Below the pieces are notes generated by a model. The model was not told the origin of the DNA. It did not search any database and worked only from the letters and a program-made list of their open reading frames with translations. A DNA stretch of 35,877 nucleotides from a virus. Made by a program: the position numbers and the translations under genes. The DNA lies in the IMG/VR virus record IMGVR_UViG_3300028735_000018, positions 1 through 35,877 of that record. The stretch is one strand, 5' to 3'. This document shows positions 1-35,877 of the stretch, piece after piece. Numbering within the stretch: the stretch's first letter is position 1; the number at the start of each line of letters is the position of its first letter.

Positions 1-200
1 GTGCGTTTTACTATCACATCATCTTGAATATAAATGTAAAAAAAAAATAGGCCCGGAACGGTGCAAATTAAAGCACGGAGAGACGCCGCTTGCGTGGTTG
101 AAGTATGTGATTCAATCAGCGATGTGTCTGTGAAGAGTGAAAAGTTCTCAAGCACGCGGGCTCTTGAATCCAAGAGTTCTTTAGACCCTTGGAAATTCAC
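1..200 (+). mobile_element. Decayed 3' end of an IS200/IS605-type tnpB element (left-truncated by window)
   Basis: This stretch aligns nearly end to end with 22655-22847, including the shared block CTATCACATCATCTTGAATA. In that better-preserved copy the frame reads as a TnpB (OrfB) C-terminus beginning NRAETAPIKARGDAA. Here the same frame gives NRPGTVQIKARRDAA but carries an extra run of A around 37-46 and loses the terminal stop, so it is not coding. It ends with a hairpin, CCAAGAGT (170-177) against ACCCTTGG (185-192), at the position of the transposon right end. In this family the tnpB 3' end and right end also encode the omega guide RNA, so an RNA function cannot be excluded. The left part lies outside the window. 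Confidence 0.6.
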
Positions 201-313
201 TTTGTAACAAAAAATCGCGATATTTCAATTTGGTAACTTCATTAATTGACAGAAAACGCCGAACAAGAAAATGTTGCATTTGCTGTAAACTTCTTCTTCA
301 TAACACGCAGTTG

Positions 314-436
314 TTATATGATCTGTTCTTCTGATTCAAACACATTTTGGCCATTAAGAAATATTTTGTCAAAAGCAAAATGAATCACCCCCAGTAAATT
401 AAGAATTCTGACTACCTTCTCTGCGGCATTCGCACC
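314..436 (-). other. 40-codon open frame in phase after the amber stop of the next gene
   Basis: The 201-436 gap holds no gene with a start and ribosome site. Directly after the TAG at 437-439 (minus strand), the same frame continues for 40 codons to a TAA at 314-316, with a coding-like composition (for example EKVVRILNLLGVIHFAFDK). It could be a C-terminal fragment separated by a nonsense change, a remnant of another gene, or chance. Related phage proteins, as far as I remember them, end near the RExLW motif found just before the TAG, which argues against this being a lost C-terminus. Confidence 0.25.
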
Positions 437-1174
437 CTACAACCATAACCATTCTCGCAATTTAACAAGTTTTTCCAATCGCTCTTGATCTTCTCGCCTA
501 TACGCTTCTTCCAAATTCCAAGATTCTTGAGCTGCTTGTCTTAATTTTGCTTTGGCTTCTATGTCTCCAGGTTCCATCCAATCCCATATGTTTTCACCTT
601 CATGAGAGCCATGTACTGCTTTCCAACGCAAACTTTCATAGGGATCCACTCGATTGGGCCTAACGTCTTTCCACCAAATATATAAATCCATTAGTTCTTT
701 GCGCACTTGGTTATTCTTTGTGATTTCATCAGCACATGTGGGGTCTTCTTCCAACGAATGAGGAGCCAAATACTTCAGACCCAATTCCCTGCTTCTCCAA
801 GCATTTCTTCCTTTGAAAATGCGATTCCAGAATGATGGAGTTGTGCTATCAACTGCATGAGATGCACAATCCAATTCCACATAATCCACTAGAATTTGAA
901 AGTTGGCATATAACATCTTTTCATCATATTCATGCCAGCCGGGCTTCAAATCCATTTTAATGATGTGATGAATTTCAACGAATCTATTATAAAAAAATTT
1001 CTTTAGATTTACAAATGGCGAAACTATGGTTCTTTTCATATTTGATAGATATTTTGGAACAGTTTCAGTAATAAAGTATCGTATGGGATATTTGGCTTTG
1101 GATTCCTCTTCCCATCGACGCCATTCTTGATACGAAGCAGCTGTGGGTTTTTCAATCTGTAATTTATTAAACAT
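437..1174 (-). CDS. Conserved phage hypothetical protein, 245 aa
   Basis: The protein is soluble, rich in Trp, Glu and Arg, and has no signal peptide or membrane segment. A central stretch, HHIIKMDLKPGWHEYDEKML (about residues 69-88), followed by NFQILVDYVELDC, resembles a hypothetical family I associate with large tailed phages: basic, then a WxxxD segment, then an acidic helix. The C-terminus is a charged helix ending RExLWL. The function is unknown. The start is the ATG at 1174. It is the last gene of a minus-strand group with the HNH endonuclease and tmRNA and stops at an amber codon. Confidence 0.75.
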   Translation of the reverse strand: MFNKLQIEKPTAASYQEWRRWEEESKAKYPIRYFITETVPKYLSNMKRTIVSPFVNLKKFFYNRFVEIHHIIKMDLKPGWHEYDEKMLYANFQILVDYVELDCASHAVDSTTPSFWNRIFKGRNAWRSRELGLKYLAPHSLEEDPTCADEITKNNQVRKELMDLYIWWKDVRPNRVDPYESLRWKAVHGSHEGENIWDWMEPGDIEAKAKLRQAAQESWNLEEAYRREDQERLEKLVKLREWLWL

Positions 1175-1226
1175 TTGAATTATTAAATTCCATAAAATTG
1201 TATCTGTCTAACATATAACTTAATTA

Positions 1227-1673
1227 TTACTCATCAGTCAAGAATTTATTACCTTTTGCCATATTTTCTTTGGCCGGCAAATATTGTAAATTATTCAATA
1301 CATGCAATCCACTAACTGTTTTACCTCTAAGCGGTATAATATGATCTATATGATATCCTTTTGGGCAATTAGCATAAAATTTCATAATTGCTTCTTTATC
1401 TGCCCACGCAGGAAATCTTTTGAGTTTTTCTGTTCTTGCAAATGCATTCAATGCATTTCTTTTTTCTTTATTCTTCGATGCCCAATTGCGCCATTGTTCA
1501 TTTCTTTTTTCACGATTTTCTATTAAATATTTATCGTGATTATTTTTGAGTTGTTCTCCACGAATACGACGATAATATTTCCAATAATCGGGGTGATTTC
1601 TAGATACTGGTATATCCAGTTTTTTAAAACCTTTACGTACAAAAGACTGTTTTGATTTTTCTACATCAGACAT
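1227..1673 (-). CDS. HNH homing endonuclease, 148 aa
   Basis: This is a small free-standing HNH nuclease. The N-terminal two thirds are Lys/Arg/Asn-rich helices suited to DNA contact. The C-terminus carries the HNH core: YHIDHIIPLRGKTVSGLHVL, then NNLQYLPAKENMAKGNKF, with HxDH metal and catalytic histidines, the central Asn of NNLQ, and the closing N-x3-GN. There are no intron or intein halves around it. It lies about 30 bases downstream of the tmRNA coding piece on the same strand, so the tmRNA locus or its flank is a plausible homing target. The start is the ATG at 1673. No clear Shine-Dalgarno is seen in the very AT-rich leader. Confidence 0.9.
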   Translation of the reverse strand: MSDVEKSKQSFVRKGFKKLDIPVSRNHPDYWKYYRRIRGEQLKNNHDKYLIENREKRNEQWRNWASKNKEKRNALNAFARTEKLKRFPAWADKEAIMKFYANCPKGYHIDHIIPLRGKTVSGLHVLNNLQYLPAKENMAKGNKFLTDE

Positions 1674-1705
1674 ATTAATATTTTAATATTTTAATCATAT
1701 AAATT

Positions 1706-1945
1706 AGGCCCGTTCTGTTTCTAGGTGGAGCCCATACCCAATGAGATTATGCCGCTAGGCGTATCTCAAATGCGAAATTATCATTCGCTGCGTTTATTCT
1801 ATAAGGCTATAGAGGGCCTCGCCCTACTCTCCGCTGGACTTTCAATGTCAATCGATCCCAAATCACTCCCAAACTGGGAAAACTTGGTGGAAGTGCGAGG
1901 AATTGAACCCCGGTCTTGTCCATCTATTACGCCAACATCAACAAG
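1706..1945 (-). ncRNA. ssrA: Circularly permuted (two-piece) tmRNA
   Basis: In minus-strand order the acceptor piece comes first (about 1945 to 1885). It has a T stem/loop CGGGG-UUCAAUU-CCUCG, then CACUUCC-A-CCA. A 14-base spacer follows (1884-1871), then the coding piece starting GGGAGUGAUUUGGGAUCGAU (1870 downward). Its GGGAGUG pairs with CACUUCC over all seven acceptor positions, and the sequence after it resembles the canonical tmRNA start. A hairpin AGGGC-GAG-GCCCU sits in the PK1 region. The tag frame is 1791-1747: AANDNFAFEIRLAA then TAA, the stop enclosed in a GAGAU/AUCUC stem. ANDNF plus a terminal LAA is the classic degradation-tag pattern, and ANDNF is common in alphaproteobacteria. 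The role is rescue of stalled ribosomes with SmpB. The outer ends (1706 and 1945) are estimates. Confidence 0.92.
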
Positions 1946-1950
1946 TAAAA

Positions 1951-1958
1951 TATTTATA
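1951..1958 (-). promoter_or_regulatory. T4-type late promoter for the tmRNA
   Basis: The minus strand reads TATAAATA, the exact T4 late promoter octamer. In T4 it is recognised by gp55 with the gp33/sliding clamp machinery. It lies about 6-10 bases before the expected 5' end of the tmRNA acceptor piece and faces the right way. Apart from one copy inside the coding sequence at 16765-16772, this is the only minus-strand copy I found. Confidence 0.75.
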
Positions 1959-1989
1959 CGCTATAACCGCGATCTTGTCAATACTTTTG

Positions 1990-2017
1990 TTGACACACTC
2001 TTGCAAAATGATAGAAT
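1990..2017 (+). promoter_or_regulatory. Sigma70-like promoter of the acetyltransferase gene
   Basis: TTGACA (1990-1995), a 16-base spacer, then TAGAAT (2012-2017). Transcription would begin near 2024, about 12 bases before the ATG at 2036, giving a very short leader without a strong ribosome site. It suggests early expression by host RNA polymerase, divergent from the late tmRNA promoter about 30 bases away. Confidence 0.55.
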
Positions 2018-2035
2018 CATATTATATATAACAAT

Positions 2036-2617
2036 ATGTCAACAAGAATTTTGCTTCCCAATGAGTTTGATCTTTATCAAACCCACGTGATGAATTTGGA
2101 TTCCCAAAGCCGCTTTTGTCGATTTGGTGGATACCTTAATGATGGTGCTGTGAAAGCCTATTTGGATAATTTGAAATACACTCAAAATATAATTATCGGG
2201 CATTTTGATAACAATCAATTAGCGGGTGCAGCCCTTATTTCGTTTGATTCATTGTTTAAAAAAGAAATATGCGAATTAGCATTGAGTGTTGACCAATCAT
2301 ATCGCAAAAGAGGCCTAGGAAAAAAGCTTTTCAAAAGAGCTATGCTTTGGGCCTGCAATTTGGGTTTCAAAAAAATACATATACAATGTTTGCAACAAAA
2401 TCAATGGACAGTAAAACAAGCCAAAAAACTGGGATTTCAACTTTCTAATGAAGAAGGAGAAGTCTATGCCACTATGGAACCACAGCTATGGCAAAAAATA
2501 CATCTGCCCGGTTTGTTAACAGCTGAAATTTTGGAATGGAATCACTATGTTTTGGAAAATTTTATTAACAGTTGGTATCGCTGCTTCCTTGGCGTCACCC
2601 AGCAACACGCGGCCTAG
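2036..2617 (+). CDS. GNAT-family N-acetyltransferase, 193 aa
   Basis: It has the GNAT fold signature. Strand beta4 is ELALSVD, followed by the acetyl-CoA loop QSYRKRGLGKKLFKRAM (the Q/RxxGxG/A motif A), then a C-terminal motif B of the type AKKLGFQLSNEEGEVYATM. About 45 extra residues follow the acetyltransferase core (LWQKIHLPGLLTAEIL onward). The substrate cannot be told: the family acetylates proteins, polyamines, antibiotics and others. It is the only plus-strand gene in the left third of the window and has its own sigma70-like promoter, which points to early expression and perhaps host take-over. No start-proximal Shine-Dalgarno is obvious. Confidence 0.85.
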   Translation: MSTRILLPNEFDLYQTHVMNLDSQSRFCRFGGYLNDGAVKAYLDNLKYTQNIIIGHFDNNQLAGAALISFDSLFKKEICELALSVDQSYRKRGLGKKLFKRAMLWACNLGFKKIHIQCLQQNQWTVKQAKKLGFQLSNEEGEVYATMEPQLWQKIHLPGLLTAEILEWNHYVLENFINSWYRCFLGVTQQHAA

Positions 2618-2674
2618 AAAAGATGCCAGTGATTTTACAAATCTATATGGATTAAAAGTTCATATCAAAGACGA

Positions 2675-2977
2675 TTAACCGCCAGCAAACACGTCAGATG
2701 AGCAACTGTTGACTCTGGATCCACAGGATATGGGATCGTTTTTTCTACCCAATTGCAAACCGTTAACAAAAACAGTCGGCGAGCCCTGACTTAAAAAACC
2801 AGTGTGACACACCAATCGTCTGCCTATTTGACAACAGTGCTGCACCCATTCATCTCTTTGACGATGTACACCCAATCCATTAGCAAAAGTATCAGGAGAT
2901 CCTTGATCAGTGCGGCGGGCAGGAAAACAATCGTGCCCAGAACAATAGTCACCAACTCTTGCAACTCCCAAACTCAT
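2675..2977 (-). CDS. PAAR-repeat protein, baseplate central spike tip, 100 aa
   Basis: This is a small Gly/Cys/His-rich protein with a PAAR-type layout. The start VARVGDYCSGHDCFPARRTD carries early Cys/His residues. It then has two turns, QGSPDTFANGLGVHRQRDEW and QGSPTVFVNGLQLGRKNDPI, each with the G-S-P-x-V/T-F-xNG motif of PAAR. It ends SCSSDVFAGG. PAAR proteins cap the membrane-piercing spike of myovirus baseplates (T4 gp5.4) and bind a metal ion at the tip. It is the last gene of a minus-strand run with three upstream baseplate or virion candidates and lies 3 bases downstream of the 309-residue gene. Confidence 0.9.
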   Translation of the reverse strand: MSLGVARVGDYCSGHDCFPARRTDQGSPDTFANGLGVHRQRDEWVQHCCQIGRRLVCHTGFLSQGSPTVFVNGLQLGRKNDPISCGSRVNSCSSDVFAGG

Positions 2978-2980
2978 ATG

Positions 2981-3910
2981 TCAAGCGATCCTTAATGCAG
3001 TCTTCAGTGGCTGACTCAACATGCCCTGGCCAAACCCGCCTCCGCCCGCCAAGAGGAATCGAATACAAGGGTCATTGGCCAGTGCTAGAATTTGCCCCAC
3101 TAGTCCCGCCGCTTCATTCAAACCCAAAGACTGGGCGATAGCTTCCAATCCACTCTGAACTGTTTTTTGTATTTGATTCAATATGCCAAAAATAGGACTC
3201 AAAAGAGCGCCCACAGCAGCAACCAATAGTCCATTGACCAAATTGATTAATTCTGAAATCAAAACATTGACCAAACGTATACCCACCACCAATGGCGCAA
3301 ACAATAGATTGGTCAATCCACAGGGATCATTCAATGGTCCTATCAATCCGGGCAATGAATTAAAAGGCGCTAAACTTCTTCCACTTTGAAATAAGAATGT
3401 GGCCGAACGAGTGCTGTTCATATAAAACGGTAGATTGGGAACAACACTAGAGGAATACCCAAACAATGATATTTCCCTTGGTACTTGTGATGCTTGAGAA
3501 AATACATTAGATGAGGGAGCAGGAGCCAATACGCTATCAAATACATTCAAACGATCTGGATCGCCAAATATGTTAGCGGGATAATTGCCTCCCAGCCCTT
3601 TCAATAGTGTTTGAGCTCTTTCAAACTCCATTGGACCACTGCCTCCGTTATATCCCAGTGGGCCTGTTAAAATATCATTGATAGCCGTGGAATGCAATTC
3701 AGCAACCTTAGAAGCAATATCAGGTTGAAATGGGTCTCTAAAAGCATTTTGCGCCAAATTAATATTTCTAAAGTCAGTGGCACCTGATTGATTGGGTAGC
3801 AAGCTAGCAATACCAGAAAACAATCTGGGATCCTGTGGGATTGTATATTGCTGTATTATCTTTTCAGGATTGGGAAGCTGTGGTATACCAGACGCTGCCG
3901 CTGCTGTCAT
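2981..3910 (-). CDS. Virion (baseplate-hub region) protein, 309 aa
   Basis: No family is recognised with certainty. The N-terminal 170 residues are Pro/Asn/Ser-rich and low in charge. Residues about 205-255 form a long hydrophobic, amphipathic stretch (for example LVVGIRLVNVLISELINLVN, then GLLVAAVGALLSPIFGIL). The C-terminus is Gly-rich (LAGGGGFGQGM). The position between a short structural-type gene and the PAAR spike tip, with a one-base overlap upstream and a 3-base gap downstream, suggests a spike- or hub-associated role. The hydrophobic stretch could insert into the host membrane, but that is inference. Confidence 0.7.
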   Translation of the reverse strand: MTAAAASGIPQLPNPEKIIQQYTIPQDPRLFSGIASLLPNQSGATDFRNINLAQNAFRDPFQPDIASKVAELHSTAINDILTGPLGYNGGSGPMEFERAQTLLKGLGGNYPANIFGDPDRLNVFDSVLAPAPSSNVFSQASQVPREISLFGYSSSVVPNLPFYMNSTRSATFLFQSGRSLAPFNSLPGLIGPLNDPCGLTNLLFAPLVVGIRLVNVLISELINLVNGLLVAAVGALLSPIFGILNQIQKTVQSGLEAIAQSLGLNEAAGLVGQILALANDPCIRFLLAGGGGFGQGMLSQPLKTALRIA

Positions 3911-4236
3911 TAAAATGATCCTTCCTCATCTTTTATAGGTCTACCAAACTCGTCTTGAGGTGAGTTGATCCAAACAGAATGACGATATCCAGGTCTTTCT
4001 GGCTCTTGATCTTGACCAGACTGTATTATAATATGTTTGTCTGCACTCAAATAAAGCGAGCCCGATGATGACAAATGAAAATCACCACTAAAATAGATTT
4101 TGTTCTCACCAAATTTCACTCGAGTGGTTGGTGTTAAAGAAATTTCTGGTTGCTTCTTTGTTAATAAACTCCAAATGATTTTGAGTCTATCCAACGCAGA
4201 AACATTTGAAGAGGGAGGCGCAAATGCAAAAAACAT
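3910..4236 (-). CDS. Small baseplate/virion candidate, 108 aa
   Basis: The second half has alternating short strands with Gly/Ser turns (GENKIYFSGDFHLSSSGSLY, then LSADKHIIIQSG). This resembles the triple-stranded beta-helix or OB-like repeats of spike proteins such as the C-terminus of T4 gp5, but the match is by eye. The start at 4236 is just below the upstream stop (4238-4240), and its own stop overlaps the 309-residue gene, so all three are co-translated. Confidence 0.7.
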   Translation of the reverse strand: MFFAFAPPSSNVSALDRLKIIWSLLTKKQPEISLTPTTRVKFGENKIYFSGDFHLSSSGSLYLSADKHIIIQSGQDQEPERPGYRHSVWINSPQDEFGRPIKDEEGSF

Positions 4237-4237
4237 A

Positions 4238-4594
4238 TTACAATTTCAGTTTTGACAAATCCAATTTTGTAAGACCATCCGGAGTTGGCATTTCCAATCC
4301 AGTGGTGTTTCGCATGTAACCAGAAGCGGCTGCTTGCTGAGCTTTAGCCATCGCAATTATGCAGTTGCGATTCAAATGCACTTCTGTATTTTCATCAACA
4401 CCCAACATAAATGGCACAAACGCCACAGCGCCTTGCCCGGGTTGACCTGGTACTTGCATAAGTGTCATTGTAAGTGGTTTTGATATTACAACAACATCAT
4501 TGCCATCTCGCACCAATTTGCTTATAATTTCTTCACCAGATGAAAGCTTGATAGCAACTATTTCATTGGTTGAAATGGGTTTCGATACCAACAT
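4238..4594 (-). CDS. Small Sm-like (LSm-fold) phage protein, 118 aa, tentative
   Basis: The N-terminal 75 residues read as five short beta strands: IVAIKLSSGEEIISKLVRDG, then DVVVISKPLTMTLMQVP, then AVAFVPFML. The pattern of a strand with a GEE(I/V)I turn, a second strand, then 'KPL' resembles the small LSm-like proteins found in many T4-like phages. The C-terminal 35 residues are Ala/Thr/Pro-rich and may be disordered. The start is the ATG at 4594, preceded by AGGAG at good spacing. It sits between glutaredoxin and the baseplate genes. An RNA-binding role is only suggested by fold resemblance. Confidence 0.7.
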   Translation of the reverse strand: MLVSKPISTNEIVAIKLSSGEEIISKLVRDGNDVVVISKPLTMTLMQVPGQPGQGAVAFVPFMLGVDENTEVHLNRNCIIAMAKAQQAAASGYMRNTTGLEMPTPDGLTKLDLSKLKL

Positions 4595-4605
4595 ATATTC
4601 TCCTA

Positions 4606-4860
4606 TTATTGGTTCATTTTAGCAAGAATATCTTCTTTAGTCAATTTCATTAATCCATCACATCCGCCCGCAACAAACAACTGGTCTCCCATATAGATCT
4701 GAGGAACAGTTTTATGGCCCTGTGCTTTAAGCCATTCTCGCAGTTCCGTATCCAAACTCACATTCTTTTCCACATATGGAATTTCCAAAGCCTCCAAATA
4801 CTTCTTAGCCTTTACGCAGTAAGGGCAAAAATCCTTGGAATATACAGTTAATGTTTTCAT
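4606..4860 (-). CDS. Glutaredoxin, 84 aa
   Basis: A classical dithiol glutaredoxin. The CPYC active site lies near the N-terminus (TLTVYSKDFCPYCVKAKKYL), the cis-proline segment is KTVPQIYMG, and the GG-C-D glutathione-binding turn is VAGGCDGL. It reduces the class Ia ribonucleotide reductase encoded just upstream, as T4 NrdC does. I chose the ATG at 4860. A TTG six codons upstream is possible, but that would lie deeper inside the endonuclease gene. The ATG overlaps the endonuclease stop (ATGA), and GGAG lies 12 bases ahead within that gene. The endonuclease has therefore inserted between nrdB and grx and now supplies the translational coupling. Confidence 0.95.
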   Translation of the reverse strand: MKTLTVYSKDFCPYCVKAKKYLEALEIPYVEKNVSLDTELREWLKAQGHKTVPQIYMGDQLFVAGGCDGLMKLTKEDILAKMNQ

Positions 4861-6551
4861 TTTCTTATTTTTCTCCAAAGGGTTTTACCGGCATCCCATA
4901 TGCGATCATATCCCAATTCCTGTTCCAATTGCCATTCGGTTTTGGTTATGTTCACTTCTGGATGACGTTGTTTGATTTTGTTTTTCATAAAATGCTCTCT
5001 TCGCCAACGAGTTTGATAATCAGTAACAAAATATCCAGGTTTTTGTTCACGAACCATTTCAAATCCATTTGTTTGATACAAATAACCGTTTGAATGCCTA
5101 TTGTCACTCCAAGAAAAAATCTCACCTCGAAAGTCTATAGCGTTGAGATACCAATTTAACATTTTGGAAAACAGTCCTGAATATATATTTGATATATCAG
5201 TTGCAAATCGAATTATTTCAAGTTTATTTTTATTGGATTTTTTAAAACTCAAACACCCAACTAAATTGTTTTGAGAATTCCAAGCACCAATGGTACAAGA
5301 TCTATCTGATCTTGGTCCCTGTATATGATTGGCTTTATAGAAGACTTCTTCATCTGAATATTTTTTCAAATAATCAATAGTTAATGTTCTAGCACCAATT
5401 CGATTGCCATTGTGAATATTATTAATATACAGAATTTTACTCTTGATTATATCAAACGATAGATTGATTTCATCCTCAAAATATTGATATAAATTAATGC
5501 CCTTTTGTTTACACAAACGATATTTGTTGTAATGATATGATTTATCAGTGTTTCCCCCAATTTCCGAATGCCAATATAATCCATGACATTCAATTGCTGC
5601 TGACACTTGGGGAAAGAAAAAATCCAATTCCAAAGGGGGTATAACACGATGTGTATTTTGTTGATATATTATATGATTTTGATCACAAAAATCCCGAATC
5701 TTGGATTCCAAAAAACTTGATCGATCGGGCTTTATCAAATCTCGACAATTGTATTTAAAACAATAGGCAGCAACAGTTGTTTGATCAACTGGTAATATAT
5801 TTTTTATTTCTTGAAATGTTAATCCATCAATGGTTTTCCTAAAAAGTTCAGGATTCAATAATATTTCCAAATGAACGGGATCAATGTGAATTTGACTGGG
5901 ATTTGAAACCCCATACCTATCCACAACAGTTTGTTTAATTTTTTTTCTAATATCCTGCGATTGCAGGGGCATTTCAACCCCGTATTTTTTTAAATTTGTA
6001 GACTTGACTTTTTTAAAAATTTCCAACCGATTTTCGCCGTATCTTTCCGTTATTTTTTCTTTTGCCTTTTTCTGTATTTCGGAACTTTGAAAAGGCCATG
6101 CATATCCATATTTTTCTTTAAAATGATACATGCATTTGTTTTTTATTTGGGTGGATCGCATGGGATGCCGCGCGCCATATCTTTTTAAATTAGTTTCACG
6201 TATTTTTTCAAACAATTGAGATTTTTCATACGATGTCATATTTTTTCTAGCGGATGCAGTATCAAGCACATTGCATTTACAATTTGCTTTACAATATTTG
6301 TTGTAGCCATCCTTCCAATTTTTAAATTTTAACTTCTGCCCACAACGAACTATTTGTTGAATTTCATTTATATTGTTGAGAACACAGTATAATCTTTCCA
6401 TTATTGATGGGTTATATGTATCCAACCAGCGTGTTTCATTCAATAGAAAATTATAATAAGAAGAATTATTTTTGATTTTTAAACAACATGATATCAAACT
6501 TTTATTACAAGAGAATGTATAATCAATTAATTTATGTAATTCTTCAATCAT
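4857..6551 (-). CDS. Repeat-type homing endonuclease with Vsr-like (PD-(D/E)XK) nuclease domain, 564 aa
   Basis: In order: an N-terminal helical region with a Cys cluster (YCKANCKC, about 91-98). Next come five copies of a 23-residue repeat around KxTxxx(K/R)YGV (for example TNLKKYGVEMPLQSQDIRKK), one of them shortened to 19. A short helix-turn-helix-like linker follows (FQEIKNILPVDQTTVAAYCF). Then a Vsr/EDxHD-type nuclease core: PPLELDFFFPQVSAAIECHG, LYWHSE, then YRLCKQKGINLYQYFEDEI. Last is a C-terminal domain with EIIRFATD, SWSDNRHSNGYLY and a terminal LGYDRIWDAG. Free-standing homing endonuclease is the best call from the architecture and the position inside the nrdB-grx operon. The start ATG at 6551 is 10 bases after nrdB with no clear ribosome site. 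Confidence 0.85.
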   Translation of the reverse strand: MIEELHKLIDYTFSCNKSLISCCLKIKNNSSYYNFLLNETRWLDTYNPSIMERLYCVLNNINEIQQIVRCGQKLKFKNWKDGYNKYCKANCKCNVLDTASARKNMTSYEKSQLFEKIRETNLKRYGARHPMRSTQIKNKCMYHFKEKYGYAWPFQSSEIQKKAKEKITERYGENRLEIFKKVKSTNLKKYGVEMPLQSQDIRKKIKQTVVDRYGVSNPSQIHIDPVHLEILLNPELFRKTIDGLTFQEIKNILPVDQTTVAAYCFKYNCRDLIKPDRSSFLESKIRDFCDQNHIIYQQNTHRVIPPLELDFFFPQVSAAIECHGLYWHSEIGGNTDKSYHYNKYRLCKQKGINLYQYFEDEINLSFDIIKSKILYINNIHNGNRIGARTLTIDYLKKYSDEEVFYKANHIQGPRSDRSCTIGAWNSQNNLVGCLSFKKSNKNKLEIIRFATDISNIYSGLFSKMLNWYLNAIDFRGEIFSWSDNRHSNGYLYQTNGFEMVREQKPGYFVTDYQTRWRREHFMKNKIKQRHPEVNITKTEWQLEQELGYDRIWDAGKTLWRKIRK

Positions 6552-6560
6552 ATTTTAATT

Positions 6561-7691
6561 TTAAAGTGACATGTCCTTAAACGTGTCTTCAGTTATATCT
6601 TGTTTAATTCCTCCGATAATATAAGAACTCAACTCCACTTCCTGTGGGGCTACTTGAACCTCGGCGCCGGCAATCCACTTGGCAGTCCAAGGCAATGGAT
6701 TTGTGGGTTGCTTGTAGGGACTTCTCAATCCCACAGCAGTCATACGTTTGGTGGCAATCCATTCCACATAATCACACAAAACTTTTTCATTCAAACCAAT
6801 CATTGATCCATCTTTGAATAGATATTTGGCCCAAACTTTTTCCTGCTCCACAGCATCAATAAACAGTTTCTCACATTCCTCACGACATTCTTTTGCAATT
6901 GCAGCATAATCTGGATCATCAGTTTGTAATAATTTTAGTAGTGTTTGTGTGGATCCCAAATGCACATTTTCATCTCTGCAAATCAACTTGATGATTTTGG
7001 CATTTCCTTCCATCTTTTTCAATTCTGCAAAAGCCCAAGAGCAAGCGAAACTTACATAAAACCGAATGCCCTCTAACACATTTACGCTCATCAAGCACAA
7101 CCAAAGCAGTTTTTTCAACTGGCGACGTGACACTACAATTTCTTTGCCATTAACTGTGTGAGTACCCTCACCCAACAGTTGATACCACTGAGAGTATTCA
7201 ATCAGTTGATCATAGTATTTGGAAATATCTTTGGCACAGTCAACGATTTCCTGTATATCAGTTAAGCCATCAAAAATAATAGAAGGGTTGGCATATACAT
7301 TGCGAATGATATGAGTATATGAACGAGAATGAATGGTTTCATTGAACGCCCAAGTTTGAATCCAAGTTTCAATTTCTGGCAAACTTACCAAAGGTAAAAA
7401 AGCAAGATTGGGAGAACGACCTTGCACCGAATCCAATAAAATCTGACGCTTGAGATTGGAAGTGAAAATATGCTGTTCATGTGGTGACAAATCTTTGAAA
7501 TCCTTGGCATCACGCAAAACATCAATTTCCTGAGGACGCCAGAAGAACCCCAACTGCTTGTCTGTTAGTTTGTCAAATTGTGGATATTTTAGTGTATCAT
7601 ATCGCTGAATAGTCACACCACCATTGAGATCCAAAAAAGCCAATGCTTCCAAATGACTGTTTTTATTTGACGAATCAAATACCGAACTCAT
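6561..7691 (-). CDS. nrdB: Ribonucleoside-diphosphate reductase class Ia, beta subunit, 376 aa
   Basis: Full-length NrdB, close to the E. coli/T4 type. It builds the diiron-tyrosyl radical used by NrdA to reduce ribonucleotides. All iron ligands are visible: D87 (LLDSVQGR), E118 and H121 (WAFNETIHSRSYTH), E207 (VNVLEGIRFY), E241 and H244 (RDENVHLGSTQ). The radical tyrosine is Y125. The C-terminus (VAPQEVELSSYIIGG and the acidic tail) is the peptide that docks to NrdA. The ATG at 7691 follows AAGGAG. It is transcribed with nrdA, from which it is separated by a GIY-YIG endonuclease gene, and it is followed by another endonuclease before glutaredoxin. Confidence 0.98.
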   Translation of the reverse strand: MSSVFDSSNKNSHLEALAFLDLNGGVTIQRYDTLKYPQFDKLTDKQLGFFWRPQEIDVLRDAKDFKDLSPHEQHIFTSNLKRQILLDSVQGRSPNLAFLPLVSLPEIETWIQTWAFNETIHSRSYTHIIRNVYANPSIIFDGLTDIQEIVDCAKDISKYYDQLIEYSQWYQLLGEGTHTVNGKEIVVSRRQLKKLLWLCLMSVNVLEGIRFYVSFACSWAFAELKKMEGNAKIIKLICRDENVHLGSTQTLLKLLQTDDPDYAAIAKECREECEKLFIDAVEQEKVWAKYLFKDGSMIGLNEKVLCDYVEWIATKRMTAVGLRSPYKQPTNPLPWTAKWIAGAEVQVAPQEVELSSYIIGGIKQDITEDTFKDMSL

Positions 7692-7799
7692 ATGATATCT
7701 CCTTTAAATTCTTAAAATACTTTGTGTTTCAAACAATAACATACTTATTTGCAAATAGTTCATTCTAAACACTGATTAAAATTAAAAATCAACGTTGTC

Positions 7800-8606
7800 T
7801 TAAACTATATAATACCAATTTTTTTCATTTACATCCAAACATAATTTTCTAACATGACTTGTTGACGCAAATCCAAAAATATTGCATGCATCAGTTATTG
7901 TCAAGATTCCTTTTGGAGTGTGAACCTTCTTTCCCTTCCAACGTAACAATGTTGGATCTTTTGGAATATGTTTTGGAGTTTCTTCCCAACTCCATATATA
8001 TCCTCGACAAGATTTAAATTTTCCATCACATGTATAAAGAATATTTGAAGGAGATGTATTATAAAATCTAGCAGCATCAGAAATAGTATCCCATTGTTTT
8101 AAAAAACGACCAAATCTATCAAATTGGTAAACTTTTTTTCCAACTTTAAGTTTCATTGCTGCCTGAGTTTTTTCTTGTATTTTTTGTTTTGTTTCCAAAG
8201 AATGTTTTTTACCCAAAAAACCCTTTGGATGATTGAATTTCAAACGCTCCTTGGCTTTTTTGGATATGATTTCATTTGCTTGTTGTTTCATATTAAAATT
8301 ATGATTAATATGGTCAAATCCTCCTCTGGCTTGCGATGAAACATTTAGAAAAAACACATTGTTTTTAACATCATAATAATCCAACCAATATTGCTCTCGA
8401 TTCCTCACTTGATTTCGATCAAATACAACTTCTAAAATTGTCCTAGAAAAATTTTCAATACCATATTTTTTAATATTTTCTAAAAATCTCACTCCCGAAC
8501 CCAAATAACCATCATTGATATCTCCAATATGGCTGCCAATATATTTTTCTTTGGTAATATTGTTTTCCCAAAGATAGACAAAACCTGAGTAATTTAATTC
8601 ATCCAT
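7800..8606 (-). CDS. GIY-YIG homing endonuclease with NUMOD-type DNA-binding modules, 268 aa
   Basis: The N-terminal catalytic domain is GIY-YIG. The divergent GIY is in GFVYLWENN, YIG is in KEKYIGSHIG, a conserved Arg lies near NREQYWLDYY, and the final Asn is in FFLNVSSQ. A Lys-rich linker is followed by a NUMOD1-like module (KVYQFDRFGRFLKQWDTISD, AARFYNTSPSNI) and a second helix-turn-helix-like module (TPKGILTITDACNIFGFAS). It is free-standing between nrdA and nrdB. Its target could be intein-less or uninvaded nrd DNA of competitor phages. The ATG at 8606 has only a weak GGA ahead. Confidence 0.92.
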   Translation of the reverse strand: MDELNYSGFVYLWENNITKEKYIGSHIGDINDGYLGSGVRFLENIKKYGIENFSRTILEVVFDRNQVRNREQYWLDYYDVKNNVFFLNVSSQARGGFDHINHNFNMKQQANEIISKKAKERLKFNHPKGFLGKKHSLETKQKIQEKTQAAMKLKVGKKVYQFDRFGRFLKQWDTISDAARFYNTSPSNILYTCDGKFKSCRGYIWSWEETPKHIPKDPTLLRWKGKKVHTPKGILTITDACNIFGFASTSHVRKLCLDVNEKNWYYIV

Positions 8607-8636
8607 TTTTTTCCAAACTCATATACAAAATCACAA

Positions 8637-11426
8637 TCACAACACGCAACTATCACAATCGTTTGAATCTTCACTGCTGCTGTGTTTATCAATAATTTCT
8701 TCTGATTTTTCATTATCACTGTTTTTCAATACAAGTTTATCAACTTCGATTTCTCCCTGTCCATCGTATTGATTGAAGTAATAGAGAGTTTTAATGCCAT
8801 ACCGATAACAAAGAAGTAGATGTTTAAGTAACTCACTCATTGGTATTTTTTCATCATCATAAAATTCTGGATTATACGAAGTGTTGGTGGATATGGATTG
8901 GTCAATGTATTTTTGTAGCACTGCCATCAACTTCAAATAACCTTCTGGTGACTTTTGATTCCAAAGTAATTCGTACTTGTTTTTGAGTCGGCGGAATTCT
9001 GGCACCACTTGCTTTAAAACCCCATGCTTGCTTTGTTTGATCGACACGTAAGAGCGAGGTGGTTCCACGCCATTGGTAGCATTGGCTATTTGTGCCGACG
9101 TATTATGACTAATTACCCCATTTCCTAAATGATACACTTCACTATTGGTTGATATATCCCATGTTTGTTCAATAGCAACATTTCGATTAATTTTTTTAAT
9201 TTTCATTTTTATTCTGCTCAAACCAACACTAACAATATCATCGCCTTCCATCAAATTATTAACTTCAACCCATTGTTTAATATTATCCCTAATAACCAAT
9301 AATTTATGATTTTTAGTAAATCTATACTTTGAACCATCCTCAAATTCAATTTCATCAACCCACTGCGGGCCATTATAATAGCATTCGTATGCTTTAATAT
9401 TATTATATAAAAGAATAGGTTTTAAAAACTCAAACCTTTGGCCAATCATTTGTTTCTCATGAACTAAATCAATATCAATATTTCCCAGTTCTTTTATAAG
9501 TCTATCTAATGTTATTTTTTCACCATTTTCTAACAATAACTCATTGTTCAAACTTTGACATTCTGAAGGCATAATGGCCATAAGTGTGGTATTTCTAATA
9601 CCATACTGCTTCAATTCTTCACGCAGCGATTGCCAAGGCATTCTTTCCTGATATGGCACCAATTCATCCACTTCACGCTTTCTTGTATCAATGGGAACGA
9701 TGCCACGCGCATACTTGCTGTGTTCTATCTTTTTTGCTGCACCTTTTTCTTTTGCCAATTCCAAAGAAGCTGCAATCAAATAATAACTCCAAGCTTCAGC
9801 AAATTCATCTGTTTTCACAAGAGCATCAGGATTAGAATAACTGAGATCATTTTTGGCCAACCAATATGCAAAGTTAATCACTCCCACTCCCAGCGGACGA
9901 TAATCTTCCGTATGCTTTTGTGCAGCACGCACTGGATATTTTTGATAATCCAACAGTGCATCCAATCCGCGCACTGCCAATCTGCAGGGTTCTTCAAAGT
10001 CCTCTGGGCGTTGTATCTTACCCCAATTGATTGCTGATAGAGTGCAAAGTGCAATTCTACCCTCTTCATCATTTAGATCATTTAATGGTTTGGTTGGAAG
10101 AGTGATTTCTGCACACAAATTACTCATACGCACCGGAGCCAATGATTCAATATAGGAAGAATGGGTATTTGCATGATCCACATTCATTAAATAGATTCTT
10201 CCTGTATCTTTGCGCTCCTGCATAAAAGCAGTGAAAAGATCGCGTGCTTTTATTGTTTTCTTTCTTATTTTGGGTGATTTTTCAGCATTTTCATACAAAG
10301 TTTTAAACTTGTCTTGATCCGCAAAAAACGCTTCATACAAGCCAGGCACATCGTTGGGAGAAAACAAGGTTATATCACGATCTTGTATTAAGCGTTCGTA
10401 AAACAACTTGGAAAATTGCACACCATAATCCATATGACGAATTCTGTTGTCTTCAGTGCCTTTATTGTTTTTTAGTACCAACAAATCTTCAATTTCCAAA
10501 TGCCAAATGGGATAATACAAAGTTGCAGCACCATTTCTAACGCCACCCTGCGAGCAGCTTCGCACAGCTGCTTGAAACATTTTATAAAATGGTATTACAC
10601 CGGTATGTGTGGCATCACCGTTGCGTATGGGGGAACCAATGGCTCTTATTTTTCCGGCGCCAATGCCAATGCCTGCTTTTTGAGAAACATATCTTACAAT
10701 AGCAGAAGTAGTGGCATTTATTGAATCCAAAGAATCATCGGTTTCAATCAATACGCAAGAAGAAAATTGTTTTTGTGGAGTTCTAACTCCACTCATCACT
10801 GGCGTGGGTAAGGAGACCCAATGCTCTGAAATAGCATCATAATAATCTTTCACCCATTTGAGACGTGTTTCCTTGGGATATTGAGCAAACAGTGTGGCAG
10901 CGATCAAAATATAACACACCTGCGGTGTTTCTAAAATTTCTTTGGTATATCTGTTTTGAACCAAATATTTTCCTCGGAACTGTTCCATAGCAGCATAAGT
11001 CAAAGTTTCATCACGTGAATGTTTAACGAAACCATTGATAGTGTGCCATTCTTCTTTGGAATACCAATTCATAAGTTCTGGATCATAAAATCCCAAAGCC
11101 ACGTTTCTTTCCACGAGTTTATAAAGATGCCAAGGTTCAAATTGACCATAGACTTCTTTTCTCAAATGATAATTAATAAGTCTTCCTGCCACATATTGAT
11201 AGTTGGGTGCTTCCTCGGATATCAAATCCGCGGCAGCTTTGATTAGAGTTTCTTGTATGTCTGATGTTTTAATGTTGTTATAAAATTGAATCTGACTGCG
11301 TATTTCCACCTCAGAGGGTGCAACACCTGAAATACCTGCGCATGCTTCAAAAACAACCTTATGTATTTTTTCAATATTCAGTGGTTCTTTTTGACCATTT
11401 CTTTTAGTAACTAAAATATTAGACAT
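8637..11426 (-). CDS. nrdA: Ribonucleoside-diphosphate reductase class Ia, alpha subunit, interrupted by a mini-intein, 929 aa precursor
   Basis: This is the catalytic subunit. It has an N-terminal ATP-cone (VTKRNGQKEPLNIEKIHKVV), FSSCVL with the first redox Cys, NLCAEI with the radical Cys and catalytic Glu, MPSE and TSAQIANATNG of the phosphate-binding loop split by an intein (residues 623-775), and the radical-transfer tyrosines TLYYFNQ near the C-terminus. The tail ends CDSC-VL, the redox pair reduced by glutaredoxin. After splicing the enzyme would be 776 aa, normal for the class. The ATG at 11426 follows AGGAG at good spacing. A possible -10 (TATAAT) lies at 11464-11469 on the minus strand. 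It is first gene of the RNR-glutaredoxin operon. Confidence 0.97.
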   Translation of the reverse strand: MSNILVTKRNGQKEPLNIEKIHKVVFEACAGISGVAPSEVEIRSQIQFYNNIKTSDIQETLIKAAADLISEEAPNYQYVAGRLINYHLRKEVYGQFEPWHLYKLVERNVALGFYDPELMNWYSKEEWHTINGFVKHSRDETLTYAAMEQFRGKYLVQNRYTKEILETPQVCYILIAATLFAQYPKETRLKWVKDYYDAISEHWVSLPTPVMSGVRTPQKQFSSCVLIETDDSLDSINATTSAIVRYVSQKAGIGIGAGKIRAIGSPIRNGDATHTGVIPFYKMFQAAVRSCSQGGVRNGAATLYYPIWHLEIEDLLVLKNNKGTEDNRIRHMDYGVQFSKLFYERLIQDRDITLFSPNDVPGLYEAFFADQDKFKTLYENAEKSPKIRKKTIKARDLFTAFMQERKDTGRIYLMNVDHANTHSSYIESLAPVRMSNLCAEITLPTKPLNDLNDEEGRIALCTLSAINWGKIQRPEDFEEPCRLAVRGLDALLDYQKYPVRAAQKHTEDYRPLGVGVINFAYWLAKNDLSYSNPDALVKTDEFAEAWSYYLIAASLELAKEKGAAKKIEHSKYARGIVPIDTRKREVDELVPYQERMPWQSLREELKQYGIRNTTLMAIMPSECQSLNNELLLENGEKITLDRLIKELGNIDIDLVHEKQMIGQRFEFLKPILLYNNIKAYECYYNGPQWVDEIEFEDGSKYRFTKNHKLLVIRDNIKQWVEVNNLMEGDDIVSVGLSRIKMKIKKINRNVAIEQTWDISTNSEVYHLGNGVISHNTSAQIANATNGVEPPRSYVSIKQSKHGVLKQVVPEFRRLKNKYELLWNQKSPEGYLKLMAVLQKYIDQSISTNTSYNPEFYDDEKIPMSELLKHLLLCYRYGIKTLYYFNQYDGQGEIEVDKLVLKNSDNEKSEEIIDKHSSSEDSNDCDSCVL
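9102..9560 (-). mobile_element. Mini-intein in NrdA, 153 aa, no endonuclease domain
   Basis: Splicing blocks are visible. Block A starts at Cys1 (CQSLNNELLLENGEKITLDR). Block B carries TxxH (RFTKNHKLLVI). Block F is TWDISTNSEVYHLGNG, and block G is VISHN, with Thr as the first C-extein residue. Cys1, the block B His, the penultimate His and the final Asn are all present, so it should splice. It interrupts MPSE/TSAQIANATNG, the conserved substrate-phosphate loop, so NrdA is probably inactive until it leaves. No LAGLIDADG or HNH segment lies between blocks B and F. Confidence 0.93.
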
Positions 11427-11471
11427 TTATGAAACTCCTATCATTGGCGTATTATGTGTATGAATTATATG

Positions 11472-11930
11472 TTAATTGATATTTGATTGATATTCAAAAT
11501 CAAAAACCAAATCAAAATTTGGCAAAGGCAAATAAATTTGACTCACTGGTTTTTTAAGTGAATAGCAAATGGTCACATGCGGAACGTATTTCAGGAATGC
11601 GTGTCTGGCTCCCATGGATTTTAGTTCTTCATGACGTTTGACTAATTCATCGCATTTCATTTGAATAACCAAACTTTCTCGATTGTTAAGAGTTGGTAAC
11701 AATTTCCAACTCAAATTTGCTGATGGAACAACAACTGGATCAATTATGCCTCGAGCTATTCCAGGCAGACTGATATCCAAAGCATATATTACAGTAGCGT
11801 GAAGATACCAAGAATATGTGCCCAAGTCAGGCACAATATTGTTATCTTTCAACCATTTTTCCAGTTTTACTTCATTTTCCATAGAAAAACGCCAAGCCAC
11901 ATACGTCCCACAATGAATATCGTCGTTCAA
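11472..11930 (-). CDS. 2H phosphoesterase, Acb1-like anti-CBASS nuclease, 152 aa
   Basis: It has two HxT motifs: H44-A-T46 in YLHATVIY and H118-V-T120 in PHVTICYS, the signature of 2H phosphoesterases. The stretch ELVKRHEELKSMGARHAFLK, then PHVTICYS, matches the layout I know for T4 gp57B (Acb1), which hydrolyses the cyclic oligonucleotide signals of CBASS immunity. A general 2',5'-RNA phosphoesterase is the alternative. The start is the TTG at 11930, with AGGA seven bases ahead. The only in-frame ATG (residue 17) would cut off the first strand (YVAWRF). It lies just upstream of nrdA on the same strand. Confidence 0.82.
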   Translation of the reverse strand: MNDDIHCGTYVAWRFSMENEVKLEKWLKDNNIVPDLGTYSWYLHATVIYALDISLPGIARGIIDPVVVPSANLSWKLLPTLNNRESLVIQMKCDELVKRHEELKSMGARHAFLKYVPHVTICYSLKKPVSQIYLPLPNFDLVFDFEYQSNIN

Positions 11931-11953
11931 GAAAAATCCTTTCGCGTATGACT

Positions 11954-12385
11954 TTAAGTATATTGCATTTTTATTGCAATATTTTTTTCAATGTTTGATA
12001 ACTTATCAACTTTAGCAACGTTGTAGTTAAGTATATATTGGGAATCAACCAACACTACCCAATATATATCATCCACGGCCAAATCATAATCATGTATTAA
12101 AATTAATTGAGATGAGAATTTTTCTCGATCACTTAATTCAAAGGTTTTATGCATCATATACCCAATAGTATTCTTATTGAAATGGTTGGCTTCCAACATC
12201 TGCCAAGGATCACTCCATGATTCATAATCATAACAATCCAAACCATGTGGTCCAATCATCGCATGACTCCACCATTTGGCAACAGCGTCACATGCATCAT
12301 AAATCTCAAGTGTTTTAATTGTTGCGCGCAATTGACGCCAACTTAAAATTCTTTCTCGATCAGAAAGCAAAAAAGGATTAATCAA
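11954..12385 (-). CDS. Conserved phage hypothetical protein, 143 aa
   Basis: A compact acidic protein rich in Trp and Tyr: KWWSHAMIGPHGLDCYDYES, then WSDPWQMLEANHFNKNTIGY, then a C-terminal strand pair IYWVVLVDSQYILNYNVAKV. The WxDPWxxL box with a following Tyr-rich helix reminds me of small hypotheticals in T4-like marine phages, with no function that I know. The start is a TTG at 12385 overlapping the stop of the upstream tail gene (TTGA), so translation is coupled to it. It lies between the tail protein and the Acb1-like gene. Confidence 0.65.
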   Translation of the reverse strand: MINPFLLSDRERILSWRQLRATIKTLEIYDACDAVAKWWSHAMIGPHGLDCYDYESWSDPWQMLEANHFNKNTIGYMMHKTFELSDREKFSSQLILIHDYDLAVDDIYWVVLVDSQYILNYNVAKVDKLSNIEKNIAIKMQYT

Positions 12386-14238
12386 AATGCGTTCCAGAAC
12401 CTAATTGTATATTTAAAATTGCCGGCTTGTAGTGATGTATTTTCATATTGAATGCGATAGTTGGGAGCGAACATATTTACAAATAATGTAACTGGATCCG
12501 GACCCGTACCAATAAATGTTGAATTGTCTGTAAAATTTACATTTGTTCCATCGGCTGCGATCTGCAAAGTACCAACTCGTATATTACCATCAACTTCATA
12601 GGAATAATCAATAAATGTTACCGTATTGTTGCCTGAAAGGCTCAAAACGGGGACAAAGTCAACAACGCCACCAGTGTTGGCAGCAATCGGCAATTCATTC
12701 AATCCACTGGCGCCGGAACCTGGATAATAAACGGTGTCCTGCGGATTGAAAATAATATGTGGATCCCCGATGGTATACGCAACCCGCTGTGTTACAAAAC
12801 TCAATGCCGGTGCATTTCTATCGAAAGTATCTGACAATGATACACAATAAACAGTGCCTGGTGCAAAATAAACCACTGGTGCAATTGGCACGCCCATTGA
12901 CAACGGTGTTGGTAGGAAATCTCTGCTAGCGTGGCCGCAATTTTCATAACGGTTGCTTTGTGAAATATGGAAACCACCAATGCCTTGATAGTTAGCAAAT
13001 ACCGACGGAATGTTATTAGCTGTCAACGCGGAAAAAGCTTCAGCATAGCAATTTCTAAAAAGCGAATTAGTAATTCTAAATGACGAAGGACCGGCAACAG
13101 GCCCCCCTAGTAGCAATTCAGTGGGAGGTTGTGTTCTTGTTAGGCCCACTGTTTCACCCAAGCGCACAGCACGATAATGACCAGTGAACGTGCATTGATC
13201 AAATGATATATTGCTGCTATCACTGGTAGCAAATACCGCGTAAGTGGAATTCGTAAAAGCGCAATTATTAAAATGAATGTTATTGGGAGGCAACATATTG
13301 CCCATGGCGGTATCAATAACAACGCCAATGGAATCAGTGTTGCTCCAATTCCCTGTGGTTTTTACAACTTGATCAAGATTTCTAAATTCACAATCCGTAA
13401 ACACCGAATCGCGCATACGAATCAATCGTACAACGTCCTGATTCCATGCATGTATAAAAGTTATGCCAGATACGATTACATTGGAAACATAATTGATGAT
13501 ATTGGAACCCACAAAATTATCAACCATTCCCATTTCCAAATCAGCAAGTGTTAAATCACCGGAAGCAGTTTGAAACACGGGAATGTTTGTATTGGTTGCA
13601 GAAGCTAGAACAATAAATGTTTGTCCCTTGCCGTCACCAATCCATGCAGAGTTGGGAGGCAGCACCGCATAATCTTCAATCACATATACACCGGCAGGAA
13701 AGTATAATGCTCTCTTGACCCAACCGTTGGGGCTGGAGTCATCATTTAATGTATTTGCCACATCAATTGCTGCACGACGAATGGCATAGGTTTCTTTTTG
13801 AATTGCCAATGGATCCAACGCGGTCAGATCTGATCTCAAATCTGTAACTGTTGCAAAATCCAAATAACCATTACCTACTGCGCCATATGCCTTCACGGAA
13901 ACAACCTCGTCTAGACGTTCTTGTAGCAGTCGAATAATACGTTGAGAATTTAAAGCCAATGGCGAGGCGGCGCCGCCTGGTGCGCCATTGGGTTGACGAT
14001 AACGATAAGAATAATTAATTAGTTCTTCGGTATTGGGCGAAAATTCAGTTAATATTTGAGTATTAGCAAAGGGGAATTTATTATTAGCAGCTCTGCTTTG
14101 TGCTTGTGGAAAATTAGGAGTGCCAATAAAAACTTGGCTGGTGTCAAGCGTCAAACCCAATTCAGCTTCGGCCAAATTAGGCAATGAGTCTTTGGAGCCG
14201 CGGCGATGAACGATCTCTGATATTTGAATAACTGGCAT
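12382..14238 (-). CDS. Tail fibre/spike protein with pectate-lyase-type beta-helix, 618 aa
   Basis: The N-terminus ISEIVHRRGSKDSLPNLAEA, then ELGLTLDTSQVFIG, is the short particle-attachment motif common to many phage tail proteins (HRRG...L..AELG...DT..vFIG). From about residue 115, KAYGAVGNG, then RALYFPAGVYVIEDYAVLPP and NSAWIGDGKGQTFIVL, is a pectate_lyase_3-type right-handed beta-helix start, followed by many Asn-ended rungs up to about residue 420. The C-terminal 180 residues look like a beta-sandwich. It may bind or depolymerise host surface polysaccharide. The ATG at 14238 follows AGGAGGA. CTAAATA at 14254-14260 (minus) could be a degenerate late promoter. Confidence 0.85.
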   Translation of the reverse strand: MPVIQISEIVHRRGSKDSLPNLAEAELGLTLDTSQVFIGTPNFPQAQSRAANNKFPFANTQILTEFSPNTEELINYSYRYRQPNGAPGGAASPLALNSQRIIRLLQERLDEVVSVKAYGAVGNGYLDFATVTDLRSDLTALDPLAIQKETYAIRRAAIDVANTLNDDSSPNGWVKRALYFPAGVYVIEDYAVLPPNSAWIGDGKGQTFIVLASATNTNIPVFQTASGDLTLADLEMGMVDNFVGSNIINYVSNVIVSGITFIHAWNQDVVRLIRMRDSVFTDCEFRNLDQVVKTTGNWSNTDSIGVVIDTAMGNMLPPNNIHFNNCAFTNSTYAVFATSDSSNISFDQCTFTGHYRAVRLGETVGLTRTQPPTELLLGGPVAGPSSFRITNSLFRNCYAEAFSALTANNIPSVFANYQGIGGFHISQSNRYENCGHASRDFLPTPLSMGVPIAPVVYFAPGTVYCVSLSDTFDRNAPALSFVTQRVAYTIGDPHIIFNPQDTVYYPGSGASGLNELPIAANTGGVVDFVPVLSLSGNNTVTFIDYSYEVDGNIRVGTLQIAADGTNVNFTDNSTFIGTGPDPVTLFVNMFAPNYRIQYENTSLQAGNFKYTIRFWNAF

Positions 14239-14304
14239 TTTTAATCCTCCTAATATTTAGTTGATTTTGAAATTTAATATATAAGCTATGGTATAGGAGT
14301 CAAA

Positions 14305-14451
14305 ATGCATCAAGTAAAAATCAAATGTATCGACAATGATAGACAGTTGACCGGAGATGTAATATCCAAAACGAGAACTGCTATGGTTGTAGCCATCCAC
14401 AACAATACCAAACTCAATTTTTATCCAAATCGTCACCTAAAAACTAAGTGA
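14305..14451 (+). CDS. Small hypothetical protein, 48 aa, C-terminus formed by transposon remnant
   Basis: The ATG at 14305 has a good AGGAG five bases ahead, so the gene is likely expressed. The body, MHQVKIKCIDNDRQLTGDVI, then SKTRTAMVVAIHNNTKLNFY, looks like a small beta-barrel of the kind common in T4-like phages. The last codons (NRHLKTK) and the stop fall inside the left-end hairpin of the IS200/IS605-type remnant, so the original C-terminus was probably replaced or truncated by insertion. The function is unknown. Confidence 0.6.
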   Translation: MHQVKIKCIDNDRQLTGDVISKTRTAMVVAIHNNTKLNFYPNRHLKTK

Positions 14452-14522
14452 TTTTTAGTCATTGGGACGCAAGGTGACTTCACACTTGTTCCTATATGCG
14501 TTTTCGTATTACTTCATCGCTT
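14424..14522 (+). mobile_element. Left-end remnant of the IS200/IS605-type element
   Basis: GTCACCT (14432-14438) pairs with AGGTGAC (14472-14478), enclosing an inner CTAAAAA/TTTTTAG stem. The same arrangement recurs at 22587-22633, followed by related sequence (TATGCGTTTTCGTATTACTT here) that then stops matching. Subterminal hairpins of this kind mark ends of IS200/IS605 elements. No transposase frame remains. Confidence 0.55.
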
Positions 14523-14734
14523 GCTTGCTCTATTACCGAACAAGCGAAATAAGATAGATATATTTGGTTCATATGAACGAATGTATGTATCTGATCTATA
14601 TCCGTTTCCATTGTATCAATTTCAAATTCTTAATGAGATCCTCAAAAACAGATGGGAGAGATTTTCTATATTTGACCACAAACGTCAGATGAACTAATAA
14701 GAAATATTTTTATGTTTTAAGTAAATATCACTCA
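14523..14734. other. Gene-free stretch with one hairpin and a remnant-like open frame
   Basis: An inverted repeat TCGCTTG/CAAGCGA (14517-14547) starts here. A plus-strand frame without a start and ribosome site runs to about 14696 (for example YERMYVSDLYPFPLYQFQIL, then NEILKNRWERFSIFDHKRQ). It looks coding-like and may be the stranded 3' part of a gene broken by the element. No RNA gene, promoter or terminator is convincing. Confidence 0.3.
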
Positions 14735-15412
14735 TTATCCGTGGATTTTTTTGTAATATGCATCTATTCTACCATATGCCTTATTAGCCCAATGACCAAA
14801 ATCAGAAGGCTCTAAAATAAATCTCTGTGTTCCGCCTTCTCTGTTTGTCATTAATATAACTCCTTTTCTTATATCAGTATTATAAAGTACATTATGGGCT
14901 AGAATATACATCGTAATTTGCAAAAAATAATCTTCAACATACTCGTCTTTTTTGTTCTTTTTGGATGTTTTAAAATCTAAGATGGCAGGAGACCCGTCAT
15001 AGACTCCAATACAATCTGCAGTTCCTGCATAAAGCTCTGGATAAAAAAGAGCTGCTTCCAAACCCCAAACTTCTTGCAATGGCTTCAAATCACTGTTGAT
15101 GATTTTGTCGCTCATTTCACGAGCCATTGTGTGAATCACATTGGTACCTTGTGGCCTAGGCGAGCCTTCGATATAACATTCCAAATGCTTGTGAACCAAT
15201 GTACCAATATTCGCTGCTTCAACAGTTTGACGCGTAGCTTCTTTATCTCCCAGTCGTTTTCGCCAAGCCATCAAACCAGATTTGTCTCCAGTGGCACCAA
15301 GTATTGTGGTCACAGACGGCACTGCGCCATATGGAGTTTCATAGTGTCGTCCCTGTTCTTTTGTGACTCGCTTTAGGGTGTAATATTCAAATAAAGGATT
15401 AAGTTTAGGCAT
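14735..15412 (-). CDS. PD-(D/E)XK exonuclease, RecB/Cas4-like, 225 aa
   Basis: It carries the RecB-family nuclease motifs in order: GTLVHKHLECY (H74), the acidic LEAALFYPELYAGTADCIGV (D133), the catalytic ILDFKTSKK (D146-x-K148) and QITMY (Q165 to Y169). Its length fits the stand-alone exonucleases common in marine T4-like phages and in Cas4-like proteins. It acts on DNA, probably in recombination, end processing or host DNA breakdown. The ATG overlaps the stop of the 61-residue gene upstream (TAATG), so it is the last gene of the long minus block. Confidence 0.88.
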   Translation of the reverse strand: MPKLNPLFEYYTLKRVTKEQGRHYETPYGAVPSVTTILGATGDKSGLMAWRKRLGDKEATRQTVEAANIGTLVHKHLECYIEGSPRPQGTNVIHTMAREMSDKIINSDLKPLQEVWGLEAALFYPELYAGTADCIGVYDGSPAILDFKTSKKNKKDEYVEDYFLQITMYILAHNVLYNTDIRKGVILMTNREGGTQRFILEPSDFGHWANKAYGRIDAYYKKIHG

Positions 15413-15597
15413 TAGTCAATTATAATAGTCTTTTCTTTCACATGTCTACTTACGATTTCAAGAATTCGCTTGTGATTTTCGCCCGTTTCAAGACAAGTTT
15501 CAACCGTTGCCAAAACTATATCTTTGGTTGCTTGGTATTTGTTTTCCCAAAGAGTGGCAAGATCCAAATCTCTTTCAAGTAAATGTGCTAGTTTCAT
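15412..15597 (-). CDS. Small hypothetical protein, 61 aa
   Basis: An all-helical, charged small protein (MKLAHLLERDLDLATLWENK). Its ATG overlaps the end of the upstream 324-residue gene and its stop overlaps the exonuclease start, so it is embedded in the operon. Near the N-terminus it has LLE, like several other proteins in this window. No family is recognised. Confidence 0.65.
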   Translation of the reverse strand: MKLAHLLERDLDLATLWENKYQATKDIVLATVETCLETGENHKRILEIVSRHVKEKTIIID

Positions 15598-16568
15598 TTT
15601 AATCCAGCAAGTTTTTTCAATCTCAAAATTTCTGACTCATTGACACCATATTTTGATGCCATCACAGCATATTTGTCTTTCTTGTTTATTATGGGAGATG
15701 CTTTTGCTAGATACGGCTTTAAAAGAGCTCGCAAACGTTCCACTGGCATACCCACATTACCGGCAATGTCTTCAATCTTTTGACCAGATCGTAGCATCTT
15801 AACCGCACGATCCAATGCAATTTCAGTGGGAGAAATATTATCAATGCTGCGAGGGCTCCAATCTTTGAAAGCATTGGTTTCGTTCACTTCCATTCTACGT
15901 GAACCATAAACTTCCACGTTACCTTGATGCTTTTCCAACCACTTCACAAACGCTTTTTCATTTTTAAACTTCTTTCTCCAAGGTGTACTCCCTGTTCCCA
16001 TCACACCATATGCCTCAACAGGAGAGAAATCATAATACAATTCTTTATCTGGCCCTTCGCTCATCAAACGCATGCAAGTATCCAACAATTCATCACCATA
16101 ATCAGGATCAGAATCAAACTCCTGAGTCATCAAAGGAATGTCATCCATTTCATCATCGGATTCTTTGATTTCTTTGGGTTCAGTTTTGGCAACTTCTTTA
16201 GCAGCTTGCTTCACTGACTTCAATTTAGGATCTTTAGCATTATTGGCCTCAGCATCGTCTTCTTTATCCTGTGCCATATCTTTGTTAAGCTCTTCGGGTG
16301 TTTCAGCATCGGCATCTTGTTGTTTGCGTTTGCGGCGTACGTTCAAATCTTCCAAATCAGTGCTTTTACGATTCAAAGTTTTCAGGAAATTCAATTCAGG
16401 TACTTTAGCGTGAACTGTCATATCTGTGGGATGCTTGCCATAATCTGTTTCCATTGGTTGGCCCTGATATTGGCCATATTCACCAGTGGGAATATCCAGT
16501 GGCTTGTTGGCGTTTAATTCATCGGTGGCTTCCATTAGTTTTCGCATGTTGTTCATTTGTTTCACCAT
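15594..16568 (-). CDS. Virion or internal-head protein candidate, 324 aa
   Basis: The first 150 residues are low-complexity and strongly charged (Lys, Asp, Glu, Ala), typical of disordered scaffold or internal proteins. The middle (SPVEAYGVMGTGSTPWRKKF) is compact, and a helix-turn-helix-like segment follows (IEDIAGNVGMPVERLRALLK). The C-terminus is NESEILRLKKLAGLK, a motif shared with the 396-residue protein at 21366-22556. The N-terminus has KLME, a possible (L/I)xE protease site. The ATG at 16568 overlaps the upstream stop. No enzymatic motif is seen, and a head or packaged role is inference. Confidence 0.7.
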   Translation of the reverse strand: MVKQMNNMRKLMEATDELNANKPLDIPTGEYGQYQGQPMETDYGKHPTDMTVHAKVPELNFLKTLNRKSTDLEDLNVRRKRKQQDADAETPEELNKDMAQDKEDDAEANNAKDPKLKSVKQAAKEVAKTEPKEIKESDDEMDDIPLMTQEFDSDPDYGDELLDTCMRLMSEGPDKELYYDFSPVEAYGVMGTGSTPWRKKFKNEKAFVKWLEKHQGNVEVYGSRRMEVNETNAFKDWSPRSIDNISPTEIALDRAVKMLRSGQKIEDIAGNVGMPVERLRALLKPYLAKASPIINKKDKYAVMASKYGVNESEILRLKKLAGLK

Positions 16569-17179
16569 TGTAATTCCCAGAAAAATGTGGTTTGAGTTTC
16601 AGGATTGGTTTTACGAACTATGGAATATTTCAAGTTCTTAAAATTTTGAATCACTTGATTCATTTGATCCTCTAACACCCTGTTTGGTACCAAATTTTTC
16701 CAAGACAAAAAGTATAATTCGCTTTGATTCTGACGACGTAATGTAGCTGTTCCTGTGCCAGGAGTATTTATATCTATGAAGTTAATTCCCGCTACCGCAT
16801 CCGGCTGTGTTATACAAATTTTAAAATCAGTGGTAGTCAAAACATGAGCATAATAAAACAAATTTTGACTTATGGGATTGGGTAGTGTTCCTGTACTTTG
16901 AAATCTCACCGGAACTCCATTTGTTAAATCGTGAGGTGCGATTGTGGTTATGACATCAGTGGACAGATTAAAATTATCAATTTGAACAGGCAAAAACAGT
17001 ATGGTATCAGTCATAAAAGTATTTTCCACTGCCACATTCAATTGTCCCGCATCAATGGCTGTCAAAATCGCATATTCAATGTCCCTAATTTCGTTGAATA
17101 TAATTATATTGTTTCTAGCTCCAACTCTAGCTTCCGGGCCAGTGGGAAACAGTGACGAAGATCCACAGCAATTGGTCAT
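16562..17179 (-). CDS. Virion structural protein, 205 aa
   Basis: A beta-rich protein. The repeat-type segment HDLTNGVPVRFQSTGTLPNP, then ISQNLFYYAHVLTTTDFKIC, is widespread in phage tail and baseplate proteins (pattern HxLxxGxPVxF...LPxPLxxxxxYY). The N-terminal NNIIIFNEIRDIEYAILTAI and the C-terminal FFWELQW are also typical of structural proteins in T4-like marine phages. It is probably a tail or neck component. Both ends overlap neighbours in the operon. Confidence 0.75.
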   Translation of the reverse strand: MTNCCGSSSLFPTGPEARVGARNNIIIFNEIRDIEYAILTAIDAGQLNVAVENTFMTDTILFLPVQIDNFNLSTDVITTIAPHDLTNGVPVRFQSTGTLPNPISQNLFYYAHVLTTTDFKICITQPDAVAGINFIDINTPGTGTATLRRQNQSELYFLSWKNLVPNRVLEDQMNQVIQNFKNLKYSIVRKTNPETQTTFFWELQW

Positions 17180-17577
17180 TTGATCCTCTTCTTTATAGCG
17201 TTAACTGCCATCTTTGAAACTTTTTCTTTGTTCTTTTCGGGATCTACTTTTTTGTTGCGAAGTGTCAGCGCACTTTTTAAAACAATTTGATTACCAAAAA
17301 CATCAACTTCCTTAACAATATCGCTCAAGCTTTCCAAAACCTCAACCACCAGCGACTTGTCTTTTTGCATGTCCAAGCCAGGAATATTTATGGATGACAA
17401 GAATTTATTCAAAGGGATTTTGGGATTACCAGGAGCAGTTGCTTTATAACTCAACAACAAATCCATAATCGTAGATTTTAATTCTTGAACTCGATTGGCA
17501 TTTTCCATTTCCAGCAACGCTAGAATCGCATTGGTTAAACTTTGCTTTTTGGGAGAATCAAGTTCAAATAATTTCAT
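17176..17577 (-). CDS. Hypothetical protein, 133 aa
   Basis: Mostly helical. It starts MKLFELDSPKKQ, giving an early LFE that fits an (L/I)xE site, and ends in a Lys-rich helix (NAIKKRIK). No recognised domain is seen. Start and stop overlap both neighbours, so it is co-expressed with the structural-type genes around it. Confidence 0.65.
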   Translation of the reverse strand: MKLFELDSPKKQSLTNAILALLEMENANRVQELKSTIMDLLLSYKATAPGNPKIPLNKFLSSINIPGLDMQKDKSLVVEVLESLSDIVKEVDVFGNQIVLKSALTLRNKKVDPEKNKEKVSKMAVNAIKKRIK

Positions 17578-18101
17578 TATAGTTTAACACTCAACTTGTT
17601 GATATCTATCGCACCCTCAACATGCATTTCTTTCAAAGCAGCTTTCAAATGCTTGGTTAAAATAACACGAGATTCCAAAATAGATTTCACTGCTTGGTTT
17701 AATTCAACACCATTTTCAATATGATGTTCCAAAATTAATTTAGCTCCATCTTTGGAGCTTTCTGATTCTTCCAAGGTGTCCATAACCCAAATACTCGCAA
17801 ACTTCTTTCGGTTTTTCTTTATCCAGCTATCACGCTCTTCCACTGAATCAAACCCTTCAGCAATCAATCCATCTCTGCTTTCACCCACAGCAGCAAATTT
17901 CTTTGCCAATTGACTTTGCATCGTGGGGGGCAGTCTGCTTAGTCTTTTGGTCATTTGATCAATTTCCTGCTTTACGGCCGGTGTAGAGGTCAAACGATCC
18001 GTTTGCTGTTGAGCTCTTTTTTCAGCAGGGGTGGGTTGCTTTGTTGTTACACCCAAAGTGGTTAATACGATTCCTTTGGCTAGTTTTTCAACATCAGTCA
18101 T
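17577..18101 (-). CDS. Hypothetical protein, 174 aa
   Basis: A charged helical protein. The first 60 residues are Gln/Thr/Lys-rich, and the middle has a WIKKNRKKFASIWVMDTLEE segment. There is no signal peptide, membrane segment or known catalytic motif. The ATG lies within the end of the 487-residue gene, and the stop is immediately followed by the next start. A virion-internal role is possible from context only. Confidence 0.65.
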   Translation of the reverse strand: MTDVEKLAKGIVLTTLGVTTKQPTPAEKRAQQQTDRLTSTPAVKQEIDQMTKRLSRLPPTMQSQLAKKFAAVGESRDGLIAEGFDSVEERDSWIKKNRKKFASIWVMDTLEESESSKDGAKLILEHHIENGVELNQAVKSILESRVILTKHLKAALKEMHVEGAIDINKLSVKL

Positions 18102-19557
18102 TTTGTTTTACCTCAGGTAGTGGATAGTTCTTTGGATCCAGCTTTAGTGTATTCTTTAGCCAACCCTGCCAATGATTTTCAATTTCAGCCCTCTGCCAAG
18201 AAGCGCAAATACTCAACGTTTCTTTCAAATCATTTTGTAATTTTTCACCCGCTTGTTTTTCTTCAGTGGAGTCGCTCCAATCCCAAAGAGGATCATATTG
18301 CTCGATCAACTTTTTGGCCTTAATTGCAAAATTTGCACTTTCACCAAACTGCTTCCAAGCAGTGGCATAAAGAATCCTTTCCCAATCTTTACCATAACGC
18401 TTTTTGAATGATTCTTTATTGGATTTGATAAACTTTTCAGCTTTTTCTCCAGGGGGGGCCTTTTCCATCATGTTCTTGTATTCATCAACGTTGACATTTT
18501 GAAAAAACTGTGGTCCAAACTTTTTTCTTCCTAAGAATGCAGCCAGCACCACGGCATTGTCAACGCCCTTATTTTGTAATTCTGTTACCAATTCTGAAAA
18601 CGCTTGATATTTGTCAGCCATTGCAGTACCTTGATCTCGCAATTTCTGCTGATCATAATATTGACATTCACGTTGTAGATCTTCTAGAGTATATTCTTTA
18701 CCATCCACTTCAAATTTGTCACCGGGCTTTTTACCCAATGCCTTGGCTTTTTGGACGGCAGCAGCGAAAGCATTACCTTCGCCCAGATTATCAACATCAC
18801 CTAATTTTTTTTTTTGATCAACAGTTTCGTTGGTGCCTTTGATTCTGTTCATAGGAACAATTTCCATTTTACCACCCACATTCACAACCACTGCTTGATT
18901 TGAATGCTTACGAACAATTTTACCTGCGCGTGTGTTGCCATCTGCATCAACAAAGGCAACATTCTTACCAACTACGAGATTTTGCGTTTCCAAAACGCGC
19001 TTGGTATTCTTAGCACCTTCTTCTTTCATTTCACGACCCAATGGTTCTTTGGCGGGACCAGCCGCTGCTTCAGCAGCACCAAATTCATCATCGGAACCTT
19101 TGGAATCTTCGTTGTTGGAGTCAACTTCAACAGATTCTTCTGAATCTTCATCTCCAGGAGTAGCTTCAAAAGGCTTGCCTTCCAAATTCAATATTTGGTT
19201 GCCCAATCCTTCTTTGGCATGCTTGATTGCGTTCATAATAACATTGATCCCATCTGTGGCAACCTTAGAAAAATCATCCGACTTCTTAGGACCAAAAATA
19301 CCACGCATTTGATCAACCAATGGTAGCACATCTTCTGCATTCATACGAGCCACTGACTCGGCCATTTTTTGCAAACGATCACCCAAATTTTTGATTGCTA
19401 AAATAATTTCAGCCTGCTCCAGATCATTTTCCAAAATAATGGAAAGTGCTTTTGCAGATTCATCCATTCTTTTCTTCAAACGAGCCTGCTTGATAATTTC
19501 ATCAAGCTCATTAATTCTTCTCTTTAAATGCTTGATTTGCTTTTGTTTCAAGCTCAT
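18094..19557 (-). CDS. Large hypothetical protein with SH3/KOW-like barrel, 487 aa
   Basis: The N-terminal 120 residues form a Lys/Arg/Glu coiled coil (KHLKRRINELDEIIKQARLK). An acidic linker rich in Glu/Asp/Ser follows (about 130-185), then a small beta-barrel of SH3/KOW type (LVVGKNVAFVDADGNTRAGK, then VVVNVGGKMEIVPMNRIKG), then a helical C-terminal half with several Trp residues. This layout suits a scaffold or internal-core protein, but I cannot name it. The start ATG follows AGGAG, which lies inside the end of the upstream gene. Confidence 0.7.
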   Translation of the reverse strand: MSLKQKQIKHLKRRINELDEIIKQARLKKRMDESAKALSIILENDLEQAEIILAIKNLGDRLQKMAESVARMNAEDVLPLVDQMRGIFGPKKSDDFSKVATDGINVIMNAIKHAKEGLGNQILNLEGKPFEATPGDEDSEESVEVDSNNEDSKGSDDEFGAAEAAAGPAKEPLGREMKEEGAKNTKRVLETQNLVVGKNVAFVDADGNTRAGKIVRKHSNQAVVVNVGGKMEIVPMNRIKGTNETVDQKKKLGDVDNLGEGNAFAAAVQKAKALGKKPGDKFEVDGKEYTLEDLQRECQYYDQQKLRDQGTAMADKYQAFSELVTELQNKGVDNAVVLAAFLGRKKFGPQFFQNVNVDEYKNMMEKAPPGEKAEKFIKSNKESFKKRYGKDWERILYATAWKQFGESANFAIKAKKLIEQYDPLWDWSDSTEEKQAGEKLQNDLKETLSICASWQRAEIENHWQGWLKNTLKLDPKNYPLPEVKQND

Positions 19558-19841
19558 TTCAATCTCCTAATGTTCAACTTTCTTTTGGGAGCAATTTCTT
19601 TCAAAACAATTCGAATTGCTTCAGATAGCATAGACGCCTTTATATAATCGTCACTGACATCTGACTCTGAAAGATTGGTGTTTTTCTTATAATTTAGTTT
19701 GAATTCTTCACAAAAAATCAATGTGTCAATTAATTTCTTGGGATCTCGAAAATCAATCGTTAATCCAAAACGTGATTCCAATAATGAAACAAGTTTGGTA
19801 ACTTTGGTTTTTGGATCAGTCTCGAAGTCAGCAATATTCAT
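19554..19841 (-). CDS. Small hypothetical protein, 95 aa
   Basis: A helical charged protein starting MNIADFETDPKTKVTKLVSL and ending with a basic tail (KRKLNIRRLK). No family is recognised. A degenerate late-promoter-like CTAAATA lies at 19869-19875 (minus), about 30 bases before the start, so a new transcript for the genes to its left may begin here. Confidence 0.65.
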   Translation of the reverse strand: MNIADFETDPKTKVTKLVSLLESRFGLTIDFRDPKKLIDTLIFCEEFKLNYKKNTNLSESDVSDDYIKASMLSEAIRIVLKEIAPKRKLNIRRLK

Positions 19842-19889
19842 GCATCACCCATGCAAATGTATATCATTTATTTAGCGAAAAGGTGCGAA

Positions 19890-20195
19890 TTAGATTGAAA
19901 AACTCATACCACATCCGCAAGTTGAGGATGCCGATTTCACTTTTAATCCAAAACCGCTCTGCATTAGATTAGATTCATATGTTAAAATCAAGTCACCTGT
20001 TAATTCTAAAAAATCAGGATGAATACAAACTGCATTTGCAAAAATCAAATCTTCAGGATCAGGAGTTTCAACCCAATCAAAAGCAATTTCAAACCCAGAG
20101 CAGCCACCGGCACCGATTTCAATTTTTAGAAATCCTTGCTCGTGTTTTCTCATATATTGTATTCGTTCAATTGCTGAATCATCAACCGTTAGCAT
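19890..20195 (-). CDS. A-type iron-sulfur carrier (IscA/ErpA/HesB family), 101 aa
   Basis: It shows the full family signature: GAGGCSGFEI with C32, then TCGCGMSFSI with C93 and C95, the three cysteines that hold the [2Fe-2S] or [4Fe-4S] cluster. The overall length is normal. Such proteins hand clusters to apo-enzymes. In a phage it may support host Fe-S enzymes or a phage Fe-S protein during infection. It lies among virion-type hypothetical genes, with its start overlapping the stop of the 218-residue gene, so it is probably made with them. Confidence 0.95.
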   Translation of the reverse strand: MLTVDDSAIERIQYMRKHEQGFLKIEIGAGGCSGFEIAFDWVETPDPEDLIFANAVCIHPDFLELTGDLILTYESNLMQSGFGLKVKSASSTCGCGMSFSI

Positions 20196-20845
20196 CTTGC
20201 CAAAATTTCCAGTTCTTTTTTAGTTTCTAGAGCAATTTGACGGGCATTTTGGTATTTGGCTTCATAGATATCTCGTTTGGAAGTTTTTCCCAAAGCATCT
20301 GCCTTTTTACAAAGATGCTTGTATCTTATTGCTTCATTTCTAAATGAAGCATATTTTTCTTCCAATTGCAATATCTTTAAAACTTCAGGGCTGTTGATCT
20401 TTTTGCCAACATTTAAAAATTCAACTAATTTTAGTGCTGCCGCGCCCACTTGTAAGTCTTCAGCCAATATACTGCCATCAACGTGTTGCACCGCATAGCT
20501 TTTCTTCACACCGCCATTGGGCAGCGAGCTTTCATTTACTAAAATCTTGTATTTCTTTACTTGCAGTCCCCGAGGGATGGTCTTGGTTTCAATGGCTTGA
20601 TTGAATTCTGGATGCGCCATGTTCTCCACCATTGCATCACCGATGGAATCATAAAATTTTGATAGCACTGACTTCATCGCCGCTGCATCAGGTCTGGGAT
20701 GAACGTAGGATTCTGGACCCGAATTTAGAGACTTCATTTTCACTTGTGCTCTGGGCAAGGTTGCTGGGCCTCCCATCTCCACATTAGTCAATGCAGATTG
20801 CAATGCTGCCATTGCTGCGATTTCCTTGGGATCAACCAATTTCAT
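20189..20845 (-). CDS. Hypothetical protein, 218 aa
   Basis: The N-terminal 60 residues are Ala/Pro/Met-rich, followed by a mixed core with the strand pair VKKYKILVNESSLPNGGVKK / SYAVQHVDGSILAEDLQVGA and a C-terminal coiled-coil-like region rich in Lys and Ala. No known motif is present. The AGGAG sits almost against the start ATG, so initiation may be weak or begin slightly further in. Confidence 0.65.
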   Translation of the reverse strand: MKLVDPKEIAAMAALQSALTNVEMGGPATLPRAQVKMKSLNSGPESYVHPRPDAAAMKSVLSKFYDSIGDAMVENMAHPEFNQAIETKTIPRGLQVKKYKILVNESSLPNGGVKKSYAVQHVDGSILAEDLQVGAAALKLVEFLNVGKKINSPEVLKILQLEEKYASFRNEAIRYKHLCKKADALGKTSKRDIYEAKYQNARQIALETKKELEILARC

Positions 20846-20853
20846 CTCCTAAA

Positions 20854-21369
20854 TCATTTTTTTAAAAGTTTGGGTAGGGTTTGCTCAGTAAATTTTTGCA
20901 GTTTTGTTACCAATTCCTCAAAACGATTGCCGTCATACATATTAGCGTCAATCAAATCTTTAATGATATTCAAATTTTCAATGGCTTCATCAATTTTTGG
21001 AACTAGTTCTTCTAATTTAAATTTGGTTTCATCAAATCCTTCGCCCAATTCTTTGGGATCATCCGTTAAACTGCCATTGAATCCATCATCGCCATTATGT
21101 AATTCAACCAAACGATTTTTTAATTCTGATATTTGCTGTGCAGGTTGTTTGAATCCTGGGAACTTACCTAAATATTTGTAAGTTATTTCATTTTCCATTA
21201 GCTTTTTGGATATAATACCTCTGCTAACCAAATTAAATGCTAGAGTTCGTTCTCTTTCATTTAGTTGAGATTTCTTTATCCAATTGTCCTTGACTTTGTT
21301 GACCAAAGCCATTTCTTCATTGGAAAGAAACACTGCTGGCCCCTGAGGCATTTGTAAGAACCAACTCAT
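20854..21369 (-). CDS. Hypothetical protein, 171 aa
   Basis: A helical acidic protein starting MSWFLQMPQGPAVFLSNEEM. The segment NEEMALVNKVKDNWIKKSQL, then RERTLAFNLVSRGII, looks like a compact helix bundle, and the C-terminus is a coiled-coil candidate. There is no recognised family. Its ATG overlaps the stop of the 396-residue gene. Confidence 0.65.
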   Translation of the reverse strand: MSWFLQMPQGPAVFLSNEEMALVNKVKDNWIKKSQLNERERTLAFNLVSRGIISKKLMENEITYKYLGKFPGFKQPAQQISELKNRLVELHNGDDGFNGSLTDDPKELGEGFDETKFKLEELVPKIDEAIENLNIIKDLIDANMYDGNRFEELVTKLQKFTEQTLPKLLKK

Positions 21370-22556
21370 TTTTGTTTGCGACTTTCCGCTACCAATGTTC
21401 TACCAATGTTTTTCACTGAGTCAACAAAGCTGTTAACTTGATTTAAAAACATTTTATATTCGCTCATTTTCAAATCTGAAACCAAAACCAATGCTTGATT
21501 CAAAAGGCCCAAAGCTCGGGTATATTGCGCAGATGTTATGGGATTTGCGTCAGAAGCTGCTGAGGGGCCAGTTACAGGGGTTGGGTCCACCGAAATGGGC
21601 TCATTAGCAGGCATGTATTTCTCAGGCGCCGGCTGCTGTTCGACCGGTGTATTCATAGAAGCTGCTAAATCATCGGCTGCATTTTTGATAACGGGCATAT
21701 CTGCAATGGAGGATCCCACTGGGGGCAATTCTATGTCCGTATTTACTGGTCCAGGAGCCAATGGGCTTTCACTTTCTGTTCTAATACCAGCTAAGGTTTT
21801 GAGTCTTTTGATTTCAGGTAAGTCATTCATTTCCATAATCTTTGCGTTTTTTGATTTCACTGCAATGGATTCATATGCTTTTGTTTTATATTTGGCTTTG
21901 CGATTCCATTGATCTCTTTTTTGAACTTTTTCTGCTCGTGACTTTTCAGTTTTGGGATAAAACAAGGGATTGTTTAAAACACCGGCCATGGGATTTAAGG
22001 GCTTCTTGCGTGCTGGTATTTCAATCTTCATTTTGTCTTTGGCTTCCTCCATGGAGTCTCTCACTGTGTGGTTTTTTCTATTCAATCTCGTGACAGCTTT
22101 ACCTATTTTATATATGGTTTCTCTGTCATCGCATTCCACACAAATCTTATACTCATCCATTAGTTGAAATTTGATTTTATTGGATTCCAACCATTCAATT
22201 AAATCATCACGCACGTCTGTGTTTTCACAACGAAGTGTATAATTAAATCCTTCTGCTATCCAGTGTGCGGATATATCTTCATTGATAAAAAATTTAGAAG
22301 GTAAAAAATGCAGATAATTCTTTGATTCTTCTATTTTTTTCAATATTTTGTCTACAGCAGCCGAGTCTTCACGATCCAAAGCAAAGCTCAATTCCAAATA
22401 ATCATTCCAATTGGTTAGTTTTTCACTTAAAGATTTGGCTCGTTTAATTTCGTCACCAGTGAGGTCTTCCATTTTTTTACCAGTTAGATAACCCGCCAAT
22501 GCCTTTTCGATGGAATTCTGATAGTCTTCCAGTTTTTCAAAAATTGTGTGTGCCAT
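21366..22556 (-). CDS. Hypothetical protein with EIxRLKxLAG motif, 396 aa
   Basis: The N-terminal half is helical with a small ferredoxin-like alpha/beta patch (about residues 105-170: EGFNYTLRCENTDVRDDLIE, then KICVECDDRETIYKIGKAVT). A Pro/Ala-rich disordered linker follows the motif LPEIKRLKTLAGIR (about 254-267). The same motif ends the 324-residue protein at 15594-16568. The first residues include TIFEKLE, a possible (L/I)xE site. It is the first gene of the long minus block. CTAAATA at 22564-22570 (minus) lies just before the ATG, which would leave almost no leader. Confidence 0.7.
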   Translation of the reverse strand: MAHTIFEKLEDYQNSIEKALAGYLTGKKMEDLTGDEIKRAKSLSEKLTNWNDYLELSFALDREDSAAVDKILKKIEESKNYLHFLPSKFFINEDISAHWIAEGFNYTLRCENTDVRDDLIEWLESNKIKFQLMDEYKICVECDDRETIYKIGKAVTRLNRKNHTVRDSMEEAKDKMKIEIPARKKPLNPMAGVLNNPLFYPKTEKSRAEKVQKRDQWNRKAKYKTKAYESIAVKSKNAKIMEMNDLPEIKRLKTLAGIRTESESPLAPGPVNTDIELPPVGSSIADMPVIKNAADDLAASMNTPVEQQPAPEKYMPANEPISVDPTPVTGPSAASDANPITSAQYTRALGLLNQALVLVSDLKMSEYKMFLNQVNSFVDSVKNIGRTLVAESRKQK

Positions 22557-22579
22557 AGCTTATTATTTAGCATTTTTAT

Positions 22580-22847
22580 ATAAATCGTCACCTAAAAACC
22601 CAGTGATCTTTAGTCGCTTGGACGCAAAGTGACTTCGTTCCTGTTCTTGTATACATTTTGCTATCACATCATCTTGAATATAAATGTGAAAAATAGGGCT
22701 GAAACGGCCCCAATTAAAGCACGGGGAGACGCCGCTCACGGGGTTGAAGCACGTGATTCCGTCAGTGATGCGTCTGTGAATCGTGAAAAGTTCTTGAGCA
22801 TGGGGGCTCTTGAAGCTAAGGGTTTTTTAGACCCTTGATAATTCACG
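22580..22847 (+). mobile_element. Internally deleted IS200/IS605-type element with tnpB C-terminus (MITE-like)
   Basis: The left-end hairpin GTCAC (22587-22591) with GTGAC (22629-22633) encloses an inner CTAAA/TTTAG stem. The last roughly 60 codons of a tnpB frame follow (NRAETAPIKARGDAAHGVEA, then RDSVSDASVNREKFLSMG, stop TGA at 22836-22838). The right-end hairpin is AAGGGT/ACCCTT (22818-22836). The first part of tnpB and any tnpA are gone. Related copies lie at 1-200 and 14424-14522. The omega RNA of such elements is encoded by exactly the part that is kept here. Confidence 0.65.
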
Positions 22848-22905
22848 GTTGAAATTGATTAAATAATATATTGATTTATATCAATATTTAGACTAAAATA
22901 ATTCA

Positions 22906-24963
22906 GTGATCGAGCATTTAAGAAATATTCTTGAGAAATACAAAAGGCACTATCAAAAAAAGATTAAACGGGATGGAGAACTATTGGAATGGATAGAATC
23001 TCATCCAAGAGTTAAAGATTTTCGTGACTTGTCATTAAAGGAACAAATTGCTGCGATTATTCATGATGTTGATATTAGGTGCAATAATTCCAAATTAAGA
23101 AAATTTTTATCAATTAACAAGGGATTTGGGTTTTGTGATGTTGCAGGAGCGTCCTGTGAATGTTTGAACAGTTTTTTAAGTCAACGGGCAAAAGAAAACA
23201 TTCAAAAACGCAGTGATTTGGAAAAACAACAAATTAAAGCAAAAACACAGGTTACAAATTTAAAAAAATATGGCAAAGTTCATCATTTTCAAAATCCAAT
23301 TATTCGAGAGAAGATTAAACAAACTAATTTAAAAAAATATGGAGAGGAGTTTGCTTCTAAAAATGAATACATAAAGAAAAAAATAGAAAAAACAGTTGTT
23401 GACAAATATAAGGAAACGCATATTTCAAAAGTGAAAGAGTTTCAAAATAAGAAGAAACAAACAAATTTAAAAAAATATGGTGTTGATCATCATAGTAAAA
23501 ATATTGATATTAAACAAAAAATAATAAAAAACCAAAAACAAACTTTTTTGGAAAAATATGGTGTTGATCACAATTGGAAAGCAAAAATCGTTAGGTATAA
23601 AATTAAACAGACTAATTTAAAAAAATATGGCGTGGAATTTGCTTCTCAATCCACATGTGTTAAACAAAAAAAGAAAAAGAAAACTCAGGAAAAATATGGT
23701 GTGGATACTATTTTTCAAATTCCAGAAATAAAAAACAAAATTATTTCCAAAAATATTAGCAGATATGGTAAGCCATACCCTTTTGGATCTGATATAATTA
23801 AAGAAAAAAGCAAACAAACAAATTTAAAAAAATATGGCACAATATATCCAACGCAAAATTTTAAAGTGAAAGAAAAAATCAGATATAGTAATATAAAAAA
23901 ATATGGTGTGGATCATTATACAAAAAAACACATTAACATGGAAATATTATCAAAAATTAATGACGTTGAATGGTTGAAGCACAATCATCATGATTTGGAA
24001 AAACCTATTTTTCAAATAGCAAATGAAATTGGGGTATCTGCCACTTATTTAACTAAAATTTTTCATGAAAAATCAATCCCTATAAAATTGTTTCAAAAAA
24101 GTGTTAATGAAAAAAATATCACTGATTTTATTAAAACCTTAAATTTATCGTTGGAAACAAATAATAGAACTTTGATCCCTCCTTTGGAGTTGGATATTTT
24201 TGTACCTGAAAAACACTTGGCTATTGAATATTGTGGTTTATATTGGCATTCAGAAACATCAGCAAACAAGCCGGTCAATTATCATTTAAACAAATTAAAA
24301 TTATGTAATGAAAAAAACATTCGGTTGATTACTATATTTTCAGATGAATGGGAAAACAAACAGGAAATTGTTAAAAATAGACTCAAACACATATTGGGAT
24401 TCAGTGATCGCATATGTTTGGCTCGTGAAACAGAAATATATCCCATATCAAGTGAATTGTATAGGTCATTTGTTGATCAACACCACATTCAAGGGTCAAT
24501 TGCTTCCAAAATTAAATTGGGCGCTTTTTATCAAAATCAATTGGTTGCAGCCATGGGATTAGGCGCGAGAAGACGAAACTTGGGAGCAAAAAATTCTGGA
24601 CCAAATGACTATGAAATGTTAAGGTTTTGCACAAAAGGTCATGTGCCAGGCATAGGTGGCAAATTATTCAAATATTTTGTTAGCAACTATTCCCCACATC
24701 AAGTTATAAGTTATGCAGATAGGAGATGGGGTGAAGGAGAATTTTATCGTCATTTGGGATTTGAATTTGTGGAATCCACTGGTCCCAGTTATTTTTATAC
24801 CAATGATTACAAAAAGAGACACAATAGGTTCGCATTTCGTAAAGATGTGATTGTACGAGAGTTAAAAGGCGATGCTAATAAAACTGAATGGGAAAATATG
24901 CAGACATTGGGATATGATCGCATTTGGGATTGTGGAACTAACAAATGGATTTGGAATAGATAA
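22906..24963 (+). CDS. Repeat-type homing endonuclease with ten 23-residue repeats, 685 aa
   Basis: In order: a helical N-terminus, a Cys cluster (FCDVAGASCEC, about 83-93), ten repeats of the KQTNLKKYGVxxxx type with Tyr-Gly spaced exactly 23 residues (once 27), a helix-turn-helix-like segment (FQIANEIGVSATYLTKIF), a Vsr/PD-(D/E)XK nuclease core (PPLELDIFVPEKHLAIEYCG, LYWHSE, then RLITIFSDEW), and a GNAT-like C-terminal domain (MLRFCTKGHVPGIGGKLFKY, SYADRRWGEGEFYRHLGFEF) ending YDRIWDCG. The start is a GTG at 22906 with no good ribosome site, so it is uncertain. It is inserted between two divergent gene blocks, directly beside a tnpB remnant. Confidence 0.85.
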   Translation: MIEHLRNILEKYKRHYQKKIKRDGELLEWIESHPRVKDFRDLSLKEQIAAIIHDVDIRCNNSKLRKFLSINKGFGFCDVAGASCECLNSFLSQRAKENIQKRSDLEKQQIKAKTQVTNLKKYGKVHHFQNPIIREKIKQTNLKKYGEEFASKNEYIKKKIEKTVVDKYKETHISKVKEFQNKKKQTNLKKYGVDHHSKNIDIKQKIIKNQKQTFLEKYGVDHNWKAKIVRYKIKQTNLKKYGVEFASQSTCVKQKKKKKTQEKYGVDTIFQIPEIKNKIISKNISRYGKPYPFGSDIIKEKSKQTNLKKYGTIYPTQNFKVKEKIRYSNIKKYGVDHYTKKHINMEILSKINDVEWLKHNHHDLEKPIFQIANEIGVSATYLTKIFHEKSIPIKLFQKSVNEKNITDFIKTLNLSLETNNRTLIPPLELDIFVPEKHLAIEYCGLYWHSETSANKPVNYHLNKLKLCNEKNIRLITIFSDEWENKQEIVKNRLKHILGFSDRICLARETEIYPISSELYRSFVDQHHIQGSIASKIKLGAFYQNQLVAAMGLGARRRNLGAKNSGPNDYEMLRFCTKGHVPGIGGKLFKYFVSNYSPHQVISYADRRWGEGEFYRHLGFEFVESTGPSYFYTNDYKKRHNRFAFRKDVIVRELKGDANKTEWENMQTLGYDRIWDCGTNKWIWNR

Positions 24964-24974
24964 GTAAATGCATA

Positions 24975-25775
24975 ATGGCAGATAAATATCTTTACTTTAA
25001 TCCAATACAAGTTTGGTTAGTTCAAAGCAATCGAGGAGCACCCAATAAAAATATGTCGGCCAATGATGTTGATTTCAAGCTCTATAAGGGAGCAGCAAAT
25101 GAAATGGATTTCATAATAAGAAATCTTGACCGCAAGCCCATTCCTCTGATGGGAAAAAATTTAATCATTACTATTATCAATGATTACAACAATGAAGTGG
25201 TTATTCAAAAGCCCTTGCAAATACGAGATCCTTACAAAGGCCAAGCAGTTGCTAGAATAACTCCCGCCGAATTAGCTGAATTGGATGTGGGTTATTATCG
25301 TTATACTGTTTTAATGGTTAATGAAGATGGTTGGGAAACATTGCTCTACACTGATATGGATCAGCGGGCCCGTGGTTTCTTTGAATTGCGCGACGGTGCT
25401 CTGCCACCGCCTCGCTTGCCTAGAGTTCTTCCTGGCGTGGATTTTTTACCTTTCATGCTTGATGACGACCCCCCTACAACAGTTTATATTTCGTCCTCTG
25501 TTCCCGGTGATGCCCTTTTGGATTTAACTGACTCTCTAATGACTTATGCGGTTTATTTGAATAATTGGTATGGTAAGTTAACAGTTCAAGCCACTTTGGA
25601 AGCAACTCCTCCGTCTGAATTTGAAAGTTGGATCATACTCAGTGAAAAGGAATATGTGAATTTCACTGGCATTGATTGGAATAACATTGAAGGCAATTAC
25701 ACCTGGATTCGTTTTGTTTATGAAAATAATATTGCCAACGAAGGTGAATTTACCAAAGTTCTGTTTAAAAATTGA
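24975..25775 (+). CDS. Tail/baseplate structural protein, 266 aa
   Basis: The N-terminal domain (DFKLYKGAANEMDFIIRNLD, then GKNLIITIINDYNNEVVIQK, then DVGYYRYTVLMVNEDGWETL) resembles the BppU-like beta-sandwich found at the start of phage baseplate and fibre proteins. A Pro-rich linker (DGALPPPRLPRVLPG) is followed by a second beta-sandwich (LTVQATLEATPPSEF). It is probably a virion component. The ATG lies 11 bases after the endonuclease stop, and the gene opens the plus-strand replication block. Confidence 0.75.
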   Translation: MADKYLYFNPIQVWLVQSNRGAPNKNMSANDVDFKLYKGAANEMDFIIRNLDRKPIPLMGKNLIITIINDYNNEVVIQKPLQIRDPYKGQAVARITPAELAELDVGYYRYTVLMVNEDGWETLLYTDMDQRARGFFELRDGALPPPRLPRVLPGVDFLPFMLDDDPPTTVYISSSVPGDALLDLTDSLMTYAVYLNNWYGKLTVQATLEATPPSEFESWIILSEKEYVNFTGIDWNNIEGNYTWIRFVYENNIANEGEFTKVLFKN

Positions 25776-25805
25776 CTGTTGCTGCTTGAAAACATAGAAT
25801 GAACT

Positions 25806-26831
25806 ATGAATTCTGCAGATTTTTTATTGGATTGGATTCGTAGTCATTTGCCACGAACCAAAGCACATGCCAAGGGTTGGTTGGGATTCAATGCCGTTTG
25901 CTGCCACCATCGAGGTGAGAGAAATGACGTCAGAGGCAGAGGTAACATATTGTTTACCAATGTGGGGTTTTCCTATAATTGTTTTAATTGTGGTTTCAAA
26001 ACTGGTTGGGAATTGGGTCGCCAGCTCAGTGGTAAAAACAAGCAACTTTTGAGTTGGTTTGGTGCTTCCCAAGAAGAAGTGAAAACATTGGCATTCAAAT
26101 GCTGGCAGTTAGCCCAACAGATTGCCCCCGAAGAAAACAAGGAAGTTGAGAAAAACGATTTTGTTTTGGATTTTGAATCAGTGGAATTGCCCAAAGGATC
26201 CAGAAATTTCACATATTGGCAATCAATTAACAATCCAGGATTCTCTCCAGTTATGGAGTATGTGAAGTCTAGAAATTTTAAAATCAACAGTGACAATTTG
26301 TATTGGACCGATATGCCAGGCGAGTGGTCGTTCAATACCAGAGTTACGCTTCCCATTGTGTTTAAAAATCAAATCATAGGATATGTATCTAGGTCCATAG
26401 TACCGGGAGTAAAATATGTGAAAGAAACCGGTAATAATACCAATGTACTTTTCAACTCCAACGTGTTGTACAAGCATCAAAGAAAATGGGTGTGTGTTGT
26501 GGAAGGCGCATTTGATGCTTTGGCAATTGATGGGGTGGCAGTTTTGAAAAATTCTATGAGCCCAGAACAAGCCAAGTGGATTGAAGATTCGGGACAAACT
26601 CCTATTTTGGTTCCAGATCGAGACAAAGGTTCAAGAACACTTGTGGAGCAAGCTTTGAGTTTGGGCTGGCATGTTTCCATTCCCACGGAAACATATTGGG
26701 AATATGATATAAAGGATGTGGCTGATGCGGCAAAAAGATATGGAAGAATATACACGTTAAGGAGTATATTGGAATCTGCGTCGGATAATAAGTTATATAT
26801 TACAACAATTGCAAAAAAATATTGCGGGTGA
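25806..26831 (+). CDS. DNA primase, T4 gp61-like, 341 aa
   Basis: The N-terminal zinc ribbon has CCHH (residues 32-35) and CFNC (59-62). The TOPRIM domain is VCVVEGAFDALAIDG with E233, then ILVPDRDKGS with D271-x-D273. The length matches gp61. It makes RNA primers on the lagging strand together with the hexameric helicase encoded next. The stop overlaps the region just before the helicase start, as in a coupled primase-helicase pair. Confidence 0.93.
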   Translation: MNSADFLLDWIRSHLPRTKAHAKGWLGFNAVCCHHRGERNDVRGRGNILFTNVGFSYNCFNCGFKTGWELGRQLSGKNKQLLSWFGASQEEVKTLAFKCWQLAQQIAPEENKEVEKNDFVLDFESVELPKGSRNFTYWQSINNPGFSPVMEYVKSRNFKINSDNLYWTDMPGEWSFNTRVTLPIVFKNQIIGYVSRSIVPGVKYVKETGNNTNVLFNSNVLYKHQRKWVCVVEGAFDALAIDGVAVLKNSMSPEQAKWIEDSGQTPILVPDRDKGSRTLVEQALSLGWHVSIPTETYWEYDIKDVADAAKRYGRIYTLRSILESASDNKLYITTIAKKYCG

Positions 26832-26836
26832 AAAAA

Positions 26837-28258
26837 ATGCAAATCAAGTATAATACAGAAGTTCAAAAGTTTTTGATTTCGTTTATGTTGAGTAACCCAG
26901 ATGCTTTTGCACGATGCCAAGCTATTTTGAATCCAACGTATTTTGAAGGAAGATTCAGAAAATCAGTGAGATATCTATTGGATTATGCTCAGGAATACAG
27001 AAAGGTTCCATTGCATGAAGATGTGAATGCTCGGTTTCAATTGGATTTTGAAAAGATTCATACCAATGATGAGAGGGATATAAAGGCTTTTTTGGATACA
27101 GTTGAAAGCTTTTGCCGACACAAAGCTATTGAAGCAGTGATTCATTCAGGTCCTGAAATGTTAGAGAAGGATGAATATGGTGACCTGGAAAAGAAAATCA
27201 AAGACGCGCTTTTAATATCTCTTCAAAATGATTTGGGCACGGATTATCTTTCAAATCCCAAACAGAGATTGATCTCATTGCGTGATAGAAACAATATGGT
27301 AAGCACGGGTTGGCGAGATGTTGATCGAAAATTGTATGGTGGTTTGAATAGGGGCGAGATCACACTTTTTGCCGGTTCATCCGGTGCTGGCAAATCTCTT
27401 TTCCTACAAAATATTTCATTGAATTGGTTGGGTATGGGTTTGAATGTGATTTATATAACTTGTGAATTGTCAGAGGCCCTAACTGCCATGAGAGTGGATA
27501 GCATGATAACTGGTATTTCCACTAAGGAATTGCTTAGAAAGTTGGATGACGTGGAATTGAAGTTAAAGCTCAAAGCCAAAAACTATGGCAGATTACAGAT
27601 CAAGTATCTACCCCCGGGCACCACAGCCAATGGCATCAAGGCTTATATGAAAGAATTTGAAATTCAAACCAATATCAAACCCGATGCATTGGTAGTTGAC
27701 TATTTGGATCTTCTGTATCCCAATAACAGTCGAATCAATCCAACTGATTTGTTTGTAAAGGACAAATTTGTAACTGAAGAGCTGAGAGCATTGGCGGTGG
27801 AAAGCAATGTTTTGTGTGTATCAGCTTCGCAGTTGAATAGATCGGCAATTCAAGAAATGGATCATGATCAATCAATGATTGCTGGCGGCATATCCAAAAT
27901 CAACACAGCGGACAACGTGTTGACCATTTACACATCCGATGCAATGAGACAGCGAGGCGAATATAGATTACAGTTTCTAAAGACTAGAAGCTCTTCAGGT
28001 GTGGGATCAAAGATTAATTTGAACTTTGACATTGGGAGTTTGAGAATTTTTGATGCAGAGCAGGGCGATGCTGATGACAGTTCCTCGTCATCCTCAAACC
28101 CTTCTCCAGTGTCCACGTCTCTGGGTTTGAATAGAACCAGCGTGAGAGTTGATACTAAATCAGAAAGTAACAACGCAAATGAAGAAAATGCGCCAAAAAC
28201 TAACACGGTCAAGCACTTTACCGGGTTGAAGGACATTATGAACAAAATTAAATCATAA
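26837..28258 (+). CDS. Replicative DNA helicase, T4 gp41/DnaB-like, 473 aa
   Basis: The N-terminal helical primase-interacting domain is followed by a RecA-type ATPase. The Walker A is AGSSGAGKSLFLQNI (about 180-187), the H1a-type Glu is in VIYITCELSEALTAMR, the Walker B is ALVVDYLDLL, and a helicase motif H3/H4 is CVSASQLNRSAIQEM. The C-terminus is a Ser-rich acidic tail. I chose the ATG at 26837. A GTG at 26828 and a TTG at 26822 also fit the frame, but they lie within or against the end of the primase gene. The T4-like replisome is confirmed by the primase immediately upstream. Confidence 0.95.
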   Translation: MQIKYNTEVQKFLISFMLSNPDAFARCQAILNPTYFEGRFRKSVRYLLDYAQEYRKVPLHEDVNARFQLDFEKIHTNDERDIKAFLDTVESFCRHKAIEAVIHSGPEMLEKDEYGDLEKKIKDALLISLQNDLGTDYLSNPKQRLISLRDRNNMVSTGWRDVDRKLYGGLNRGEITLFAGSSGAGKSLFLQNISLNWLGMGLNVIYITCELSEALTAMRVDSMITGISTKELLRKLDDVELKLKLKAKNYGRLQIKYLPPGTTANGIKAYMKEFEIQTNIKPDALVVDYLDLLYPNNSRINPTDLFVKDKFVTEELRALAVESNVLCVSASQLNRSAIQEMDHDQSMIAGGISKINTADNVLTIYTSDAMRQRGEYRLQFLKTRSSSGVGSKINLNFDIGSLRIFDAEQGDADDSSSSSSNPSPVSTSLGLNRTSVRVDTKSESNNANEENAPKTNTVKHFTGLKDIMNKIKS

Positions 28259-28299
28259 TGAAACGCTAAATATATGGTAAATTGTGGTCCAAAAGAAAA

Positions 28300-28584
28300 A
28301 TGAAATTAAATCAGGATATTATATCGGCTCTTAAGATTGTCAATGAATGCGTGGGTGTTGAAGAACCTAGTCATATCTCAATGTATGAAAGTGCTACACA
28401 ACCCACTGCACTTGATAGAGATAAAAGAATGGAAGAATTGGTTAGTCGTTTGCTTGAATATGCTGAAATGTTAATCAGCTTTAGAAGTGACGCTTCAAAT
28501 CATGACCAAGCTGTGTTGGAAGAGGCAATAAGATATAATATTGGTTCTGACATACAGAATTTAATTGAAGAGTTTAAAAAATGA
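28300..28584 (+). CDS. Small hypothetical protein, 94 aa
   Basis: A helical acidic protein starting MKLNQDIISALKIVNECVGV. The ATG at 28300 is preferred over the TTG six codons upstream. GCTAAATA at 28265-28272 lies about 28 bases before it and could be a degenerate late promoter. The stop overlaps the next gene. No family is recognised. Confidence 0.6.
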   Translation: MKLNQDIISALKIVNECVGVEEPSHISMYESATQPTALDRDKRMEELVSRLLEYAEMLISFRSDASNHDQAVLEEAIRYNIGSDIQNLIEEFKK

Positions 28585-28844
28585 AACCCATATCGCCTCC
28601 CACTAAAAAAATCATTGATGAACTTTTTGAGCTTATTCCTGAAAGAAACAAAGACAAGATTGTTGAACAACGAGCACATCATATTATTGTATCAGCGATA
28701 AATTTCATTAAATCATTAAATGAAAACTATTCTCAAGAAGATGCCGAGGAGTTAACTCGAAAGTTTTTAGTAGCGATCAAAAGTCAGGAGCCTCGCCGCT
28801 TTTCCAACAAACTTAAAAATCTAAAAAAGGACGATGACAAATGA
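28581..28844 (+). CDS. Small hypothetical protein, 87 aa
   Basis: A Lys/Glu-rich helical protein starting MKPISPPTKKIIDELFELIP. It overlaps both neighbours by four bases (ATGA-type junctions), so it is co-translated with them. No domain is recognised. Confidence 0.65.
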   Translation: MKPISPPTKKIIDELFELIPERNKDKIVEQRAHHIIVSAINFIKSLNENYSQEDAEELTRKFLVAIKSQEPRRFSNKLKNLKKDDDK

Positions 28845-29539
28845 CCAAGACGCTTGTGGAGATATGGCGTGATAGAAACAAGCCTTTGCTTTCTGAGCGA
28901 GGGTTGACGCTTATTCTGCGTGAACGTGGCTTAAGCGATACTGAAATCAAGCAGATATTAAAAGAAATATCTTTCAAAGACTTAGTTAATAAATCACGTA
29001 CACTCACAAAGAAAACCGCGGGTGCAGCTAAGTCGGCGATTGGTGCACTGAATATAGCATCAGGCAAGCTCACTGGCAAAGCATTTGAAATGAAGGCCAC
29101 TTCCAAATGGAAAAAATATGCAGCAGGTGCCGGTTTCAAATGGGATAGTGTTGCTGCTGAAGAATTTTTGGAATGGCTGGAATCCACTTATGAAATGCCT
29201 GATTTTCTAATAGATAACCTTGAACTAAATGGCGACAAGTTGGTTAATTTGGCAGAAAGAGATGCTTGGTTAACAAAACAAGGCGTTGAATCTCTATTGA
29301 AACAAGTTGCCAAAGAAGAATTCAAATATCAACAAAGCCAGGGTCGCTATGGAAAAACCGCTAAACATAGATACGACGATTCAGGCACTGATACACAGAA
29401 AGAATTTAAAAGAACTTTTTTGAAAACAATAAAGGATCTTGGTATTGAAGATGACGTGGCTGCGAAGTTGAATAAACGCCTGATACAGAATCCAGAATAT
29501 TTAAATCAACTTTTGAATAGAGTTTTAAAATCATCATAG
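28841..29539 (+). CDS. Hypothetical protein, 232 aa
   Basis: The N-terminus MTKTLVEIWRDRNKPLLSER has an early LVE and resembles a short leader. It is followed by a Lys/Ala-rich stretch with a mildly hydrophobic helix (TAGAAKSAIGALNIASGKLT) and a helical C-terminal half (AEEFLEWLESTYEMPDFLID onward). There is no catalytic signature. It lies directly before the ligase-nucleotidyltransferase pair. A packaged internal protein is one possibility. Confidence 0.65.
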   Translation: MTKTLVEIWRDRNKPLLSERGLTLILRERGLSDTEIKQILKEISFKDLVNKSRTLTKKTAGAAKSAIGALNIASGKLTGKAFEMKATSKWKKYAAGAGFKWDSVAAEEFLEWLESTYEMPDFLIDNLELNGDKLVNLAERDAWLTKQGVESLLKQVAKEEFKYQQSQGRYGKTAKHRYDDSGTDTQKEFKRTFLKTIKDLGIEDDVAAKLNKRLIQNPEYLNQLLNRVLKSS

Positions 29540-29550
29540 GTTTTCATAGT

Positions 29551-29601
29551 TATGAAAGTATATGAAAGTAAGTTATGAAAGCGAAATATAAAAGATGAAA
29601 G
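29551..29601 (+). repeat. Direct repeats of TATGAAAG(TA) before the ligase gene
   Basis: TATGAAAGTA occurs twice in tandem (29551-29570), then TATGAAAG at 29574-29581 and GATGAAAG at 29594-29601, the last one containing the start codon of the ligase gene. The stretch separates the two genes and holds no Shine-Dalgarno. It could be an operator or the result of slippage. Confidence 0.5.
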
Positions 29602-31043
29602 CCCTGACAATATTACTTGAAGTTGGAAGCATGCCTCATTTGGAAGATTTGGGAGTTTCTGATTTTTTAAAGGCTGTCGAGCTTGTTAATAAAATGACAG
29701 TAACAGAAAAACTGGACGGTGCTAATCTTGCATTTGGATTTGATGAGAAAGGTGAGTTTTTCACATCCAGAGAAGCCAAGGGCGGTAAACGTTTTTATTC
29801 AGTGGATGACTATGGTAAAAAGTTTTGGGAAGTGGGATTTAAAGCTGCTCATTTGGCTTTGGAAAAAGTAGCACCAAAAATCAAACTATCAGGTGCAATG
29901 AGAGCGGGCGACATTGTCAACTGTGAAGTGCTTTTTGGCGCTATGCCCAATACTGTGCCTTATTCAGGGGACAGCAATCAAATCATATTCTTACATGCAT
30001 TGGATGGCAGTCCAAATATAGAAGCATTACACGAATTGCTGGATAATAAAAAAGTCACAGTAGCATTAAAAGATGTACCTTACACTGAAGATGGTAAGAA
30101 CATATTGTATAAACCACAATCCTATACATGGCGGTTTGTTAAAGTTCCTTCAGTGGATCCCAAATTAATTTCCAAAGCATTTGCTGAAAAACAGTTGGCT
30201 TATAAAATTCAAGAGTTGAAACAGATAATCAGCGAACCTTCGGGAATTTTAAATTTTTCAAATTTGGAAGTGATGAGCTTGCCTTTAAATAAACGTCCCG
30301 AATCAATTGAAAAACACAAATGGCAAATGGTTCTTTCTGAAATCAAACAAAAAAGAAAAGAATTAAGCCAAAGAATTGATGCTCTCAAATTGGATATCAA
30401 GGATCAATTGCTCAATGATTTGGTTAGAAATGTTTCCAGTGCATTTGGGCCTGATGTGCGAGATGGTGGTTGGATTGAAGGTCTAGTTTTTAGAGATCCA
30501 GACACCGGGGAAATGTTTAAATTGATTGACAAGAATGTTTTTACAATGTTCAACAAATTCAATTGGCAAATGAGAAAATTGCTTAAAGACTCTGGAGGCA
30601 ATCGTCTTAGAAGTTTATTGGGTAAAATGTATTTGAGAATGGCCGATGCCATCGGTCATCCCAAGCTTGCGTCTTCAGCAAGCAAGCGATATGTTCAAAG
30701 CTTGGGTGATTCATCAGAGGAGATTTTGAAAAACCTAAGCAATGGTGTGGATTTGGAAGCAACTAAAGCCACTTGGTTGGAAATTCTAGACAAGTCCCAA
30801 AAGATTGCACAGCGAGTGTTTGATTGGTATGAAGAGAACAAGAACAAAATGACCAAAACTGTTCAAGTGGGTCCAAAATCCTATGAAATGAAATATGAGG
30901 GAGCAGTGGATGCCAATACCAAACAGACTTTTGCTACGATATTTGAAGAAATAAAAGAAATCAAAGCAGCGGTAAAGGCTGCAAAAACGCCAGCTCAATT
31001 GGTAGGACTTTTAGTTAAGCCGGAGCATTTGAATGTTGATTAG
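29595..31043 (+). CDS. ATP-dependent nucleic-acid ligase (RNA-ligase-like), 482 aa
   Basis: It carries the nucleotidyltransferase/ligase motifs in order: motif I TEKLDGANLAF with the adenylated Lys39, an Arg in FFTSREAKGG, motif III IVNCEVLFGAM (E111), motif IV WIEGLVFRDP (E295), and motif V EMFKLIDKNVF (Lys309/Lys313). This suggests a DNA or RNA ligase, and the KLDGAN motif and small size favour an RNA-ligase-like enzyme. About 165 further residues follow. The N-terminus MKALTILLEVGSM has an (L/I)xE-type site. The stop overlaps the nucleotidyltransferase start (31033), so the two are coupled. Confidence 0.85.
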   Translation: MKALTILLEVGSMPHLEDLGVSDFLKAVELVNKMTVTEKLDGANLAFGFDEKGEFFTSREAKGGKRFYSVDDYGKKFWEVGFKAAHLALEKVAPKIKLSGAMRAGDIVNCEVLFGAMPNTVPYSGDSNQIIFLHALDGSPNIEALHELLDNKKVTVALKDVPYTEDGKNILYKPQSYTWRFVKVPSVDPKLISKAFAEKQLAYKIQELKQIISEPSGILNFSNLEVMSLPLNKRPESIEKHKWQMVLSEIKQKRKELSQRIDALKLDIKDQLLNDLVRNVSSAFGPDVRDGGWIEGLVFRDPDTGEMFKLIDKNVFTMFNKFNWQMRKLLKDSGGNRLRSLLGKMYLRMADAIGHPKLASSASKRYVQSLGDSSEEILKNLSNGVDLEATKATWLEILDKSQKIAQRVFDWYEENKNKMTKTVQVGPKSYEMKYEGAVDANTKQTFATIFEEIKEIKAAVKAAKTPAQLVGLLVKPEHLNVD

Positions 31044-31845
31044 AGAATTGCTGCTTGAAGGTGGTAAAGTATTTGATGACGTTGGTAGTATTCATCAATC
31101 AGAAGTGTTGCCTACATTGCGTGAGTTGGAAAATCGCACTGGATTAAAAAATCTAAAAGACCACATGCTTGGATCCACTGGTAAAAAGCAATTTTCTGGA
31201 GACATTGATCTCTCGGTTGACATGCCCGCTGATGAATTAAAGCAACTATTAAAGCAAACGTTCGGCAATGCTGTAAAACAACATGGAAACACAATACACG
31301 TGATGTTTCCCATTGCATCCTATGATCCTCAAAAAGATTTGGATCAAGCAATTGCTCAAGGCAGACGCAGAACTGGGTTCATACAGGTGGATTTTATGCT
31401 GGGAGACGCAGATTGGAATAAGAAATATTTTTATCATTCTCAATCATCAAAAATTCCCGGCAAATACCGCAATATACTTTTGGCGAATGTTGCCGCAGCA
31501 TTGAGAAAAACAAAAGACAAAGGAGATTATATTGAAACATTGGGATATGTGTTTTCCCCTAAGGAAGGGTTGAGTCTCCGTAAACGAATTCAGAAAAAAG
31601 GTCAAGCTAAGAAAACTGATGAAGTTTTAAACTCCACAACCGATTTGAATGAAATTGCTAAGAAGTTATTGGGAGATGCAGCCAAGGCGTCGGATTTGGA
31701 AAATGTTGAAACTCTCGCTGCTGCAATTCAAAAATATTTGCCTCATCAAGCAGATGCAATATTTTCCAACTTTGCCAATAATGAAATCACATCAGATCAT
31801 TTGGATTTGGAATGGCCTCAACCAATCAAACGTGCAATTGGCTAA
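31033..31845 (+). CDS. Pol-beta-fold nucleotidyltransferase, 270 aa
   Basis: The motif MLGSTGKKQFSGDIDLSVD holds the helix-turn GS (47-48) and DxD (D57, D59). The third acidic residue is D120 in FIQVDFMLGD. Together these are the active site of the nucleotidyltransferase superfamily. A helical C-terminal part follows. The substrate is unknown: it could add nucleotides to RNA or DNA ends or act like an MNT-type enzyme. Coupling to the ligase (11-base overlap) suggests a joint repair reaction. The N-terminus MLIRELLLEGG is a candidate leader with an LLE site. Confidence 0.85.
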   Translation: MLIRELLLEGGKVFDDVGSIHQSEVLPTLRELENRTGLKNLKDHMLGSTGKKQFSGDIDLSVDMPADELKQLLKQTFGNAVKQHGNTIHVMFPIASYDPQKDLDQAIAQGRRRTGFIQVDFMLGDADWNKKYFYHSQSSKIPGKYRNILLANVAAALRKTKDKGDYIETLGYVFSPKEGLSLRKRIQKKGQAKKTDEVLNSTTDLNEIAKKLLGDAAKASDLENVETLAAAIQKYLPHQADAIFSNFANNEITSDHLDLEWPQPIKRAIG

Positions 31846-31853
31846 ATAACTCT

Positions 31854-32966
31854 ATGGAATTTTTAAAATCATTGCCGCAACTTCAAGAGAGTAGATTGCT
31901 TCCTTTTGATAGAAGCTATCGACGCTATTCTCTTCGCAATGTTTTGGATTTGATTTTCGTTTATGTTCTTGCTTTGGAAATAATGAATTTGGAATCATCC
32001 TCCAGGATGTTTGCTAAAGCCTATCTGCAACGAACAAGACAGGATCTGGCCAACAATGGCATTAGAACTGATTTGGCTGCACTGATTGCAGTTGTGGAAG
32101 ACAAAAAGAAGTTTGAGTATTTGAAAAATGCGTCGGAAAATTCCCGAATCTCAACAAAGATTGGCGCTTTTGTTCCGGAAATCAAAAATTGGCTGGCTTC
32201 CAAAGTTTCCAATTCATGGAGCGATTCAAGAATATCTGCCTTTTTATACAAACTGGAACAACAATTATATATTTCAAATATTGATTACAAAAACGTTAGA
32301 CGTTTAGTCCAGTCTTGGAGCACATTGGATTATTATAAAAAACAATTGGCTTTTACTCGTTTGTTGCAAGCATTGAGAACAAGAGCTGCCACTGGTGATT
32401 TGATTCATAAGTTTGAGGATTTGTCCAAGGAACGTAGATATGAATTGCGAACAGAAATCAATGCCGAAACTGGCGAACCCAATGTGCCCACGCCTGCTCA
32501 ACCCAAATCAAAAGTGTTTGGATTCTTGGCAAGTTTGGCCGGTGTTGTGGCAGGAGCAGCAATGGGCTATCATGGATATAAAAAGCTACGAGAATCAGAA
32601 GATATTAGTTTTGCAGTAGCTGAAGATATCGTGAAACGAATCAAAAGCAAACTAGGAAAAAAAGGATATTTTGGTCCAGCATCGTCGGAAATCGATGATA
32701 TTGTGGTTGATGTCTGCAATGATTACGGTATATTAAAAGTGGATGGCTACAGATTTTTTGAGCAACACATGCGTCGTGATCCACAAACTTGGTATGAAAT
32801 GTGGAGCAGAGAAGGGCTACAAAGCTTTTATGAAACCACAACTGCTGGATCAGTGGCATCTGTTACAGGCGGATTTGACCCACATGGTGAATGGCGAAGC
32901 ATATATTCCAATGCACCCAAACCCAAGAAAATCAAAAAACAACCCATTATCAAACGTAATTCTTAA
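31854..32966 (+). CDS. Hypothetical protein with one membrane or amphipathic segment, 370 aa
   Basis: I prefer the ATG at 31854 (MEFLKSLPQLQESRLLPFDR). The longer frame starts inside the upstream gene at 31812. The N-terminal half is a helical, basic domain. Residues about 221-240 (VFGFLASLAGVVAGAAMGYH) are hydrophobic and could cross a membrane. The C-terminal 120 residues form a mixed domain ending in a Lys/Pro-rich tail. LQE at the end of the first 12 residues fits an (L/I)xE cleavage site. The function is unknown. Confidence 0.65.
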   Translation: MEFLKSLPQLQESRLLPFDRSYRRYSLRNVLDLIFVYVLALEIMNLESSSRMFAKAYLQRTRQDLANNGIRTDLAALIAVVEDKKKFEYLKNASENSRISTKIGAFVPEIKNWLASKVSNSWSDSRISAFLYKLEQQLYISNIDYKNVRRLVQSWSTLDYYKKQLAFTRLLQALRTRAATGDLIHKFEDLSKERRYELRTEINAETGEPNVPTPAQPKSKVFGFLASLAGVVAGAAMGYHGYKKLRESEDISFAVAEDIVKRIKSKLGKKGYFGPASSEIDDIVVDVCNDYGILKVDGYRFFEQHMRRDPQTWYEMWSREGLQSFYETTTAGSVASVTGGFDPHGEWRSIYSNAPKPKKIKKQPIIKRNS

Positions 32967-33037
32967 TTTTTTTTGAAAATCTACCCATAATGTAATATGG
33001 ATTTTAAAAATCAAATTCAACATATGATTGATATCAT

Positions 33038-34911
33038 ATGAAACCATCGTCATATGGTAGATACTTGACGTCGAATAAAAATTTGGATCTTCTACAATGG
33101 TTAAAATCTCAAGTAAAATATCAATTCACATCCATAAATGAATTGGTATTCCTTTATCAAAATCCCACATTCAATCCCATATGTGAATTGGTGAATAAAA
33201 GAAAATTTACTAAGGGGCGGCACGGGTTGGATATGGTGTTGGCTGTGGTGGAAATTGTGCATGTGTAAAAAAGAATAGAAATAAAAAATTAAGTGAAGTT
33301 AAAAAACAATTTAGTGATGAAAAAAAGAAAGAAATTAATAATAAGAAAAAACAAACTTTTATTGAAAAATATGGCGTTGACAATCCTTTAAAATCAAAAA
33401 AAAAAATACAAGAAAAAATTAAAAAAAACCAATAGAGAAAGATATGGTTTTGCTAGCCCGTCGAAAAATCAAGAAGTGAAAGAAAAAAATCAAACAAACT
33501 TGTCTTGAAAGGTATGGATACGAAAATCCAAACAAAAATTTAAAAATTAAAAATAAAATTCAGTTAACTAATTTAACAAAATATGGTGTTAAGAATCCAA
33601 GACAAAATCAAAAAGTAAGTAACAAGATCAAACAAACCAATAGAGAAAGGTATGGTGTTGAATCAGGGTTAGCAAATTCTGATATTAGAAATAAAATTAA
33701 ACAAACTGTTTTGATCAAATATGGTAGTGATCATCACTTTAAAAATGATGAAATTAAACAAAAAAGACAAAAAACTTTTATTGAAAAATACGGTGCTAAT
33801 CATCCTATGAAATCTGAAAAGATAAAAGATAAGGTCAAAAAAAACAAATATGGATAGGTATAGCGTTGAATATTTCAGTCAAAATCATATTCACAAAGAT
33901 CAATTAAACATACTGTTGGATAGTAACCGTTTTAAACAGGTGATACAAGGTAAAACATTTGCTCAAATATATAAATTTTTACAAGTTGATAGAACTACTA
34001 TTGAAAAATATTCTATTAAATATCAATGTCATGACATTATAAATTGGACATCTTCATATTTAGAAGATCAAATTGAAGATATATGTAAAAATAATTCAAT
34101 TGAGTATGTGAGAAATACTAGTAAAATAATCCCGCCTTTGGAATTGGATTTTTATTTTCCGCATGCAAATGCTGCTATTGAATGTCATAGATTATATTGG
34201 CATTCAGAAAATATTACAAATAAAGTTAAGGAGTATCATTGGAATAAATGGAAAATGTGTGAAGAAAGGGGAATTGATCTATATCAATATTTTGAAGATG
34301 AAATAAATGACAAATTTGAAGTTATAAAAAGCAAAATTTTATATTTGAATAATAAACATTTAGGTAAAATTATTGGGGCGCGCGAATTATCAATTAATTG
34401 GTTAAAAAATAGAAGCGATGAAGAGCACTTTTATAATTCCAATCACTTACAGGGTATTAGATATGACAGAACACATGTGATTGGTGCTTGTAATAATCAG
34501 TTTGATTTGGTTGCGGTTATGAGTATTAAGTGTATCAAATCCAATCAAATGGAAATTGTTCGTTTCGCCACCGATATTGTTAATAGGTATCCGGGTGCTT
34601 TTAGCAAAATGTTAACTTGGGCTATTAATCAATTAAATTTCAAAGGAGAGGTATTGAGTTGGAGTGACAATCGCCATTCCAATGGTCATCTTTATAAATC
34701 AAATGGCTTTAAATATGTGCGTGAACAAGGGCTGGCATATTTCGTTACTGATTATGTCAATAGATGGCGTAGAGAACATTTTATGAAAAACAAAATAAAA
34801 GAACGCCATCCAGAAGTAGATTTAAACAAAACTGAATGGTAATTAACTCAAGAATTGGGATTTGATAGAATATGGGACGCAGGTAAACGCCTTTGGAGCA
34901 AAATAATCTAA
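33038..34911 (+). pseudogene. Broken repeat-type homing endonuclease
   Basis: Joined across frames, this encodes the same protein type as 22906-24963 and 4857-6551: helical N-terminus, Cys cluster (GCGGNCAC), about eight 23-residue KYG repeats, the Vsr-like core (PPLELDFYFPHANAAIECHR, LYWHSE, YQYFEDEI) and the C-terminal domain (SWSDNRHSNGHLY, DRIWDAGKRLW). Frame changes occur near 33220-33240, in A-runs at about 33420, 33485 and 33840, and a TAA at 34840-34842 replaces what is a Gln codon in the intact copy. The intact tail (33850-34842) still covers the nuclease core. Decay is the best reading, though homopolymer sequencing error could explain some of the shifts. Intergenic 32967-33037 holds only AT-rich sequence. 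Confidence 0.85.
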
Positions 34912-34937
34912 ATGATTCTGGGTTTTTTTTAAAATTT

Positions 34938-34945
34938 TATAAATA
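34938..34945 (+). promoter_or_regulatory. T4-type late promoter
   Basis: An exact TATAAATA octamer lies 53 bases before the ATG at 34999, which has AGAGGA ahead of it. It is in the AT-rich gap behind the broken endonuclease gene and points at the structural-type gene. Confidence 0.75.
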
Positions 34946-34998
34946 ATTGCACGATATCTCAGTTGATATCAATTTTTTTATATGAGAGGATTAATACT

Positions 34999-35508
34999 AT
35001 GGTACAAAAAGTACATGGATATTCATTTCCGGGTGAATTCCTAACTGGAAATATGGATTTTCTAACCTTGAGAACAACTTTGGATATTACACCAAATGGA
35101 ATCGTAGTCCAAGCTGACGATCCCAATTATATTGACGATCCTGTGTTGCCCTATACTGACGTTAACGGCAATGTTTATAACACAGTAGCAGCATACAATG
35201 CGGCGCGTCAAGTTCAAATTCGCTTCAACAAGCTAATTGAAATAATATCCACCAAAGCACAACCTGTAATCGTTGGTGGAGTTCCTGATCCAGAAGTTGA
35301 ACTGGCTCCTGTTCCTGATCTACCTGTAACAGGTTCCTTTGCTTCCGGTACACCTGTGAATGTTTACACATTCAAGTTCGCAATTGAGCACACTGAAGCA
35401 TGGGATCCCAATGATTTGGAAGATGCATTGGATGGGATTGCTGGTTTTGTAAAGAGCACATTGCCCAATACAACCAACGTTTCCGTTGTTCTAAATGCAA
35501 CTCTATGA
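34999..35508 (+). CDS. Late virion structural-type protein, 169 aa
   Basis: A small beta-rich acidic protein starting MVQKVHGYSFPGEFLTGNMD, with Pro/Val/Asp-rich strands (GGVPDPEVELAPVPDLPVTG) and no known motif. I chose the ATG at 34999 (AGAGGA eight bases ahead) over an upstream TTG. It has its own exact late promoter and a strong terminator 33 bases after the stop, so it is a single-gene late transcript. That suggests an abundant virion protein. Confidence 0.75.
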   Translation: MVQKVHGYSFPGEFLTGNMDFLTLRTTLDITPNGIVVQADDPNYIDDPVLPYTDVNGNVYNTVAAYNAARQVQIRFNKLIEIISTKAQPVIVGGVPDPEVELAPVPDLPVTGSFASGTPVNVYTFKFAIEHTEAWDPNDLEDALDGIAGFVKSTLPNTTNVSVVLNATL

Positions 35509-35540
35509 TAAACTTATAGTGTTGAACTAAGTGACAAATC

Positions 35541-35573
35541 AAAAAGGGCCTCTGTGAAAGCAGGGGCCTTTTT
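35541..35573 (+). terminator. Intrinsic terminator of the late structural gene
   Basis: AAAAAGGGCCTCTG, loop TGAAAG, CAGGGGCCTTTTT: about 13 pairs (two G-U) and a T run. It is the strongest hairpin seen in the window. Confidence 0.9.
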
Positions 35574-35591
35574 AACATTTTAAAAAAAATC

Positions 35592-35629
35592 GTGAACTAC
35601 CAGCGTCTAAACAATCTTTGGTAGTTCAC
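35592..35629 (-). terminator. Intrinsic terminator of the minus gene at the right edge
   Basis: GTGAACTACCA pairs over 11 bases with TGGTAGTTCAC around a 16-base loop. On the minus strand it is followed by a run of T (ATTTTTTTT). It stops transcription of the gene at 35638-35877 and faces the plus-strand terminator. Confidence 0.85.
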
Positions 35630-35637
35630 TTTGGTTT

Positions 35638-35877
35638 TCAGATGGGATTGGCTTGCAAATCAATCTCGAAGCTAAATTCCAAATATTTGGGATTGTGGGT
35701 GTGTTTTAATGTCACATCCAAGCCAGTTAAATCATTCATAACGCTTTGCACCGTTATTCCAATAGGTATATCACCCAAATCTTTGGTGATTTTTTGTTTC
35801 AAATACAAAGCTAATCTACGACTATATTCGGTGTTTTCTGATATGAAAATGACATTCAATGCATCTTTCAAAAACAC
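35638..35877 (-). CDS. Hypothetical protein, partial at window edge, at least 79 aa
   Basis: The frame runs to the edge, so its real start may lie outside. Visible residues (NVIFISENTEYSRRLALYLK, then LGDIPIGITVQSVMNDLTGL) suggest a mixed alpha/beta protein. No family is recognised. It is the last gene of a minus-strand transcript that ends at the 35592-35629 terminator. Confidence 0.6.
   Translation of the reverse strand: MFLKDALNVIFISENTEYSRRLALYLKQKITKDLGDIPIGITVQSVMNDLTGLDVTLKHTHNPKYLEFSFEIDLQANPI

Follow-up and report, generated by a model that had tools for sequence, protein, structure and literature searches.

The minus strand of this virus record, from about position 1945 to 1706, raises the question whether a phage carries its own working tmRNA and, if so, how the phage came by the gene and what it would do during infection. 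The window, by which we mean the whole stretch of DNA analysed, is a virus record of 35,877 bases, a fragment of about 36 kb. A sequence-only reading had proposed a two-piece tmRNA, captured from an alphaproteobacterial-type host and possibly keeping ribosomes free late in infection.

Identity and anatomy of the tmRNA gene

On sequence evidence, we could confirm that the segment has the make-up of an intact, circularly permuted (two-piece) phage tmRNA gene. The covariance-model search that had been suggested as a check gave a match to the Rfam model RF04321 (tmRNA_permuted) at 1947-1747 (-), with 86.6 bits against a cut-off of 47 and an E-value of 1.8e-15, and a second one to RF01849 (alpha_tmRNA) at 1985-1703 (-), with 60.8 bits against a cut-off of 50. 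Among the three older models (alpha, beta and cyano) only alpha_tmRNA was above its cut-off, indicating the alpha subtype. ARAGORN also calls a permuted tmRNA at this locus and gives the tag AANDNFAFEIRLAA, the same as read from the sequence. The proposed order, with the acceptor piece ahead of the coding piece, and its coordinates are borne out by sequence, Rfam and ARAGORN together. The score is below that of many phage and bacterial tmRNAs (86.6 vs. 100-160 bits), and blastn with the tmRNA region as query matched none of 50,697 phage records.

The acceptor piece of about 61 nt (1945-1885, minus strand, as are all parts of the gene) is defined by both Rfam models, coordinates and covariation. 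It comprises the P2 5' strand, the expected T arm (1912-1896), the acceptor 3' strand CACUUCC (1895-1889), A73 (1888) and an encoded CCA (1887-1885), which forms an ACCA end with A73. The coding piece of about 165 nt (1870-1706, with G1 at 1870), placed by Rfam and coordinates, contains the acceptor 5' strand GGGAGUG (1870-1864), the D-loop with the motif GGAUCGA, the tag and the 3' helix. All seven pairs of the acceptor stem form, six of them Watson-Crick pairs and one the wobble pair G3-U70. This wobble is the mark of alanine tRNA, and all alanine identity elements are present: G3-U70 (G1868-U1891), A73 (A1888) and the CCA at 1887-1885.

The tag reading frame, GCA to UAA, occupies 1791-1747. 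Its resume codon GCA (1791-1789) has a U at -5 and an A at -4, the same context as in E. coli tmRNA. The frame was described as complete with its stop in a stem, and we find that RNA folding places the tag end and the stop codon in a hairpin (1767-1743), where the stop straddles bulge and stem. A 3' terminal helix (1733-1728 with 1711-1706), recognized by covariation and alignment, encloses the conserved ACCnnGAAACAGAA loop of alpha-type tmRNA, with the alpha-type 3' motif ACCUAGAAACAGAA at 1726-1713.

The two pieces are separated by the predicted intervening segment of 14 nt, AGTTTTCCCAGTTT (1884-1871), which is expected to be excised. Elsewhere, spacer lengths range from 20 to 410 nt in phages and are mostly 20-60 nt in bacteria. 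Spacers of 74-222 nt are frequent in phage permuted tmRNAs (loci L105, L110, L111, L114, L118, L124 and L129), and that of Sinorhizobium phage Phosso (L096) is, at 410 nt, far longer than most bacterial ones. The L105 spacer has complementary ends (AGATACATTGG / CCAATGTATCT), and a hairpin formed by them would join the two acceptor strands.

Covariation and folding

In an ungapped alignment of 21 distinct phage tmRNAs, all 252 cells of the acceptor and T-arm helices are standard pairs (12/12 in each sequence; none of 500 shuffles as high), a percentage biased upwards because the script that picked the helix segments required at least 6/7 acceptor pairs and at least 4/5 T-stem pairs. Stronger evidence than the percentage paired comes from the diversity of compensating pair types. 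Eight pairs are altered on both sides, and the covariation of these helices was 0.663 compared to 0.143 in shuffles. G3-U70 is invariant across the 21 sequences. The covariance models independently recovered the same phage tmRNA genes. For the 3' terminal helix, 42/42 cells were paired over seven phage loci, against 32.7 in shuffles, and none of 2000 shuffles equalled this value. The minimum free energy of the single-strand fold was not above that of shuffles (z 0.15), so that covariation and models carry the case.

Promoter and gene neighbourhood

A promoter TTGACA-17-TATAAA lies on the minus strand at 1981-1953 (-35 at 1981-1976, -10 at 1958-1953), with the start predicted near 1945, which is the start of the acceptor piece. 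The standard promoter scan missed it because it demands a final T. In the whole window it is the sole match to TTGACA-N16-18-TATAA[AT]. Moreover, the window and 22 other phage loci, several of which are near-copies of one another, have TTGACA-17-TATAA[AT] at 94-99 nt ahead of the CCA, while the sequence between the hexamers varies. A consensus host sigma-70 type promoter, as judged from its sequence, points to early or constant expression; the anatomy of the locus therefore gives no support to the late-infection role that had been considered. Back to back with this promoter stands a divergent one (TTGACA-16-TAGAAT, from the promoter scan), which precedes a GNAT acetyltransferase gene (2036-2617, Pfam PF00583) on the plus strand, the two together spanning 1990-2617.

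The contig encodes a ribonucleotide reductase, a primase, a DnaB-like helicase, virion proteins and several homing endonucleases. Among annotated phages, the helicase is closest to those of Phosso (52%), P. aeruginosa phage PA5oct (49%) and Agrobacterium phage Atu_ph07 (49%), which suggests that the contig derives from the genome of a jumbo phage. The 36 kb contain five endonuclease genes of the homing, HNH or GIY-YIG type (1227-1673, 4857-6551, 7800-8606, 22906-24963 and 33850-34842), two of them flanking nrdB and nrdA. The NrdA protein (8637-11426, minus strand; 929 aa) has an insertion near its C-terminal third, and a weak, below-cut-off Pfam match of residues 663-734 to an intein splicing domain suggests an intein.

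Directly downstream of the tmRNA and on the same strand lies an HNH / endonuclease VII-like ORF (1673-1227; PHROG 1035/26577). An ORF with 62% identity occupies the same place in L105, and close relatives of L105 diverge at this position, as expected of a mobile endonuclease; the ORF is probably a freestanding one. On the other side, a PAAR-repeat protein (2977-2675, minus strand; Pfam PF05488) is a conserved neighbour of the tmRNA, with 48% identity to its Phosso counterpart and the same order and strand. The Phosso record (PV764938.1) contains a permuted tmRNA at 349596-350198 (113.3 bits) that is not annotated there. In the window as in Phosso, PAAR and then small ORFs lie on the higher-coordinate side of the tmRNA and share its strand. 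The order tmRNA, PAAR, ORF, ORF3910, ORF4238 is common to both, strand included, with 31% identity for ORF3910 and 42% for ORF4238. In other carriers, too, ORF4238-like genes are found a few kb or less from the tmRNA.

Atu_ph07, PA5oct, XaC1 and Vibrio phage 2.275 gave no permuted tmRNA, and a search for a standard tmRNA in five related records gave sub-threshold matches only. Exact peptide patterns from the GNAT and helicase proteins revealed no relatives among viral contigs. A structural-protein pattern recovered one relative, whose contig is without a tmRNA but is a fragment.

Origin of the gene

The neighbourhood common to the window and Phosso indicates that the tmRNA was most likely present in their common ancestor. 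We built a tree of 127 spliced tmRNAs, 21 from phages and 106 from bacteria, the latter being the top-scoring subset from 398 Pseudomonadota genomes. In this tree the window groups with the phage tmRNAs: splits made up of phages only have supports of 74-80, including a 17-tip split with support 80, and a 22-tip split unites all 21 phage sequences with one bacterial sequence (support 95). The closest phage types are 74-82% identical to the window tmRNA, the best bacterial one 72%. The nearest tmRNAs are thus phage ones, and not those of a bacterial donor; since the bacterial sample is probably alpha-rich and the branches are long, this allows only the weak conclusion that a recent host capture is not visible. 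Of the suggested capture from an alphaproteobacterial-type host, the alpha type is upheld by the Rfam alpha model and the tag, whereas a recent event is at odds with the phage affinity of all nearest tmRNAs and the gene order common to Phosso. Most likely, judging from these comparisons, the tmRNA gene has long been part of this jumbo-phage lineage and was passed down within it rather than freshly captured.

The tag and its phage family

The window tag retains the LAA end and the ANDNFA start of Caulobacter-like tags and is close to the bacterial tags ANDNFAEEVRLAA and ANDNFAEEFAVAA. The LAA end is a ClpX determinant, among the ClpX and SspB determinants of such tags. Degron tests in E. coli demonstrated that the AANDENY and ALAA parts both matter (PMC8512704). 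A text search of the literature for the tag strings found no paper.

Two phage tags, that of the window and that of L097/L129, both end in FE[IV]RLAA. A DNA pattern designed after these two cases were seen, FE[IVM]R[LF]AA-stop with TAA stops and CGN arginine only, occurred in 25 viral contigs, and 24 of these are permuted tmRNAs read in that frame. They represent at least nine types, all with the FE[IVM]RLAA end, which include both alpha-like and beta-like architectures and have distant helicases. In 84,980 genomes of bacteria and archaea the same pattern had 16 occurrences, and no tmRNA was among them. Among 120 bacterial tags, the FE form is absent and near variants such as EARLAA and EVRLAA are present. 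RLAA alone was also considered as a phage-specific end and rejected, as 22 of the 120 bacterial tags carry it. Since RLAA is common, near variants occur in bacteria and FE is absent, the window tag seems to be of alphaproteobacterial type, slightly altered in a way specific to phages.

The recurrence of this end in phages raises the question whether phages adjust what becomes of rescued proteins. It is conceivable, though we regard it as doubtful, that FE[IVM]RLAA is a phage-specific degradation tag ending across alpha-type and beta-type tmRNAs, absent from sequenced bacteria and under selection in phages. If this were true, the ending might direct rescued proteins towards a particular protease or adaptor of the host.

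Some other phage tmRNAs stand out by their tag or layout. For the permuted tmRNA of L163 / L004 (IMGVR_UViG_3300029319_007985), the tag predicted by ARAGORN, ANRKALRFADLVAMPTSGSALRLAA, is unusually long, and the long tag ANDNFKPELSFDFDGVLEAA of the permuted tmRNA of L100 (G025) ends in LEAA instead of LAA. For L122 / L172 (G050; tag AANDAIFEVRLAA) the acceptor and coding pieces are apparently several hundred bases apart, with a model match that spans 780 nt.

Proposed function

Taken together, the locus very probably encodes a functional, alphaproteobacterial-type, circularly permuted tmRNA that would support trans-translation via host factors. Host RNA polymerase would make one precursor from about 1945, from which host tRNA-processing enzymes would free the CCA end (1885) and the 5' end of the coding piece (1870), with loss of the 14-nt spacer. 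The two pieces would remain base-paired, be charged with alanine by the host alanyl-tRNA synthetase and bind host SmpB and EF-Tu. No SmpB was found in 14 phage records, including the complete Phosso genome; host SmpB is therefore probably used, and function would depend on the fit to it. The charged tmRNA would release ribosomes stalled on broken mRNA and add AANDNFAFEIRLAA to the product, leading to degradation by host ClpXP. During infection, the phage tmRNA may thus top up or replace that of the host at a time when much mRNA is being broken.

The phage tmRNA might instead counter host trans-translation, either by competing for SmpB or by altering the tag so that tagged proteins fare differently, to the benefit of the phage. 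It has been reported that a tmRNA of phage DS6A, which has the tRNA-like domain only, inhibits the endogenous tmRNA (PMC11915505, PMC4131195), and a tag end that recurs in phages but was absent from the tmRNAs of the prokaryotic genomes searched would suit such a role. However, the window keeps the full tag frame, the resume context and the LAA end, unlike DS6A, and bacterial tags such as ANDNFAEEVRLAA differ little from its tag, so that we consider this function improbable.

It is far less probable that the gene is a passenger or a decaying host copy with no role. A covariance score below that of many relatives and the adjoining HNH endonuclease would fit such a copy, but the paired elements, tag and promoter are all intact at 74-82% identity to relatives, and both the compensatory changes and the neighbourhood common to relatives argue against decay. 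Host ssrA genes are common integration sites (PMC11915505), and the locus could in principle be a tmRNA fragment left by integration, or host chromosomal sequence misassigned to a virus. Yet no integrase was seen on the contig, which has a jumbo-phage-type ribonucleotide reductase, primase, helicase and virion genes and is syntenic with the isolated phage Phosso; to these origins we assign a next to negligible probability. The functional tmRNA that relies on host factors is hence the reading we prefer.

Comparison with known systems

Phage-encoded tmRNAs of this kind are not new. In 2022, 402 of 18,146 phage genomes were found to carry a tmRNA, and 53 two-piece types were counted, of which marine or aquatic phages contributed 50 (PMC9004378). 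The 2025 tmRNA database holds 79 phage sequences (PMC11915505), huge phages carry tmRNA and SmpB (PMC7162821), and a tmRNA is listed in the Sinorhizobium jumbo phage AP-J-162 (PMC11242549).

Phosso (PV764938) resembles the window in its permuted alpha-type tmRNA, the same neighbours (PAAR and small ORFs) and a near-identical 3' end (GGGTATGGGnTCCACCTnGAAACAGAACGGGCC), and differs in its 410-nt spacer and the tag ANDNVSTKVALAA, compared to 14 nt and AANDNFAFEIRLAA in the window. The ssrA of the methylophage Melnitz and other marine two-piece phage tmRNAs are likewise phage-encoded and of alphaproteobacterial affinity (PMC9004378). The Melnitz gene is linked to a glutamine riboswitch and a transcription coactivator (PMC9004378), whereas no riboswitch was found at the window locus in the Rfam search. 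With the alphaproteobacterial permuted tmRNA (RF01849; Caulobacter type) the window shares the two pieces with the acceptor first, the alanine pair, the D-loop GGAUCGA, the 3' AACAGAA motif and the tag start ANDNFA. It is at most 72% identical to the sampled bacterial tmRNAs, and its tag ends in FEIRLAA, where hosts have EARLAA, EVRLAA or EFAVAA. The tmRNAs of mycobacteriophage cluster C and Bacillus phage G are one-piece genes; these standard forms are also complete and phage-carried, but belong to unrelated phages.

Overall, the window adds a clear case of putative jumbo-phage-encoded ribosome rescue, in which the tmRNA gene appears as an old, promoter-driven and conserved part of the lineage and not as a stray host copy. 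Compared with the known systems it is ordinary in kind, and the tag family shared among phages is its modest novelty.
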